DNA of 64,000 bases, from NCBI RefSeq assembly GCF_013350005.1, contig NZ_JABVWW010000014.1, positions 1-64,000 of the forward strand, read 5' to 3'. Positions 1 through 64,000 of this stretch are shown one piece after another. Every line of letters begins with the position of its first letter. Positions within the stretch are counted from its first letter, which is position 1. The DNA is from Methylocystis silviterrae. GTDB lineage: Bacteria; Pseudomonadota; Alphaproteobacteria; Rhizobiales; Beijerinckiaceae. The notes beneath the pieces are model-generated. The model saw nothing but the letters and a program-made list of their open reading frames with translations. It had not been told where the DNA came from and did no database searches. A program made the position numbers and the translations under genes.

Positions 1-287
1 GCCAGGTTCGAGAAGTCGCGCGTGCGCGTCTTCCAAAGAAAGCCCGCAAGGCCAATGCCGGAGATCAGCTCAAGCGGAATCTCGGTCCAAAGGATCGACA
101 TCCAATATGTCTGGAACTCCGGCGCAAACGAGTCCAGGCCAGCGCGCCAGCCATAAATCTGCTCGTAAATGCGAACGACCAGATAGAACCCGTTCAGAAC
201 GGCCAAGCCGATCCACATGCCCTTCAGGTCTACTACAGCTTCCGTGCCAGCAGCAGCGCGGGCTGCTGTGTCAGTCGTTGAGCTCAT
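1..287 (-). CDS. pmoC: Particulate methane monooxygenase subunit C, 5' part (runs off the window)
   Basis: The gene starts at the ATG complementary to 285-287 and leaves the window on the left, so about 95 N-terminal residues are visible. They read MSSTTDTAARAAAG, then a short leader, then the first transmembrane segment and a loop with DSFAPEFQTYWM and WTEIPLELISG, typical of PmoC of Methylocystis and Methylosinus. A strong ribosome binding site, GGAGGAGAAGG, lies just upstream. PmoC is an integral membrane subunit of the copper-dependent enzyme that oxidises methane to methanol in intracytoplasmic membranes. In these bacteria the order is pmoC-pmoA-pmoB, so the rest of the operon should lie to the left. 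The amoC homologue of nitrifiers is the only alternative; the sequence and the PQQ genes favour pmo. Confidence 0.93.
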   Translation of the reverse strand, partial: MSSTTDTAARAAAGTEAVVDLKGMWIGLAVLNGFYLVVRIYEQIYGWRAGLDSFAPEFQTYWMSILWTEIPLELISGIGLAGFLWKTRTRDFSNL

Positions 288-881
288 ACCCTTCTCCTCC
301 AATGTGCTCCCAGGGAATTGCGCGTGACCGGTATCGCTCCGCCTCCCACAACGGAGCCGCTTCGTCCTCGTTTCGTAAAGCAAAGCGAAAGCGCGTCTTC
401 TTCAAAAACACGCAAAACCGCCCTTGTCTGCCGCAGCCTTCCCGATCATTCGGAAAAAATCCCCGCCCAAAGGCGAGCACATCATCCAAAACCCCGGAAC
501 CCGGCTGCTTGTTGTTATCGGACGAAAACCGACGTCGCCGCCTAAGCCAAAATCCCCAATCCGCCCCCTTGAAAGAGCAGACCGTAGACCCAGCTCAGCG
601 TGCCGCAACATTCCAATAACCCCCAATAATCACAATACCCGTTAGTATAGAGGAAAACAATCTATCGAATAGCTAATGCAACCCTAGTGGATAGCGTCAT
701 AACCACTCTTATAGGTTGGGTAGGACTACGAACGCGCCTGTGGTCCGATGAGTAATATCGCTTTTTATCAGCTGCTTAAGCAGCATGGCGCCATCAGCAG
801 CAATTTTTTGGCATTACCGTGGCTGTTTGTGGCGGCCTCCTCGCCAGTTGGACAGACTCTCTGGCGGAAATCGACCGGAAC
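288..881. promoter_or_regulatory. Non-coding leader and promoter region of the pmo operon
   Basis: This 594-base stretch lies between pmoC (leaving leftward) and the 3' end of the phosphoesterase gene. No open frame in it looks like a protein; the translations are Arg/Ser/Pro-rich noise. About 330 bases separate the pmoC start from an AT-rich patch at 611-720, which fits a long untranslated leader as reported for pmoC in type II methanotrophs. Reading leftward, a -10-like TATACT lies at 644-649, but no good -35 box sits 16-18 bases upstream. A 14-base perfect palindrome, GCTGCTTAAGCAGC, lies at 770-783. The exact start site cannot be fixed from sequence alone. Confidence 0.4.
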
Positions 882-2315
882 TCATGGCGCGACCAGGGCA
901 TTGCGCAGATCCGTCGCCCTCGCGTCGCGCTCCGAAAGCGGCGCAACGCCGAAACGGAGCTCGATCGTGCGCAACACCGAGAGCGTGTCATAAACCGTCT
1001 TGTCGACGAAGCCCTTCTTGGCGAAGGGTGAGATGATGAGCGTCGGCACGCGGGCTCCCGGGCCGAACCGATCGCGGCGCGGCGGGGCGACGTGATCCCA
1101 GAACCCGCCATTTTCGTCGGCCGTGACGACGATCAGCATGTCGGCCCAGTTCGGGCTCTTGCGCAGCCGCGCGACGACGTCTCCGACATGGGCGTCGCCG
1201 GCCGCGAGATCGGAATAGTCCGGGTGCCCGTTGAAGACGCCCAGCGGCTTGTAGAAGCTGACCTGCGGCAGTTCGCCCTTGTCGATCGCCCGGAAGAACT
1301 CGTCGGCGTCCTTGAGATGGGCGCGGCCTTCTCGACCTTCGGCGTAATTGGCGAAATAAGCGAATGGCTGATGGTGGGTTTGAAAGGCGTCCGGCTTGTC
1401 CTCGTACGGCTTGAGGCGCCCTTCGCTGACATCGCGCCACCCGCCAGCGTACCAAACCCAAGTGACGTTCTTCTCCGTCAGCCGGTCGCCAATCGTCGGC
1501 GCGTGCGCCGGCGGAAGCCGCTCCTGCGCGTCCGTCTTGTCATGCTTGGAAATGGCGTTCCCTGGCTGCAGCGTGCCGATCGCCTCCAAGTCCATCGTCA
1601 GTCGGCCAAACCGTTTATGCCGCGGCGGACCATCAAGCACGCTTGGCGGAGAATCCTCTTCACGCTCGCGAATCGTGAGGTCGGCGCCGCGCGAATCCTT
1701 GATCGTCGCGAGCTTTGGCAGAAATTTCTTTCTGGTCGCCTCCACCGGATTGTCGAAGACCGGCGCGCAACCGCAGATCAGGAAGAAATGATTGAGCATC
1801 GAGCCGCCGAACGCCGCATGGAAGAAATGGTCGGCGAGGGTGAATTCCTTGGCGAGCGCCCACTGCTTGAGCTCTGAACCGTCGTAATAGCCCATGACGA
1901 GCGCGCCAGCGTTCGACGCTTCGACGAAGCGGTCCATTTTGCCGCCGTCGATCTGCTCCTGCTCGAGATAGAAATCATGGACCGGGTCCATGGTGCGTCC
2001 ATCGATGTCGACGAAGGGCTCGAGGCGAAACGGCGCATTCGGCAAGCGCCGCGGAAAGCGATCGTCGGCGCGCGGACGCGGCAGCGCGGTCGGCCGTCCA
2101 TCAAAATCCACTTGTGGCGGGTGCTGCGCCGAGTTGACGCCCTCGGCGCCGGGAAACAGCCCGAACACATGATCGAAGCTGCGATTCTCGGTGAAAATGA
2201 CGACGATATGGCCGATTCGCGCGAAAGGATTTTCTTGTTCCTGCGCCCCGGCGTGCGCGCAGGTCGCGGTCGCACAAATGGCGAGCGAAATTACGAATCG
2301 TCCGAGGGCTTTCAT
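882..2315 (-). CDS. Exported phosphoesterase of the acid phosphatase / phospholipase C family
   Basis: The 477-residue product begins with a clear Sec signal peptide (MKALGRFVISLAICA, cleavage near residues 21-24). It carries the metal-site motifs of the PF04185 phosphoesterase family: FTENRSFDH at about 41-49 and TADENGGFWDH at about 398-408, with NGHPDYSDL between. Family members hydrolyse phosphate monoesters or phospholipids in the periplasm or outside the cell. The start was chosen because GGAGG lies 10 bases before this ATG; a longer frame upstream has no signal peptide. It reads the same way as pmoC and lies next to two peroxidase-like cytochromes and a second phosphoesterase. Whether it acts on phospholipid or on small phosphoesters cannot be told. 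Confidence 0.8.
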   Translation of the reverse strand: MKALGRFVISLAICATATCAHAGAQEQENPFARIGHIVVIFTENRSFDHVFGLFPGAEGVNSAQHPPQVDFDGRPTALPRPRADDRFPRRLPNAPFRLEPFVDIDGRTMDPVHDFYLEQEQIDGGKMDRFVEASNAGALVMGYYDGSELKQWALAKEFTLADHFFHAAFGGSMLNHFFLICGCAPVFDNPVEATRKKFLPKLATIKDSRGADLTIREREEDSPPSVLDGPPRHKRFGRLTMDLEAIGTLQPGNAISKHDKTDAQERLPPAHAPTIGDRLTEKNVTWVWYAGGWRDVSEGRLKPYEDKPDAFQTHHQPFAYFANYAEGREGRAHLKDADEFFRAIDKGELPQVSFYKPLGVFNGHPDYSDLAAGDAHVGDVVARLRKSPNWADMLIVVTADENGGFWDHVAPPRRDRFGPGARVPTLIISPFAKKGFVDKTVYDTLSVLRTIELRFGVAPLSERDARATDLRNALVAP

Positions 2316-2436
2316 TGACAGGCGACCTCCGCGCGGCGCGGCGCCGCGCGGAGACTCTAACTGGCGACACATCACAATTTGTGACGGCGCCGTCCTCTAT
2401 TTTAAGAGTTTGAGCGGCCCAATCGCTCAAACCCGA

Positions 2437-3474
2437 TCACTGCGGAAGCGGCGTGTCCTTGGTGCGTGGCGGCAGCACCGGATAGACCGCCCTAGGCTGG
2501 TCGCCATTCAGAGTCCCGAGGAATGCGACGATCGCCTTGACGTCCGGATCGGAGAGAGTCTCGCCGAGCTGGTCTTTGGCCATCAGGTCGACCGCCTCTT
2601 CCAGCGTCCAGACCGAGCCGGTGTGGAAGTAAGGCGCGCGCAACGCGACGTTGCGCAGCGGCGCAGAGCGGAAGACGAAGTCGTCCGCTACGTCATGGGT
2701 GACCTTGGAGCGGCCCTTGTCGGCGACGGGCATGATCTCGACGCCCGGCTTTTGAGCGACCCCAAATGGGAAATAACCGTTGCCGCCGATGTTGACGCCG
2801 CCGTGACAAGCGGCGCAGCCCTTGTCGATGAAAAGACGCAGGCCTTTTTTCTCAACATCATTGAGCGCGTTGACGTCGCCCTTCAGGAACTTGTCGAATG
2901 GCGCATTCGGCGTCGTCAGCGTCGCCTCAAAAGCCTCGATGGCTTTCGCCATGTTGTCGAAGCTCACCGGTTTCGGGTCGGCCGGAAAGGCGGCCTTGAA
3001 CTCCGCGACATAGGCCGGAATGCTGTTCAGCATCTTTTCGACCTGCGCCGGCGTGTTGTTCATTTCGACGTCGGCCTGGACCGGGCCTTTCGCTTGCGCC
3101 TTAAGGTCGACGGCGCGCCCGTCCCAAAATTGCGCAACGTTGAACACGGCGTTAAGAACTGTCGGCGCGCGGCGCGGTCCTTTCGCCCATCCGTGGCCGA
3201 TCGACGTCGGGCCGGCGTCAACGCCGCCGGTTCCGAGATTGTGACAGCTGTTGCAGCTGATGATCTGACTCTTCGAAAGTCGCGGATCGAAAAAGAGCTT
3301 GCCGCCGAGGTCGATCTTGGCGGGCGTGATCTCGTTATTCTTGACGACGCTCGCGACGCTCGCGGCGTCGATCGGCTTGAAGACCGCATTGGCGTCGGCG
3401 CGCAAATCGCCCGCGACGGCCATGGCCGGCGCCAGCAGAGTCGCTGCGAGCGCGGCGAACCTGGTCAAATACAT
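2437..3474 (-). CDS. Periplasmic di-heme cytochrome c peroxidase (CcpA/MauG superfamily)
   Basis: The 345-residue protein has a signal peptide cleaved near AVAGD (residue about 22) and two c-type heme sites, CNSCH at 74-78 and CAACH at 220-224. The spacing of about 146 residues is normal for bacterial di-heme peroxidases. The conserved region after the first heme has RRAPTVLNAVFN and FWDGRA, as in the family. These enzymes reduce hydrogen peroxide using electrons from small cytochromes, or oxidise protein side chains (MauG). AGGAG lies 6 bases before the ATG. It is divergent from a second paralogue that starts about 390 bases away. The two hemes are clear; the true substrate is not. Confidence 0.85.
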   Translation of the reverse strand: MYLTRFAALAATLLAPAMAVAGDLRADANAVFKPIDAASVASVVKNNEITPAKIDLGGKLFFDPRLSKSQIISCNSCHNLGTGGVDAGPTSIGHGWAKGPRRAPTVLNAVFNVAQFWDGRAVDLKAQAKGPVQADVEMNNTPAQVEKMLNSIPAYVAEFKAAFPADPKPVSFDNMAKAIEAFEATLTTPNAPFDKFLKGDVNALNDVEKKGLRLFIDKGCAACHGGVNIGGNGYFPFGVAQKPGVEIMPVADKGRSKVTHDVADDFVFRSAPLRNVALRAPYFHTGSVWTLEEAVDLMAKDQLGETLSDPDVKAIVAFLGTLNGDQPRAVYPVLPPRTKDTPLPQ

Positions 3475-3865
3475 CCCTTACTCCTGCAGTTGATTTGCGG
3501 AGGCGCTGTTTCGCGCCGCGAGGAAGGCCTCTCTGCGGACGTCAGCTACCACAGCCACGCTGGCGGCGGAAGGGCGCCTGGGGAGTGAGCTGTTTAAAAA
3601 CAATCCAGTGTAGCATGAACACAACATGAAGACCGTAGCACTGGAACGGAACGGCAAGCACAGGCCAAGCAGGAGATCGTGCGGTTTATTGCGCCACTCT
3701 AATGCAATGCACAATAATTACTCGCCATGACGGAATATTTGTCCGGCGAGTTCTTTGACGGCTGCGCCGAGCGTCACAGCCATGACTTGCCCTGCCGCTA
3801 AAAGCAGAGCAAACTTAACGTGAAAACAAAAGCCGGCGAGAAGCCGAGCGGTCGCGGAGGGGCTC
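3475..3865. promoter_or_regulatory. Divergent intergenic region between two cytochrome peroxidase genes
   Basis: These 391 bases separate two outward-reading peroxidase-like genes and should hold both promoters. No coding frame is supported. An AT-richer patch around 3580-3730 (TTTAAAAACAA, ATGCAATGCACAATAATTA) is the likely promoter area. I could not pick out a pair of -35/-10 boxes with normal spacing or a clear operator palindrome. Confidence 0.35.
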
Positions 3866-5014
3866 ATGGCGCGCGTTGCTAAGTTTCGCAAATCCGTTGA
3901 GACGGCGCTTATGGCGCTTCCGCTTGCGGCGCTGCTCGCCGCCGGCGGCTGGGCGATGGCTGAGCCGCTCGGCCTGCCAAAAGTCCCCGTCCCGGCGGAT
4001 AATCCGCAGTCGCCGGAAAAGGTCGCGCTCGGCGACAAGCTGTTCCATGACGCCCGCTTCTCGATCGACGGCACGGTGAGCTGCTCGACCTGTCACAACG
4101 ACAAAAAAGCTTTCACAGACAGTCCGTTGCGGGTTTCCGAGGGTCACCACAAGCTGACCGGCACGCGCAACGCACCGTCGGTCATCAACGCGGCCTATTA
4201 CACCTCGCAGTTCTGGGACGGGCGCTCGATCTCGCTGGAGGATCAGTCGCAGCACCCGATGGTCAACCCCGTCGAAATGGGGCTGCCCGATCACGAGCCG
4301 GTGCTCAAGATCGTTCGTGAAGACCCGGCCTATGTCGAGGGCTTCAAGAAGGCGTTCGGCAAGAGCGGCCGAGACGTGACGATGGATGACGTCAAGAAGG
4401 CGATCGCGAGCTTCGAGCGCACGGTCATCTCGGGCGATTCGCCTTTCGACAAATGGTATTTCGGCGGCGACCGCAACGCCATCAGCGATCAGGCCAAGCG
4501 CGGCTTCGACCTTTATGTCGGCCAGGGACGCTGCGTCTCCTGCCATGTGATCGAACAGACGCAGGCGCTCTTCACCGACAATCGATTCCACAATATCGGC
4601 GTCGGCATCAACCGCATCCAAAACGACGTGCCGCGCCTCGCCGCCGAATTCCTCAAGGCCAAAGCAGCTGGCGCCTCCGTCGACAAGACGGTGCTCGCCG
4701 ATCCGAAGGTCTCCGAACTCGGCCGCTTCGCCGTCACAAATTCCTTCGACGAAATCGGCGCCTTCAAGACCACGACGCTGCGCAATATCGCAATGACCGC
4801 ACCTTATATGCATGACGGCTCGCTCAAAACGCTCAAAGACGTGGTCAAGCATTACAACGAGGGCGGGAAGAGCCCCGGCGATCCGGCGCCGGTCAACCCC
4901 TATCTCTCCGGCGGCATTCGGCCGCTGGATTTGAAGGATCAGCAGATCGACGATCTCGTCGCCTTCCTGGAGACGCTGACGAGTCCTGCCTATGTGACGG
5001 CGCAGACAAAATAA
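3866..5014 (+). CDS. Second di-heme cytochrome c peroxidase-like protein
   Basis: This 382-residue exported protein has a hydrophobic leader (about 13-32, ending GWAMAEP) and two heme sites, CSTCH at 73-77 and CVSCH at 223-227. The family landmarks RNAPSVINAAY and FWDGRS lie between them, and TLRNIAMTAPYMHDG lies in the C-terminal half. It is the divergent neighbour and distant paralogue of the 345-residue protein to its left, but belongs to a different subgroup: it has an acidic insert around 240-270 and keeps MHDGS where the neighbour has FHTGS. GAGGGG lies 3 bases before the ATG. It is followed by an exported metallophosphoesterase and a small cytochrome c, probably in one transcript. Confidence 0.84.
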   Translation: MARVAKFRKSVETALMALPLAALLAAGGWAMAEPLGLPKVPVPADNPQSPEKVALGDKLFHDARFSIDGTVSCSTCHNDKKAFTDSPLRVSEGHHKLTGTRNAPSVINAAYYTSQFWDGRSISLEDQSQHPMVNPVEMGLPDHEPVLKIVREDPAYVEGFKKAFGKSGRDVTMDDVKKAIASFERTVISGDSPFDKWYFGGDRNAISDQAKRGFDLYVGQGRCVSCHVIEQTQALFTDNRFHNIGVGINRIQNDVPRLAAEFLKAKAAGASVDKTVLADPKVSELGRFAVTNSFDEIGAFKTTTLRNIAMTAPYMHDGSLKTLKDVVKHYNEGGKSPGDPAPVNPYLSGGIRPLDLKDQQIDDLVAFLETLTSPAYVTAQTK

Positions 5015-5084
5015 CAGCGAGAAAAGCGCAGGCGAAAACAAGCGGCGTCGTCACGAAAGCGCGAAGCCGCGAGGGAGGATAGAA

Positions 5085-6158
5085 ATGACCAGACTCATCA
5101 CCCGCCGCAGCGTGATCGCCGCCGGCGCCGCCGCCGGAACGCTCACGACCCTGCCGATCTCCATGGTGCGCCTCGCCTTCGGCGGAACGCGCGAGGATTT
5201 CAGTTTCACTTATATTTCCGATTCGCACATTCAGCAGATCAAAGGCGCGAGCTTCGTGCGCAACTGGGACATGGGCCTGAAGCGCGCCGTCGCCGAGGCC
5301 AATCTCATCCTCCCTGAAGCCGATTTCGTCATGTTCGGCGGCGATCTCGCGCAGCTCGGCAAGAAGGAGGAGCTCGACCACGGCGGCGAGATGCTTTCGC
5401 ATGTGAAGGGCAAGCTCCACTGCGTCATGGGCGAGCACGACTATTATCTCGACCTCGGCGAATATTGGTCGAAGCTCTATGGTCCGCAGTGGTACAGCTT
5501 CGATCACAAGGGCGTGCATTTCGTCGTGTTGAATTCGATTCTCACGACAGATGAATGGACTTTTCATCGGTGGCCGACGGCCGAGCAGCGCATGCTCGAG
5601 ATGGCCGGCCTCGACAATCCGAACGGTTCGCCGTTCATGGTCGGCGAAAAGCAGCGCGCCTGGCTCAAGGATGATCTCAGCAAAGTGTCCAAGGACACGC
5701 CGCTCATCGTCTTCTCGCATTCGCCGCTGCAGAAGATCTACAAGGGCTGGAATTTCTGGACCGACGACGCCGAGCAGGTGCAGGAGCTGTTGCAGCCGTT
5801 CAAGACCGTCAATGTGATCTACGGCCATGTGCACCAGATCCAGTACAATCAGATCGGCAACATCGCCTTCAATGCGGTGATGGCGACGTCCTGGCCCTGG
5901 CCATATCCCGACACCTATGCGCAAGCCGGCGCGCATGTTCCCGTGCTGACGGTTCCGATGAACCGCGCTGACCCCTTCTTCGAACGCGACGCCACAGGCT
6001 GGCAGATGATCGACGTCAACTCCGGCCGCGTCACCGCGCGCTATCAGCTGTGGGACAACCAGGAGCGCGTCGTCGGCTACGATCCGCGGCTCGGGAAGCC
6101 CGTCGACAAGAAATATCAAGAGGCGATCGTCCGTAAGGCGCCGCAGCTGCATTACTAG
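5085..6158 (+). CDS. Tat-exported metallophosphoesterase (calcineurin-like fold)
   Basis: The 357-residue protein starts with a twin-arginine signal (TRRSVIAAG, residues 6-14), so it is exported folded, probably with its metals. The phosphoesterase metal motifs appear in order: ISDSH (D46, H48), GGDLAQ, GEHDYY, FSHSPL and YGHVHQ. GGGAGG precedes the ATG at a good distance. It sits 70 bases after the di-heme peroxidase gene and upstream of a mono-heme cytochrome, on the same strand. Family members cleave phosphodiesters or monoesters with two Mn, Fe or Zn ions. The linkage of a phosphoesterase to cytochromes suggests a shared periplasmic process, but the substrate is unknown. Confidence 0.82.
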   Translation: MTRLITRRSVIAAGAAAGTLTTLPISMVRLAFGGTREDFSFTYISDSHIQQIKGASFVRNWDMGLKRAVAEANLILPEADFVMFGGDLAQLGKKEELDHGGEMLSHVKGKLHCVMGEHDYYLDLGEYWSKLYGPQWYSFDHKGVHFVVLNSILTTDEWTFHRWPTAEQRMLEMAGLDNPNGSPFMVGEKQRAWLKDDLSKVSKDTPLIVFSHSPLQKIYKGWNFWTDDAEQVQELLQPFKTVNVIYGHVHQIQYNQIGNIAFNAVMATSWPWPYPDTYAQAGAHVPVLTVPMNRADPFFERDATGWQMIDVNSGRVTARYQLWDNQERVVGYDPRLGKPVDKKYQEAIVRKAPQLHY

Positions 6159-6263
6159 AGCGCTTCCCGATCACATCGAATCATGATCGATAAGGAATCG
6201 CTCAAAATCGAAATGTTGGCGCAGGTTCCGAAAAAGTCTGTCAACTTTTTCGGAACCTGCTCT
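6157..6263 (+). repeat. Interspersed two-hairpin repeat, copy 1
   Basis: This unit of about 107 bases begins AGAGCGCTTCCCGATCACAT and ends with a long perfect hairpin, arms GCAGGTTCCGAAAAAGT and its complement around a 5-base loop CTGTC (about 6224-6262). Two further copies occur at 8154-8267 and 34971-35094. It overlaps the stop codon of the metallophosphoesterase and fills the gap before the cytochrome gene, so it is probably transcribed and may act as an mRNA hairpin. Similar palindromic elements are widespread in Rhizobiales genomes. Confidence 0.85.
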
Positions 6264-6281
6264 AGGCCGAGGAGAATGACG

Positions 6282-6680
6282 ATGCGCCGCTACACGATTG
6301 CGCTTGTTTTGAGCGCTGTGCTGCTTTCGCCGGCAACGCTCGCCGACGAATTTACGACGACGGACGTCGACCGCTGGCAGGGCGAATTTGATTCCGTCGC
6401 GAAGAAAGGCCGCGAGCTTTGGACCAGCGGAGCCGTCGGCACGAACGGCGTCGCCTGCGCGCAGTGCCATCCCAACGCCGCCAACACCCATCCGGAGACT
6501 TACCCGAAATTCCAAAAGCAGCTCGGCAAGGTCGCGCAGCTGTTCGAAATGGTGAACTGGTGCATCAGAAATCCGCTGCAGGGGGCCGCGCTTCCGGCCG
6601 ACGATCCGAAGATGACGGCGCTCGTCGCTTATATTCATAAGGAGCGCAAGGGAGTCGCGATCGACGCCGGCAAGCACTGA
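6282..6680 (+). CDS. Small exported mono-heme cytochrome c
   Basis: The 132-residue product has a signal peptide (MRRYTIALVLSAVLLSPATLA) and one heme site, CAQCH at 59-63. A later segment, FEMVNWCIRNPL, resembles the distal part of SoxA/TsdA-type sulfur-cycle cytochromes, but no second heme site is present. An ATG two codons upstream is almost on top of the ribosome binding site GAGGAG, so the ATG at 6282, with 7 bases of spacing, is preferred. Its place behind two di-heme peroxidases and a phosphoesterase suggests that it shuttles electrons to one of them. Exact partner unknown. Confidence 0.8.
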   Translation: MRRYTIALVLSAVLLSPATLADEFTTTDVDRWQGEFDSVAKKGRELWTSGAVGTNGVACAQCHPNAANTHPETYPKFQKQLGKVAQLFEMVNWCIRNPLQGAALPADDPKMTALVAYIHKERKGVAIDAGKH

Positions 6681-6790
6681 CCCAAATTCGCGGCCAAGTG
6701 GGGGAACCATCTCGCCGGCCGCACGTTTGCATACGGTTTATTTCAAAGCGCACGCGCCTTTAGCGCGACCGCCAACTAGAGATATTGAAT

Positions 6791-7885
6791 ATGGTTCAGG
6801 AACTCATCGATCGTATTTACGAATGCTCCTTCGCGCCGGACATGTGGCCCGACGTGCTCGACGAACTGTCGCATCTTGCCGAAGCGCAGGGCGGCGTGCT
6901 GTTCGCGGCGCGCGAAAAAGTCTCCCGCTGGACGGCGTCTCCGGCGATTTGCGAACATGTCGAGAACTTCATGCGCGGCGACTGGCTGAGCAACTGCACG
7001 CGCGGCGGCAGGCTGTTCAGTCGCCGCCATCCCGGATTCCTCACCGACGACGACGTCTATACGGCGGAGGAGCTTGAGCGCGACACCAACTATAGCGACT
7101 TCCTGCGGCCACGCGGGCTGGGGTTCAGCGCGGCGACGGCGATCTCGCTGCCCACCGGCGACACCGGCATCATTTGCCTCGAACGCTCGCATAACCGCGG
7201 ACCGGTCGAGCCGTCCGTCATCCGCAAGCTCGACGAATTGCGGCCGCACCTTGCGCGCGCCGCCTTCCTCGCCACGCGTCTGCAACTCGAGCGCGCTCGC
7301 GTCGCCGGCAAAACCTTCGCGCTCATCGGCCTTCCGGCGCTCGTGCTTGACGAGGACGGACGCGTCATTTCCGCCAATGATCCGAGCAATGCGCTGAACA
7401 AATACGTCCGCTGGCGCGCCCACGACCGCGTGTCGCTCGTCGACGCCTCCGCCGACGGGCTGCTGCGTCAGGCGATGGACTCGCTCGACGACGATCTCGT
7501 CGGCGCGCCGAAATCCTTCGCCGCCCGGGCTGGCGAAGACGAAAGCCCGATGATCGCCAATCTGGTGCCCATCCGCGGCGCGGCGCGCGACATTTTCGTG
7601 CGTTGCGCTGCGGTTCTGGTGATGACCCCGGTGGGTTCGCCGCAGGCGCCGGCGATCGAATTGGTTCAGTCCCTCTACAACCTCACGCCGGCCGAGGCGC
7701 GCGTCGCGCGCGGCCTCGTGGCGGGCAAAACGCTCGAGGAAATCGCCACCGAGCAGTCCGTGTCGCGCAACACCGTGCGCACGCATCTGCGCGGCGTGAT
7801 GGAGAAAACCGGATGCAACCGCCAGGCGGAAGTGGTCGCGCTCCTGGGCGGACTCGCCCCGCTCAACCCGCCAAAGGGCGAATAA
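6791..7885 (+). CDS. LuxR-type transcriptional regulator
   Basis: The 364-residue protein ends in a LuxR/GerE helix-turn-helix (about residues 295-355: LTPAEARVARGLVAGKTLEE, then SVSRNTVRTHLRGVMEKTGC). The N-terminal 280 residues look like a PAS/GAF-type sensor region with no receiver aspartate, so this is not a classic response regulator. The ATG at 6791 gives the N terminus MVQELIDRIYEC; TTG two codons earlier is possible. It follows the cytochrome gene by about 110 bases and is closed by a strong terminator at 7914. It is a reasonable candidate to regulate the neighbouring cytochrome and phosphoesterase genes, but this is inferred from position only. Confidence 0.8.
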   Translation: MVQELIDRIYECSFAPDMWPDVLDELSHLAEAQGGVLFAAREKVSRWTASPAICEHVENFMRGDWLSNCTRGGRLFSRRHPGFLTDDDVYTAEELERDTNYSDFLRPRGLGFSAATAISLPTGDTGIICLERSHNRGPVEPSVIRKLDELRPHLARAAFLATRLQLERARVAGKTFALIGLPALVLDEDGRVISANDPSNALNKYVRWRAHDRVSLVDASADGLLRQAMDSLDDDLVGAPKSFAARAGEDESPMIANLVPIRGAARDIFVRCAAVLVMTPVGSPQAPAIELVQSLYNLTPAEARVARGLVAGKTLEEIATEQSVSRNTVRTHLRGVMEKTGCNRQAEVVALLGGLAPLNPPKGE

Positions 7886-7913
7886 GCGTATACATTTGAT
7901 TGCAAGGAATTGA

Positions 7914-7955
7914 GGGCCGGCCTCATCCGTTTGGATGATGCCGGCCCTTTTCTTT
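7914..7955 (+). terminator. Rho-independent terminator after the LuxR gene
   Basis: GGGCCGGC and GCCGGCCC form the base of a hairpin at 7914-7947, extended by CTCATCC/GGATGA around a GTTT loop, and followed by TTTTCTTTC. It closes the rightward transcript. Between it and 8153 I see nothing coding. Confidence 0.85.
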
Positions 7956-8153
7956 CGTCTTAACGTTTTCTCGAACGTCGGGGGGGCGGACGAAATTGCC
8001 GCGGACGCTTCAGTAACTCGAGGTTCGATACTACGCGCTCAATTTTCAGCCTGCCTTTTGAGCCCGACTCTTTCAGCAGCCCTTTTGAGCTTAAATTTTG
8101 GGGGCCTTCGCGAGGCCCTCTGTTCACCCACGTCAGCTTAAGGGCGCGCCATC

Positions 8154-8267
8154 AGAGCGCTTCCTTCCCGATCACATGGACTCATGTGATCGGGAAGGAA
8201 GCGGAAATCAAAATATTGGAGCAGGTTCTCATCGAAAAAGTCTGTCAACTTTTTCGGAACCTGCTCT
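8154..8267 (+). repeat. Interspersed two-hairpin repeat, copy 2
   Basis: This 114-base unit is in the same orientation as the copy at 6157. Here both hairpins are nearly perfect: GCTTCCTTCCCGATCACAT with its complement around the loop GGACTC, then the AAAAAGT-CTGTC-AACTTTTT hairpin, and the unit ends GGAACCTGCTCT. It lies in the non-coding stretch of about 630 bases between the LuxR gene and guaB. Confidence 0.87.
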
Positions 8268-8482
8268 CGGCGAATGCTTGAGCCACGCTTCAAAAAAACT
8301 GCCGTCATCATCAATTCGCATGACGCGGAGAAGCGATTTTGGTCGTAGTTTTTTTATGAACAGTGAGAGGCACAAGGAGTTAGACGAGCGCAAATGCTCT
8401 CATTGTTCGCTTATCTGGCGCTCACTTCTCAGGTGATACTTTTACCCCGATGTTTCCTCCTCGACTTTTCTTCCATCTCTTA

Positions 8483-8509
8483 GGGGCCGTTGCGCGGCCC
8501 CATTTTTTT
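8483..8509 (+). terminator. Rightward terminator with no gene in front of it
   Basis: GGGGCCG, loop TTGCG, CGGCCCC, then A and seven T. On the opposite strand the hairpin is not followed by T, so it cannot serve the leftward guaB transcript. No protein gene ends just upstream: the region 8268-8482 holds only a CCTCCT motif at about 8455 and a GAGCGC/GCGCTC dyad. It may end a small RNA or mop up read-through from the LuxR gene. Confidence 0.75.
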
Positions 8510-8519
8510 GCCCAGCGTA

Positions 8520-10103
<1,584 letters not shown>

Positions 10104-10293
10104 TTATTCAGGACGAAGGCAAATGACAGGAAAACTCGCCTTGAACAGCCGACGGACAGAGCCTTCGAGAATCGCTCCGTTTGGAGAGTCCCCAGGCTGC
10201 ACACCGCTTCCTTGGGCGCGTTGGGCGTATACGCGGCCGGCAGCCGAGAAAATTTGCTATGCTTTCAAGGAATGATCCGAACGCGAGCAGATT

Positions 10294-12306
10294 ATGCGCC
10301 TTATTCAACTTAGCTTTGCTTCGCGCCTGGTTGCATTGGTCGCTGCGCTAAGCGTCGGCGCGACGCTGATGTCCTCGATACTGCTCTCCTGGTCCAACTA
10401 CCGCGCCATGCTCGCCGAAGCCGAAGTTGAAGGCGAAAGCGTCGCGCGGCTTCTGGCGCGAAGCGCAAGCCTCGCGCGTGAACTTCCGCTCGAAGTCGAG
10501 CAGATGCTTTCGCAGCACATGATCGTCTCGGCCGAGCTTCTGGCGCAGTTTGTCGACGCCGCGGAAAAGGCTGGCATGACGTCGGCCGAGATCAAGAACC
10601 GGCTCAGCGCAATCACCGAGAAAACCGTTCTCGACGAGTTCTGGGTGACCGACGAAAAGGGCTACGCCTACATTCACCGCGACAACAACGCGGATTTCCA
10701 ATTCAGCGCGTCCGCCGAGGCGCAGCCCCAGGCGCATGAATTTTGGAACCTATTGAGCGGCAAGACGGACAAGGTCGTCCAGGACGCCAGGAAGCGGGAG
10801 ATCGACAATGAGCGATACAAATATGTCGGCGTGCGCGGCATAGACAAGCCGCGGATCGTGCAGGTCGGCTACGATGCGCGCATTCTTGAGAAAGTTGACG
10901 AGCAGATCGGCCTTCCGCGCGCCATCGACAACCTTCTGGGCAGCGGCGAAATCGACGCGATCTTCGTTTTCAATAAGGATTCGAAGCTGATCGCCAGTCC
11001 CAAGGCTGCACGGCTCAACAATGGCCGCGATCGGCTGACGGACGAGGAGCTGGCGCCTGTCCGGTCCGTTATCGCAAGCGGCAAGCCACGGTCGGTGAAT
11101 AGCGCCGGCAAGCTCAGCGTCATCTCCCCGATCGATGCGGAAGACGGCGGCGGCGCGATCGGCGCCGCTTTGATCAGAATGCCGACGGCGCGACTGAACA
11201 GCGTGCTCGCCTCGCAGATCGAAACGGCGCTCGGGATCGCTTTGGCCGCAACCTTGCTCGGCGGCGGCATGGCGGTCTGGATCGCGCGAAAACAGACAGC
11301 CCCTGTCGTGGCGATCACTAAGGCCGCGCATAATGTCGAGCGCAGAGCGTTTTCGGCCGGCGAATTGTCGGATGTCGAGGAGCGCACCGATGAAGTGGGA
11401 CAATTGGCGCGCGTCTTCAAGAAAATGGCGCTCGACTTTCTCGATCGCGAACGGACGCTCGACGCGCTCGTGACGCAACGAACCCAGGCGCTCCAAGAGA
11501 GAAATACGGAACTCGAGAGACTGTCGGCGCGCCTCTCAAAATATCTTTCGCCCCAGCTCTACGGCACGCTTTTCAAGAACAAAACCGTCGCGTCCATTTC
11601 AGCGAAGCGGAAGAAACTGACCATCTTTTTTTCCGATGTCGTCGGCTTCAGCGAAATGGCCGAGCGGCTGGAATCCGAAGACATCACGCGCATGCTCAAC
11701 GATTTCCTCAATGAGATGGCGAACTTCGCGCTGGCCTATGGCGCCACCATCGACAAGTATATCGGCGACGCGGTCATGATTTTTTTTGGCGACCCGGAGA
11801 CGCGCGGCGTCAAGGAAGACGCCGTGGCGTGCATTCTCATGGCCCTCGACATGCAGGCGATGACTCGACAATTGGAGCGCCGATGGCGCGAACAAGGCTT
11901 GGACCAGAGGTTCCAGATCCGCATCGGCGTCAACACGGGCTATTGCACCGTCGGCGATTTCGGCAGCCAGGAGCGGATGGATTACACCATCGTCGGTCAT
12001 CAGGTGAATGTGGCGGCGCGACTTGAGCAGTCGGCCGCGCCGGGCGCGATCCTCATCTCTCATGAGACGATGACGCTTGTGAGCGACGCGATCGAAGTCG
12101 AAGAACTATCTCCGCTGCATGTGAAGGGCGTCAGCGGCCCGATCCGCACATATAAGGCGATTAGCAAAAAGGCGCCGTCCATGACCGAGGTCATTCACGA
12201 GGAGCGTGAGGGTCTACGCGTCGACGTCGACCTCCTGAAAGCCAATAAGGACGAGGCGATCCGTCTGCTGAAAGCCACGATCGAGCGCATCCGTTCAAGC
12301 GAATAA
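10294..12306 (+). CDS. Membrane-bound class III adenylate/guanylate cyclase with HAMP domain
   Basis: The 670-residue protein has an N-terminal membrane helix (about 10-32), a periplasmic sensor region of about 275 residues (dCache-like), a second helix (about 310-330), a HAMP-like linker to about 385, a coiled segment, and a class III cyclase domain from about 440. Both metal-binding aspartates are present, in FFSDVVGFSEMAE (near 446) and YIGDAVMIFFGDP (near 490). The transition-state region VGHQVNVAARLEQ is also intact. It should make cAMP or cGMP in response to an external signal. It is convergent with the ABC exporter, 15 bases away. Confidence 0.88.
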   Translation: MRLIQLSFASRLVALVAALSVGATLMSSILLSWSNYRAMLAEAEVEGESVARLLARSASLARELPLEVEQMLSQHMIVSAELLAQFVDAAEKAGMTSAEIKNRLSAITEKTVLDEFWVTDEKGYAYIHRDNNADFQFSASAEAQPQAHEFWNLLSGKTDKVVQDARKREIDNERYKYVGVRGIDKPRIVQVGYDARILEKVDEQIGLPRAIDNLLGSGEIDAIFVFNKDSKLIASPKAARLNNGRDRLTDEELAPVRSVIASGKPRSVNSAGKLSVISPIDAEDGGGAIGAALIRMPTARLNSVLASQIETALGIALAATLLGGGMAVWIARKQTAPVVAITKAAHNVERRAFSAGELSDVEERTDEVGQLARVFKKMALDFLDRERTLDALVTQRTQALQERNTELERLSARLSKYLSPQLYGTLFKNKTVASISAKRKKLTIFFSDVVGFSEMAERLESEDITRMLNDFLNEMANFALAYGATIDKYIGDAVMIFFGDPETRGVKEDAVACILMALDMQAMTRQLERRWREQGLDQRFQIRIGVNTGYCTVGDFGSQERMDYTIVGHQVNVAARLEQSAAPGAILISHETMTLVSDAIEVEELSPLHVKGVSGPIRTYKAISKKAPSMTEVIHEEREGLRVDVDLLKANKDEAIRLLKATIERIRSSE

Positions 12307-12321
12307 GCGACATCCGCGCTC

Positions 12322-14148
12322 TCAGGCGGCGGCGCCGGCGCGGTCCGTGTCGAACTGCAGTTTCGCAAGCCGCGCATAAAGGCCGCCGGCGGCGGTCAGG
12401 CTCGAGTGGGTGCCCTGCTCGACGATGCGGCCTTCGTCGATCACAATGATTCGATCGGCTTCCAACACCGTCGCCAGACGATGGGCGATGACCAGGCTCG
12501 TGCGCCCCTGCATGACGTCATGCAGCGCCGCCTGCACCAAAGCCTCGTTCTCGGCGTCGAGCGCCGAGGTGGCTTCGTCCAGGAGCAGCACCGGCGCGTC
12601 GGCGAGGATTGCGCGCGCGATGGCGAGGCGCTGGCGCTGCCCGCCCGAGAGCGTGACGCCGCGCTCGCCGAGCAGCGTGTCGTAGCCCATCGGCAGCGCC
12701 ATGATGAAGTCGTGCGCCTGGGCGCGCTTCGCCGCGGCGACGATCTTCCCGCTCGACGCGTCGTCACGGCCGTAGGCGATATTTTCAGCCACGGAGAGTC
12801 CGAAGATCACCGGATCCTGCGGAGCGAGCGCGATCGCCCTACGCAGCGCCACAGGATCAAGATCGCGCAGGTCGACCCCGTCCAGAGTAATGGAGCCGGA
12901 GTCGACGTCATAGAAGCGAAGGAGCAACGCAAAGGTTGTCGATTTGCCCGCGCCGGACGGGCCGACCAGCGCGACGCGCTCGCCGGGCGCAACGACGAGC
13001 GAGAAATCCTGCAAGGCAGGCTTCTCCGGCGCCGTCGCATAGGCGAAGCGCACATGATCGAAGGCGATGCGTCCCTGCCAGCGCGCGGGCGGCGGCATCG
13101 GCCGCGCCGGGGCCACGATGCGCGGTTGAATGGCAAGAATTTCGGCGATGCGGCCCGCCGCGCCGGCGGCCGCGGAGAGTTCGCTCCAGGTCTGAGTGAG
13201 TTCGCCGAGCGAGCTTGCGCCAAGCACCGCGTAGAGAACGAACTGGGACAGAACGCCCGACGTCATGTGTCCAGCGAGCACGTCCTGCGCTCCCAACCAA
13301 AGCACGCCGACAACGCTCGTGAAGACGACGAGAATGGCTCCGGCGGTCACGAAGGCGCGAAGCAGCGTCGCGGCCTGCGCCGCGTCATAAGCGGCCACCA
13401 CCGCGCGCGTGAATCGCGCCGTCGTCGACGCCTGCGCGCCGTTCGCCTGCATGGCGCGCACGGCCGAGAGATTTTCCCCGGCATAGGCGGAAGCCTGCGC
13501 GAGCGTGTCCTGAGCGGAGCGGGAGCGCTGGCGCACCGCCCGGCCTGACGCGATGAGCGGCAGAACGATGATCGGGATGGCCGCGAGCGTCATACCGGCA
13601 AGCTTGGGGCTGGTCGCCACCATCATGACGATTGCGCCGAAGAACATGAAGAGATTGCGCAGCGCGACCGACGCCGATGAGCCAAAGGCGGATTTCAGCT
13701 GCGTCGTGTCGGCGGTCAGCCGGGAGAGAAGCTCGCCTGTCTTCGCCGTGTCGTAGAAGGCGGCGTCGAGAACTGTGAGATGTTTGAAGAGATCGGCGCG
13801 CAGGTCGGCGACCACATGCTCGCCGAGCGTCATGACGAAATAGTAGCGTGTGCCGGACGCGATCGCGAGCGTCGCGGCGACCGCGATCATCGCGCCGAAA
13901 TAGGCGTTCACCGCGCCGGCGCTGTCGGCCGAAAAGCCGTGGTCGATCATCCCGCGCACGGCGAGCGGCAAGGTGAGTGTCGCGCCCGCCGCCATGAGGA
14001 GCGCGACGAAGGCGAAAACGATCGTTCGCTTGTAGCGCAGCGCATAGGGCAGCAAGGGCCGAAGCGGAGAGAGAGTGGCTTTCAAACCGCGATCCGGTTT
14101 GCGCGCCACGGGATCGACGGAATCGACGTCAGCGTTCTTTTTTGTCAT
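12322..14148 (-). CDS. ABC exporter, fused membrane and ATPase half-transporter (MsbA/multidrug type)
   Basis: The 608-residue protein has about six membrane helices in residues 30-330 and a C-terminal ATPase. Walker A is GPSGAGKST near 394, the signature is LSGGQRQRLAIARAIL near 497, Walker B is VLLLDEATSALD near 517, and the H-loop is VIAHRLAT. Such half-transporters act as homodimers and export lipids or drugs. No clear Shine-Dalgarno precedes the ATG at 14148, so the start is not certain. The substrate cannot be predicted from sequence. Confidence 0.88.
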   Translation of the reverse strand: MTKKNADVDSVDPVARKPDRGLKATLSPLRPLLPYALRYKRTIVFAFVALLMAAGATLTLPLAVRGMIDHGFSADSAGAVNAYFGAMIAVAATLAIASGTRYYFVMTLGEHVVADLRADLFKHLTVLDAAFYDTAKTGELLSRLTADTTQLKSAFGSSASVALRNLFMFFGAIVMMVATSPKLAGMTLAAIPIIVLPLIASGRAVRQRSRSAQDTLAQASAYAGENLSAVRAMQANGAQASTTARFTRAVVAAYDAAQAATLLRAFVTAGAILVVFTSVVGVLWLGAQDVLAGHMTSGVLSQFVLYAVLGASSLGELTQTWSELSAAAGAAGRIAEILAIQPRIVAPARPMPPPARWQGRIAFDHVRFAYATAPEKPALQDFSLVVAPGERVALVGPSGAGKSTTFALLLRFYDVDSGSITLDGVDLRDLDPVALRRAIALAPQDPVIFGLSVAENIAYGRDDASSGKIVAAAKRAQAHDFIMALPMGYDTLLGERGVTLSGGQRQRLAIARAILADAPVLLLDEATSALDAENEALVQAALHDVMQGRTSLVIAHRLATVLEADRIIVIDEGRIVEQGTHSSLTAAGGLYARLAKLQFDTDRAGAAA

Positions 14149-14335
14149 CGGCAGGGGGTATAACGTCCGTGTTCGACGAAAACGAATTGAAGCGGGCGCT
14201 CCGCGACCGAATCCGACGCAGAAGCGGGTCGAAATCGAATTTTCTTTTCCCTATTGAGCGACGAAAATCGTATCAAACACCGAACCATTATATCTATCAT
14301 TCGGTTACATGCGCGACATCCTGTCGCACGGGCAA

Positions 14336-14363
14336 TTGACTCAGCGCCAACTTGTGCTAACCT
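14336..14363 (+). promoter_or_regulatory. Sigma-70-type promoter for the 55-residue membrane peptide
   Basis: TTGACT at 14336-14341 and TAACCT at 14358-14363 are separated by 16 bases. The promoter is about 90 bases before the small gene at 14457 and reads toward it. The rest of the 308-base gap after the ABC exporter shows nothing else coding. Confidence 0.6.
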
Positions 14364-14456
14364 CCCGCCTGCGTCGAAATGACGCGCCCATGGGATGAGA
14401 ATGCGCCGGCGGACAAGGCGCAACTCAGGGAACGAAAATAAGAGGAGTGAAGAACG

Positions 14457-14624
14457 ATGGCTCAGAAAGAACTCGAAATCACCACGAACACCTACATCTT
14501 CGCTGGCATCGGCGCCGTGATCCTCGGCGGTCTCGCCTCTGTCGCGCTTGGCGGCATTCCGAACACGATCGCGGCGGCTGTCGTCGGCGCTCTGGCTGGC
14601 GGCTGCCTCGGACTCTTCTTCTAG
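14457..14624 (+). CDS. Small glycine-rich membrane protein, 55 residues
   Basis: ATG at 14457 is preceded by GAGGAG with 9 bases of spacing, and the frame runs 55 codons to TAG. After a charged start (MAQKELEITTNTY) it holds two hydrophobic stretches, IFAGIGAVILGGLASVALGG and TIAAAVVGALAGGCLGLFF, with repeated small-xxx-small spacing (glycine zipper) and a single cysteine. A promoter lies upstream and a strong terminator downstream, so it is a complete monocistronic unit. I do not recognise the family. It could be a small membrane peptide that packs against larger complexes, or a hydrophobic toxin-like peptide. Confidence 0.75.
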   Translation: MAQKELEITTNTYIFAGIGAVILGGLASVALGGIPNTIAAAVVGALAGGCLGLFF

Positions 14625-14676
14625 ATTCAAGCGACATAGCGGGGCGCGGAAAGTTTCGGCCTTCCGCCCCCGACGC

Positions 14677-14714
14677 GAAGCCGGCAGTCGTAAAGACTGC
14701 TGGCTTCTCTTTTT
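14677..14714 (+). terminator. Terminator after the small membrane protein
   Basis: GAAGCCGGCAGTC and GACTGCTGGCTTC pair around the loop GTAAA and are followed by TCTTTTT. A second hairpin (GGGGCG-CGGAA / TTCCG-CCCC, 14641-14670) lies between the stop codon and the terminator. Confidence 0.85.
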
Positions 14715-14735
14715 GGGCCGTTCCTTCGGCATCTT

Positions 14736-16394
14736 TTAAAGTGACGCCGTCGTCGCGCTCGCCGGCCAGATTTCTCGAGCGCGTTCGCGCAGAACATATT
14801 TGCGAATCTTCCCTGTCGAGGTCTTCGGCAACTCGCAAAAGACGACGTGGCGCGGGCATTTGAAATGGGCCAGGTGCTGGCGCGTCCAGTCGATCAGCTC
14901 CTCCGCGCTCGCCTGTTCGCCATCCTTCAACTCGACGAAGGCGCAAGGCGTTTCGCCCCATTTGTCGTCAGGGGCGGCGACCACCGCGGCGGCGCGAACC
15001 TTGGGATGGCGAAACAGCGCGTCCTCGACCTCGATCGAGGAAATATTTTCGCCGCCCGAAATGATGATGTCCTTCGAACGGTCTTTCAGCTGGATGTATC
15101 CGTCGGGATGGCGCACGCCCAGATCGCCTGAATGAAACCAGCCGCCGTGGAAGGCTTTCTCCGAGGCGCTCTTGTTCTTCAGATAGCCCTTCATGACGAC
15201 GTTGCCGCGGAACATGACCTCGCCCATCGTCGCGCCGTCGCGCGGCACCGGCTGCATCGTGTCCGGGTCGATCACATCGAGATTTTCGAGAACCAGATAG
15301 CGCACGCCTTGACGCGCCTTCATCTGCGCCTGCGCGGCGCCGTCCAGCAAATCCCAGTCGTCGTGCCATTCATTGACGGCGGCAGGGCCGTAGGTTTCGG
15401 TCAGTCCGTAAAGATGCGTGACTTCGAATCCGGCGGCCTTCATGCCGGCGAGCACCGCCTGCGGCGGCGGCGCGGCGGCGGTAAAGAATCGCGCGGCCCG
15501 CTTCAGCGGCTTCTTTTCCGATTCGGTCGCATTGAGAAGCGTCGACATGACGATGGGCGCGCCGCACAGATGCGTGACGCCGTGCTCCGCCATCAGCTCA
15601 TAGATATGGCCGGCGCGCACTTGCCTTAGACAGACATGGGTTCCGGCGTTGACCGAAATCGACCAGGGGAAGCACCAGCCGTTGCAATGGAACATCGGCA
15701 GCGTCCACAGATAGACCGGATGGCGGCCCATGTCGCCGGTGAGCACATTGCCGAGCGCGGTCAGATAGGCGCCGCGATGATGGTAGACGACGCCTTTCGG
15801 ATCGCCGGTCGTTCCGGAGGTGTAGTTGAGCGAGATCGCGTCCCATTCGTCGCCGGGCGGCGACCATTGATAATCGGCGTCGCCCGAGCTTAGGAACCCC
15901 TCATATTCGACGGAGCCCAACCGCTCCCCGGGTCCGTCATATTCCGGATCGCTGTAGTCGATGATCACGGGCCTCGCCTTCGCGAGCGAAAGCGCCTCGC
16001 GAATGACGGCTGAGAACTCCTGATCGACGATCAGCGCCTTCGTTTCGGCATGGTCGAGCGTGAAGGCGAGGATCGAAGCGTCAAGCCGCGTATTCAGCGT
16101 GTTGAGCACCGCGCCCATCATCGGAACGGCGTAGTGGCATTCAAGCATCGCCGGCGTGTTCGCGAGCATGACGGAGACGGTGTCGCCGCGACCAAGCCCC
16201 GCCTTCTCAAGCGCGCTCGCGAGCCGCAGGCTGCGGGCGTAAAAATCGCGATAATTGCGCCGCAGCTGGCCGTGCGCGATCGCGATGCGTTCGGGAAAGA
16301 CGGCTGCGGCGCGCTCCAGAAAGGTGATTGGAGTCAGCGGCTGGAAATTGGCGGGATTTCGTTCGAGGTCGCGATCATAAGGCGAGTTGGTCAT
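14736..16394 (-). CDS. Acyl-CoA synthetase (AMP-forming), medium/short-chain type
   Basis: The 552-residue enzyme belongs to the adenylate-forming family and activates a carboxylic acid to its CoA thioester via an acyl-AMP. Visible motifs are LNYTSGTTGDPKG (P-loop, A3), LYGLTETYGP (A5), WFHSGDLGVRHPDGY (A7/A8), DRSKDIIISGGENISS and the C-terminal catalytic lysine in PKTSTGKIRK (A10). It resembles the methylmalonate/propionate/fatty acid group annotated as acyl-CoA synthetase in alphaproteobacteria. MTNSPYDRD is taken as the start because it aligns with the usual N terminus, though no strong ribosome binding site precedes it. Confidence 0.87.
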   Translation of the reverse strand: MTNSPYDRDLERNPANFQPLTPITFLERAAAVFPERIAIAHGQLRRNYRDFYARSLRLASALEKAGLGRGDTVSVMLANTPAMLECHYAVPMMGAVLNTLNTRLDASILAFTLDHAETKALIVDQEFSAVIREALSLAKARPVIIDYSDPEYDGPGERLGSVEYEGFLSSGDADYQWSPPGDEWDAISLNYTSGTTGDPKGVVYHHRGAYLTALGNVLTGDMGRHPVYLWTLPMFHCNGWCFPWSISVNAGTHVCLRQVRAGHIYELMAEHGVTHLCGAPIVMSTLLNATESEKKPLKRAARFFTAAAPPPQAVLAGMKAAGFEVTHLYGLTETYGPAAVNEWHDDWDLLDGAAQAQMKARQGVRYLVLENLDVIDPDTMQPVPRDGATMGEVMFRGNVVMKGYLKNKSASEKAFHGGWFHSGDLGVRHPDGYIQLKDRSKDIIISGGENISSIEVEDALFRHPKVRAAAVVAAPDDKWGETPCAFVELKDGEQASAEELIDWTRQHLAHFKCPRHVVFCELPKTSTGKIRKYVLRERAREIWPASATTASL

Positions 16395-16549
16395 CCGGAG
16401 AGTCCAAAGGTTCGCCAGCGAGAATGCGATCACGGCGAAAGCGACCTCGCCAGCGCGATATGCGTAACGTCCGCGCGGCTAAGCTCTATGTGAAAGATAC
16501 GCGCGAGCTACCGGTTGATCAATCGGCGCTCGCGCGAAGACCAGCGTCG

Positions 16550-17266
16550 TTACTCGCCGAAATCGACGTCCTTGAGCCGTCCGAACACGCGATCGGCGTC
16601 GAAATTATCTTCGTCGTCCGGCGGCGCCGCTGGCTTGGCCTTGCCGAAGACGTCCTCGGTCGTGGACGGCTCGGGCCGCGGACTGGTGGTGACGCTTGCA
16701 GGCACCAGCGTCTGGCCATGATCCTCCACGGTCGCCGGCTTGTCCTTCGCCGCGCGATTGACCTCAAAGTCGAGATCAATCTGCGAGCAAAGCCCGAGCG
16801 TCACCGGGTCCATCGGCGTCAGCGCCGCGGAATTCCAGTGGGTGCGCTCGCGGATCGCCTTCAGCGTCGTCTTTGTGGTGCCGACGAGACGCATGACCTG
16901 GGCGTCCTTCAGCTCCGGATGATTGCGCACGAGCCACAGAATCGCGTTCGGACGGTCCTGACGGCGCGAGAGGGGCGTATAGCGCGGACCGCGCGCCTTC
17001 TTGACCTCCGGCACGACGACCTTGGAGACGGAGAGATGGAGGCGATGGGCCGAGTTTTTCTCGGCCTTTTCGATCTCCTCGCGCGTCAGCTGCCCGGAGG
17101 TGATCGGATCATGGCCACGAATTCCAGCCGCGACCTCGCCGTCGGCGATGCCCTTCACCTCGAGCGGATGCAGTTTGCAGAAATCGGCGATCTGATCGAA
17201 CGTCAGTGATGTATTTTCGACGAGCCAAACGGCCGTGGCCTTCGGCATCAGCGGGGCGTTGCCCAT
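16550..17266 (-). CDS. trcR: TrcR / DUF1013 cell-cycle transcriptional regulator
   Basis: The 238-residue protein matches the DUF1013 family, conserved in alphaproteobacteria and studied as TrcR in Sinorhizobium and Caulobacter. Recognisable parts are the N-terminal LMPKATAVWLVENTSLTFDQ, a helix-turn-helix-like region LKDAQVMRLVGTTKTTLKAI, and an acidic, low-complexity C-terminal tail ending FGRLKDVDFGE. AGGAG lies 7 bases before the ATG at 17266; an in-frame TTG two codons earlier is less likely. A good promoter lies about 100 bases upstream. Confidence 0.88.
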   Translation of the reverse strand: MGNAPLMPKATAVWLVENTSLTFDQIADFCKLHPLEVKGIADGEVAAGIRGHDPITSGQLTREEIEKAEKNSAHRLHLSVSKVVVPEVKKARGPRYTPLSRRQDRPNAILWLVRNHPELKDAQVMRLVGTTKTTLKAIRERTHWNSAALTPMDPVTLGLCSQIDLDFEVNRAAKDKPATVEDHGQTLVPASVTTSPRPEPSTTEDVFGKAKPAAPPDDEDNFDADRVFGRLKDVDFGE

Positions 17267-17362
17267 CTGCAAACTCCTTGATCAGGCATGGGGGCGACGT
17301 CTGGCGCCGCGCCGCCCGGCGCCAGCGACCCACAGAACGACCGTCCATGTTGGGATTTTGCC

Positions 17363-17391
17363 TATATAATCCGCCGCCGCCTAAAGCGCAA
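17363..17391 (-). promoter_or_regulatory. Sigma-70-type promoter for trcR
   Basis: Reading leftward, TTGCGC (17391-17386) and TATATA (17368-17363) are 17 bases apart. The direction and distance fit the trcR gene that starts at 17266. Confidence 0.6.
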
Positions 17392-17433
17392 TCAACGGAA
17401 ACTCCCGCTAAAGCGCCGCCAACTGGCAGGCGC

Positions 17434-18519
17434 TCATGCGGAGTCCTGCTCGCGGGCGTGCGCCGGGCGCAATCCGCGCAAATGCGCCGGCAACAATTCG
17501 CCGATCGTTTCGCCGATGGCGGCGCCGTAGCGGTGAAACAAGAGGCCGAAGACGATGAGCAGAACGCCGATGCCCGACAGCGCGAAGGGGAAAAGGATCG
17601 AATCCTTGAAAACGCTGCCGGCGAGATAGCTCAGATAAGTCGTAACGCCGACGGCGCCGAATACCGCATAGACGCGGCGCATCAGGAAGAGCGACAGAAA
17701 AATCAGCCCCACGTTGACGCCGCAGTAGAGCGCCTTACCCAATTCGTTGCCGCTGTGCTGGGCCGTCAGCCCACCCCAAAAGGCCAGCAGCCCGAAGAGA
17801 TGCAGCCAGAAAGCGAAATCGCCGTTCCGCCACCGCTTGAGATCGACGAGCCAGGCCACGGCGAGAACGACGAGTCCAAAATACATGCTCACCGTCGCCC
17901 GCTGATCCCATGAAAATTCTGCGACGCCCATCAGCCAGGGCGTCAGATCCATCGACATGAACCAAAGCGCGAAGGCGATGATCATGACGAGGAACGGAAA
18001 GGGAAAGGCGAGCAGCGCGACAGACGCCGCGCCGATCGTTCCAAGCTCCATGGGAAGCCAGCTGGATTGAATCCAAATGTAGAAGTCCCGGTAGGGGCGC
18101 GCCTCCCCCGCCGGACTGACGTCGTACATCGACTGCAGCGCGAAGATCGCGAGCGGCGCCATGCCGACCGCGCAAGCGATGAGCAGCCCGCCGGGCGTAT
18201 GCAGGTCGCGCTTACGCCAGAGATAAGCGCCGGCGAAGGCGAACATGGCGGCGTAGACGATCGCGGTGACCAGCAGCGCCTTATCGCCCCAAAGGCCAAA
18301 GGCCGTCGTCGAAAACATGCCCATGGCGCCGAGCACGATCAGCGCGCCGGCGTACCAAAGCAGGTTGACGACGTCATAGCGCGGCGCTTGGGACGTCGCC
18401 TCCGCGAGGGCCGCGCGCCGCGACGCAAGAAACTGTGACAGCCGCTCGAAGGACGCGGCGTCAATCGCGCCGGCGTCGCGGGCGGCCGCGATATCGTCAA
18501 TGGTGAACCGAATCTTCAT
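17434..18519 (-). CDS. DUF2157 family integral membrane protein
   Basis: The 361-residue protein begins with about 70 soluble residues ([20 protein letters not shown]) that match the DUF2157 N-terminal domain. Roughly nine to ten membrane helices follow, including [18 protein letters not shown] and [11 protein letters not shown], and then a charged C terminus. AGGAG stands 7 bases before the ATG. Its promoter region overlaps that of purM, which is divergent. The function of the family is unknown; no catalytic motif is visible. Confidence 0.72.
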
Positions 18520-18667
18520 GGCGCTGCTCCTTTGCGGCGACATTCATATGCCGCGCTACGGAAAAAACTTTGTGCAAACGCACAAGAGCGTAGCCGTTCC
18601 GAGCGGATTTGACAGCCGCCGCCGCTTGCGCCCATCTAACGCCGGCGCCCACGACGCGAAGGATGAA

Positions 18668-19729
18668 ATGCAACAGAGAAATTCGGGCCTTACCTACGCT
18701 GGCGCCGGCGTCGACATCGACGCAGGCAATCGGTTCGTCGACATGATCCGTCCCGCCGTGCGTTCGACGCGGCGCTCCGGCGCCGACGGCGAGATCGGCG
18801 GCTTTGGCGGCGTGTTCGATCTCAAGGCGGCCGGATTTTCCGATCCTGTCCTCGTCGCGGCGAACGACGGCGTCGGCACCAAGGTGAAGATCGCAATCGA
18901 ATCCGGCCTGCATGAGACGATCGGAATCGATCTCGTCGCCATGTGCGTCAACGACTTGATCGTTCAGGGCGCCGAGCCGCTTTTCTTTCTGGACTATTAC
19001 GCGGCGGCCAAACTCGACCCGAACGTCGCGACGTCGGTGGTGAAGGGCATCGCCGCCGGTTGCGTCGAGGCGGGCTGCGCCCTGCTTGGCGGCGAAACCG
19101 CCGAAATGCCCGGCCTCTATGCGCGCGGCGACTATGACCTCGCCGGCTTCGCGGTCGGGGCCGCGGAGCGCAATCGCCTTCTACCCCGCGATGTCCATGC
19201 CGGCGACGTCCTTTTCGGACTCCCCTCCTCCGGCGTCCATTCCAATGGCTATTCGCTCGTACGCAGCGTTGTGAAGCGCGCCGGACTTGCGTGGAGCGCC
19301 ACCGCGCCTTTCGCGCGAGACCTCAATCTGGCGAAGGCGCTGTTGACGCCGACCCGCATCTACGTGAAGCCCCTGCTCGCGGCCTTGAAGGCGACGCCGC
19401 ATATCGTCGCCCTCGCCCATATCACCGGCGGCGGCTTTCCCGACAATCTCCCGCGCGTACTGCCAGGCGGGCTAGGCGTCGCGCTCGATCTGTCGACGTT
19501 CGCGCCTCCGCCGGTTTTCCGTTGGCTCGCCGAGACGGGAGGCATCGCGGCAAACGAGATGCTGCGCACGTTCAACTGCGGAATCGGCATGGTGGTGGTG
19601 GCCTCCGAGCCCGCCGCCGGCGAGGTGGAATCGGCATTGCGCGCTGTCGGCGAGAAGCCCGTGCGCATTGGCAAAGTCATCGAGACCGACGGCGAGCGGG
19701 TCGTTACGCACGGGACTCTGACGTTGTGA
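18668..19729 (+). CDS. purM: Phosphoribosylformylglycinamidine cyclo-ligase
   Basis: The 353-residue AIR synthetase carries out the fifth step of purine synthesis, closing the imidazole ring of FGAM with ATP. Characteristic stretches are [14 protein letters not shown] near the start, [30 protein letters not shown], the glycine-rich ATP-binding part GGETAEMPG, and [17 protein letters not shown]. The frame is open for 56 more codons upstream but these are not conserved; the ATG at 18668 has AAGGA just before it and gives the normal length. It overlaps purN by four bases (GTGA), so the two are translationally coupled. Confidence 0.96.
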
Positions 19730-20397
19730 CGCGGCTGCGCACCGCGATTCTCATCTCGGGTCGCGGCTCAAACATGGACGCTCTGATCGCTGCGGCCAGG
19801 GACCCCAGCTTTCCGGCCGAGATCGCCCTTGTGCTTTCCAATCGCCCCGATGCGCCGGGCCTCGCCAAGGCGAAGGCCGCTGGCGTCGCGACGGCGGCGG
19901 TCGACCACAAGATTTATGCGGGGCGCGAGGAATTCGAGCGTTCGCTGCAATTGGTGTTGGAAACCTATCGCATCGAATTCATTTGCCTCGCAGGCTTTCT
20001 ACGCATGTTCACGCCCTGGTTCGTCGGCCTCTGGCGCGGGCGCATGCTCAACATTCACCCTGCCCTGTTGCCCTCCTATCGCGGACTCGACACGCATGAG
20101 CGCGCGCTGGCCGACGGCGTGAAGATTCACGGCGCCACCGTGCATTTCGTCGTGCCGGAAATGGACGAAGGTCCGATCGTCGCGCAGGCCGCCGTGCCCG
20201 TGTTCGACGATGACACGCCGCAGACGCTCGCCGCCCGTGTGCTTGCGCAGGAACATGTCATCTATCCGATGGCGCTGCGGCTGGTCGCGTCGGGCGCCGT
20301 ACGGATCGAAGGCAATCGCGTGCTCGCGGCGCCGGCGCCCCGCGAGGCAGCGCTTATCGTTCCCGACGCCCTCACGCCAAGCAAGGGAATTTCATGA
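19726..20397 (+). CDS. purN: Phosphoribosylglycinamide formyltransferase
   Basis: The 223-residue GAR transformylase uses 10-formyl-tetrahydrofolate in the third step of purine synthesis. The N-terminal [14 protein letters not shown], the catalytic region [20 protein letters not shown] (Asn and His of the active site) and [15 protein letters not shown] (active Asp) are intact. It starts with GTG inside the purM stop region and overlaps the next gene by ATGA, so purM, purN and the GST-like gene form one tight operon. Confidence 0.95.
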
Positions 20398-21107
20398 CGA
20401 TCACGCTTTACTGCTTCCGCCCTGTCGCCGGACTGCCGGACGCATCGCCTTTTGTGACGAAAGCGATGGTGCTTTTGAAGATGGCGGGCCTCGACTATGT
20501 CGAAGACCGCAGCGGCTTTTCGAAAGCGCCGAAAGGCAAGCAGCCCTACATCAACGACGACGGCGAAATCGTCGCCGATTCAACCTTCATCCGTTTCCAT
20601 ATCGAAAAGAAATACGGCAAGGACTTCGACGCGCAGTTGAGCGACGCGCAAAAGGCCATCGGCTGGTGCGTCGAGAAGATGTGCGAAGAACATCTCTATT
20701 GGATCATCGTCCATACGCGCTGGATGGATGACGCTAATTTCAACCGCGGTCCGGCGCGTTTCTTCGAAAGCGTGCCCGCCGTGGCGCGCCCGCTGGCCAA
20801 ATGGTTCATTCGTCGCAAGATCGCCAAATCGCTTTGGGCGCAGGGCATGGGCCGTCACAGCCCATCGGAAATCGATGCGCTCGGCGTGCGCGACTTCGAA
20901 GCGCTCGCGACGCTGATCGGCGACAAGCCCTATCTGTTCGGCGATGCGCCCTGCGGCGCCGACGCTACGGTCTTCGCTTTCGTCGCGTCCGTCCTATCGC
21001 CGATGTCGGAGAGCGCCATTCGAGACGCAGCGCTCGCGAACGCCAACCTTGTCGCCTATCGCGACAGGATGATGCAGGCGTATTTCCCTGAGAACGCGGC
21101 GGCCTAA
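20394..21107 (+). CDS. Glutathione S-transferase-like protein (Fax/metaxin type)
   Basis: The 237-residue protein has a thioredoxin-like N-terminal half (TLYCFRPVAGLPDASPF ... KQPYINDDGEIVADSTFI) and an all-helical C-terminal half ending in PCGADATVFAFVASVL. The gap and motif pattern are those of the failed-axon-connections/metaxin-like branch of the GST family. The usual cysteine or serine catalytic residue is not obvious. It overlaps purN by four bases, an arrangement that suggests co-expression with purine synthesis but does not reveal a function. Confidence 0.75.
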   Translation: MTITLYCFRPVAGLPDASPFVTKAMVLLKMAGLDYVEDRSGFSKAPKGKQPYINDDGEIVADSTFIRFHIEKKYGKDFDAQLSDAQKAIGWCVEKMCEEHLYWIIVHTRWMDDANFNRGPARFFESVPAVARPLAKWFIRRKIAKSLWAQGMGRHSPSEIDALGVRDFEALATLIGDKPYLFGDAPCGADATVFAFVASVLSPMSESAIRDAALANANLVAYRDRMMQAYFPENAAA

Positions 21108-21121
21108 TTTCCGCGCCGCGA

Positions 21122-21195
21122 GCCGTGATGGCCGGGCTTGGCCCGGCGATCACGGCGTCACATCTCATGCCCGTAATAAGCGCGGGCATGACGCC
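21122..21195. repeat. REP-like palindromic element
   Basis: Two hairpins stand side by side: GCCGTGAT-GCCGGGC with GCCCGGC-ATCACGGC around TTG (21123-21155), and CATGCCCG with CGGGCATG (about 21166-21190). The element lies between the convergent GST-like gene and ndk and may serve as a bidirectional terminator. It differs in sequence from the repeats at 6157 and 62472. Confidence 0.75.
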
Positions 21196-21199
21196 TTGA

Positions 21200-21622
21200 T
21201 TAGCCGACGATCTCGTTGCCGGAAAAGAACTGCGCGATTTCCACCGCCGCCGTCTCTGGCGCGTCTGAGCCGTGCACCGAATTCTCGCCGACGCTCAGCG
21301 CATGTTCCTTGCGAATTGTGCCCGGCGCGGCGTTCGCGGGATTGGTCGCGCCCATGACTTCGCGGTAGCGCGCAATGGCGTTCTCGCCTTCAAGCACCTG
21401 CACGACGACGGGCTCGGAAATCATGAAGTCGACGAGCTCGCCGAAAAACGGCCGCTCCTTATGCACAGCGTAAAAAGCTTCCGCCTGTTCACGCGACATG
21501 CGGATGCGCTTCTGAGCGACGATGCGCAGGCCCGCATCTTCGATCAGCGCGTTGATCTTACCTGTGAGATTGCGCTTCGTCGCGTCGGGCTTGAGAATGG
21601 AAAAAGTGCGTTCGATCGCCAT
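21200..21622 (-). CDS. ndk: Nucleoside diphosphate kinase
   Basis: The 140-residue enzyme balances nucleoside triphosphate pools by moving a phosphate from ATP to other NDPs through a phosphohistidine. The N-terminal [20 protein letters not shown] and the active-site stretch [13 protein letters not shown] with the catalytic histidine are both present. Length and start agree with the family. No strong ribosome binding site is seen. Confidence 0.97.
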
Positions 21623-21697
21623 AGGAGCGCGTCGCCTCGTCGTTGGAGCATGGTGTAGGCGTCGCGCTTATATCGGTCGCATGGCGAGGCGGCAAGC

Positions 21698-22783
21698 CTA
21701 CATCGCCTCGGCCTTTTCGGCTTCGCCGCCCGTCGGCGAGGGCCGGAACCTGGTCGCCGGATCGTTGCGATCGATGCGCCAGTTCGGATGGTGGAAATGC
21801 AAGACGTGATCGCCGTTGTAGGAAACGACGGCGTTGTCGAACGTCAGCGCGCCGATCCGCCGCCAATTGCGAAACGTTCCCTTCTTAAATCCGGTGCGGC
21901 CGGTCACTTCGCCATCCTCAGTGACCTCGATGGTGAAAACGATCTCGCGCCTCGGCGTCGGATCGCCCTTGTCGAACATCATCGCCAGCAATTCGTCGCG
22001 TGAATCGAGGTCATCTCCTTCAATTCGCGGATGGCCCGGCGCAAGCTTTAAGCGCATGAAGCGCGGCGCTCGGGTAGGAATGTCGCGAGGCTTGCCGAGC
22101 TCGGCGACTTCGTGGAGCTGCCGCTCGGTCGGATCCTTATCGGTGATCGCGAACACGACACCCGCCGTCATGACGATGGGCGACGTCGCCCAATCGTTTG
22201 AGAGCGTGACGTTCGGCGCATTGACGAAATCAACATCGTTGATGTTGCGCGTCGATGCGCCGACGATATCGTCGATCGTGAAGAAGTTCGCCGTCTGCAA
22301 CGGCTCTTTATGGTCTGGGTCTGTCGTCGGAAAGAGCTTGCCGGCGATGCCCTGCCCGCGCGGTTTGCCGCGTTTCACCGCCCCGCCGTTGGAATAGCGC
22401 GCGACGACAAGCGCCTTGCTGCCCTTCTGGAAATAACCGGTGTAGCCGCTGTCCTCGGTAATTTCCCAGACCCCCGTCAGAACGACGCCCCAGGGATGCA
22501 CGATGCGTCTGAAACCTTTTTTGTCAGGTCCCCACCTGAGGTCGCTGCGCGCGTCGACCGATCGCTCGGCGGCCTGCGTCAGGAAGTGCCTGCCCCGCCA
22601 AAACGCGCGCAACATGTCGAAAAAGGTCGGCATCACGAAGGGGAGCGGCTCTTCTCCTGGCGCGCCCCAGACCTTTTGATAGGGATTGGCGAACACCGCG
22701 TCGCGCACTTCGCTGAATCGCGAACCGGGATAGACACGGTCTTCATCGACCAATTCAATGACGCCGAAATCGTTCGGGCTCAT
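21698..22783 (-). CDS. Catalase-fold-like protein of unknown function
   Basis: The 361-residue product has a beta-rich pattern with a region (RGQGIAGKLFPTTDP ... ANFFTIDD) that resembles the barrel core of the catalase superfamily. The distal-pocket histidine/asparagine signature and the proximal heme-tyrosine motif of true catalases are not apparent. The start at 22783 (MSPNDFGVIELVDEDR) is preferred because AGAGGGG lies about 8 bases before it; an ATG 23 codons upstream (22852) has no such site. No signal peptide is seen. The fold resemblance is my reading of the pattern and needs a profile search. Confidence 0.45.
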   Translation of the reverse strand: MSPNDFGVIELVDEDRVYPGSRFSEVRDAVFANPYQKVWGAPGEEPLPFVMPTFFDMLRAFWRGRHFLTQAAERSVDARSDLRWGPDKKGFRRIVHPWGVVLTGVWEITEDSGYTGYFQKGSKALVVARYSNGGAVKRGKPRGQGIAGKLFPTTDPDHKEPLQTANFFTIDDIVGASTRNINDVDFVNAPNVTLSNDWATSPIVMTAGVVFAITDKDPTERQLHEVAELGKPRDIPTRAPRFMRLKLAPGHPRIEGDDLDSRDELLAMMFDKGDPTPRREIVFTIEVTEDGEVTGRTGFKKGTFRNWRRIGALTFDNAVVSYNGDHVLHFHHPNWRIDRNDPATRFRPSPTGGEAEKAEAM

Positions 22784-22874
22784 GGCATGCCCCTCTTTCA
22801 ATCGATTGATGAAAACAAACCCTTCTGAACGGATGACTTTATTCGAGCCCATCCGATTGTCCAGCTTCGCCTGA

Positions 22875-23627
22875 TCAGCGATAGGCGCTCGCGACGCCGA
22901 TAAAATCCTTGGCCGTCAAACTCGCGCCGCCAACCAGCGCGCCGTCGACATTGGCGACATACATCAATTCGCGGGCGTTCGACGGCTTGACCGAGCCGCC
23001 GTAAAGAATGCGCACTTCGCCGCTCTTGCCGCCGCCGAGCCTGGCTTCGATCCGCTCGCGCGCGAAGGCATGCATTTCGGCGACGTCATCGACGGTCGGC
23101 GTCAAGCCTGTGCCGATCGCCCAGACCGGCTCATAGGCGACGACGATATGCGCAGGCGCATCAGCGGGGAGAGAGCCCTCGATCTGCGCGCCGACGATGC
23201 TCAACGCATCGCCTGCCTCTCGCTCGGCGCGCGTTTCGCCGACGCAAATGATCGGCGTGAGTCCGGCGCGCAGGGCGGCGGCGGCTTTTGCCTGCACGTC
23301 GGCGTCGGTCTCGCCATGGTCCGAACGACGTTCACTGTGACCGACGATGACGTAGGACGCGCCGGCGTCCTTGAGCATTTCGGCGGAAATGTCGCCCGTG
23401 TGAGCTCCGCTGGCCTCGGCATGGCAATCCTGCCCGCCAAGGCCCAAGCCGCCCCGCGTCGCAATCTCGCGCGCGAGGGCGATCAGCGTGGCCGGCGGGC
23501 AGACGATCAGTTCGGCGCGCGCGCGCAGCGCATCGTCATAGACGGCGCTCATCGCCTCGATCTCGGCCAGCGAGGCGCGCAGCCCGTTCATTTTCCAATT
23601 TCCGGCGACGAGCGGACGACGGATCAT
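22875..23627 (-). CDS. tpiA: Triosephosphate isomerase
   Basis: The 250-residue glycolytic enzyme interconverts dihydroxyacetone phosphate and glyceraldehyde 3-phosphate. The lysine region VAGNWKMNG, the catalytic histidine in [10 protein letters not shown], the catalytic glutamate in [12 protein letters not shown] and the phosphate loop [11 protein letters not shown] are all intact. AGGAG lies 8 bases before the ATG at 23627, which excludes six extra upstream codons. Confidence 0.97.
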
Positions 23628-23719
23628 GCGAAATGCTCCTGACAATACGCTTCGGTAACAGAGCTAAGGGCACGCAACAATGCGGGCGCGCGCCCCATAG
23701 GAATGTCATTGCGCCGTCA

Positions 23720-23742
23720 TTTATTTCGATATATCTGGATTT
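23720..23742 (+). promoter_or_regulatory. Candidate ArsR operator overlapping the ars leader
   Basis: The AT-rich stretch just before the arsR start holds a palindromic core, GATATATC, flanked by TTTC and GGATTT. ArsR-family repressors usually bind such sites over their own promoter. No other AT-rich dyad occurs nearby. Assignment is by position and base pattern only. Confidence 0.35.
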
Positions 23743-24081
23743 ATGGAAATAGAAGCGGCTCTCGCCTGTCTTTCCGCGCTTTCGCAGCCGACGCGGCTCG
23801 AGACCTTCCGTTTGCTCGTCCGGCACGAGCCCGAGGGTCTGCCGGCCGGCGACGTCGCGCGGGCGCTCTGCGTTCCGCAAAACACGCTCTCCGCCCATCT
23901 CAACGTCCTTTCGCAGGCGAAGCTGGTCATCAGCGCCCGCACTGGCCGCAGCATCGTCTATCGGGCGGATCTTTCGCGGCTGAATGCGCTGGCGCGCTTC
24001 CTCGCCGAAGATTGTTGCGGCGGCGCGCCATGCGCGCCCGCCGACTCTCTTGCACGCATCAAATGTGAGTCTCGCCAATGA
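23743..24081 (+). CDS. arsR: ArsR-family metal-responsive repressor
   Basis: The 112-residue winged-helix protein has the helix-turn-helix LPAGDVARALCVPQNTLSAH followed by LNVLSQAKLVISARTGRS. A C-terminal cysteine pair with a third cysteine, DCCGGAPC, could bind arsenite or another thiophilic metalloid. It lacks the classic ELCVCDL metal box, so sensing probably uses the C-terminal thiols. It overlaps arsC by ATGA and leads an arsR-arsC-acr3 operon. Confidence 0.9.
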   Translation: MEIEAALACLSALSQPTRLETFRLLVRHEPEGLPAGDVARALCVPQNTLSAHLNVLSQAKLVISARTGRSIVYRADLSRLNALARFLAEDCCGGAPCAPADSLARIKCESRQ

Positions 24082-24605
24082 CAGACAGGATCTACAACGT
24101 GCTGTTCCTCTGCACCGGCAATAGCGCGCGTTCGATCATGGCCGAAGCGCTGCTGCGCGAGCGTGGCGCCGGCCGGTTCAACGTTTTTTCCGCCGGCAGC
24201 CATCCCAAGGGCGAGGTGAACCCTTACGCGCTCAAAACGCTGGAGACGATGGGCCTTCCTTCCGAAGGCTATCGTTCCAAAAGCTGGGACGAGTTCGCCC
24301 GCCCTGACGCGCCCCGCATGGATTTCGTCTTCACCGTCTGTGACAGCGCAGCGGGCGAAGCTTGCCCGGCATGGCCCGGTCAGCCGATGACCGCGCATTG
24401 GGGCATTGAAGACCCTGCGGCGGTCGAAGGAAGCGACATAGAAAAGCAGCGCGCCTTCGCCACCGCCTTCCGCTATCTGCGCAACCGCGTCGATCAGTTC
24501 TGCGCGATACCGCTGCATCGCCTCGACAAACTCGCGCTCAGCCAGCGCCTGCGCGAGATCGGCGAGATGGAAGGCGCAACATCGCCGAACGCGACCGCGG
24601 AGTAA
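24078..24605 (+). CDS. arsC: Arsenate reductase, low-molecular-weight phosphatase type
   Basis: The 175-residue protein has the phosphate/arsenate loop FLCTGNSARS (Cys12 to Arg18) of the LMW tyrosine phosphatase fold. Two more cysteines in FTVCDSAAGEACPAWPG fit the thiol relay of thioredoxin-coupled ArsC. The acid residue is in GIEDPAA. It reduces arsenate to arsenite, which the next gene product exports. It is coupled to arsR by a four-base overlap and lies 3 bases before acr3. Confidence 0.9.
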   Translation: MTDRIYNVLFLCTGNSARSIMAEALLRERGAGRFNVFSAGSHPKGEVNPYALKTLETMGLPSEGYRSKSWDEFARPDAPRMDFVFTVCDSAAGEACPAWPGQPMTAHWGIEDPAAVEGSDIEKQRAFATAFRYLRNRVDQFCAIPLHRLDKLALSQRLREIGEMEGATSPNATAE

Positions 24606-24608
24606 GTC

Positions 24609-25676
24609 ATGACCATTTTCGAACGCTATCTCTCGCTCTGGGTGGCGCTCTGCATCGTCGCCGGCGTCGCGCTGGGCCATTTTCTGCCGGGCGTCTTTCA
24701 CGCCATTGGCGCGATGGAGGTCGCGAAGGTCAATTTGCCCGTCGCGGCGCTCATCTGGCTCATGATCACGCCGATGCTGATGAAGATCGACTTCGCCGCG
24801 CTCGCCGAAGTCGGGCGTCACTGGCGCGGGATTGGCGTCACACTCGCCGTCAACTGGGCGGTAAAGCCCTTTTCAATGGCGCTGCTCGGATGGATTTTCA
24901 TTGGCTATCTGTTTCGACCCTATTTGCCGGCGGACCAGATCGACTCCTACATCGCCGGCCTGATCCTGCTTGCGGCGGCCCCTTGCACCGCCATGGTGTT
25001 CGTCTGGTCGAATCTCACCAAGGGCGAGCCGCATTTCACGCTGAGCCAGGTCGCGCTCAACGACGCAATCATGATCGTCGCTTTCGCGCCCATCGTCGGG
25101 TTGCTGCTTGGATTGTCCTCGATCGTCGTGCCCTGGGACACGCTGTTTCTCTCGGTGGTCCTCTACATCCTCGTTCCGGTGATCATCGCCCAGCTCGCCC
25201 GCAAACGGCTGCTCGCGGCAAGCGGCGAAAAGGGTCTCGCCAGGACGCTCGCGCATATCGGCCCGGCGTCGCTCATCGCGCTGCTCGCGACGCTCGTTCT
25301 GCTCTTTGGTTTTCAGGGGGAACAGATCATCCGGCAACCCGCGATCATCGCCATGCTTGCGGCGCCGATACTGATCCAGGTCTATTTCAACGCCGGGCTC
25401 GCCTATCTGCTCAATCGCGCGGCGGGAGAAGCGCATTGCGTCGCCGGCCCTTCGGCGCTGATCGGGGCGAGCAATTTCTTCGAACTGGCGGTCGCGGCGG
25501 CCATAAGCCTGTTCGGCTTTGACTCTGGCGCTGCGCTCGCCACCGTTGTTGGCGTCTTGATCGAAGTTCCAGTGATGCTGAGCGTCGTCTGGATCGTCAA
25601 TCGCAGCAAGGGTTGGTATGAGCGCGGAGCGCTTCGATCGGCTGATCGAATCTCCGCGCCCATCGATCTACCCTAA
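24609..25676 (+). CDS. acr3: Arsenite efflux permease, ACR3 family
   Basis: The 355-residue membrane protein has about ten helices and the ACR3 signature AAAPCTAMVFVWSNLTKG with its conserved cysteine. A later conserved stretch is GASNFFELAVAAAISLFG. It expels arsenite with the proton motive force. It closes the arsR-arsC-acr3 operon and is convergent with the next gene (3 bases between stop codons). Often annotated as arsB, but this is the ACR3 type. Confidence 0.92.
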   Translation: MTIFERYLSLWVALCIVAGVALGHFLPGVFHAIGAMEVAKVNLPVAALIWLMITPMLMKIDFAALAEVGRHWRGIGVTLAVNWAVKPFSMALLGWIFIGYLFRPYLPADQIDSYIAGLILLAAAPCTAMVFVWSNLTKGEPHFTLSQVALNDAIMIVAFAPIVGLLLGLSSIVVPWDTLFLSVVLYILVPVIIAQLARKRLLAASGEKGLARTLAHIGPASLIALLATLVLLFGFQGEQIIRQPAIIAMLAAPILIQVYFNAGLAYLLNRAAGEAHCVAGPSALIGASNFFELAVAAAISLFGFDSGAALATVVGVLIEVPVMLSVVWIVNRSKGWYERGALRSADRISAPIDLP

Positions 25677-25679
25677 AGA

Positions 25680-26117
25680 TCAGCAGAGGCGATAGCCATA
25701 CGCCACAAGCTGGCGGCCGGTAATACGCAGCATGGGCGCCGGAGCTTGATTGCCGTGGCGTCGCACGTGAGCCATGAAGGCCTGGCGCAACCGGGGCTTA
25801 TAATGCGCGGCGAAGACCGCGGTCATGCGCGGATCGACGACGCCCCCCTCGGGCCCGCCAAACCAGGGCGCATGGAAGCCGAAAACCGCGCCCTCGGAAA
25901 CGCAGGACTGTGGATTCGCCAGATAAAGCGTGCATGAGGAATCGCATTCAGTCGGGCCAATCCGGATCGGCTCGCCCCGAGCTCGCGCCCTCGCAAGCCT
26001 AGCTTCATATTGCTCCACGCGTCCGCCATAATCCGGGGACATGACATCGAAAGCATTCGCGGGCGCAGTCAAAAGTACAAGCGTCATCGTTCCTGCAAGA
26101 CCAAGAGATCGCAGCAT
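25680..26117 (-). CDS. Small exported protein, COG3904-like (ClpP-fold-related)
   Basis: The 145-residue protein has a signal peptide (MLRSLGLAGTMTLVLLTAPANA). A cysteine/serine-rich motif, PTECDSSCTLYLANPQSC, is followed by GAVFGFHAPW, as in periplasmic proteins related to ClpP/SppA. In that group the serine near SSC and the histidine in FHA stand where catalytic residues would be. It ends in a cysteine (YRLC), so it may hold disulfides. AGGA lies 6 bases before the ATG. Function unknown. Confidence 0.65.
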   Translation of the reverse strand: MLRSLGLAGTMTLVLLTAPANAFDVMSPDYGGRVEQYEARLARARARGEPIRIGPTECDSSCTLYLANPQSCVSEGAVFGFHAPWFGGPEGGVVDPRMTAVFAAHYKPRLRQAFMAHVRRHGNQAPAPMLRITGRQLVAYGYRLC

Positions 26118-26477
26118 AGGATTTCCTTTTGGGGCGCTCGTAAGGGGCGGCCGCGCCGCCCACAGCTGTCAGGGCTCAGTCGACCGAGCGCATGTCTCGG
26201 GCCCTTCGGGAAGGGGAAGGGCAGCAACTCGCGCCTCTTCCAGCTTCAGCGTTCCTTTTCTAAACAAGCGATATCTGCAGTGCAAGCAGGGCCTTAACTT
26301 TATGGTTAAATTTTTTTGAAGATAGCGCTTGGCGAGACGGCAATGCGCCCTAGCGCCTTCAGCCCAACGATACGTCGAAGATGCAGGGCGCGCGGGACGT
26401 TCGGCGCCTAACAGACACAGCGGATCCATCTCCAGATCTGCTAAATTTATTTTCCCGCATTTGCAAAGGAGCGAAGG
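26118..26477. other. Intergenic region without a recognisable gene
   Basis: These 360 bases separate two divergent genes. Translations on both strands are low-complexity and unconvincing. An AT-rich spot at 26290-26320 (CTTTATGGTTAAATTTTTTT) could be a weak terminator or a promoter element. The ribosome binding site of the next gene (AAGGAG) is at its right edge. Confidence 0.5.
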
Positions 26478-27608
26478 TTGAAACTCCCTCCATTTCGCGT
26501 CGCGCTCATCGTTCTTCTTGGAGTCGCTTTCGCGTGGCTGCAGTTTGCGGAGCCGGCCAGCCCGCCGCCCGCGCAGATCGACTGGCGCGAGGACGGCCAG
26601 CTGCATGTATTTTTCTCGCCCGACTGTCCGCATTGCCATGAAGCCATCGAGTTTCTCAAACAGCGGCGCAAAATCGCTTACGTGCTACATGACATTTCAA
26701 AGCCGTCGAGCGAGGCGCTCTTTCGTAGAGTGGTGAAGCACTACGGCATAGAAGACCCAGCCGTTCCCCTCTTCGTGCGCGGCTCGCGCTATGTCATCGG
26801 CTTTGACTCAGCGCAAACCACTGGGCGCGAAATTCTCGCGCTGCTTTCCGGCCAGGAAACTGGCGCGCGACGCGCCGCCGAATCGAAAATCATCATTCCT
26901 CTCATCGGCGAAGTCGATCCGACGCATCATTCCCTTCTCGCGCTGACAGCGCTCATGGGTTTGTCCGACGGGTTCAATCCGTGCGCGATGTGGGTGCTGA
27001 TCTACCTGATATCTCTCATCGTGAATATTCAGGATCGACGAAAAATCTGGTGGTTGGTAGGCACGTTCGTGCTCGCTTCAGGAGTCCTGTACTTCCTGTT
27101 CATGACCGCATGGCTCAACACTTTTCTTTTCATTGGATATATTCGTCCGCTCACGCAACTCATCGCGCTGACGGCCATCGGTTTCGGCCTCGACCATCTC
27201 ATCGGCGTCGCAAGGGCGCGCGGAGAGGTCGTCTGCGAAGTGGGCGACCTGGAGCAGCGCCAGCGCACGATGCAATGGGGACACAAGATCGTCGCCGCGC
27301 CCGTAGGGATCGCCAGCCTCGTCATGGTGATTGCGCTGGCCTTCGCGGTGAACGCGATCGAATTCATCTGCTCTGCAGCATTGCCGGCGATCTACACGCA
27401 CCTGCTTGCGTTGACCGATCTGCCGATCGCCCTGCACTATGCCTACATCGGGCTCTATGTCGCCTTTTTCATGCTGGACGATCTCATCATCTTCGGATTA
27501 GCGGCCTTCGCCGTGCAGAAAATTGTCAATACCCGCTACGCCGCCATCAGCCGCCTGATCGGCGGAGTCGTTCTCATTGGCCTCGGCGGTTGGATGCTGG
27601 CGCGTTGA
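26478..27608 (+). CDS. Thioredoxin/glutaredoxin-like domain fused to a DsbD-like membrane domain
   Basis: The 376-residue protein starts with TTG (AAGGAG 7 bases upstream). After a membrane anchor (about 8-24) comes a redox domain with the motif SPDCPHCHEA (residues about 50-59) and a cis-proline-like DPAVPLFVRG. A membrane domain of about six helices follows from about 150, with DGFNPCAMW, where a proline-flanked cysteine in a helix recalls the DsbD/CcdA electron carriers, and a second cysteine in FICSAALP. It probably passes reducing power across the membrane to a periplasmic or cytoplasmic thiol partner. The fused order, redox head first, is less common than in DsbD. Confidence 0.75.
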   Translation: MKLPPFRVALIVLLGVAFAWLQFAEPASPPPAQIDWREDGQLHVFFSPDCPHCHEAIEFLKQRRKIAYVLHDISKPSSEALFRRVVKHYGIEDPAVPLFVRGSRYVIGFDSAQTTGREILALLSGQETGARRAAESKIIIPLIGEVDPTHHSLLALTALMGLSDGFNPCAMWVLIYLISLIVNIQDRRKIWWLVGTFVLASGVLYFLFMTAWLNTFLFIGYIRPLTQLIALTAIGFGLDHLIGVARARGEVVCEVGDLEQRQRTMQWGHKIVAAPVGIASLVMVIALAFAVNAIEFICSAALPAIYTHLLALTDLPIALHYAYIGLYVAFFMLDDLIIFGLAAFAVQKIVNTRYAAISRLIGGVVLIGLGGWMLAR

Positions 27609-27721
27609 CGAGGGACCGCTGTCGCTCTCAACGATCATGTTCAACGCGAGCCAATGATCCAGGCGAGGCCGTGGCGATAGCGGCAAGACCCCGTGCAACC
27701 GCACTGCAAGGAAGAGAGCGC

Positions 27722-28135
27722 TCATACACCGGATCGACGCTCCGCACAGCGACGGAACGCCGGGAGGTGGCGCTGTTGCGAAGCCTGTTGAAGCCGCGTC
27801 AAGACGTCGCGAACTCTCGCGTCGCTCACTTGCGCCAAAAGCCGCGCATACATCGCGGCGTTCTCGATCTCCGCCTCGACTCCCGCTTTGCACGCTTCGG
27901 CAAGACTCGAGGGCGCCGGGACCTGACCCGCCCATCTGTCCTTCGGCGGCTCGATGCCGAAGCGTTCAAAAAGACGGAGAAGCGCGTTCGCGTGGCGCTC
28001 TTCGGCTTCGATGATATTCACAAAAGGTCTGACCGGCCCGAATCTGTCAATCACGCCTTGATAGGTCGCGCGAGCCTTGTACTCGTCGTCGAGCGCCTCA
28101 CGCAGCGCTCCGATCGTCTTTTCGTCAACGGACAT
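27722..28135 (-). CDS. Ferritin-like four-helix protein
   Basis: The 137-residue protein has the two-part metal motif of the ferritin/rubrerythrin fold: DEYKARATYQG near residue 17 and EAEERHANALLRLFERF near 43, with a second pair in EAEIENAAMYARLL and a histidine in QQRHLPAFRRC. It could bind two irons and consume peroxide or store iron. GGAGA precedes the ATG. It resembles DUF2202-type proteins. The C terminus is short and arginine-rich. Confidence 0.72.
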   Translation of the reverse strand: MSVDEKTIGALREALDDEYKARATYQGVIDRFGPVRPFVNIIEAEERHANALLRLFERFGIEPPKDRWAGQVPAPSSLAEACKAGVEAEIENAAMYARLLAQVSDARVRDVLTRLQQASQQRHLPAFRRCAERRSGV

Positions 28136-28163
28136 GCTGTCTTCTCCAACTTAGTGGTTTCAA

Positions 28164-28202
28164 TTCAAATGGCGGCCATGAGTTTCAAATGGCGGCCATG
28201 AG
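28164..28202 (+). repeat. Tandem direct repeat, 2 x 19 bases
   Basis: TTCAAATGGCGGCCATGAG occurs at 28164-28182 and again at 28184-28202, a period of 20 bases. Each unit contains the palindrome ATGGCGGCCAT-like core. It lies in the divergent promoter region between the ferritin-like gene and the next gene and could be a duplicated regulator site. Confidence 0.7.
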
Positions 28203-28389
28203 CTCAAGACCAAGAAGGCGTGACAACAAGTAGCGACGACCGCACCAGCAGTGAGGCGTCGATTCGCCACGGCGGCGTTCGCCGTATTCGGCCAGCCGCG
28301 CGCTTGAAGTTCCGCGATCCGGGCCCTTATCCATCAGATACGGCGCGGTTTGCGCTCGCCGGACAGCCCTTTTTCAAGGAGACGCATTA

Positions 28390-28950
28390 ATGACAATCGA
28401 AGAAGAACTGAGTCAGACGCGCGAGGTCGTTGGCGTCTTCAACGACGCTGGCGCGCTCCAAGAGGCCATCGACGATCTGATGTCGTCGGGGTTCGATCGC
28501 GCTGAGATCAGTCTGCTCGCAAGCGAGGAGGCCGTCGATGAGAAGCTCGGTCATAAATACAAGAAGGTCACCGAGCTTGAAGACGTGGAGGCCGCGCCGC
28601 GGACGCATTACGTGTCGGTGGAATCGATCGGCGATGCGCAAGGCGGCGTGATCGGCGGGCTGGTGTATGTCGGCGCCGGCGCGGCGATCAGCGCCATATT
28701 CGCGTCGGGCGGCGCCCTGGCCACCGTGATCGCGGGCGCGCTGCTCGCGGGAGGAAGCGCCGGCGTGCTCGGCGCGGCCTTGGCCAGGCTGATCGGCGAA
28801 CATCACGCGAAACACCTCGAAGAACAGCTGCGCCACGGCGGCTTGCTCCTCTGGGTGCGGACCTGGGACGCCGAGCGCGAACGTAAGGCAAAGGAGATTT
28901 TGGCGCGCCATTCCGGGCGCGATGTCCACGCCCATACCGTGAAGCCCTAG
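28390..28950 (+). CDS. General stress protein-like protein with a glycine-zipper membrane segment
   Basis: The 186-residue protein starts with a YflT/GSP17M-like domain (REVVGVFNDAGALQEAIDDL, then GFDRAEISLLA). A central hydrophobic glycine-rich hairpin follows (GGVIGGLVYVGAGAAISAIF and ALLAGGSAGVLGAALARLIG), and then a charged tail containing HHAKHLEEQL. AAGGAG lies just before the ATG. Proteins of this shape in proteobacteria are linked with stress responses, but the biochemical role is unknown. It is convergent with ppk2 and overlaps it by four bases. Confidence 0.65.
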   Translation: MTIEEELSQTREVVGVFNDAGALQEAIDDLMSSGFDRAEISLLASEEAVDEKLGHKYKKVTELEDVEAAPRTHYVSVESIGDAQGGVIGGLVYVGAGAAISAIFASGGALATVIAGALLAGGSAGVLGAALARLIGEHHAKHLEEQLRHGGLLLWVRTWDAERERKAKEILARHSGRDVHAHTVKP

Positions 28951-29954
28951 CGCGAACGCTTGCGCTTCTTCTCGATATCCATCGCAAGCGACTTGCCCAG
29001 AATGTGCTCGTCGCGGCCGATGACGTGTGCGCTGGCGCCGACGATGAGCGGATCGGGTCCGTGCACGACGCTATGATCTTTATTCGGATAATCGAGACTC
29101 GATAAAAAGTGCTGCATGCAATTAAGGCGCGCGCGCTTCTTGTCGTCCGATTTGATGACGATCCACGGCGCGTCGGCCGTGTCGGAGAAGAAGAACATCG
29201 CCTCCTTCGCCTCGGTGTAATCGTCCCATTTGTCCATCGACGCGCGATCGATCGGCGAGAGTTTCCACTGCTTCAAGGGATCGTTCATGCGCGAGCGGAA
29301 GCGGCGCTGCTGTTCCTCGCGCGTCACCGAGAACCAATATTTGTAGAGGCGAACGCCGGAATTGACGAACATGCGCTCAAGATCGGGACATTGGCGCATG
29401 AAGTCGAGATATTCGTTCGGCGTGCAGAAATTCATCACGCGCTCGACGCCGGCGCGATTGTACCAAGAGCGGTCGAAAAAAACGATCTCGCCGGCCGCCG
29501 GCAGGTGCTGGATGTAGCGCTGGAAATACCACTGGCTGCGCTCGCGCTCGGATGGCTTTTCCAAGGCGACGACCCGCGCGCCGCGCGGATTGAGATGTTC
29601 CATAAAGCGCTTGATGGTGCCGCCCTTGCCGGCGGCGTCGCGCCCCTCGAACAGCAAGACGATGCGTTGACCGGTCTCCTTCACCCAGTTTTGCGCTTTG
29701 AGGAGTTCCACCTGCAGGAGCTCCATGTGCCGCAGGTAGACCTTCTCGCTCAGGCGCGTCTTGTAGGGAAATTCTCCTGACTCAAACGCCTTCCGGACCG
29801 CCTCGGCATCAGCCCGCAGGCGGCGCACGTCCTGATATGGCGCGTGGGGATGCGCCGCGCGCTCGGCCGCTTGAACGTCCCCGGGCTCAGCCTCGACTTT
29901 GCGACCTGGAGCCTCCACGCCGGTCTCGGCGGCGGCGTTGACGGTTTCATCCAT
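28947..29954 (-). CDS. ppk2: Polyphosphate kinase 2
   Basis: The 335-residue PPK2 enzyme transfers phosphate between polyphosphate and nucleotides. The Walker A stretch LLFEGRDAAGKGGTIKRF (about 105-122), the acidic Walker B DRSWYNRAGVERVM and the lid arginines in EEQQRRFRSRMNDPLKQWKL are intact. The first 60 residues are a variable tail. Class I-type PPK2 enzymes usually favour making ATP or GTP from polyphosphate. ATG at 29954 is the first good start. Confidence 0.92.
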   Translation of the reverse strand: MDETVNAAAETGVEAPGRKVEAEPGDVQAAERAAHPHAPYQDVRRLRADAEAVRKAFESGEFPYKTRLSEKVYLRHMELLQVELLKAQNWVKETGQRIVLLFEGRDAAGKGGTIKRFMEHLNPRGARVVALEKPSERERSQWYFQRYIQHLPAAGEIVFFDRSWYNRAGVERVMNFCTPNEYLDFMRQCPDLERMFVNSGVRLYKYWFSVTREEQQRRFRSRMNDPLKQWKLSPIDRASMDKWDDYTEAKEAMFFFSDTADAPWIVIKSDDKKRARLNCMQHFLSSLDYPNKDHSVVHGPDPLIVGASAHVIGRDEHILGKSLAMDIEKKRKRSR

Positions 29955-30171
29955 TATCGGCTCCGGTTTTCGGCGCGCGCTCCGATCTGGAACTGCTCAG
30001 GCGGGAATTCTGATCGGGGGGAGACTGCAGGCATTCGAAACACAGGGCAATAGCGCATTTCGACGCTTCGGCAGTTCCGTGCGGAGCGCATTGCCACGCG
30101 CCCGCCCCCTCCCTATAGTCCGCCGCCAAAACCGGGAAGCCGGATCCAACGCACCCAAGGAAGCAATACCC

Positions 30172-32079
30172 ATGCTAGAAGGCCTGCGCGTCGCCTCGCA
30201 GAACTGGATCGGCCGCACCATCATGGCGCTTGTCATGGGCGTCATCGTCATCAGTTTCTCGATCTGGGGCGTCGGAGACGTGTTTCGCGGCATGACGGCC
30301 CAGCGGCTCGCCCGCGTCGGCAGCGGCGAAGTCACGGTCGAAACCTATCGCAGCGCCTATCAAAACGAGCTCCGCCGCATTCAGCAGCGGATGCGGCGCG
30401 CGATCACCAATGAGGAAGCCCATCAGTCAGGACTGGATCTGCAGATCCTGGAGCGCCTGATCACCGAGATCGCGCTCGACCAAAAGGCGCAGCAGCTCGG
30501 ACTGGCCGCAAGCGACGAGACCACCCAGCGACTGCTCGCGTCTGAAAAGGTGTTTCAGGGCCCCGACGGCAAATTCGACGCCGTGCGGTTCAAGCAGATC
30601 GCCAATGACTCCGGCTTCACCGAGCGCGGCTTCGTCGCGGATCAGAAGAACGTTTACCTGCGCAAGATGATTACCGACATCGCCGTCGCCGGAGTGGAGC
30701 CGCCGAAGTTGATGGTCGAGGCGATTTATCGCTTCCGCAATGAATCGCGAACGATCGACTACATCATTCTGCCGCCGTCGCTGGTCGGCGCCGCGGCGAC
30801 GCCATCCGACGAAGAGCTGAAAAAATACTTCGACGAGCGCGAGCAGACCTTCCGCGCCAAAGAGTACCGCAAGCTGACGGCGCTGGTCGTCAGCCCTTCC
30901 ACGGTCGGGAAGCCGGAGAGCGTGCCTGCCGAGCAGGTGCGCAAGCTTTACGACGAGGTCAAATCTAAGCGCTACGGAACGCCGGAAAAGCGTGATGTGC
31001 GGCAGATCGTGTTCAAGACCGACACCGAAGCTGAAGCCGCGCTCGCCAAGCTCAAAGCCGGCGCGGATATCGACGCAATGGCGGCCGAACTCAAACTCAA
31101 TCCCAAGGACGTCAACCTCGGCCTCGTCGAGCAGCGCGACTTCGGCGACCCCAAGGTCGGAGCGGCCGTTTTTGCGCTTCCCGAGCCGGGGCTGACCGAA
31201 CCGGTTCATACCGCCTTCGGCGCCGTCGTGTCCCAGGTCAGGAGCATTGCCCCGGCAGTCTACAACAAGACTTTCGAGCAGGCCGAGCCGGAACTGCGCG
31301 CGGAAATCGCCGCCCAGGGCGCCATGCCTGAAGTGCGCCGGCTCCATGAGGCCATCGAGGATCAGCGCGCCTCCGGCAAGACGCTCGCCGAATCCGCAAA
31401 TGCGGTCGGGCTGGAGACGCAGGTCTATGACGGCGTCGACGATGCAGGCAATGATCGCAGCGGCAAGCCGATCGCTGGCCTTCCTGCCGGTCCAGACCTC
31501 GTGAAGGCCGCCTTCGCATCGGACATCGGCGTCGACAACGATACTGTGGCGACGCGTGACGGCGGCTACGTTTGGTACGAGGTTAACGGCATCGAGCCCG
31601 CGCGGCAGAAGACATTTGAAGAGGTGAAGCAGGCGGTCGCCGACGCCATGCGCAGCGACGCGGCGCAAAAGGCGCTCTCTGCTAAAGCCGACGAAATCGT
31701 CGCCAAGCTGAACGCGGGCCGGCCGATCGAAGACGTCGCCAAGGAAGTGGGCGTTCAGACTCAGCGCGCCAATGACGTGAAGCGCGAGGCGCGTCCCGAC
31801 TTCAACACCAACGTCATCGTTCGATTCTTCGATGTGGCGCCGCGCAACGCCGGCTCCGCCGTCGTCGACAATGGGCGGCTGGTGTTTTTCGTGCGCGACT
31901 CGACGACTCCCGTATTCGACCCGAACTCGATCGAAGCGAAGACGATCGCCGAACAACTGAAGCCTGCATTTCACAATGACCTGCTGGAGCAATATGTCGG
32001 CGGCCTCGAGAAGGCGCTCGGCGTCGATATCAACCAGAAGGCCTTGGAAGCCGCGACCGGAGCGGAACCCGACAAGTGA
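30172..32079 (+). CDS. ppiD: Membrane-anchored periplasmic folding factor, SurA/PpiD type
   Basis: The 635-residue protein has one N-terminal membrane anchor (TIMALVMGVIVISFSIWGVG) followed by a long periplasmic part. That part holds a SurA_N-like chaperone region (about 40-180), a parvulin-type region (about 240-370, KRDVRQIVFKTDTEAEAALA) and a further C-terminal domain. PpiD proteins help newly exported outer-membrane proteins fold. AAGGAA lies before the ATG; 91 further upstream codons in the frame overlap the ppk2 promoter and look non-coding. It overlaps trpE by GTGA. Confidence 0.85.
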   Translation: MLEGLRVASQNWIGRTIMALVMGVIVISFSIWGVGDVFRGMTAQRLARVGSGEVTVETYRSAYQNELRRIQQRMRRAITNEEAHQSGLDLQILERLITEIALDQKAQQLGLAASDETTQRLLASEKVFQGPDGKFDAVRFKQIANDSGFTERGFVADQKNVYLRKMITDIAVAGVEPPKLMVEAIYRFRNESRTIDYIILPPSLVGAAATPSDEELKKYFDEREQTFRAKEYRKLTALVVSPSTVGKPESVPAEQVRKLYDEVKSKRYGTPEKRDVRQIVFKTDTEAEAALAKLKAGADIDAMAAELKLNPKDVNLGLVEQRDFGDPKVGAAVFALPEPGLTEPVHTAFGAVVSQVRSIAPAVYNKTFEQAEPELRAEIAAQGAMPEVRRLHEAIEDQRASGKTLAESANAVGLETQVYDGVDDAGNDRSGKPIAGLPAGPDLVKAAFASDIGVDNDTVATRDGGYVWYEVNGIEPARQKTFEEVKQAVADAMRSDAAQKALSAKADEIVAKLNAGRPIEDVAKEVGVQTQRANDVKREARPDFNTNVIVRFFDVAPRNAGSAVVDNGRLVFFVRDSTTPVFDPNSIEAKTIAEQLKPAFHNDLLEQYVGGLEKALGVDINQKALEAATGAEPDK

Positions 32080-33605
32080 GCGGCGCGCTGTTTGAGCCCG
32101 ACTTCGACGCCTTCCGCGCCGAATACGACGCTGATCGGCCACAGCTGGTCGTGACGCGGCTGGTCGCCGATCTCGAAACGCCGGTCTCCGCCTATCTCAA
32201 GCTCACGCGCGATCGGCGCGGCGCTGCTTTTCTGCTCGAATCCGTCGAAGGCGGCGCCGCTCGCGGCCGCTACTCGATGATCGGCCTCGACCCAGACGTG
32301 ATCTTTCGCGTTGTCGGCGAGAGGGCGGACATCAATCGCGCCGCGCTCGACGACGCGAGCGTCTTTACGCCTTGCGAGGCGGCGCCGCTCGTCGCCTTGC
32401 GTCAGCTCATCGCCGAATCCGCCGTGCCGCAGGCCGTGCGGCTGCCGCCGATGGCGGCGGGTGTCTTCGGCTATCTCGGCTATGACATGGTGCGCCAGAT
32501 GGAGCGCCTCGCGCCGGCCAAGGAAGACAGGATCGGCGCGCCTGACGCGCTTTTCGTGCGTCCGACGGTCATGATCGTCTTTGACACGGTTCGCGACGAA
32601 ATCTCCATTGTCACGCCCGCTCGGCCAAAAGCCGGCGTTGCGGCGAAGGCGGCCTATGAAGCGGCGCTCGCGCGCCTCGACAAGGTCGTCGCGACGCTGG
32701 AGGCGCCGCTGGAGCATCGCGACGGCGGGGCCGACGTACAGCTTCTCGCTCAGGAGCCGGTTTCCAATACGCCGCCATCGCGTTTTCTGGAGATGGTCGA
32801 GCGCGCGAAAGAATACATTCGCGCCGGCGACATCTTCCAGGTCGTGCTGTCGCAGCGGTTCACCGCGCCTTTCGCTTTGCCCGCCTTTGCGCTCTATCGC
32901 GCGTTGCGCCGCGTGAACCCGGCGCCCTTTTTATGCTTTCTCGATTTCGGCGAATTCCAGATCGTCTGTTCGAGTCCCGAGATCCTCGTGCGCGTCGCCG
33001 AAGCCAAGGTGACGATTCGCCCGATCGCCGGCACGCGCTGGCGCAGCGAGGTGACGGCGGAGGACGAGCGTCTGGCGGCGGATCTCCTCGCCGACGAAAA
33101 GGAGCGCGCCGAACATCTGATGCTGCTCGATCTCGGCCGCAACGACGTTGGCCGCGTCGCAAAGACGGGCACGGTGCGCGTCACCGACAGTTTCACCATC
33201 GAGCGCTACAGTCACGTGATGCACATCGTCTCCAATGTTGAAGGCGAGCTCGATTCGCGCCACGATTGCATCGATGCGCTCGCCGCGGGGTTTCCTGCCG
33301 GCACTGTGTCCGGCGCGCCGAAAGTGCGCGCCATGGAGATTATCGACGAGCTCGAGACCGACAAGCGCGGAATCTACGGCGGCTGCATCGGCTATTTCGG
33401 CGCCGGCGGTCAAATGGACACCTGCATCGTGCTGCGCACGGCGATCGTGAAGGACGGCAAGATGCATGTGCAGGCAGGCGCTGGCGTCGTCTACGACAGC
33501 GAACCGGAATATGAACACCGCGAATGCGTCAACAAGGCGAAGGCGCTTTTCCGCGCCGCCGAGGAAGCAGTTCGCTTCGCAACGCGCGCGCGGCGGGGGC
33601 AGTAG
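32076..33605 (+). CDS. trpE: Anthranilate synthase component I
   Basis: The 509-residue enzyme makes anthranilate from chorismate. The chorismate-binding part is complete: IRAGDIFQVVLSQRF, FLCFLDFGEFQIVCSSPE, IRPIAGTR, LLDLGRNDVGRV, PAGTVSGAPKVRAMEII and QAGAGVVYDSEPEYE. The N-terminal LLESVEGG and YSMIG, part of the tryptophan feedback site, are also present. It starts with GTG overlapping the ppiD stop codon. The partner subunit trpG lies 2.7 kb downstream, after three unrelated genes. Confidence 0.96.
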   Translation: MSGALFEPDFDAFRAEYDADRPQLVVTRLVADLETPVSAYLKLTRDRRGAAFLLESVEGGAARGRYSMIGLDPDVIFRVVGERADINRAALDDASVFTPCEAAPLVALRQLIAESAVPQAVRLPPMAAGVFGYLGYDMVRQMERLAPAKEDRIGAPDALFVRPTVMIVFDTVRDEISIVTPARPKAGVAAKAAYEAALARLDKVVATLEAPLEHRDGGADVQLLAQEPVSNTPPSRFLEMVERAKEYIRAGDIFQVVLSQRFTAPFALPAFALYRALRRVNPAPFLCFLDFGEFQIVCSSPEILVRVAEAKVTIRPIAGTRWRSEVTAEDERLAADLLADEKERAEHLMLLDLGRNDVGRVAKTGTVRVTDSFTIERYSHVMHIVSNVEGELDSRHDCIDALAAGFPAGTVSGAPKVRAMEIIDELETDKRGIYGGCIGYFGAGGQMDTCIVLRTAIVKDGKMHVQAGAGVVYDSEPEYEHRECVNKAKALFRAAEEAVRFATRARRGQ

Positions 33606-33654
33606 CCATTTCCGCCAAAGCGCACGGACAGCGAAACAAACGGCGGCGCATCTG

Positions 33655-34161
33655 ATGGACGGCCCAACGATCTACGACGACGGCGACGATCCCTACCGCG
33701 CAATTCGCGTCGGCGAACCGAATGGCGGCGACGCCGCCAAATGGGGCGTGCTGCTCTCGCGCTTCATGCGCATCGTCGCGTTATTTTGGCTTGTGCAAGG
33801 CTTGATGCAGTGGCGGATCATTCTCGCTGCGGAGCGCTCGATCTTTGAAACCATGCCGCAGAGCGCAGCCTCCGCCGTTATTTTCTTCGCGGTGCTCGAT
33901 CTCATCGCCGGCGTCGGCCTGTGGCTGGCGACGCCCTGGGGCGGCGTGTTGTGGCTGCTCGTTGCAAGCGCGCAGATTTTTCTTACGCTCAGCATGCCCG
34001 GATTCTTCACCGGCGGCTATTGGCTGATCGGCGTCAACGCCGTGCTGATCGCCATGTATTTCGGGCTGACCTTCGAGGCCGGACGCGACGTCGAGGCGCA
34101 GCACATGCGCGAACGCCGCCGTCGCCGCAGATTTGACAGGAAAACGCCAAAAAATTCCTGA
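33655..34161 (+). CDS. DUF6163-like small membrane protein
   Basis: The 168-residue protein has about four membrane helices (VALFWLVQGLMQWRIILA, AVIFFAVLDLIAGVGLWLA, WLLVASAQIFLTLSM, LIGVNAVLIAMYFGLTF) and a strongly basic C-terminal tail (RERRRRRRFDRK). In Rhizobiales this family usually sits directly before ldtR, as here, which suggests a role at the cell envelope. ATG at 33655 gives the conserved start MDGPTIYDDGDDPYRA. Function unknown. Confidence 0.72.
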   Translation: MDGPTIYDDGDDPYRAIRVGEPNGGDAAKWGVLLSRFMRIVALFWLVQGLMQWRIILAAERSIFETMPQSAASAVIFFAVLDLIAGVGLWLATPWGGVLWLLVASAQIFLTLSMPGFFTGGYWLIGVNAVLIAMYFGLTFEAGRDVEAQHMRERRRRRRFDRKTPKNS

Positions 34162-34229
34162 TCCGCAAGGTTTGTTTGAAGAATCATTAGCGTAAATCGA
34201 ACCTTTAAATTCATCCATCATTCACCGCA

Positions 34230-34267
34230 AACAGCCCTATCGCGGTAAACGCGGGATTCAGGCTGTT
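34230..34267 (+). promoter_or_regulatory. Stem-loop or dyad in the ldtR leader
   Basis: AACAGCC at 34230-34236 pairs with GGCTGTT at 34261-34267, and inside it CGCG-GTAAA-CGCG forms a tip. It could be an operator or an RNA hairpin before ldtR. The run of T after it is short, so a terminator for the upstream gene is less likely. Confidence 0.4.
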
Positions 34268-34360
34268 GTTTAAACCGCCTTTCATCTGCGTCGATCTAAT
34301 TTGGTTTCATCGAAGGCCGATCAAGAGATGCGCGACGCATCCGCTGTGATGGAGAAGACG

Positions 34361-34870
34361 ATGAGCGCCATGATGAAGACCGCCCCGCAGGCTCGCGAGG
34401 ATCGCGCCAGCGAGATCCGACCGGTTTATCTCGAAGCGCTCACGCTCGTCGAACGCCTTCACCGCCGTCTGCTAGACGTCATCAAGGACGAATTCGACCG
34501 CCGGGATCTTGGCGACGTCAATTCCGTGCAGGCGCTGCTCCTTTACAACATCGGCGACAAGGAGTTGACCGCGAGCGAATTGCGCACGCGCGGCTATTAC
34601 CTCGGCTCCAATGTTTCATACAACGTCAAGAAGCTCGTCGACATGGGCTATATGCATCATGCGCGCTCGCGCCTTGATCGGCGTTCGGTGCGCATCAGCC
34701 TGACTCCGAAGGGCAAGCAAATTCACGATATCGTTGCGCAGCTTTATGAGAAGCACGCGCTGACGGTCGAGCAGATCGGCGGCGTCACCTGCGACGAGTT
34801 TCGCACCCTCAATACGTCGCTTTCACGGCTGGAGCGCTTCTGGACCGACCAGGTCCGCTATCGTCTCTGA
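34361..34870 (+). CDS. ldtR: MarR-family regulator LdtR
   Basis: The 169-residue winged-helix regulator matches LdtR of Rhizobiales, which controls L,D-transpeptidase and stress genes. The recognition region is LTASELRTRGYYLGSNVSYN followed by VKKLVDMGYMHHARSRLDRR. The ATG at 34361 is chosen because GGAG lies 6 bases before it; in-frame ATGs further upstream at 34328 and 34349 have poor sites. It follows the DUF6163-like gene, as in related genomes. Confidence 0.85.
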   Translation: MSAMMKTAPQAREDRASEIRPVYLEALTLVERLHRRLLDVIKDEFDRRDLGDVNSVQALLLYNIGDKELTASELRTRGYYLGSNVSYNVKKLVDMGYMHHARSRLDRRSVRISLTPKGKQIHDIVAQLYEKHALTVEQIGGVTCDEFRTLNTSLSRLERFWTDQVRYRL

Positions 34871-34912
34871 CGCGATCTCGCTTTCTTCTCGTCTCTCAAC
34901 TGTTGTCTCTAT

Positions 34913-34952
34913 CGCCGGCAAGCGCCCCAGGGCCGCTTCGCCGGCGTTTTTC
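34913..34952 (+). terminator. Terminator after ldtR
   Basis: CGCCGGC-AAGCG pairs with CGCTT-GCCGGCG (one bulged C) and is followed by TTTTT. It ends the trpE-DUF6163-ldtR side before the repeat and the protease gene. Confidence 0.75.
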
Positions 34953-34970
34953 GTTTGCGTCCCCGCGCTT

Positions 34971-35094
34971 AGAGCAGGTTGCGAAAAAGTTGACAGACTT
35001 TTTCGATGAGAACCTGCTCCAACATTTTGATTTTGAGCGCTGCCTTATCGATCACATGATCCATGTGAGCATCCATGTGAGCGGGAAGCGCTCT
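34971..35094 (-). repeat. Interspersed two-hairpin repeat, copy 3
   Basis: This 124-base unit is the reverse complement of the copies at 6157 and 8154: it begins AGAGCAGGTTGCGAAAAAGT and ends GGGAAGCGCTCT. The first hairpin is longer here because CATCCATGTGAG is partly duplicated. It lies between ldtR and the site-2 protease gene. Confidence 0.85.
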
Positions 35095-35154
35095 AGCGCA
35101 AACCGTCGCTCAGTCCTATCTTACCGGCTGTTAACCACGACGGCAGGAGCTCAA

Positions 35155-36267
35155 ATGCGATGGTCCCTCACGATCGGCTCCTTCATGGGAACCGCCGTGC
35201 GCATTCACGTCACGTTCCTGCTGCTGTTGGGCTGGATCGGCTTTGCGGCCTACCAGCGCGGCGGCGCCGTCGCAGCGCGCGACAGCGTCCTGTTCATCGT
35301 CGCGATCTTTGTCTGCGTCGTGTTGCACGAGTTCGGCCACATTTTGACCGCGCGGCGCTATGGCATCGTCTCGCCGGTGATCACGCTGTTGCCGATCGGC
35401 GGCGTCGCCGACATGGAAAAGATGCCCGATAAGCCCCGCCAGGAGCTGCTGATCGCGCTGGCGGGTCCGGCGGTCAATCTCGTCATTGCAGCTTTGCTGA
35501 TCCTGTTTCTTGGGGCCGTCGATTTGTCCGAGGGGATCCAGATCAGCGACCCATCCGTCAATCTTCTGAAACGTCTGGCGGCCGTGAACGTCTTTCTTGC
35601 GGCGTTCAACTTGATCCCGGCCTTTCCGATGGACGGCGGCCGCGTGCTGCGGGCGGCGCTGTCGATCTGGATTGGCAAGGGCCGTGCGACGCGCATCGCC
35701 GCGCAGATCGGTCAAGGCTTCGCTTTCCTCCTCGGCTTTCTCGGGCTGTTCGGAAATCCGCTGCTGCTGTTCATCGCGATTTTCGTCTATATCGCGGCCG
35801 CGGGCGAAGCGCAGATGACGACGATGGCCGAGGCGGCGCGGGGTCTAAAGGCCGCCGACGCCATGGAGACGCGCATCGCCGTGATCGAGCGCAGCGCAAG
35901 CGTGCGCGAAGCGGTGGATATTCTTCTGGCCACGTCTCAGGACGAATTCCCGGTCGTGGACGCCTCGCGCCGGCTCAGCGGCTTCCTGTCCCGCGCCAAC
36001 ATCATCGAGGCCTTGCGGGGTTCCGAACCCGGCGCGCCGATCGCGCCTTTCGTTCGCCAGGAGCCGGAGACGATCGATGGCCGCGAGAGCATCGACGCCG
36101 TCCTGCCCAGGCTCACGGGCGGAGAGGCGGTCGGCGTGACCGACGAGGAGGGGCGGTTCTTGGGTCTCCTGACCCGTCAGTCGCTGGCCGAGATCATGAT
36201 GATCAAAGATGTTCGGCCGGACTGGCGCTTCTCGCCGCGGGACGACAGCCGTCCGACGGTTGCTTAA
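35155..36267 (+). CDS. Site-2 protease family membrane metalloprotease with CBS domains
   Basis: The 370-residue protein has the zinc motif HEFGH in VVLHEFGHIL (residues about 57-66) within a membrane helix and the second motif NLIPAFPMDGGR (about 150), as in SpoIVFB-like proteases. The C-terminal 120 residues form a CBS pair (LKAADAMETRIAVIERSASV ... DEEGRFLGLLTRQSLAEIM), which often senses adenine nucleotides. AGGAG precedes the ATG. The substrate, perhaps an anti-sigma factor or another membrane protein, is not known. Confidence 0.85.
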   Translation: MRWSLTIGSFMGTAVRIHVTFLLLLGWIGFAAYQRGGAVAARDSVLFIVAIFVCVVLHEFGHILTARRYGIVSPVITLLPIGGVADMEKMPDKPRQELLIALAGPAVNLVIAALLILFLGAVDLSEGIQISDPSVNLLKRLAAVNVFLAAFNLIPAFPMDGGRVLRAALSIWIGKGRATRIAAQIGQGFAFLLGFLGLFGNPLLLFIAIFVYIAAAGEAQMTTMAEAARGLKAADAMETRIAVIERSASVREAVDILLATSQDEFPVVDASRRLSGFLSRANIIEALRGSEPGAPIAPFVRQEPETIDGRESIDAVLPRLTGGEAVGVTDEEGRFLGLLTRQSLAEIMMIKDVRPDWRFSPRDDSRPTVA

Positions 36268-36326
36268 GCCCGCCGCCCGGCCTATTGCACTGTCAAACCC
36301 GCGCCAGGAGGCTGGACAGCAGCCCA

Positions 36327-36941
36327 ATGTCCAACGTCACGCTTATCGACAACTACGACAGCTTCACCTTCAACCTGGTTCACTATTTTGGCCAGTTGGG
36401 CGCGAACGTCACCGTGCACCGAAACGACGCCGTTTCGGTCGCTCAAGTGCTGGCCGGCGGACCCGACGCGATCGTGCTGTCGCCCGGCCCCTGCACGCCG
36501 CATGAAGCAGGCATCTGCATGGAGCTGATCTCAGCCGCCGCCGAGACCGTGCCGATTTTCGGCGTCTGCCTCGGCCATCAGTCGATCGGCGAGGTGTTTG
36601 GCGGCGACGTTATTCGGGCGCCGCTGCCGATCCACGGCAAGATGGCCACCATTCTCCACCACGGCGACGCCGTGTTTCGCGGCATCGAAGGGCCATTCCA
36701 GGCGACGCGCTACCACTCGCTGATCGTCAGCCGCGACACCCTTCCCGACTGCCTGCGGGTGACCGCCGAGACGCCTGACGGCCTCATCATGGCGCTGTCG
36801 CATAAGACGCTCCCAACCCATGGCGTGCAGTTCCATCCCGAGAGCATCACCTCGCAGCACGGCCACAAAATTTTACAAAATTTCCTCGATCTCGCGCGGG
36901 AATGGAACGAAGGCCCGCGGCGGCGTGAGAAGGCGGCGTGA
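36327..36941 (+). CDS. trpG: Anthranilate synthase component II (glutamine amidotransferase)
   Basis: The 204-residue subunit supplies ammonia to TrpE. It shows LIDNYDSFTFNLVHYF, LSPGPCTPHEAG, the nucleophile elbow FGVCLGHQSIGE and the His-Glu pair GVQFHPESITS. The Shine-Dalgarno AGGAG is rather far (16 bases) from this ATG, but the N terminus agrees with the family. It starts the trpG-trpD-trpC-moaC run. Confidence 0.95.
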   Translation: MSNVTLIDNYDSFTFNLVHYFGQLGANVTVHRNDAVSVAQVLAGGPDAIVLSPGPCTPHEAGICMELISAAAETVPIFGVCLGHQSIGEVFGGDVIRAPLPIHGKMATILHHGDAVFRGIEGPFQATRYHSLIVSRDTLPDCLRVTAETPDGLIMALSHKTLPTHGVQFHPESITSQHGHKILQNFLDLAREWNEGPRRREKAA

Positions 36942-37011
36942 GGGCCGCTTCGAAGGTCGCCTGCAGCGGTCGGCCGGCGGCCCTGGCCTTGCGCAACGGC
37001 GCTGAACGACA

Positions 37012-38034
37012 GTGAGCGAAGATTTCAAATCCTACATCGCCGCGCTGGTCTCCGGCGCGCCCCTTGCCCGCGACGAGGCGAGAGCGGCGTTTTCTCTGAT
37101 TTTTCGTGGCGACGCCACCCCGGCGCAGCTTGGGGCCTTTCTCATGGGTCTGCGGCTGCGCGGCGAAACGATTGACGAGATCATCGGGGCCGCGGAGGCG
37201 ATGCGCGCCGCGATGACGCCGGTCGAAGCGCCGGCCGGCGCAATCGACATCGTCGGGACCGGCGGCGACGGCGCCGGCACTTACAATATTTCCACTCTTG
37301 CCGCGATCATCGCCGCAGCCGCCGGCGCGATCGTCGCCAAACATGGCGGCAAGGCGGCGACGTCGCTGTCGGGGGCGTCCGACGTGCTCGGCGAACTCGG
37401 CGTCAAGGTCGGCATTTCGCCAGCCGCCGCCGCCGCATCGCTCCAAGAGGCCGGAATCTGCTTCATGGCCGCGACGACGCACCATCCGGCCATGCGCCAC
37501 GCCGCGCCGGTGAGAAGCGAGCTGGGCGTGCGCACGATATTCAATTTGCTCGGGCCCTTGTGCAACCCGGCGCGTGTCGAGCGGCAGACGATCGGAGTTT
37601 TCTCCCGCGACTGGCTCGAACCTTTGGCCCGCGCGCTTCGAGAACTCGGCGCAAAGCGCGTCTGGTTGCTGCATGGCGGCGACGGCCTCGATGAAGCGAC
37701 GACGACGGACGTGACCCATGTGGTTGCGCTCGAAGACGGCGAAATCCGCAGCTTTGACCTCTCGCCGGAGGAGGCCGGATTGCCCCGCACGACGACGCAG
37801 GCGCTTGTCGGCGGCGACGCGGCGCATAACGCAAGAGCCCTGCGCGCCGTTCTGGAGGGCGCGAAGAACCCCTACCGCGACGTCGCCGTCCTCAACGCCG
37901 GCGTGGCGCTGGTCGTCGCCGGACGCGCCGCTAATGTGCGCGAAGGCGCGGCGCTCGCTGAGGCGGCGATCGATTCCGGCGCGGCGCGGGATAAGCTCGA
38001 CGCTCTGATCCGCTGCTCCAATCGAGACGCCTGA
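37012..38034 (+). CDS. trpD: Anthranilate phosphoribosyltransferase
   Basis: The 340-residue enzyme joins anthranilate to PRPP. The PRPP site DIVGTGGDGAGTYNIST, the KHGGKAATSLSGASD region, RTIFNLLGPLCNPA and the substrate region HGGDGLDEAT are intact. It starts with GTG. It lies 70 bases after trpG and 125 bases before trpC. Confidence 0.96.
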   Translation: MSEDFKSYIAALVSGAPLARDEARAAFSLIFRGDATPAQLGAFLMGLRLRGETIDEIIGAAEAMRAAMTPVEAPAGAIDIVGTGGDGAGTYNISTLAAIIAAAAGAIVAKHGGKAATSLSGASDVLGELGVKVGISPAAAAASLQEAGICFMAATTHHPAMRHAAPVRSELGVRTIFNLLGPLCNPARVERQTIGVFSRDWLEPLARALRELGAKRVWLLHGGDGLDEATTTDVTHVVALEDGEIRSFDLSPEEAGLPRTTTQALVGGDAAHNARALRAVLEGAKNPYRDVAVLNAGVALVVAGRAANVREGAALAEAAIDSGAARDKLDALIRCSNRDA

Positions 38035-38159
38035 TCGGCCTTCTCTCTTCGATCGGGATAGGATTGCGCCCGTTTATCGGCTATTCATGAGCAGCCGGCA
38101 GTCGGCGGAACGAATTCGAGCGAGGGCGGTCGCGGCCCGTCTTCGCCGCAGGCGAGAAG

Positions 38160-38999
38160 ATGACCGACATCCTAAGAAAGATCGAAGCTTATAAGCGCAC
38201 CGAGATTTCCGAGGCCAAGGTGCGCATGCCCTTCGCGACGCTCGAGCGCAGCGTGCGCGATCATGATCCGCCGCGCGGCTTTGTCCATGCGATCGAGCAG
38301 AAACTGAACGAGCGTCGCATCGCGCTCATCGCCGAGATCAAGAAGGCGAGCCCGTCCAAGGGAATCATTCGCCCAGACTTCGATCCGCCGAAATTGGCGC
38401 GCGCCTATGAAGCCGGCGGCGCGGCCTGTCTTTCAGTGCTGACCGACACGCCCTCGTTCAAGGGCAGGCTCGAAGATCTCGAAGCCGCGCGAAAGGCGAC
38501 GCATCTGCCGGCGCTCCGCAAGGATTTCATGTTTGATCCCTATCAGGTCTATGAGGCGCGGGCTTACGGCGCCGATTGCATCCTCATCATCATGGCCGCC
38601 GTCGACGACGACGAAGCGAAGGCGCTGAACACGGCCGCGCATGATCTGCGCATGGATGTGCTCGTCGAAGTGCATGACGAGCAGGAGCTCGATCGCGCCC
38701 TGGCGCTGGAGACGCGTCTGATCGGCGTAAACAATCGCGATCTCCGCGACTTCAAAGTGTCGCTCGAAGTCAGCGAGAGGCTCGCCGAGAAGATTCCGCG
38801 CGACAAGATTATCGTCGCCGAAAGCGGCATCACGACGCATGACGACTGCGTGCGCCTGGAAAAATCGCACATCTTCACCTTCCTCGTCGGCGAAAGCCTG
38901 ATGCGCAAACATGACGTCGAAGCAGCCGCGCGCGAACTCCTGCAAGGCGCAACGGCCAATCACAACTCGGGCGCGCACAAGTCCCCCGCCGGCGCATGA
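38160..38999 (+). CDS. trpC: Indole-3-glycerol-phosphate synthase
   Basis: The 279-residue barrel enzyme closes the indole ring. The catalytic lysine region [12 protein letters not shown], the stretch [26 protein letters not shown]-like ([13 protein letters not shown]) and [10 protein letters not shown] are complete. It ends one base before moaC and so is probably co-transcribed with molybdenum cofactor genes. Confidence 0.96.
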
Positions 39000-39000
39000 C

Positions 39001-39480
39001 ATGAGCGCGCTGACTCACATCGGCGCGACGGGCGAAGCGCATATGGTTGACGTGTCGGCGAAGGCCGAGACGTCTCGCGTGGCGCTCGCCCGTGGCCATG
39101 TGGTGATGGCGCGTGAAACTCTGCGGCTCGCCATCGAAGGTCAGGCCAAGAAAGGCGATGTGTTCGGCGTCGCCCGCGTTGCGGGCATCATGGCGGCCAA
39201 GAAGACGAGCGAACTCATCCCGCTGTGCCATCCTCTGCCCCTGTCGAGCATCTCGGTCGAGATCACGCCCGATGACGCGCTGCCCGGCCTGCGCGTTCTT
39301 GCCGAAGCATCGGTCACCGGCAAGACCGGCGTCGAGATGGAGGCGCTGACGGCCGTCTCGGTCGCCTGTCTGACGATTTATGACATGCTGAAGGCCGCCG
39401 ATCGCGGCATGCGCGTCGAAGGCGTCGAACTCGTCGAAAAACGCGGCGGCAAGTCCGGCGACTGGCGACGCGGCGAATAG
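39001..39480 (+). CDS. moaC: Cyclic pyranopterin monophosphate synthase
   Basis: The 159-residue enzyme takes part in the first step of molybdenum cofactor synthesis. Signature parts are [38 protein letters not shown] and [20 protein letters not shown]. It begins one base after the trpC stop. Together with moeA nearby it supports a moco gene group, as is common next to trpC in alphaproteobacteria. Confidence 0.96.
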
Positions 39481-39527
39481 TTCGATTGCGGCCGCAAGCC
39501 TCGCTATCGTAGCAGCCGACATATTTC

Positions 39528-39737
39528 ATGATTGGTGGAGGCGCCCGCCGAAATGAAATTGTCCCTCTCTCGGATCGTCGCCTTTTTTTGCTGGCGATCG
39601 CTCTTGGCGTAACGTTCTCCTTCGCTTATCCCGGCGTCGATATTGACGTGGCCCTCGCGACAGTCATCGTGCTCGTCGCGCTCTCAGTCGAAAGCCTCGC
39701 GGCGTTCATCTTTCGCCGCGTCGCGAACCGGGGATAA
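39528..39737 (+). CDS. Small two-helix membrane protein between moaC and moeA
   Basis: The 69-residue frame encodes a polar start, two hydrophobic segments (LFLLAIALGVTFSFAYPG and VALATVIVLVALSVESLAAF) and a basic end (RRVANRG), the pattern of a real small membrane protein with the positive end inside. No good ribosome binding site precedes the ATG, and a later internal start is possible. It ends 7 bases before the moeA start, which suggests coupling. Family not recognised. Confidence 0.5.
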   Translation: MIGGGARRNEIVPLSDRRLFLLAIALGVTFSFAYPGVDIDVALATVIVLVALSVESLAAFIFRRVANRG

Positions 39738-39744
39738 GTTTCGC

Positions 39745-40947
39745 GTGGATAAGCTTCTTTCCGTTCCCGACGCCCTAGCGCGGGTGCTCGCTGGGGCTTC
39801 ACGGCTTGGCGAAGAATTGACGCCGCTGGCGCGGGCGCGCGGCCGCACGCTGGCCGCCGACCTTGTCGCCCGCCGCAGCCAGCCGCCCCTCGCCGTCTCG
39901 GCCATGGACGGCTTTGCGCTGCGCGCCGCTGACCTCGCCGCCGGGCCGCTGCGCATCGTCGGCGAAAGCGCCGCAGGCCGCGGCTATGGAGCGGCGCTCC
40001 GGGCGGGTGAAGCCGTGCGCATCTTCACCGGCGCGCCAGTTCCCGAGGGCGCGGATGCGATATTGCTTCAAGAAGACGCTGTCGTGGCCGACGGCGCGTT
40101 GACGGCAGGCGCGCCGCCCGGCCCGCATATTCGCGGAGCTGGCCTCGACTTTCGCGAAGGCGCGATCGCGCTCTTCGCCGGCGTGCGCCTTGGCCCCGCC
40201 GAACTCGCGCTCGCCGCGGCGATGAACCACGCTGCAATTCCTGTCGCGCGGCGCCCGCGCGTGGCGATCATCGCTTCGGGCGACGAACTTGTCCCGCCGG
40301 GCGCCGAGCCCGGCCCGTCGCAGATCATCTCCTGCAACAATCTGGCGGTCGCCGCCATCGCCGAAGACGCCGGCGCCGAAGTCATCGACCTCGGCATCTT
40401 CCGCGACGATCTCGCGGAACTCGAACGCGGCATTGGCCTTGCCCGCGAGGCGCGCGCCGACGTTCTGGTGACGCTCGGCGGCGCGTCGGTCGGCGACCGC
40501 GATCTGCTGCGTCCGGCGCTGGCGCGCCAGGGCATGTCGCTCGACTTCTGGAAGATCGCGATGCGGCCGGGCAAGCCCTTGATCCATGGCGCTCTGGGCG
40601 ACTCCCGCATCCTCGGCCTTCCCGGCAATCCGGTCGCGTCCTTCATCTGCGCGCTGGTCTTTCTCGCGCCGCTCCTGCGCGCACTGCAGGGCGATCCGGC
40701 GGCCGGCGCCGACCGAACCGAGACGGCGATCGCTGGCGCCGATCTTCCCGCCAACAAGGGGCGGCGCGACTATATGCGCGCGCGGCTCGCCGTAGACGAA
40801 AATGGCCGCCTCGTCGCGACGCCGCAGCCGCTGCAGGATTCGTCGCTGCTCACCGAGCTGGCGCAATCGCAAGCGCTGCTGATCCGCGAGCCAGGCGCGC
40901 CGCCCCTGACGAACGGCGACCCGTGCCGCATCCTTCGGCTGCCATGA
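39745..40947 (+). CDS. moeA: Molybdopterin molybdenumtransferase
   Basis: The 400-residue enzyme inserts molybdate into molybdopterin-AMP. It shows SAMDGFALRAADL, GEAVRIFTGAPVPEGADAI, IIASGDELVPPGAEPGPSQI, TLGGASVGDRD and LGLPGNPVASFI. The GTG at 39745 is taken as the start because the conserved N terminus DKLLSVPDALARVL begins there; no other start fits the length. Confidence 0.94.
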   Translation: MDKLLSVPDALARVLAGASRLGEELTPLARARGRTLAADLVARRSQPPLAVSAMDGFALRAADLAAGPLRIVGESAAGRGYGAALRAGEAVRIFTGAPVPEGADAILLQEDAVVADGALTAGAPPGPHIRGAGLDFREGAIALFAGVRLGPAELALAAAMNHAAIPVARRPRVAIIASGDELVPPGAEPGPSQIISCNNLAVAAIAEDAGAEVIDLGIFRDDLAELERGIGLAREARADVLVTLGGASVGDRDLLRPALARQGMSLDFWKIAMRPGKPLIHGALGDSRILGLPGNPVASFICALVFLAPLLRALQGDPAAGADRTETAIAGADLPANKGRRDYMRARLAVDENGRLVATPQPLQDSSLLTELAQSQALLIREPGAPPLTNGDPCRILRLP

Positions 40948-41033
40948 ACCATGCCGCGCGTCCGTGACTTTGGCGCCGCAACATGGCAAAGGAAACGCGC
41001 GCGCTGATCAGCGCGCCACGAAAGCAGGCCCGC

Positions 41034-41732
41034 ATGTCGATCATCGATTCCGTCCGTAAGTCGCTCGTCCCGATCCATCCGGAAGGCTACGTCTTCATCG
41101 CTGGTTTCGCCGCCGTCTCCTTCCTGCTTGACTGGCTGTCGCCGACGCTCGGCTGGATGGGCTTCATCGCCACCGCCTGGTGCGCGTATTTCTTCCGCAA
41201 TCCGCCGCGGGTGACGCCGCTGCGCGAAGGGCTCGTCATCTCGCCCGCGGACGGCGTGGTCAGCGCAGTTGGCTTCTTTCTCCCGCCGGCCGAACTCGGT
41301 CTGGGAGCTGAGCCGATGCAGCGCATCTCCGTGTTCATGAGTGTCTTTGACGTGCATGTGAACCGTGCGCCGATCACCGGCCGCATTTCGAGAATTGCTT
41401 ATAAGCCGGGCCTGTTCCTCAACGCCGACCTCGACAAGGCCAGCGACGACAATGAACGCAGCGGCATGGTCATCGAAGCGCCGTCGGGGCGCTTTGGGGT
41501 GGTGCAGATCGCAGGTCTCGTCGCGCGGCGCATCGTCGGATTCGTCAAGGAAGGCGAGCAAATCGGCGTCGGCGACCGTTTTGGTCTGATTCGCTTTGGG
41601 TCGCGCGTCGACGTCTATATGCCGTCATCGGCACGGCCCATGGTGGCTATCGGGTCCCGGGCCATCGCCGGCGAGACCATACTCGCCGACATGACCGCCG
41701 GCGCCCCTACGCTGTCATTCAAGGCGGGTTGA
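41034..41732 (+). CDS. psd: Phosphatidylserine decarboxylase, short (archaeal-type) proenzyme
   Basis: The 232-residue protein makes phosphatidylethanolamine. It is cleaved at Gly-Ser in [10 protein letters not shown] to form the pyruvoyl group. Family regions [12 protein letters not shown] and [18 protein letters not shown] are intact, and two membrane segments lie near residues 17-50. The ATG at 41034 ([11 protein letters not shown]) aligns with related alphaproteobacterial enzymes; a frame extending 17 codons upstream is not conserved. It is followed after 7 bases by pssA. Confidence 0.94.
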
Positions 41733-41739
41733 ATAAGCC

Positions 41740-42582
41740 ATGGCCGATCCGTTCTTCTCCGGCCGTGATTCGCAAGAGGGCGTGCTGACGCCCTCCGAAC
41801 AGCGTCGGCTGCGATTTCGCAACATTCCGTTGCGCATCGTTCTTCCCAATCTCGTGACGCTGCTCGCCCTGTGTATGGGGCTGACGGCGATCCGCTATGG
41901 AATCGAAGGACGATTTGAAACGGCCGTGACGGCGGTGATGGCCGCGGCGGTGCTCGACGGGCTGGACGGCCGCTTGGCGCGCGCCATCAAGGGCACGTCG
42001 CGCTTCGGGGCGGAGCTCGACTCGCTTTCGGATTTCGTCGATTTCGGCGTCGCGCCCGGCCTGCTGCTGTATCTGTGGACGCTGCACGAGATCAAAGGCC
42101 TCGGCTGGTTCGCCGTGCTCGTCTTCGCCATCGCCGGCGCACTACGGCTCGCCCGCTTCAATGTGACGATGGACGATCCGACGAAGCCCGCCTGGCACGC
42201 CGAATTCTTTGTCGGCATGCCGGCGCCCGCCGGCGCCGTGACGGTGTTGCTGCCGCTCTATCTGCATTTCTCCGTCTTGGAGCTGCCGGCATCGAAGGCG
42301 ATGACGCCGTTTTACATCGTCTACGTGCTCGGCATCGCCTTCCTGATGGCGAGCCGCATTCCGCATTTCTCAGGAAAACGCATCGGGCGCATACCGCGCG
42401 ACCTCGTCATTCCGGTGCTTTTCGGCGTGGGCGTGACGGCGCTGCTGCTTGCGATCTACCCGATGGAGCTGCTCGCCGTGCTCAGCGTCGCGTTCCTCGC
42501 CGCTATTCCGTTCAGCGTGAGGCGATACAACCGTCTCGCGAAGGCCGAGGCGGAAAAAGCGGCGGCGCCGAAAGAGGCGTGA
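41740..42582 (+). CDS. pssA: CDP-diacylglycerol-serine O-phosphatidyltransferase
   Basis: The 280-residue membrane enzyme makes phosphatidylserine, the substrate of the Psd encoded just before it. The CDP-alcohol phosphotransferase motif DGLDGRLARAIKGTSRFGAE continuing into LDSLSD is complete, within about eight helices. The C-terminal tail is Lys/Ala-rich. Type II PssA in operon with psd is the usual alphaproteobacterial arrangement. Confidence 0.95.
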   Translation: MADPFFSGRDSQEGVLTPSEQRRLRFRNIPLRIVLPNLVTLLALCMGLTAIRYGIEGRFETAVTAVMAAAVLDGLDGRLARAIKGTSRFGAELDSLSDFVDFGVAPGLLLYLWTLHEIKGLGWFAVLVFAIAGALRLARFNVTMDDPTKPAWHAEFFVGMPAPAGAVTVLLPLYLHFSVLELPASKAMTPFYIVYVLGIAFLMASRIPHFSGKRIGRIPRDLVIPVLFGVGVTALLLAIYPMELLAVLSVAFLAAIPFSVRRYNRLAKAEAEKAAAPKEA

Positions 42583-42604
42583 CAGTAAGCAGTAAGCGCT
42601 GACG

Positions 42605-42823
42605 TCAAAAGCGATCTGCACGGTCGCGGTAGTTTTCCCGCCCAGCTCCTTGCGCGATTCCTGCCAGTTGATCGCGCTCAGGCACGGGAACGAGCAGCAC
42701 GCCAGATCCTTTGGGGATGAAGGCGAACTCCTAGCCGGGCTGCCATTTGTTCGCCTCGCAAACCGCTTTTGGGATCGAGATCTGAAATTTTGCGGAGAGA
42801 GTGACGGCGTCGGAGTTTTTCAT
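42605..42823 (-). pseudogene. SpoVT/AbrB-type antitoxin gene with an in-frame amber codon
   Basis: Reading leftward from the ATG at 42823, the frame gives MKNSDAVTLSAKFQISIPKA, then VCEANKWQPG, a TAG at 42731-42733, then EFAFIPKGSGVLLVPVPERD and a normal end YRDRADRF with TGA. Apart from the TAG, which replaces the usual glutamine codon CAG of WQPGQEF, this is a full-length MazE/VapB-like swapped-hairpin antitoxin of 72 codons. No PIN-domain or other toxin gene follows: the sequence runs straight into pssA. It looks like the remnant of a toxin-antitoxin pair that has lost its toxin. Confidence 0.8.
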
Positions 42824-42883
42824 AAGCAACCATCGTCGATAGTCATCAAGTCAGAAATTGACATAGGCCGTTCGAAATCAAGC

Positions 42884-44053
42884 TCACCGAGCGGCGGCGA
42901 GCGGCGCCAGCGGCTGGCTCTCGACCTTTTGATTGACGGGCGGCAAGGCGCGTTCCGGCTCCGCGTCGCTCCCACGCGCGTCAATCACCGCCTGCGTCTC
43001 GGCCTCGCCGGGACGCGGCGCCGTCAGTTGCGCGCCGATCTTTCGCACCACGTCGGGCGCTTCGGCGAAGGCGCCGTGGCCGACGAAGTCCGTCGAGAAC
43101 GACGAGATGTCGTGCACGGCGACGCCCAATCGATCGAGCTCAGACTTGTCTTCAGGATTGGTGGGATTCATCGCGCCGAGACGGGGACGGTCGCCGGCGA
43201 TGCGCGACGCGAGAGACAGCGCGCGATCATTGTTGGCGACGAAGATCGACACATGCCGAGGATCGACGCGCGCGACCTGTTGGCGGAAAACATTGAGATC
43301 GATGTCGGGCGCGGCCAGCATGACCTCGCCAAGTTTGCCGTCGAGATCCGGATGACCGGACTGCGCGACGCCGCGCAGCGTCTCCATCGTCAACCACGCG
43401 CCCATCGAATGGGCGAGCACATGAATCCGTCCGACGCCCGGCGTGCGCGACAGTTCGACGACGAACTTCTCAAGCGCATCGCGCGAGACTGTCGCCGCCT
43501 CCTTGTCGGACTCATAATTGAACAGCCCGCCTCGGGAATTCCAGGTAAAGAGCGCGGGAACGCCGGAGAAGCGTCCATCGGCGACAATCTGCGCCAGACG
43601 ATATCGCGCCTCCTCGACTCCCGTGTTGAAGCCGTGCACGTAAAGCAACACGTCACGCGAATTGCCGATGCGCCCCGAGACATGCGAGGCGACTTCGCCG
43701 TAGAACTCCTGCTCATCCATGTTGCGCTTCGACAGCACCGTGAAATGCCGGCGCCGATCGGCGCCGCCGAAGCTTGGACGTTCGAGGCTTCCAGCACGAT
43801 GGTTGAGCGGGACGCCAATCGAGGTCAGTGAAAAATGCGCGCGGCCGTCGTCTGTCGCGCCCTCGGAACGCCGCGTCGAAGCGATGAAAATGGCGACATT
43901 TGACGGCTCCCCCTGGGCTCCAGAGACAAGAGAAACGGCGTTGCCGACGTGGCCGTCGACCATGCGCATGCCGTCCGACACGCAGCCGCCAAGCGACGCC
44001 GCGATCAAGAGCGCGCATAGGCGCGTCAGCGTTTCTTTTCCATGAGTGCGCAA
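42884..44053 (-). CDS. Lipoprotein with alpha/beta-hydrolase domain (DUF900)
   Basis: The 389-residue frame begins near a lipoprotein signal (LTRLCALLIAASLGGC, lipobox LGGC), so the mature protein should be lipid-anchored. The hydrolase core shows DVLLYVHGFNTGVEEA, FTWNSRGG, the nucleophile elbow LAHSMGAWL and later LAAPDID, as in DUF900 proteins. The start is uncertain: TTG at 44053 lies close to the signal, while the frame stays open to 44185. Substrate unknown. The last 60 residues are low-complexity. Confidence 0.75.
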   Translation of the reverse strand: MRTHGKETLTRLCALLIAASLGGCVSDGMRMVDGHVGNAVSLVSGAQGEPSNVAIFIASTRRSEGATDDGRAHFSLTSIGVPLNHRAGSLERPSFGGADRRRHFTVLSKRNMDEQEFYGEVASHVSGRIGNSRDVLLYVHGFNTGVEEARYRLAQIVADGRFSGVPALFTWNSRGGLFNYESDKEAATVSRDALEKFVVELSRTPGVGRIHVLAHSMGAWLTMETLRGVAQSGHPDLDGKLGEVMLAAPDIDLNVFRQQVARVDPRHVSIFVANNDRALSLASRIAGDRPRLGAMNPTNPEDKSELDRLGVAVHDISSFSTDFVGHGAFAEAPDVVRKIGAQLTAPRPGEAETQAVIDARGSDAEPERALPPVNQKVESQPLAPLAAAR

Positions 44054-44326
44054 ATTGGTTGGCTCGATCCAGCGCCTGCTCGGAAGTGAATCCTGAGCGG
44101 CGCGCTTCGACTGAGGCGCTTCGCCTCTCCCCCATCGTTTCTGACGAAAGAAAGCGACCAAAGCGGGGCGAGACGCCCGCCACAACAGGGAAAAAATCTC
44201 GACATTTCATGGATGCTGCGCAAATCGGTCGCACTTGCGCGAATGCGGGCCGCCTGCGCATAGTGCCAGGAAAATAACACTCAGGGAGATCCGACGTGGC
44301 GGCGCGCCCGCTATGTCGAAAAGCCA

Positions 44327-45256
44327 ATGCGGATCAAAATCTTGGGGTCGGGCGCCGGCGGCGGCTTCCCGCAATGGAATTGCAACTGCGCCAATTGCCG
44401 GGCGGTCCGCGCCGGAGCGCCTGGTTTTTTGCCGCGCACACAGTCGTCATTGGCGGTGAGCGTCAATGGCGTCGAATGGCTGCTCCTCAACGCCTCGCCT
44501 GATCTGCGCCAGCAAATCGCCGCCGCGCCCCAGCTTGCTCCGGGCCCCGACGACGGTTTGCGCGCGAGCCCGATCAAGGCGGTGGCGCTGACAAATGGCG
44601 ACGTGGACCACGTCGCCGGCCTTCTCAACATGCGAGAAGCGCAGCCGTTCAGCCTCTACGCCGCAGGACGCGTTCTTGATGCGCTCGGGGCCAATCCTAT
44701 TTTCACGATCCTGCAGACGCAGCTCGTGCCCCGCATTGAGCTGCACACAGAGAAAGCGACGCCTGTCACCGGAGCGGGCATTGATCTTGGGATCGCGATC
44801 CGCGCCTTTCCCGTTCCGGGCAAGATCGCGCTCTATCTCGAGAACGCCAACGCGCCGAATTTCGGCACAAGCGCCGGCGACACGCTGGGGCTTGAGATCA
44901 TCGAAACCGCGACGGGCGACTCGTTCTTTTATATTCCCGGATGCGCCAAGGTTGACGCGGACCTCGCCGAGCGGCTTCGCGGCGCCAAGCTGGTGTTCTT
45001 CGACGGCACGCTTTTCCACGAAAACGAGATGATCGAGCAAGGCCTGCTCGGCAAGACCGGTTCGCGCATGGGCCATGTCAATGTCAGCGGCGCCGACGGC
45101 TCCATCGCCGCGTTCGAGCCGCTCGACGTGAAGCGCAAAATCTACGTGCATATCAACAATTCCAATCCTCTGCTCAACGAATTCTCGGACGAATATGCGA
45201 TCGCCCAAGCCGCCGGCTGGGAAATCGGCGAGGATGGCATGGAGGTCGACCTGTGA
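44327..45256 (+). CDS. pqqB: PQQ biosynthesis protein PqqB
   Basis: The 309-residue metallo-beta-lactamase-fold protein begins MRIKILGSGAGGGFPQWNC, typical of PqqB, with the two cysteines of CNCANC. The metal region NGDVDHVAGLLNMRE and HINNSNPLL are intact. It is thought to hydroxylate the PqqA tyrosine during PQQ maturation. It heads pqqB-pqqC-pqqDE. No pqqA peptide gene lies directly upstream, so the precursor must be encoded elsewhere. Confidence 0.95.
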   Translation: MRIKILGSGAGGGFPQWNCNCANCRAVRAGAPGFLPRTQSSLAVSVNGVEWLLLNASPDLRQQIAAAPQLAPGPDDGLRASPIKAVALTNGDVDHVAGLLNMREAQPFSLYAAGRVLDALGANPIFTILQTQLVPRIELHTEKATPVTGAGIDLGIAIRAFPVPGKIALYLENANAPNFGTSAGDTLGLEIIETATGDSFFYIPGCAKVDADLAERLRGAKLVFFDGTLFHENEMIEQGLLGKTGSRMGHVNVSGADGSIAAFEPLDVKRKIYVHINNSNPLLNEFSDEYAIAQAAGWEIGEDGMEVDL

Positions 45257-46023
45257 ACGAGATCGTAGCCATTGATTGGCGCGGCGCCGCGCCGCTTGCC
45301 CGCGACGAATTCGAAGCTGCGATCCGCGCTGTTGGCGCCGAGCGCTATCACGACAAGCATGAGTTTCATAAGCTGCTGCACGGCGGCAAGCTCCAGAAGG
45401 AGCAGGTCGCCGCCTGGGCGCTGAACCGCTACTGCTACCAGGAGGCGGTGCCGCGCAAGGACGCCGCCTTTATGAGCCGCGTCCATGATCGCGAGCTGCG
45501 CCGCGAGTGGATACATCGCATTCATGATCATGACGGCCTCGGCGAAGAAGGCGGCGGCATCGAGCGCTGGCTCGTGCTGACGGACGCGCTCGGCTTCTCG
45601 CGCGATTACGTGACCTCTCGGCGCGGCGCCCTGCCCGCGACAAAATTCGCCGTCGAAGCCTATGTGCGCTTCGTCGTCGAGCAGCCGCTCGTCGTTGCGG
45701 TCGCGTCTTCGCTGACCGAACTCTTCGCGCCGTCGATCCATCGCGAACGCATCGTCGGAATGCTGGAAAATTACGATTTCGTCGACGACCAGGTGATGGC
45801 CTATTTCAAGCGCCGACTGACGCAGGCGCCGCGCGATTCCGAGTTTGCGCTCGGCTATGTGCTCGATAACGCCAGGACGCGCGCCGAACAGGAAGCCTGC
45901 GTCGGCGCCGTGCGGTTCAAATGCGACGTCTTGTGGGCGCAGCTTGACGCATTACATCACGCCTACGTCACGCCCGGGCTGATCCCGCCCGGCGCATGGC
46001 GGCCAGGAGAAGCCAATGTCTGA
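45253..46023 (+). CDS. pqqC: PQQ synthase PqqC
   Basis: The 256-residue cofactor-free oxidase performs the last ring closure and oxidation giving PQQ. It shows YHDKHEFHKLLHGGKLQ, NRYCYQEAVPRKDA, REWIHRIHDHDG and ERIVGMLENYDFV. It starts with GTG inside the pqqB stop region and overlaps pqqDE by 8 bases. It lacks the PqqD extension found in the PqqCD fusions of Methylobacterium; PqqD here is attached to PqqE instead. Confidence 0.95.
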   Translation: MNEIVAIDWRGAAPLARDEFEAAIRAVGAERYHDKHEFHKLLHGGKLQKEQVAAWALNRYCYQEAVPRKDAAFMSRVHDRELRREWIHRIHDHDGLGEEGGGIERWLVLTDALGFSRDYVTSRRGALPATKFAVEAYVRFVVEQPLVVAVASSLTELFAPSIHRERIVGMLENYDFVDDQVMAYFKRRLTQAPRDSEFALGYVLDNARTRAEQEACVGAVRFKCDVLWAQLDALHHAYVTPGLIPPGAWRPGEANV

Positions 46024-47488
46024 GGCGCAGGCCGCGCGGTTCGTGATCGGCCCGGACTCGCGTCCGGCCTTCACGCGCTACGCGCGGCTGCATGAAGACC
46101 GCGCGAGGTCTCGAACGGTTATTCTGGCGCCCGAGCGCGCCTATGAACTCGATCCGATTGGGCTCATCGTGCTGCGCGCGATTGATGGCGCAACGCGCCT
46201 CGCCGCTCTTTGCGCGCGCCTCGCGCAGCAATATTCCGCGCCCCTCGACGTTATCACGCGCGACGTCACGGCGCTGCTGCAAGGCCTCGCCGACAAGCGG
46301 CTGCTGCGCGACGGAACCGACGAATTTGCGGCGCCGCCGCCGTCTGCCTTCGCCGCGTCAATCGCGCCATTCGCGGGCGGACCTGCGGGGCTGCTCGCCG
46401 AGCTCACCCATCGCTGCCCGCTGCAATGTCCCTATTGCTCCAACCCGCTCGAACTCGAGCGCTCGAACGTGGAGCTCACGGCCGACGAATGGGGCAAGAC
46501 CTTCCGTCAGGCGGCGGCGATCGGCGCGCTGCAGCTGCATCTTTCCGGCGGCGAACCGACGGTGCGACGCGATCTTGAAGAGATACTCGCACACGCGGTC
46601 GACGCGGGACTCTACACCAATCTCGTCACCTCCGCCGTTCTGCTTACGCGGGAGCGGTTGCAGCGTCTCGCCGAGATCGGCCTCGATCATGTGCAGGTCT
46701 CCATTCAGGATGTCGTTCCTGACAGCGCCGACCGAATCTCGGGCTTTCAGGGCGGCGTCGCCAAGAAGCGCGACGTCGCGCGATGGACGCGCGAATTCGG
46801 AATGGGACTGACGATCAACGCGCCGATGCACCGGCAGAACATCGCGCATCTGCCGCAGATCATCGACTTCGCCATCGAGGTCGACGCGCAGCGCATCGAG
46901 ATCGCGCATATTCAATATTACGCCTGGGCGCAGATGAACCGCGCCGCGCTCATCCCGACGCGCGAAGCTTTTATGGAAACGGTCGGCATCGTCGACGAGG
47001 CGAAGAAGCGTCTCGCCGGCGTTCTCAATTTCGATTTTGTCATCCACGATCATTACGCGACGCGGCCGAAGGCCTGCACCGGCGGCTGGGGCCGATCAAT
47101 CATGGCGGTGACGCCATCCGGCAAGGCCCTGCCCTGCCACGCCGCGCAGACCTTGCCGGGACTCACCTTCGACAATGTGCGCGAGAGGCCGCTCGGCGAC
47201 ATCTGGCGACATGGCGCGGCCTTCAACACCTTCCGCGGCACGGATTGGATGAAGGAGCCCTGCCGTTCTTGCGAGCGCCGCGAAATCGATTTCGGCGGTT
47301 GCCGCTGTCAGGCGTTCGCGATCGCCGGCGACGCCGCGGCGACGGACCCAGCCTGCCACCTCTCGCCGGACCATGCGCGCTTCGCCGCTTACGCGGAAGT
47401 CGAATCGCACATCACGGCGCCCGACTTTATCTACCGCCGCTATGGCGGCGCCGCGGCGTCGACGGCGCGCGCCAAGGAGCCCGCCTAA
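46016..47488 (+). CDS. pqqDE: PqqD-PqqE fusion (peptide chaperone plus radical SAM enzyme)
   Basis: The 490-residue protein joins a PqqD domain (about residues 10-95: LHEDRARSRTVILAPERAYE ... GLADKRLL) to a full PqqE through an Ala/Pro-rich linker (about 100-120). PqqE shows the radical SAM cluster motif CPLQCPYC near 134, LHLSGGEPTVRRDL, SIQDVVPDSADRISGFQGG, and the C-terminal SPASM cysteines (CTGGWG, LPCHAAQ, CRSCERREIDFGGCRC). PqqE links Glu and Tyr of PqqA, which PqqD presents, so the fusion puts chaperone and enzyme on one chain. Confidence 0.94.
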   Translation: MSEAQAARFVIGPDSRPAFTRYARLHEDRARSRTVILAPERAYELDPIGLIVLRAIDGATRLAALCARLAQQYSAPLDVITRDVTALLQGLADKRLLRDGTDEFAAPPPSAFAASIAPFAGGPAGLLAELTHRCPLQCPYCSNPLELERSNVELTADEWGKTFRQAAAIGALQLHLSGGEPTVRRDLEEILAHAVDAGLYTNLVTSAVLLTRERLQRLAEIGLDHVQVSIQDVVPDSADRISGFQGGVAKKRDVARWTREFGMGLTINAPMHRQNIAHLPQIIDFAIEVDAQRIEIAHIQYYAWAQMNRAALIPTREAFMETVGIVDEAKKRLAGVLNFDFVIHDHYATRPKACTGGWGRSIMAVTPSGKALPCHAAQTLPGLTFDNVRERPLGDIWRHGAAFNTFRGTDWMKEPCRSCERREIDFGGCRCQAFAIAGDAAATDPACHLSPDHARFAAYAEVESHITAPDFIYRRYGGAAASTARAKEPA

Positions 47489-47490
47489 CC

Positions 47491-47954
47491 TTAGCGCTGA
47501 GCCGCGCGAGGATCGTCGCGCGGATCAAGATAGGTAATGTTCCAGGACCCGACGCCGGTGACTTGCATCACCGCGTCGTCTTCGAAATTGACCCAATGGC
47601 CCGCTTCCGCGGGCGTCGCCGCAAAGCCGCCGGCGGAAAGCGTCTTCTCGGCGCTTGGATCGAGCTTAGCTCCCTGGCCGTAACGGACTGCGCCGGACAG
47701 CACCGTCATCGTTTCCATGCCGCTGTGCTTATGCGCGATCCTTTGGGCGCGCGCATGCGCAGGATGTAAGGTCCGCCCTGCGTCGGATCGCCGAAGAGCA
47801 TCGCGACTTCCGCGCCCCTCGGCAGTTCTGGCGGACCGGCCTTCCATTCGAGTTTATCTTGCGAGAACACGAAGCCTGGAGCTTCCGCCATTACGGCGAT
47901 GGGAGCTGCGAGGCTTATGGCCGCGCCCGCAAGAACTGCAGCAAGATTTCGCAT
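47491..47954 (-). pseudogene. Exported cupin protein broken by a frameshift
   Basis: The start at 47954 gives a signal peptide (MRNLAAVLAGAAISLAAPIA) and a cupin first half up to ILRMRAPKGS. That frame ends at 47706. The rest of the cupin barrel (IAHKHSGMETMTVLSGAVRY ... EAGHWVNFEDDAVMQVTGVG) is in another frame that ends at 47491. The switch lies around 47736-47742 and one lost base would explain it. The metal-site residues HKH and H of GHW are kept. It is a recent pseudogene or a sequencing error. It is convergent with pqqDE. Confidence 0.8.
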
Positions 47955-48129
47955 AGCTTGGGCCTCCAAAGCGCCCCTCGCTTGAGATAGTGCGCCGAAG
48001 ACACACAGACGCGAAGAATTCAAAAATTCGATTTCGGTAACAAAGGAGCAACTTCCACAGGGCATATTAAGCCTTGTCTCGCGGAGTTAAGGATTTGTTT
48101 CGCATAAGTTGCGTAATGGAGCTTGTCGC

Positions 48130-48534
48130 ATGAAGTCGCGGGATACGCTTGTCCGTCTCAAACGGTTCCAGGCCGAGGAAAAACGTCGGCGCGTCATCCA
48201 ATTGAATGCAATGCTCGGCGAATTCACGCGCATGGCCAATGAGCTCGAGCGTGAAATCGGTCAGGAAGAGCGGCGCGCCAACATCGACGATCCCAATCAT
48301 TTCGCTTATCCGACCTATGCGCGGGCGGCGCGTACGCGACGCGACAATATCCTTGCTTCGATCGCGGAACTGCGCGGCCAACTCGAAGAAGCCGAAGCGC
48401 AGTTCAAAGAGGCCAGCGAAGACTTCGCCAAGGCGCAAAACCAGGAAGCGCGGGATCGCGGCGCCGAGCGCATGGTTGATGTCGTCGCCGAGCGGCGCCA
48501 CGCCGAAATGCCCGAAGTTTTACGCAGGGCTTAA
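48130..48534 (+). CDS. fliJ: FliJ-like coiled-coil protein
   Basis: The 134-residue protein is charged and helical throughout (MKSRDTLVRLKRFQAEEKRR ... IAELRGQLEEAEAQFKEASE), the pattern of the Rhizobiales flagellar export protein FliJ. FliJ escorts flagellar parts to the export ATPase. GGAG lies 8 bases before the ATG. No other flagellar gene is in the window, so it stands alone, which is usual for fliJ in some Rhizobiales but leaves the call less certain. Its end overlaps the convergent partner gene by four bases. Confidence 0.65.
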   Translation: MKSRDTLVRLKRFQAEEKRRRVIQLNAMLGEFTRMANELEREIGQEERRANIDDPNHFAYPTYARAARTRRDNILASIAELRGQLEEAEAQFKEASEDFAKAQNQEARDRGAERMVDVVAERRHAEMPEVLRRA

Positions 48535-49109
48535 GGCTGAAATAGCCGCCAGCGCAGCCTGCCTCGTGGCGCGCGCGCCCAAACGCCAAATGTTCTTCGG
48601 CGAACGGCGCTGATCTCTTCGCCCCTGGCGAGAGCCTGTGCGAGCGATGCGACATCGAAGTCAAACGCTCGGAGAAAAAGAGTCGTGCCGGAACGCCCGG
48701 CATCGATAAAGGCCAATTCGAAACGCGCGAGGTCGGCGACCCAGGGCGGCTCCGATTCGCACTTTGCGACACGCCTATCGAGAAATGCAGTGAGCGCCGC
48801 AGCGTCCGAGCGATTTGTTGCATCTCGCGAAGCGCCGCGGATCGCCTGGCGGAAAAGCGCATCGAAACGATCGCCCAACGTGCCCGCCGTGAGCGGCAGC
48901 GCCCTGCGCGCATAAAGCGCGCGTTTGCCGATCAGGCTCTGCGCAAAGACTTCCGTTTCGCGCCTGTCGATTCCGGCGAGGCGCTCCGTGTCATGCATAC
49001 TCAAGCCGAAACGCATCGCCACCGCGATCGGCGCTTCGAAGAATTCCCGCCGCAGATCATCGTCGGTGAACAGGCGCGCGAGCAGCGCCTGCGTCTGCGC
49101 TAACGCCAT
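48531..49109 (-). CDS. Partner protein of the DUF692 enzyme (DUF2063/HvfC/MbnC-like role)
   Basis: The 192-residue soluble protein overlaps the 3' end of the DUF692 gene by 10 bases. Its N-terminal part (LLARLFTDDDLRREFFEAPI) is helical. The C-terminal half (PPWVADLARFELAFIDAG) resembles the DUF2063-type partners that deliver the precursor peptide to DUF692 enzymes. MbnC and HvfC play this part in known systems. No catalytic motif is visible, as expected for a binding partner. The role is inferred mainly from gene order and size; sequence resemblance is modest. Confidence 0.6.
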   Translation of the reverse strand: MALAQTQALLARLFTDDDLRREFFEAPIAVAMRFGLSMHDTERLAGIDRRETEVFAQSLIGKRALYARRALPLTAGTLGDRFDALFRQAIRGASRDATNRSDAAALTAFLDRRVAKCESEPPWVADLARFELAFIDAGRSGTTLFLRAFDFDVASLAQALARGEEISAVRRRTFGVWARAPRGRLRWRLFQP

Positions 49110-49939
49110 CGTCCGTTCTCCACGAGCGTTCGTCGCGCGCGCGCCACTTCATCGATGAGTTCGCCGAACGGCGGGATCTTTTCGTCGCGCTCGAGAATGA
49201 CGGCCTTGACCGGCGCACGGGCGACAACGCGATCATAGAGCCGCCAAACCGCATCGCTCGTCGCGGCGTCATGGCTGTCGATCAGCAGGCCGTCGCGCTG
49301 GCGGCCGCCGGCGTAGTGGATTTGCACGAGCCTGTCCCATGGCCACCGCTCGAAGTCGCGTTCGAGATCGACGCCGAAATTCGTCGCATTCACATGCATG
49401 TTGGCGACGTCGCACAGCCAACCGCATCCGGTCGCTTCGAGCGTACGCCACAAAAATTCAGCTTCGTCCATTTCGCCGCCAGGAATGCGCACCACGCAAG
49501 TGATGTTTTCCAAGATCAGCGGCGTCTTGATGCGCCTGCGCACAATTTCGACATTGCGCGCGACGACGTCGATGGCTTCCTGCGTAAATGGCAGCGACGC
49601 AAGATGGCCGATGCTGATTCCGCCCGCGCGCGTGAAGCAAAGATGTTCGCTCCACCAAGGGGGATCAATGCGTTCGATCAGCGCGGCGATTTTATCGAGA
49701 TAGCAAGAGTCGACGCCGTCTGCGCTTCCGATGGAAAGATCGAGACCATGCGCGACGAGCGGAAAATGCGCTCTTAAAAGCTCGAGTTCAGCGAGCTTTT
49801 CTTTTGATGCGTCGAGATAATGATCGGCGATGATCTCGATGAAATCGACATCGTCCCGATGGGCGAAGAGATCGGCGCGACATTGCGGGCGATAGCCGAG
49901 TCCGGACCCGAGCGCCGGCGCGTCAATCGCCGGCGCCAC
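49100..49939 (-). CDS. DUF692 multinuclear iron oxidase (MNIO, MbnB/HvfB family)
   Basis: The 279-residue TIM-barrel protein has the metal-ligand pattern of the family in order: DFIEIIADHYLD, VAHGLDLSIGS, WWSEHLCFT, LILENITC, CDVANMHVNATNFG, IQIHYAGG-like (VQIHYAGGRQRDG), IDSHDAAT and ILERDEKIPPF. Family members such as MbnB and HvfB use two or three irons and oxygen to convert cysteines in a precursor into oxazolone/thioamide or related groups that bind copper. The GTG at 49939 is preferred (GGAG 9 bases upstream); an ATG at 49999 is possible. It overlaps its neighbours on both sides, so the three genes are translationally coupled. Confidence 0.88.
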   Translation of the reverse strand: MAPAIDAPALGSGLGYRPQCRADLFAHRDDVDFIEIIADHYLDASKEKLAELELLRAHFPLVAHGLDLSIGSADGVDSCYLDKIAALIERIDPPWWSEHLCFTRAGGISIGHLASLPFTQEAIDVVARNVEIVRRRIKTPLILENITCVVRIPGGEMDEAEFLWRTLEATGCGWLCDVANMHVNATNFGVDLERDFERWPWDRLVQIHYAGGRQRDGLLIDSHDAATSDAVWRLYDRVVARAPVKAVILERDEKIPPFGELIDEVARARRTLVENGRWR

Positions 49940-50846
49940 AATCACTCGCTCCGCCGTCGCCGCAACTGCCGCCGCAGCTTGATCCGCAATCGGAGCCATC
50001 GCTTCCCGAGCCGCGACTGAAGGCTTCGGCGAACATCGCCTCCGTCGTGCCCTTGAGCGGCGCGAATCCATAAAGGCCGATGAGAAACAGAGCGGCGCCA
50101 TGGAAGGCGCGCGCTTCGGGTCCGGGCGATCCGATGTGACCGACGGCCTCCTTCAGACGGCCGCCATAGGCAAGCCGCATCGCGTCGAGATAGGCGTGGC
50201 CGCGACGGCTCGCATGGGTTCTGGTCAGCACATAGGCGAGCGCGAAAAGCGACGCGACCGACGCAGCTGCGAGAAAGACCAGATAGGCGACATTCACGAC
50301 GCCAGCTGTCCATTCCACATAGATTTTCGCAAGCGCCAGGCCGACGATGATCAGCGTTCCGCCGATCTGCACGCGCCGGCGCCAGATCTTCACGGACTTG
50401 GGCTTGATCAGATCCTCCGCCGCGAGCTTGGCGCGCAGCGGCGCGAGCCGCTCCAGCAGCCAGCGCCGCAAGTTCCGATCTTCGAACAGCGCATGCGCCT
50501 TCGGCTTCGCCTGCACGGCTTCGAGCAGACGCGTCTCCATGGCGTTGAGTTCGCCCGGCTCCGGCTGCTTCTCCGTGGGAATGACGTGATCCTCCGCGGC
50601 GAGGACGACGAAGCCGCGCTGCGCGAGATCGTAGATCAGCGTTCGGATGACCTGATTGACGCCGCCCTGCAGGAAGGCGACCTCCATCGCGTCGGGGTTC
50701 TGCGGCACGGGCGGCGGCGGGCGACGATCGGTGCGATCCGCGAGCCGAATGCAAAGGTAAGTGGTCGCCAGCACAAGGATGACGACGAGGCCGAAGACAT
50801 TGAGAAATTCTGGCCCGGGAAGATTAAGGATCGCAATATTCTGCAC
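49923..50846 (-). CDS. TIGR04222-like membrane protein with a Cys-Gly-rich tail, candidate MNIO substrate
   Basis: The 307-residue protein starts with GTG (GAGG 8 bases before). It has a membrane helix at about 12-33, a soluble part containing AMEVAFLQGGVNQVIRTLIY, two further helices (about 160-205) and a low-complexity C-terminal tail. The tail (279-307) has four cysteines at 287, 291, 295 and 303, each followed by glycine (DCGSSCGGSCG and SDCGAG). This layout matches what I recall of TIGR04222 proteins, whose variable Gly/Ser/Cys tails look like modified peptides. The tail-coding end overlaps the DUF692 gene, so the tail is the likely substrate. Nothing like a cleavage site is evident, so the modified part may stay membrane-anchored. 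Confidence 0.75.
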   Translation of the reverse strand: MQNIAILNLPGPEFLNVFGLVVILVLATTYLCIRLADRTDRRPPPPVPQNPDAMEVAFLQGGVNQVIRTLIYDLAQRGFVVLAAEDHVIPTEKQPEPGELNAMETRLLEAVQAKPKAHALFEDRNLRRWLLERLAPLRAKLAAEDLIKPKSVKIWRRRVQIGGTLIIVGLALAKIYVEWTAGVVNVAYLVFLAAASVASLFALAYVLTRTHASRRGHAYLDAMRLAYGGRLKEAVGHIGSPGPEARAFHGAALFLIGLYGFAPLKGTTEAMFAEAFSRGSGSDGSDCGSSCGGSCGDGGASDCGAGD

Positions 50847-50856
50847 GCCAACCGCC

Positions 50857-51969
50857 TCAGTTCATGATCACGTCTTGCACAAGCCGTCGCGCCTGTAGCG
50901 TCGCGACCGCCAGCACCGCCATGCCGATCGCCTGATGCGCGAGCGCCAGCGCCAGATGCGGGTCGCCGGCGAAGGGCGGCTCGACGAGCACCAACGTCGC
51001 CACGCCAAGCCCGATCTGCATGAGCACATGGCCGAACAGAATCGCTGCGCCGCGGCGCGCGCGCCCTTCCGCGTTCATCCACGCGTCCAGAAGATGCCCA
51101 AGCGCCAGAGCGAAGATCAGATAGGCGATCATGCGGTGGAAGAATTGGACGGTGACCGGATTGTCGACGAGATTGGTCCAGAAAGACTCCAATCGCCACA
51201 AAACGTCGGCCGGAGGAATGAAGACGCCGTCCATCAGCGGCCAAGTGTTGTTGACGAGGCCCGCCCGCAGTCCGGCGACGAGGCCGCCGACGAAAATCTG
51301 CAGAAACACAAAAGCCAGGATCGTCAGCGCGACCGCCTTCAGCCGACCTGCCCCCTCATGCACGAGAGAGACGGCGCGCGGCCCGAGGCCTCCAGCCACC
51401 CATAAACAGGCGGAGAAGATCAGCGCGGCGAGCAGCAGGTGAATCGCGAGGCGCTCCTGCGCCACCTCGATGCGATTGACGAGGCCGGACGCGACCATCC
51501 ACCAGCCGACGCCGCCCTGGAGCGCCCCGAGCGCGAGAATGCCGACAAGCTTCGGCTTCGCCGAACGCGGCAGGCGGCCGGTCACCCAAAACCATATGAG
51601 CGGAACGGCGAAAACCACGCCGATCACCCGCCCGAGAAGACGATGCGCCCATTCCCAGGCGTAAATATATTTGAACCCGGCGACATCCATGTCCGGGAAC
51701 AGTTCCCTATATTGCGGAATCTGCTTGTATGCCTCGAACGCCTCCTGCCACTCTTGCTGGGACAGCGGCGGCAGCACGCCGGTGACGGGCTTCCATTGCA
51801 CGATGGAGAGGCCCGATTCGGTCAACCGGGTCGCGCCGCCGACGATGACCATCAGAAAGACCAGCCCCGCGACGAGCCACAGCCAGTTGCGCACCGTCCG
51901 GGCGTTCGCCTCCGTCGCGTGGTGTCTGATCGCTGGGACCGGTTGGGGAAAATGCAGCCAATCTTCCAT
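50857..51969 (-). CDS. ctaA: Heme A synthase
   Basis: The 370-residue membrane enzyme oxidises heme O to heme A for aa3-type cytochrome oxidases. It has eight helices and the conserved parts LVFLMVIVGGATRLTESGLS, YIYAWEWAHRLLGR, LQGGVGWWMVASGL, GALIFSACLW-like, GGLVAGLRAGLVNNTWPLMDG, VQFFHRMIAYL and ALAHQAIGM, with the four heme-ligand histidines. The ATG at 51969 (MEDWLHF) is chosen by family length. It is 10 bases ahead of the Cys-tailed protein gene on the same strand, so it probably leads that operon. Confidence 0.92.
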   Translation of the reverse strand: MEDWLHFPQPVPAIRHHATEANARTVRNWLWLVAGLVFLMVIVGGATRLTESGLSIVQWKPVTGVLPPLSQQEWQEAFEAYKQIPQYRELFPDMDVAGFKYIYAWEWAHRLLGRVIGVVFAVPLIWFWVTGRLPRSAKPKLVGILALGALQGGVGWWMVASGLVNRIEVAQERLAIHLLLAALIFSACLWVAGGLGPRAVSLVHEGAGRLKAVALTILAFVFLQIFVGGLVAGLRAGLVNNTWPLMDGVFIPPADVLWRLESFWTNLVDNPVTVQFFHRMIAYLIFALALGHLLDAWMNAEGRARRGAAILFGHVLMQIGLGVATLVLVEPPFAGDPHLALALAHQAIGMAVLAVATLQARRLVQDVIMN

Positions 51970-52128
51970 GAGACGCCAAGGGTTTGGAGGCGGATGACGG
52001 CGGCCAGTTAAGGGATGCGGCCCTCGCTTGTCCACACCCGGCGGCCGTCTCTGGCAGGTCGGGCCAATTTGGCTGAAAACTGCGCCGCTTCGGATGTTAG
52101 AATAGCACGGCTTGAGTCGAGGGATCAG

Positions 52129-52722
52129 GTGTCGGGCAAAAGCGATGAAGCGATGCGCACGATCGGCGAGGTCGCGGCGAGCCTCGACCTTCCCGCGCAT
52201 GTGCTGCGCTTCTGGGAAACCCGTTTCAAGCAGATCAATCCTCTTAAGCGCGCAGGCGGACGGCGCTTCTACCGGGAGCGCGACATTGAACTCGTGATCG
52301 CGATCCGCCGCCTGCTCTACGACGAAGGCTATACGATCAGGGGCGTGCAGCGCATCCTCAAGGAGGCTGGCGTCGAGGCGGTCCTGGCGGGCGCGGGGCG
52401 CCGCCAGGCGGACCTGCCCGGGACTCCCTCCCCTTTCCGTCCAGGCGCGGGCGAGGGACGAATCGGGTCAGCGCGAGACGAAGATGAGACGGACGCCGCC
52501 CTCTCGGTCGACGAACGCGCCATTCTGCGCGCGCAAAATCCAGATTTTGCGGGAATCGAGGCCCAGGACGCGGCTCCCATCGTCGAAGTTGACGAGCCTT
52601 TTGCGCCGCCTTCGGCCCGCAGCGAACCGCGCTCTCTTGCCACGCCGCAAACGCGCATCCTGCGCGAGGTTCTGGCAGAGATCGAGGAATGCAAGCGCCT
52701 GCTCAGACTGACGAGGCGATAG
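52129..52722 (+). CDS. MerR-family transcriptional regulator
   Basis: The 197-residue protein has an N-terminal MerR helix-turn-helix ([20 protein letters not shown] and [14 protein letters not shown]) and [11 protein letters not shown], as in the alphaproteobacterial MerR proteins found near ihfA and acyl-carrier genes. The C-terminal half is long, low in complexity and has no metal-binding cysteines. GTG at 52129 is taken as the start (GAGG 6 bases upstream). It is divergent from ctaA; its target is unknown. Confidence 0.82.
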
Positions 52723-52733
52723 CGAGCCGGGCG

Positions 52734-52762
52734 TTGCCAGCGCCGCGCGGCCTCACTATAAC
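52734..52762 (+). promoter_or_regulatory. Promoter of tRNA-Pro
   Basis: TTGCCA at 52734-52739 and TATAAC at 52757-52762 are 17 bases apart and end 9 bases before the mature tRNA, a typical strong stable-RNA promoter. Confidence 0.75.
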
Positions 52763-52771
52763 GGCGCCAGT

Positions 52772-52849
52772 CGGAGTGTAGCGCAGCCCGGTTAGCGCAC
52801 TTGTCTGGGGGACAAGGGGTCGTGGGTTCGAATCCCGCCACTCCGACCA
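52772..52849 (+). tRNA. tRNA-Pro (anticodon GGG)
   Basis: The acceptor arms CGGAGTG and CACTCCG pair, followed by discriminator A and encoded CCA. The anticodon stem CTTGT/ACAAG encloses the loop CTGGGGG with anticodon GGG. The T arm GTGGG-TTCGAAT-CCCGC is perfect. The 3' end is directly followed, within 7 bases, by the broken end of a leftward oxidoreductase gene. Confidence 0.97.
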
Positions 52850-52855
52850 TGCGTG

Positions 52856-53227
52856 CCGGAACCGAAGCGAGATCATGCTGAAGTGGATCGTCGAGCCGCC
52901 CACGCCGCGACCGGAGTTGTTGCCTCACAATGCGATCGGGTCTTCTCCGCCGGTGATGCGGTCGTCCGTCCAGTAGAGCGTCTGCTGCGCCAATTCATCA
53001 GAGGCGAAATCGTCGAGAGGCCGCCAGAACGGTCCGGCGTCGAGCACGACAACAGAGAAGTCTTTTTCAGCGAGCTTGCACGCGAGCGTCGCGCCGCCTG
53101 CGCCGGCCCCGACGATAAGAAAATCGACCGGCTCGCTTTCGGCGTATTGCCGCATCGGCGTCCAGCCGCCCGGCGTGAAGACGTCTGGCGCGCGTCCATC
53201 CTTCGCGCGCGGCTGCTCGAAGTTCAT
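52856..53227 (-). pseudogene. GMC oxidoreductase remnant, N-terminal quarter only
   Basis: From ATG at 53227 the frame gives the FAD-binding start VDFLIVGAGAGGATLACKLA and the family region WTDDRITGGEDPIAL. A TGA follows at 52925-52927, and in the same frame comes GNNSGRGVGGSTIHFSMISL with RFR, exactly the next conserved part of GMC oxidoreductases. Homology then stops, 7 bases from the 3' end of tRNA-Pro, so about 400 residues are missing. The gene overlaps the gluconate 2-dehydrogenase subunit 3-like gene by ATGA, the usual pair in Rhizobiales. It is broken twice: by a stop codon and by a deletion. Confidence 0.85.
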
Positions 53228-53820
53228 CGAAATTCTTTCGCTTCCCATGGATCGCGTTGGTTGAAGCCAAGACGCACATAGCCGCGCGGACTGGCCGGAC
53301 CTCCAAAGCCGATGTCGCTCCAAGCCGACGGCTGCGCGTAAGCAAGCCCTGCGATGGTTTTCAGCAGCGTATGGGAGAAGAACAGAGATGGGCGTAGACC
53401 GCGCCAGAGGGCGGCGTCGACAGCACCCTTTTGAATGGCGCGCAATGTCGCGTCCTCTCGCGAGACGTCGAGCATGGTGAAGCTCACTGCGAACAAGCGG
53501 CGCGCCTCCCCGTCCATCGCCGCGAGGCCTTTGCGCCAACTCTCGCGCATCGGCGGCTCGCCCGCATATCGAAAACCTTCGCCAAGGTTGTGGAACAGGC
53601 GATCGTCGATCCAGTGCGCAATCGCCCGGCGTGCGCTCTCGCAAAAGACGGGCGCCAGACGCTCGACAATCGCGGTGAGAAGTTCGAACTCCTCTTTTGT
53701 CAGGAAGCGCCGCTGGGGAACGTCTCGCAGTCGCCGGGTCAGCTCCTCGCGCGTTCGATCGTCGAACGATACCGTGTCCCATTTGGCGAGGACGTCATAA
53801 CCTCGATACGGCGTATCCAT
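53224..53820 (-). CDS. Gluconate 2-dehydrogenase subunit 3-like protein
   Basis: The 198-residue protein matches the small subunit that pairs with GMC-type dehydrogenases: FLTKEEFELLTAIVERLAPV, HWIDDRLF, FRYAGEPPMRESWRKGL and GYVRLGFNQRDPWEA. It is translationally coupled to the GMC remnant behind it. Because that catalytic subunit is broken, this gene probably has lost its function even though the frame is intact. No Tat signal is seen at the N terminus, unlike in some members. Confidence 0.8.
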   Translation of the reverse strand: MDTPYRGYDVLAKWDTVSFDDRTREELTRRLRDVPQRRFLTKEEFELLTAIVERLAPVFCESARRAIAHWIDDRLFHNLGEGFRYAGEPPMRESWRKGLAAMDGEARRLFAVSFTMLDVSREDATLRAIQKGAVDAALWRGLRPSLFFSHTLLKTIAGLAYAQPSAWSDIGFGGPASPRGYVRLGFNQRDPWEAKEFR

Positions 53821-53844
53821 GCTTCGGCCTCTGCGGCGCTTGCC

Positions 53845-54636
53845 TCAGACGCCGCTCTCTTCCAAAAGCGATAACGCTGTGAGCGCGGAAAAGGCGGGCG
53901 GCGCCGGCAAGGGCGGTCCGTCGATGACGTTCTGGCTCCAGTTGCGCCAGCCGCCCATCGCGCGCGAAACGCCATAGGCGTGGAACCCGACGCCAACGAA
54001 GCCGGCGATCGCGGTGACCCACAGCCAGGCGCGCGTCAGCGGATGGCGCGGTTGGGGCGGCCGTTGAATTGCAGCCTTGGCCATCAGCCCTGACGCCACC
54101 GGCGGCAGCGTCACCGGAATCCACATGAAGGGACTATGGAAGGCGCCCCTGAAATGCAGGAACGCCGCCTCCGCCACTGTTCCCGCAAGCGCGAAGCTGC
54201 TGAGCGCCGCCAGCGCGCGCCCCGCGGGAAGGCCAAAGAGCCGCGTCGCGCCAGCGCCGAGGCGCTCCGCGCATAGGCCGAGGACGCCCGCGACGGAAAG
54301 TGCCGCCGGCGCGCCGAGCGGCGCGCCATAGAAGAGATTCAACCAGCTCATCCCTCCCGGTCGGCGAAAGACGTCATAAACGTGAAAAGAGGCGCCAATC
54401 GCGCCAACCGCAACGGCCATGGCGAAGGAGCTCATTCGAAAGACGCGCGCCCGCGCCGCGCCGAACGTGGTGCCTTCGCCGCAGGCAAGTAGCGTCAGCG
54501 CCGAGCTGATCAGAGGCGCGAACATTCCCGGATTTTTGAACGACCCACGATAGTGCTCGACGGCGCTGTCAGCGAGGATCGAGGCGGCGAGCAGCGCGGC
54601 CGAGCCCTCCAGCGCGCGCGCTGCTCGGCAATTCAT
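53845..54636 (-). CDS. Integral membrane protein with internal duplication, N terminus uncertain
   Basis: The frame codes for about eight helices arranged as two similar halves: HYRGSFKNPGMFAPLISSAL pairs with HFRGAFHSPFMWIPVTLPPV, and GASFHVYDVFRRPGGMSWLN with GVGFHAYGVSRAMGGWRNWS. Such proteins accompany the GMC/subunit 3 pair in Rhizobiales. ATG at 54636 is only a guess: upstream, another frame starting at 54784 (MIPQLRRAAPKLAGAFVLGV) overlaps the stop codon of the preceding gene by ATGA, as a real start would. The true gene may begin there and have a frameshift near 54640-54690. Confidence 0.6.
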   Translation of the reverse strand: MNCRAARALEGSAALLAASILADSAVEHYRGSFKNPGMFAPLISSALTLLACGEGTTFGAARARVFRMSSFAMAVAVGAIGASFHVYDVFRRPGGMSWLNLFYGAPLGAPAALSVAGVLGLCAERLGAGATRLFGLPAGRALAALSSFALAGTVAEAAFLHFRGAFHSPFMWIPVTLPPVASGLMAKAAIQRPPQPRHPLTRAWLWVTAIAGFVGVGFHAYGVSRAMGGWRNWSQNVIDGPPLPAPPAFSALTALSLLEESGV

Positions 54637-54780
54637 GCGCTCGCGAAGGCCCAGCTGCCAGCGCGCGCTGCCGTGCGCGCTGCCGTGGAAGCACGCCGGC
54701 GAGGCGCGCCGCTTCGGCGCAAACGACCCCCAAAACGAATGCGCCGGCAAGTTTCGGCGCCGCCCTGCGCAGCTGCGGAA

Positions 54781-56568
54781 TCATTCTTCCCGGCCAGGAA
54801 GAACGGACGCGAAAACCTGCCTCGCCGTTCCCTTTATGAGGCGGCTCTGCTCGGGATCTCCCTTGAAAAGCGTCGTCGCAAAATTTCGCGCCTGTTCGAG
54901 CGAGATATGAGCTGGCAGCGGCGGCACTTCAGGATCTGTCTTGACCTCCAGCACGGCGGGACGGTCGCAGGACAGCGCTTCGTCCCCCGCCGCCGCAAGC
55001 CGGTCCGGATTGTCGACGAAAATGCCCTTCAACCCGATCATTTCCGCGAAGCGGTGGTATGGGACGTCAGGGATATTCTGGGTCGCCTCGAACTTGGGGT
55101 TGCCCTCCATGACGCGCTGTTCCCACGTGACCTGATTGAGATCCTCGTTATTGAATACGCAGCAGATCCAGTTCGGGCTGCTCCACTCCCGCCAATATTT
55201 GGCGACGGTGATCAACTCGGCCATGTTGTTCATCTGCATCGCGCCGTCGCCGACGAGCGCAATCACAGGGCGCCCCGGATGCGCGAATTTTGCGGCGATC
55301 GCGTAAGGCACGGCCGCGCCCATAGACGCGAGCCCGCCCGAAAGCGAGCACATCATGCCGGGCCTGATCTTGAGATCGCGCGCATACCAATTGGCGCAAG
55401 AGCCCGAGTCGGACGTGATGATGGCGCCGTCTGGAAGCCGCGGCGACAAATCCCAAGCGACGAGCTGCGGATTGATCGGATGCGCAGGCGCCATCGCCCG
55501 CTGCTCCATCGATTCCCACCAGTCGCGCACGCCCTTCTCGATGCGGTCGCGCCAACCGAAATGGCTCTTTTCTTCGATGAGCGGCAGAAGCGCGTCGAGC
55601 GTCGCCGCGGCGTCCCCATGCAGATTGACCTCCATCGGGAAGCGAATGCTGAGCATGGATGGATCAATGTCGATCTGTACGCCTCGCGCCTGTCCCTCGT
55701 GCGGAAGAAACTCCGAATAGGGAAAGCCGGAGCCGATTATGAGCAATGTGTCGCACTCCATCATCAGATCGTAGCTTGGCTTTGTGCCAAGCAGTCCGAT
55801 GGAGCCGGTGACCCAAGGCAAAGTGTCCGGCAAAGCGGCTTTGCCCAGCAGCGCCTTCGCCACGCCCGCCTTCAGCTTCTCGGCGACTTCGACGACCTGC
55901 TTCGATGCGCCGAGCGCTCCCGCGCCGATGAGAACAGCGACCTTGCGGCCCGCGTTCAAGACCTCGGCGGCGCGTCGCAGATCCTTGTGCCGCGGCACAA
56001 TCAGCGGCCGCGAATAGCCCACGCCGGTTCGCACGGATCCATGCTCGCGCGGCGGCTCCTCATATTCGAGGTCTTGCAGGTCGGCGGGGAAAATGATGAC
56101 GGAAACCGCATGTTGGGATTTGGCGATGCGAATGGCGCGGTCGGTCAGCATCCTGACTTGCGAAGGCGTCTCCGCTTCCTGCACGAAGGCGGCGACGTCG
56201 GAAAACATCCGATCAAGGTTGAGCTATTGCTGGTAGTGAGAACCGCGCGCCGTTCGCGGCGCTTGGCCGGAGATGGCGAGAACGGGCATGTGATCGCATT
56301 TGGCGTCATAGAGTCCGGTGATGAGATGAGCGGCGCCGGGTCCGCCGGTCGAAAGGCACACGCCCGGTTCTCCAGTGAATTTGGCGTGCGCGCTGGCCAT
56401 GAAAGCGGCCATCTCTTCGTGCCGCACCTGAATGAACTCGATCTTGCCTTTGGCGCGCTGCAATGCCCCGAGCACGCCGTTGATGCCATCGCCCGGATAG
56501 CCGAAAATGCGCCGCACGCCCCATTCGTGCAGCCGACGGACAAAGAAATCGCCAACGGTGCCGCTCAT
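54781..56568 (-). pseudogene. Thiamine pyrophosphate-dependent enzyme split by an amber codon
   Basis: From ATG at 56568 (GAGG 5 bases before) the frame reads SGTVGDFFVRRLHEWGVRRI and GYPGDGINGVLG, with the catalytic glutamate in RHEEMAAFMASAHAKF. TAG at 56224-56226 follows ARGSHYQQ. The same frame then continues LNLDRMFSDVAAFVQEA and runs to the end with an intact TPP site GDGAMQMNNMAELITVAKYW ... NNEDLNQ. Total length without the TAG is 595 codons, normal for acetolactate synthase/pyruvate oxidase-like enzymes. In relatives the TAG position is Glu or Gln, so one base change explains it. An internal restart at 56208 would lack the catalytic glutamate. Confidence 0.88.
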
Positions 56569-56813
56569 GGCCGCCTCGCTCTTTTTTTGAAGCAGAAGGA
56601 TGCGCCGACGCGTCCTATGGCGATAACCGGCCGCCCGTCCGCATGTTCCGAGAGCGCGTAGGCATCGTGCGCCTATCGCAAGTGTGTGAGAACAATCGTT
56701 GAGCTTGGGGCTGTGGACGGCGCCATTCGAAATAAGAAGCGCATTTTGCATTGTCGCTTCACGCAGCCGCTCTAACTAGTTTTGCCGCTTTGCAATCTGT
56801 GCGTGAGGCGTCA

Positions 56814-56918
56814 ATGTCGTCGCGGCATAGTCGAGTAGCTGAGGCGTTACTGATCGTCTTTATGTTGGCGACGGTCAACGCCACCTTATTCGGCGTGATT
56901 TATCGGATGGTGCGTTAG
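56814..56918 (+). CDS. Tiny single-helix membrane peptide, 34 residues
   Basis: GAGG stands 5 bases before ATG at 56814. The frame encodes a basic N terminus (MSSRHSRVAEA), one membrane helix (LLIVFMLATVNATLFGVIY) and RMVR before TAG. It lies in the 490-base gap between the broken TPP gene and the FAD/Rieske gene, where nothing else coding is seen. No family recognised; composition and ribosome site support it, but such short frames can occur by chance. Confidence 0.45.
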   Translation: MSSRHSRVAEALLIVFMLATVNATLFGVIYRMVR

Positions 56919-57056
56919 AGGGAAGGCTGCGCGTCTTCCTGGCTGTTAAGTCGCATGCCCTGCCCCAGCGACCAAGGGCGTGAGGGAACACTGAGCCTGC
57001 GCGTTCGTTCTAGTCTGCAGCCGCCGTCACACCAATTGCAGAGCGTCGAATATCCC

Positions 57057-58580
57057 ATGAATGTCGATTTCGAAAGAAGTCGGTCCTACTGGACGGACCA
57101 GCCGGTCATCGAGGGGGCCGGCGCTCTCCTCAACGACGAACGCGCCGACGTTGTCGTTATTGGCTCCGGCATCGCGGGGATGTCGGTCGCATATGAACTC
57201 GCGACCGCGGGCAAAAAAGTTGTTGTTCTCGATCGTGGACCGATCGGTAAGGGAATGACGGCGCGCACCACTGCGCATCTCGCTTCGGGCAGCGACGACG
57301 GATTTGACGAACTTATCCGATTGCGCGGCGAAGAAATCGCAAGCGCCTGGCGTGAAAGCCAGCAAGCCGCCATCGATCGCATCGAGAGCCTGCAACAAAC
57401 GCTCAATTTCGACTGCGACTTTCGCCGCGTCGACGGCTATCTCTTTGCGGCGAAGGAAGAAGACACAGCATCGCTCGAGCGCGAATTCAAAGCGGCAAAA
57501 AGGGCGGGACTGCCGATCATCAAGCAGATGGGCGCGCCTTTTGTCGGTCATGAAAGCGCGCCAGCGCTCCGCTATCCCAACCAGGCGCGCGTGCATCCGC
57601 TCAAATATTTGCATGGTCTTGCGCAGGCGATTGCCAAGGCTGGCGGCCGTTTTTACGCGAACACGACGGTAGTTGACGTCGAGGACGAAGATGGCGGGGT
57701 TCGTGTGGCGACCTCTGACGGCCGGGCTGTGCGCGCCGATTACGCCGTCGTCGCCACGAACGCGCCGATCAGCGATCGCTTCGCCATTCATACGAAGCAG
57801 GCGCCTTACCGCACTTACGCCATGGCGTTCGAATTGCCCTCGGGAGCGCTTCCCGACGCTCTCTATTGGGACACGCTCGATCCTTATCATTATGTGCGAC
57901 TGCAGCCCGGCGACGACCGCCTCGACATCTTGATCGTGGGGGGCGAGGATCATCGTTCGGGCGAAGCGAACGACGCAGATCGCCGCTTTGTGGCGCTTGA
58001 AGATTGGATGCGCCGACTGTTGCCGTCGCTGGGCAAAGAGCTGCGCCGCTGGTCCGGCCAGGTGCTCGAACCTGTCGACGGCGTCGCTTTCATCGGTCGC
58101 GATCCCGGAAGCGAACGCCTTTTCGTCGCGACGGGTGATTCAGGGCAAGGGATGACCCATGGCGCGCTCGCCGGAATGATCATCAAGGACCTGATCCTGA
58201 CGGGCGCAAATCGCTGGGCCGAGACCTATGACCCGGCTCGGAAACCAATCAGCGCGATCGGCGAATATTTGAGCGAGAATCTTGCCGCGCCCAAAAACTT
58301 CGCCGAATATGTCACGCCCGGCGAGATCAATTCATGGGATCAGTTGAAGCCAGGCGAAGGCGCGATCATTCGCAGCGGCTTGAGCAAGGTCGCCGCCTTC
58401 CGCAATGAAGACGGGAAGCTGTTCCTGCGTTCAGCTGTCTGCTCTCACCTTGGCTGTCTCGTGCATTGGAACGCCTTCGAGCGATGCTGGGACTGCCCCT
58501 GTCATGGATCTCAATTTGCGCCGGACGGCGAAGCGCTCAATGGCCCCGCTTTCACGCCGCTGCAAGAATACAAGCCTTGA
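57057..58580 (+). CDS. FAD-dependent oxidoreductase with C-terminal Rieske domain
   Basis: The 507-residue protein has a DAO-type FAD domain (VVVIGSGIAGMSVAYELATA near residue 31, GPIGKGMTARTTAHL, and the second FAD contact LFVATGDSGQGMTHGALAG). It is fused to a Rieske 2Fe-2S domain near the C terminus with the ligand pairs CSHLGC and CPCHGSQF. This pair of domains is known from YhfW-like proteins. It probably oxidises an amine or similar substrate and hands electrons on through the cluster. It ends 6 bases before the next gene. No signal peptide. Confidence 0.85.
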   Translation: MNVDFERSRSYWTDQPVIEGAGALLNDERADVVVIGSGIAGMSVAYELATAGKKVVVLDRGPIGKGMTARTTAHLASGSDDGFDELIRLRGEEIASAWRESQQAAIDRIESLQQTLNFDCDFRRVDGYLFAAKEEDTASLEREFKAAKRAGLPIIKQMGAPFVGHESAPALRYPNQARVHPLKYLHGLAQAIAKAGGRFYANTTVVDVEDEDGGVRVATSDGRAVRADYAVVATNAPISDRFAIHTKQAPYRTYAMAFELPSGALPDALYWDTLDPYHYVRLQPGDDRLDILIVGGEDHRSGEANDADRRFVALEDWMRRLLPSLGKELRRWSGQVLEPVDGVAFIGRDPGSERLFVATGDSGQGMTHGALAGMIIKDLILTGANRWAETYDPARKPISAIGEYLSENLAAPKNFAEYVTPGEINSWDQLKPGEGAIIRSGLSKVAAFRNEDGKLFLRSAVCSHLGCLVHWNAFERCWDCPCHGSQFAPDGEALNGPAFTPLQEYKP

Positions 58581-58586
58581 GAGCGG

Positions 58587-59177
58587 ATGAGGATGGAACA
58601 GGATCCGACATTACTCTTGCTGATGTATTTTGTCGTGCCTGTCTGGTTGATGGCGGGTTTCGCCGATTGGCTGTGTCACCGCGCCACCAACATCGAAATA
58701 ACCTCAGGCGCAAAGGAATCGGTCATTCATCTGCTGCTGTTTGCTGAAGTCGGCGGTCCTTTTCTCGCGGTCCTCTTGCTGGAGGTCAACGCGCTCGTGA
58801 TCGCCTTTATGATCGTGATGTTCTTCGTTCACGAGGCGACGACGCTTTGGGATTTGAGCTATGCGGTTACGTTGCGGAAAATCACGCCCATTGAGCAGCA
58901 CGTTCACAGCTATCTCGAACTGTTGCCGCTGACGGCCGTGCTGATGATCTCGGCCAGGCATTGGCCGCAGTTCCTGGCCCTTTTTGGACTCGGAGATGAA
59001 GCGCCGCGCTTTGATATCGCGTTTAAAGCCAATCCACTGCCCTTGGCCTATATCATAGGCGCTATTGTCGCAGCGCTGCTGTTCGCGATTTTACCTTACA
59101 TGGAAGAACTTTTGCACGGCTTGCGCGCAAATCACGGCCGCTTCGTTCCGCTCGCCGCAAGATCGTCCGCGCAATAG
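58587..59177 (+). CDS. Five-helix membrane protein with conserved His/Glu residues
   Basis: The 196-residue protein has about five membrane helices. Histidines and acids lie at the helix ends: FADWLCHRATNIE, ESVIHLLLFAEVGGP, FFVHEATTLWDLSYA and TPIEQHVHSYLELLP. This arrangement recalls membrane di-metal enzymes such as desaturases or hydroxylases, but I cannot name the family. It lies directly after the FAD/Rieske gene, whose cluster could supply electrons to such a site. It is 13 bases before the SDR gene and probably in one operon with it. Confidence 0.6.
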   Translation: MRMEQDPTLLLLMYFVVPVWLMAGFADWLCHRATNIEITSGAKESVIHLLLFAEVGGPFLAVLLLEVNALVIAFMIVMFFVHEATTLWDLSYAVTLRKITPIEQHVHSYLELLPLTAVLMISARHWPQFLALFGLGDEAPRFDIAFKANPLPLAYIIGAIVAALLFAILPYMEELLHGLRANHGRFVPLAARSSAQ

Positions 59178-59190
59178 TCGAGGCCTGCCC

Positions 59191-60483
59191 ATGAAGATTC
59201 TTCTCCTTGGCGCGACGGGCCTCATCGGTTCAAGCATTCTCGCAAGACTCCTCTCAGCCGGGCACTCCGTGATCGCGGTTTCGCGCGGACGCGCGAATGT
59301 GAGACGGCAATTTCCACAGGCGCAATGGGTATCGCTCGACCTCAGAATGGCAGAGGCGCAGAAATGGACGCCCTATCTCGAGGGCGTCGACGCTGTCGTC
59401 AATTGCGCCGGCGTGCTTGGCAAAAGTGCTGCCGATTCCACCGACGCCGCGCATAGCCGAGGCCCGGCGACGCTGTTCGCCGCTTGCGAACAGGCTGGCG
59501 TCAAGCGCGTCGTTCACTTCTCCGCCGTCGGCGTCGACCGGCAGACGCCGAGCGAATTCTCAAGAAGCAAGGCGGAGGGCGACGCCGCCTTAAAAGCGAC
59601 GGCTCTCGATTGGGTCATTCTTCGTCCCTCAGTCGTCGTCGGACGCCGCGCGTACGGCGGAAGTGGCTTGTTTCGCGGGCTGGCGGCGTTGCCGATGCTT
59701 CCACGCTTCAAGGATGCGGGAGAACTGCAGATCGTCCAGCTCGATGACGTCGTGGCGACCGCGCTTTTTTTTCTGGAGCCGTCCGCCCCCGCCCGTGTGG
59801 AGCTGGAGATCGTCGGACCGCGGCGCCTGACCTTCAACGAGGTCGTCGCGATCTATCGCAAATGGCTCGGATCGCGTCCTGCCCAGCTCGTCGACGTCCC
59901 CGACTGGCTGATCGACGGGATGTACCGCCTCGGAGATTTCCTCGCCTGGCTGGGCTGGCGCACGCCGATCCGCAGCATCGCAAAACAGGAAATGGTCCGC
60001 GGCGCCATCGGCGATCCCACGCCATGGACAAACATGACAGGAATCAAACCGCAATCTCTTGAAGCAGCGCTTATGGCCGAGCCCGCCGACGTGCGCGAAA
60101 AATGGTTTGCGCGCATCTACGCGCTCAAGCCGCTCATTTTCGCCGTTACGGCGCTGTTCTGGATTTCGACCGCACTGGTTTCTTTCGGGCCGGGATGGGA
60201 CATCGGGCTCGGGCTTTTGTACGAGGGCGGACTGTCGGGCCCAATCGTGCCGCTGGCCGTGATCGCCGGCGCCACATCCGATCTCATCATCGGGATCGCC
60301 ATCGCCTTTCGCCGCACATCGAAAATTGCGCTTGTCGCGGCGCTTGTCCTATCCTTCATTTACCTCATCCTCGGAACCATCCTCGTGCCGCGACTCTGGC
60401 GGGACCCGCTGGGGCCCATGTTGAAAATCTGGTCGGTGATGGTGCTGAACGTCGTTTCTCTGGCGATCGTCGACGACCGGTGA
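59191..60483 (+). CDS. NAD(P)-dependent epimerase/SDR protein fused to a DoxX-like membrane domain
   Basis: The 430-residue protein begins with an atypical SDR domain (LLLGATGLIGSSILARLLSA, VVNCAGVLG, RVVHFSAVGVD; no classic YxxxK) of about 290 residues, as in NDUFA9-like proteins. It ends with four membrane helices (FAVTALFWISTALVSFGPGW and IAGATSDLIIGIAIAF). The fusion is known in proteobacteria, where it sits with DUF2269 as here. GAGG precedes the ATG. It overlaps the next gene by GTGA. Confidence 0.82.
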   Translation: MKILLLGATGLIGSSILARLLSAGHSVIAVSRGRANVRRQFPQAQWVSLDLRMAEAQKWTPYLEGVDAVVNCAGVLGKSAADSTDAAHSRGPATLFAACEQAGVKRVVHFSAVGVDRQTPSEFSRSKAEGDAALKATALDWVILRPSVVVGRRAYGGSGLFRGLAALPMLPRFKDAGELQIVQLDDVVATALFFLEPSAPARVELEIVGPRRLTFNEVVAIYRKWLGSRPAQLVDVPDWLIDGMYRLGDFLAWLGWRTPIRSIAKQEMVRGAIGDPTPWTNMTGIKPQSLEAALMAEPADVREKWFARIYALKPLIFAVTALFWISTALVSFGPGWDIGLGLLYEGGLSGPIVPLAVIAGATSDLIIGIAIAFRRTSKIALVAALVLSFIYLILGTILVPRLWRDPLGPMLKIWSVMVLNVVSLAIVDDR

Positions 60484-60950
60484 TTTATCTCCTCCTTAAA
60501 TACATTCACATCATCGGCGCCGCAGTTTTGCTTGGCGCCGGCGCCGGAATCGCGTTCTTCATGCTGATGGCGCATTTCTCCCGCTCCGTGCCGGTCATCG
60601 CCGGGGTGGCGCGAATTGTTGTGATCGCGGACTTCGTCTTTACCGCTTCCGCCGTGGTGGTTCAGCCCATCACCGGCGTCGCGCTCGCCTGGCTGGCCGG
60701 CTATTCGCTCACCGAAGGCTGGATCGCGCTCTCAATCGGGCTGTATCTTTTGACCGGCGCCTTCTGGTTGCCTGTCGTGTGGATGCAGATGCGTATCCGC
60801 GATATCGCGCAAGCCTCGGCAGCGGCGAACCAGCCCCTGCCGCAGATCTACCATCGATTTTTCTGGTGGTGGTTCGCTTTCGGCTTTCCGGCGTTCGGCG
60901 CCGTTATGACGATCATATGGCTGATGATCGCCAAGCCGCTGATATTCTGA
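60480..60950 (+). CDS. DUF2269 family membrane protein
   Basis: The 156-residue protein has four membrane helices, with YLLLKYIHIIGAAVLLGAG at the start and HRFFWWWFAFGFPAFGAV near the end, and matches DUF2269. It starts with GTG inside the stop region of the SDR gene, so the two are made together. The conserved histidine in the first helix (KYIHII) could bind heme, as in related four-helix proteins, but this is only a possibility. Confidence 0.78.
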   Translation: MIYLLLKYIHIIGAAVLLGAGAGIAFFMLMAHFSRSVPVIAGVARIVVIADFVFTASAVVVQPITGVALAWLAGYSLTEGWIALSIGLYLLTGAFWLPVVWMQMRIRDIAQASAAANQPLPQIYHRFFWWWFAFGFPAFGAVMTIIWLMIAKPLIF

Positions 60951-60986
60951 CGCCGCGCGACCGTCTCCAAGCGCGCGACGGTTGCC

Positions 60987-61082
60987 CTATCGCGTGTACC
61001 AGACGTAGATGATGGAAAAGGCCAAAGCCAGCGCAAAGCCAATCATGACGTTGCGTATGAAGCCCCCGCCGAACTCATCCAT
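60987..61082 (-). CDS. Tiny single-helix membrane peptide, 31 residues
   Basis: Reading leftward, GGAG stands 7 bases before the ATG at 61082. The frame codes for MDEFGGGFIRNVMIGFALAL and then AFSIIYVWYTR before TAG: an acidic start, one membrane helix and a C-terminal Tyr/Arg. It lies between DUF2269 and the amidase, reading against both. The shape resembles small accessory subunits of respiratory complexes (CcoQ/CydX-like), but there is no direct evidence for that. Confidence 0.6.
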   Translation of the reverse strand: MDEFGGGFIRNVMIGFALALAFSIIYVWYTR

Positions 61083-61272
61083 GTTGCGTCTCCAATGGTC
61101 GCGCGCCGCAGCGACAATCTGGCGTAACCCTGCGAATGGCGCAACTGCAGTCTCCCCGCGGCGTCCGCATTTTGTCTCGCCGCATTCTTCAGTATAGTCG
61201 CGCTCCTCAGGCGCTATTTTGATGCTCGCCGCGCCCGCCTATGCTGGACCCGCTGGAAGGAAGGATGCCGCG

Positions 61273-62448
61273 ATGAAGGACGATCTCGGCGCGCTGTCCG
61301 TCGTTCTCAACCGGAGCACGGAAACGCCGGGACGCCTGTCCGGCGCGAGCTTCGTCGTCAAGGAGAACATCGACGTCGCGGGAAACGTCTCGATTAACGG
61401 CCATCCGAAATGGGCGGCGACCCACGCCCCTGCCGAGCGCGATGCGCCCGTCGTCGACCGATTGCTCGATGCGGGCGCACGGCTCGTCGGCAAGACGCAA
61501 ATGGACGAGTTGGCCTATAGCCTGCTCGGCGCCAATCCGCATTACGGCACGCCGATCAATCCGGCCGCGCAAAATCGCCACCCCGGCGGCTCGTCTTCAG
61601 GCTCGGCGGTCGCTGTCGCCGCCGGCCTCGTCAATTTCGCCATCGGCACCGACACCGCCGGTTCCTGCCGTGCGCCGGCGGCGTTTTGCGGGGTTTTTGG
61701 CTTCCGCGCGTCGCATGGCGCAGTTGCGATGGATGGAATCATTCCGCTTGCGCCGTCCTTCGACGCCATCGGCTGGTTCGCCCGCGACATCGGCGTCATG
61801 GCCTCCGTCGGCGAGGCTTTGTTGCCGGAAACCGCGGAGAACGCCGAACTCAAAGAAGCCGTGCTGCTCACCGACGCCTTCTCGGGAGTCGGGATGGATT
61901 TCGCTTCGGCGGCGGCGGATCCCATCGACGCTCTGAAGGCGTCCGGGCCCTGGCGCGAAGCGACCCTCGGCGACGACTTCTTCAAGGCGGCGCTCGGACA
62001 TTTCCGAAACATGCAGGCTTTCGAGGCCTGGGCCTCGCATGGCGCGTGGATTTCGGCGAACAGCCCCACTTTCGGCAAGGGCGTCGAGCAGCGTTTCGCC
62101 TATGCGGCGAAGGTCACGGCCGACCAAAAGAAAGCCGCTGAAAGTTTCCGCGAGGAGGCGCGCAAGAAAATCGACGCGCTCCTCGGTTCGCAAGGCTTCC
62201 TCGTGTCGCCGACGGCGCCGTTTCGCGCGCCGCTGCTCACCGAAAGCGAGGAAACGCTCGACGCCAAGCGCTATCAGATGATGCGCCTGTTTCTCATCGC
62301 GAGCTTCTTTGGCCTGCCGCAGATCAGCATTCCCCTTCCGACGAGCGATGCGCCGGTGGCGCTCTCTTTCATCGGCCGGCGCGGCTCGGACCACGCGCTG
62401 ATCGGCCTTGCGCAGCGCTTCTGCGCGCAGATGAAGAAGTCTCTTTAA
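61273..62448 (+). CDS. Amidase signature family hydrolase
   Basis: The 391-residue protein shows the amidase triad: Lys in FVVKENIDVAG (near 33), Ser in GGSSSGSAVAVAAG and the nucleophile Ser in GTDTAGSCRAPAAFCG. It is of the short AtzF/GatA-like kind. The specific amide cannot be told. The ATG at 61273 has GAAGGAAGG 8 bases before it; the frame is open for 18 more codons upstream. Not clearly linked to neighbours. Confidence 0.85.
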   Translation: MKDDLGALSVVLNRSTETPGRLSGASFVVKENIDVAGNVSINGHPKWAATHAPAERDAPVVDRLLDAGARLVGKTQMDELAYSLLGANPHYGTPINPAAQNRHPGGSSSGSAVAVAAGLVNFAIGTDTAGSCRAPAAFCGVFGFRASHGAVAMDGIIPLAPSFDAIGWFARDIGVMASVGEALLPETAENAELKEAVLLTDAFSGVGMDFASAAADPIDALKASGPWREATLGDDFFKAALGHFRNMQAFEAWASHGAWISANSPTFGKGVEQRFAYAAKVTADQKKAAESFREEARKKIDALLGSQGFLVSPTAPFRAPLLTESEETLDAKRYQMMRLFLIASFFGLPQISIPLPTSDAPVALSFIGRRGSDHALIGLAQRFCAQMKKSL

Positions 62449-62471
62449 GTTTTTTCTATACGCAACCGGTT

Positions 62472-62573
62472 GTCATTCCCGGCAGGCCCAAGGCCTGACC
62501 GGGAATCCAGAGCAAAATCCTCTCCGCGTCGCAACGCTGGATTCCCGATCGCGCATCGCGCGTCGGGAATGAC
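62472..62573. repeat. Palindromic interspersed repeat (double hairpin)
   Basis: The element starts GTCATTCCCGG and ends CGGGAATGAC, so its outer ends are inverted. Inside are two hairpins: ATTCCCGG-GGCC/GGCC-CCGGGAAT and ATTCCCGA-CGCGC/GCGCG-TCGGGAAT. Such units are common between genes in Rhizobiales. It lies between the amidase and the phosphatase genes, which converge, and may act as terminator for both. Confidence 0.8.
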
Positions 62574-62598
62574 TTAGCGGAAGCCGCCAGGCACGTAA

Positions 62599-63048
62599 TC
62601 ATCCGCTCAGAGGCGGCCCGTGTCGGAGCAGATCCTTGATCCGCCCCGTCAGCCGCTCGCGCACGTCGCGATAGGCGTCGAGAATGGCCTCGCGCGAGCC
62701 CTGCGCGGCGGTCGCGTCGGGCGTCGGCCAGTAGACGACGTCGACGGCCATCGTGCGCGTAAACTCCAGCGCCTTGTGATGCGCCTCGGGGGACAGCGTC
62801 ACGATCAGATCGAAATTCGAATCTTCGAGATCTTCGAACGTGTGCGGCTTATGTGTCGAAATGTCGACGCCGATCTCGTCCATCGCCGCTATGGCGAAAG
62901 GGTCAGGAGCCCCGCGCTTCAGACCCGCGGAAGCGAAATAGGTTTCGCGGCCGAAATAATACCGTGCGATCGCCTCCGCCATCGGCGATCGCACAGTGTT
63001 CAGCGTGCAGGCGAAAAGAACGGATTGGGGGCGCGCCACGTTGCTCAC
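62599..63048 (-). CDS. Low-molecular-weight phosphatase / arsenate reductase-like protein
   Basis: The 149-residue protein has the P-loop VLFACTLNTVRSPMAEA (Cys14 to Arg20) and the acid region WPTPDATA. The extra cysteines of thioredoxin-linked ArsC are absent, so tyrosine phosphatase activity is more likely than arsenate reduction; compare the true arsC at 24078. It starts with GTG 6 bases after the stop of the GNAT gene, so the two are co-transcribed. Confidence 0.82.
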   Translation of the reverse strand: MSNVARPQSVLFACTLNTVRSPMAEAIARYYFGRETYFASAGLKRGAPDPFAIAAMDEIGVDISTHKPHTFEDLEDSNFDLIVTLSPEAHHKALEFTRTMAVDVVYWPTPDATAAQGSREAILDAYRDVRERLTGRIKDLLRHGPPLSG

Positions 63049-63054
63049 GCATTC

Positions 63055-64000
63055 TCATCGCTGGCTCTGCGCCGACTGACGGTCTCGTTCAATGAACGCC
63101 GCAAGCTCCTTCGTCTGCTCCGTGAACAGTTGCAGTTCATTGATGTCGAGCGGCTCGCTCACATGCTGCATCAGCAGCAGATCTCGGCCTTCGGAGAAGG
63201 CCGGCGCCAGCCCGCAATAGAAAAATCCCTGGCGGCGCGCGCTCTCAACCAGGAGCGGCAAGCCCGGGTCGTCGACATGCGCGGAAAGCTGCATGGCGCG
63301 CGCGCCGAGGCCGCTGACGTCGCTCACCGCTTGGCTCAATTCGATGCTGACGTTCGATCCGATCAGCTCGAAGCGAATCCTGCCATAGCCCCATGGGTTG
63401 ACCATGACGCTCGTCATTGACCGAGTCTCTATTGGCGTTCCGCTCTCATGTAGAGAAACGCCGACGCCGAGACGGCTGTATGTCGCCGTCATGACGTCGC
63501 GATACGCCGGAGGCGCGACGATCTCGCATGCCCGCCCGGCTTCCAGGAAGCGGAACGTCAGCAGAAAACTCTGGCGCTGTCCGGCCGTCGGCACAGGCAA
63601 ATCCTTCGAATGCGAGGTTTCGGGCGCCGCGCCGAGCAGGATCGCGCATGTCGGCATGCCGGCCCGCTCGTCGTTGCGCTGTGAAAATGTATGAGTCGTA
63701 ACCGGCTCGGCGTAGATCCCGACGAGCCCGAGTTTCGTTGCTTCGTCAGTCAGCCGCTCGGTCATGCGCTCCAGGAGATGGCGTCCCCGGTAGGACGGAA
63801 GCACGACCGCTTCGCCGCGCTCGGCGATCGCCGCGCCTGGCTCGCGCTCGAGCGCGACATGCCCAACGACCTCGCCGCGCGCATCGCGTGTCACGACCGG
63901 AATGAGCTCTCCGCTTTCGACCTTCCGCCAATAGCGGTGCGGGGAAAAGACTTCCCGGTGAACGTAATTGTGTCCGTAGACCGCCAGGAAGCAGCGCGCG
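63055..64000 (-). CDS. GNAT-fold acetyltransferase-like protein, 5' end outside the window
   Basis: The frame is open to the right edge (FLAVYGHNYVHREVFSPHRY just inside it), so the start is missing. The GNAT core is seen in GEVVGHVALEREPGAAIAER, then VVLPSYRGRHLLERMTERLT, the acetyl-CoA loop, and AEPVTTHTFSQR. About 180 further residues form a second GNAT-like half (SFLLTFRF ... ESARRQGFFYCGLAPAF). Proteins of this size are sometimes fused to an anti-sigma ATPase domain upstream; that part would lie beyond the edge. Confidence 0.75.
   Translation of the reverse strand, partial: ARCFLAVYGHNYVHREVFSPHRYWRKVESGELIPVVTRDARGEVVGHVALEREPGAAIAERGEAVVLPSYRGRHLLERMTERLTDEATKLGLVGIYAEPVTTHTFSQRNDERAGMPTCAILLGAAPETSHSKDLPVPTAGQRQSFLLTFRFLEAGRACEIVAPPAYRDVMTATYSRLGVGVSLHESGTPIETRSMTSVMVNPWGYGRIRFELIGSNVSIELSQAVSDVSGLGARAMQLSAHVDDPGLPLLVESARRQGFFYCGLAPAFSEGRDLLLMQHVSEPLDINELQLFTEQTKELAAFIERDRQSAQSQR

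Follow-up and report, generated by a model that had tools for sequence, protein, structure and literature searches.

Does the cysteine-rich tail of an integral membrane protein serve as the substrate of a dedicated MNIO (DUF692) enzyme, and on which side of the membrane would the product lie? Three genes of Methylocystis silviterrae raise this question. They lie in the 64,000-nucleotide stretch of DNA analysed here (the window) and encode a TIGR04222 membrane protein, an MNIO and a partner protein (Table 1).

Table 1. Coordinates of the operon, of the tail and of the neighbouring ctaA frame
Feature	Coordinates	Strand	Description	Basis
TIGR04222 membrane protein	49923..50846	(-)	307 aa, GTG start	TIGR04222 profile and AlphaFold2
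Cys-Gly tail, residues 279-307 of the TIGR04222 protein	49926..50012	(-)	Putative modification site	
MNIO (DUF692) enzyme	49100..49939	(-)	Start GTG 49939 or 49945	PF05114 profile, alignment
Partner	48531..49109	(-)	192 residues; PME-type 2 in the sense of a TglI/MbnC-like predicted fold	
ctaA (heme A synthase) frame	50857..52200	(-)	Upstream of the TIGR04222 gene, at a distance of 10 bases	

Three overlapping genes and their products

The operon genes are read leftwards and overlap by 17 and 10 bases when the MNIO gene is taken to start at GTG 49939, in agreement with the first-pass annotation of this DNA; a start at GTG 49945 gives 23 bases instead of 17. A convergent fliJ-like gene adjoins the operon, and ctaA stands at the other side. 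As the operon genes overlap and abut both of these neighbours, there is no space between them for another precursor on the same strand, an argument that refers to open reading frames of at least 60 aa on the operon strand. A profile search found one TIGR04222 gene in the M. silviterrae genome, and the nearest named relative of the MNIO occurs in Methylocystis suflitae NLS-7 (98%).

The membrane protein matches the NCBIfam profile TIGR04222 at 80.3 bits (curated cut-off 43), which bears out its original assignment. Its AlphaFold2 model (mean pLDDT 76.8) predicts three transmembrane helices (TM1-TM3, residues 11-36, 150-179 and 183-208), of which TM1 and TM2 flank a soluble domain, and a disordered C-terminus (residues 281-307, pLDDT <50). 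Foldseek returned no match to this model at E<=0.001, and the TIGR04222 alignment matched sequences of solved structures only at E 1.5 or worse. Cys residues occur at positions 287, 291, 295 and 303, each followed by Gly; for a Cys frequency taken as 0.8-1.2%, a stretch of 29 residues would hold at least four Cys by chance with a P of 8e-5 to 4e-4. The four Cys-Gly pairs first described are thus present, whereas conservation extends only to C287, C291 and C295, which are invariant in 15 aligned TIGR04222 proteins with identities down to 24%, C303 being variable. With its C-proximal Cys-rich tail and an MNIO gene beside it, the protein belongs to the group of putative MNIO-modified TIGR04222 proteins.

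Membership of the enzyme in PF05114 was confirmed at 278.6 bits (cut-off 25). The iron ligands of TglH are H71, H107, E151, D184, N187, H216, D229, H231 and E258 (PMC10880893), and in an alignment read by eye their counterparts in the window enzyme are H66, H101, E146, D179, N182, H210, D223, H225 and E252. All nine are invariant in 15 aligned MNIO enzymes, so that the metal ligands are intact as had been claimed. For FonB, an Asp has been named as the catalytic base, and the residue after it is Phe or Asp in the characterised groups (PMC13097082). Matched by motif rather than by aligning FonB itself, D254 would be the counterpart of this Asp; the residue that follows is Glu255, and both are invariant in the 15 enzymes. 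Glu at this position suggests a different substrate pocket.

The best NCBIfam match of the enzyme is the BufB equivalog, at 238.1 bits below its cut-off of 310, and the MbnB equivalog gives 49.6 bits against a cut-off of 325. Seven PF05114 genes are present in the M. silviterrae genome: five exceed the BufB cut-off, one is a true MbnB at 423.3 bits, and the seventh is the MNIO of the window, which passes no equivalog cut-off. The five BufB-type genes and the MbnB gene lie on contigs C7, C8, C11, C62 and C1. In a 26-row tree of sampled MNIOs, the 18 TIGR04222-linked enzymes form one clade (support 100/100) against eight others, which include this genome's five BufB and its MbnB, the latter a very long row. 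The likeness to methanobactin that had been read into the tail is rejected on the two MbnB scores, the genome having a separate MbnB; moreover, the motif C-x3-C-x3-C sits in a Ser/Gly tail that is also found in cyanobacteria.

A search with PF09836 (DUF2063), proposed earlier for the partner, gave no match, and none of the Pfam families was found at E<=0.1, so that a DUF2063 partner (PME-type 1) is rejected; NCBIfam yielded only NHLP-type leader families below threshold (24.9 bits, cut-off 40; 20.8 bits, cut-off 34). The AlphaFold2 model of the partner (pLDDT 88.8) has its best Foldseek match in the TglHI chain 8hi7_A (E 4.3e-5, TMq 0.65, 15% identity), which we take as TglI from its length of 269 residues. 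Next come 8hci_A (E 2.0e-3) and then the MbnC chain 7dz9_C (E 0.64), and NGO1945 (3dee) is absent from the best 50 matches. The partner alignment matched sequences of solved structures only at E 1.5 or worse. Lacking the DUF2063 signature and having a predicted TglI-like fold, the partner is classed as PME-type 2.

Distribution of the tail and the enzyme

A TIGR04222 protein above the cut-off was found in 33 of 39 Methylocystis genomes; the MNIO adjoins it in 27, is missing in five (G238, G346, G450, G463 and G465), and is unreadable through a run of N in one (G452). The comparison across the genus that the first-pass annotation had called for shows that the gene order ctaA-TIGR04222-MNIO-partner and the Cys tail are both kept. 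C-x3-C-x3-C is present in 26/26 readable MNIO-positive tails (G449/L069 was left out, as its TIGR04222 frame runs on into the MNIO) and in 0/5 MNIO-less ones, which end early and hold 0 or 1 Cys; in the MNIO-positive tails, 88 of 93 Cys are followed by Gly. The TIGR04222 frame also runs into the MNIO frame in L024, a locus from a metagenome-assembled genome, so that this fused frame is probably a sequence error. ctaA lies directly upstream in all 27 MNIO-positive genomes and in four of the five MNIO-less ones, G465 reaching a contig end. This linkage is absent in G318 and G366, the two same-family relatives outside Methylocystis, and was dropped as a functional clue; it is probably genus synteny only.

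The five MNIO-less genomes form one clade (support 100/99) inside the MNIO-positive tree, in which MNIO, partner and Cys motif are all missing and the fliJ-like gene directly follows the TIGR04222 gene (5/5). A PF05114 search was negative in four of them, and G238 gave a single match of BufB size (367 bits). The genomes G465, G463 and G450, which have no PF05114 match, are small (1.4-2.1 Mb), with completeness of 98%, 81% and 73%, respectively. Since the coding sequence for the end of the tail shares bases with the MNIO gene, tail, MNIO and partner could have been lost together in one contiguous deletion; this explains the co-loss as well, and we dropped the co-loss as independent evidence for a link between tail and enzyme. 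For the membrane core, pairs without the MNIO give dN/dS values of 0.14, 0.14, 0.27 and 0.30 (dS exceeds 1 for 0.27 and 0.30), and pairs with it give 0.13, 0.14, 0.14, 0.16 and 0.23. Purifying selection on the core without tail and enzyme argues for a separate function of the core, beyond that of a substrate. The clade also offers natural comparison strains.

Beyond the genus, the order TIGR04222-MNIO-partner on one strand recurs in G318, G366 and cyanobacteria (L036-L039, L116, L117, L118 and L122). Genome searches, in which a subset of the first-look candidates was scored for many genomes, gave lower bounds of at least 8/297 in the order, at least 12/149 in the family, at least 1/385 in the class (the window's own genome) and at least 13/292 in the phylum of the Nostoc locus; the sample was drawn outside Actinomycetota, where most TIGR04222 proteins occur according to the literature. 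In a 38-row TIGR04222 tree with several long branches, the MNIO label needs two changes. A second TIGR04222 type is mostly longer (frames of about 450-576 aa, with exceptions near 300 aa) and has no MNIO within flanks of about 1.5 kb in cyanobacteria and some 5-7 kb in the others; most of its tails among those read still carry Cys-Gly. Longer proteins in L009, L010, L041, L112 and L115 have a soluble N-terminal domain before an extra helix, with W-H-x-H-L and L-H-H motifs, and this part matched no Pfam family in L009, L112 and L115.

Four genomes (G307, G326, G330 and G188) encode TIGR04222 proteins with Cys-Gly tails and have no PF05114 match; the tail alone is thus no proof of modification, and we rejected it as a diagnostic of an MNIO. 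These genomes lend some weight to a reading in which plain tail Cys bind a metal (Zn, Cu or other) and the MNIO acts elsewhere. We consider that reading unlikely, as the operon leaves no room between its genes for a different same-strand precursor of at least 60 aa, the MNIOs that accompany this TIGR04222 type form a single exclusive clade, and within Methylocystis the Cys motif is missing where the MNIO is missing. That the tail is the putative substrate of the MNIO appears likely to us.

Orientation of the tail

The sides of the membrane differ strongly in positive charge. The N-terminus and the TM2-3 loop have a mean K+R of 0.71 in 21 positions, as compared with 10.9 in 57 positions on the other side, and the side of the soluble domain and tail is the higher in K+R in 38/38 distinct related proteins. 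When the non-membrane residues were shuffled, the bias of the window protein was reached in 0/5000 trials and that of 11 of 14 non-cyanobacterial proteins in at most 29/5000; the bias is weak in L063, L100 and L084 (375, 368 and 140 of 5000), and in cyanobacteria it is not significant in 7/7 proteins (768-1247/5000). The CtaA control gave the expected direction. In seven longer TIGR04222 proteins, which have a fourth helix and a soluble part at the N-terminus, the side of domain and tail likewise has the higher K/R count. Six of the 15 members of the TIGR04222 alignment (A1) match DUF2207_C (PF20990) at E<=0.05 (best 6.4e-10), the window protein itself having no match at that threshold. If DUF2207 proteins have an exported N-terminal domain, this relation is in keeping with a cytosolic location of the domain that follows TM1.

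By the positive-inside rule the tail is likely to be cytosolic in Methylocystis, against the published placement of such TIGR04222 tails in the periplasm, which was stated from predicted topology (PMC12452194). A periplasmic tail would accord with the signal peptides of bufferins and Buf_EGKCG precursors (PMC12452194); it is improbable in Methylocystis, where the charge statistics are opposite and where the tail, once modified by an enzyme of the cytosol, would still have to be exported by a polytopic protein that lacks a signal peptide.

Proposed modification and known systems

In the scheme that we propose for the cytosolic tail, the TIGR04222 protein would span the inner membrane by three TM helices, its N-terminus lying outside and its soluble domain and tail in the cytosol. 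The TglI-like partner would bind the substrate and the MNIO would oxidise C287, C291 and C295. The most likely product is 5-thiooxazole or a similar heterocycle formed from Cys, at about -4 Da for each residue; this would leave a membrane-tethered, cytosol-facing ligand for a metal, probably copper. Taken as a whole, this conversion of the tail of a cytosol-facing membrane protein into a metal ligand by a dedicated MNIO seems to us evenly poised between right and wrong. The same balance applies to a product of 5-thiooxazole type, suggested by analogy: related MNIOs convert Cys to 5-thiooxazole, each Lys-Cys motif changing by -4 Da, and their products bind copper; the sections of that paper drawn on here tie 5-thiooxazole to PME-type 1 partners, not to type 2 (PMC13097082).

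A copper role of the operon, through metal binding, is possible at somewhat less than an even chance. Among nine neighbours scanned beside the cyanobacterial and same-family clusters there was no shared copper gene, and no copper-specific neighbour was seen in the small selection scanned. More doubtful is an intracellular MNIO product inside an integral membrane protein with a second function of its own, whose thiooxazole-type metal ligands might, for example, sense copper at the inner membrane or offer a surface for its handover there. If the scheme is true, MNIO chemistry extends beyond small secreted peptides to integral membrane proteins, with its product at the cytosolic face. It is very improbable that the membrane protein is a mere carrier whose tail, after modification, is cleaved to yield a free small metallophore: the tail is predicted to be disordered and captophorins function as peptides that are released or exported (PMC13097082), but no protease was noticed among the small selection of neighbours scanned, and the core is kept without the tail.

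The conserved Cys tail and the intact metal ligands support a membrane-anchored putative MNIO substrate encoded with its enzyme and partner. The first-pass annotation had regarded this as a new kind; Antoine et al. (July 2025, PMC12452194) had already proposed operons of TIGR04222, MNIO and PME-type 2 genes as encoding putative MNIO substrates, and the operon kind is known as an uncharacterised prediction. The present operon shares with theirs the three components, the C-proximal Cys in a Ser/Gly-rich tail and the lack of a DUF2063 partner. It differs from their description, as far as the sections drawn on here extend, in a Methylocystis-wide lineage beside ctaA, in statistics that favour the cytosol, and in a clade without enzyme and Cys motif (PMC12452194). 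Two points are new as far as the literature searched shows: the lineage in Methylocystis, including the clade that lacks the enzyme, and the reading of the tail as cytosolic.

Captophorins/bufferins (BufA-BufB-BufC) resemble the operon in the best NCBIfam match of the enzyme, the Cys-Gly context and the iron ligands, whereas the BufB cut-off is missed, a DUF2063 partner is lacking and the substrate would be a 307-aa membrane protein. TglHI (3-thiaglutamate) shares the nine aligned iron ligands and the best fold match of the partner, although in that system Cys is added to a small scaffold, TglA, and the partner has low identity to 8hi7_A. MbnABC has in common the MNIO superfamily and Cys targets, in contrast to the missed MbnB cut-off, the poor MbnC match and the genome's own MbnB elsewhere. 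With DUF2207_C membrane proteins the likeness lies in the six alignment members noted above; to our knowledge, Cys tails and an MNIO are not part of that family.

Two observations concern neighbouring genes. In L037 (3055-6002), YqiJ_N and flotillin genes come after the TIGR04222-MNIO-partner cluster, and L039 (7606-10464) has frames sized like these. In the window, a cupin-like gene at 47491-48065 (-) is split over two overlapping frames (47706-48065 and 47491-47847), whereas L083 has a single 178-codon frame for the same gene (5229-5762); the split reflects a frameshift, either a genuine one or an assembly error.
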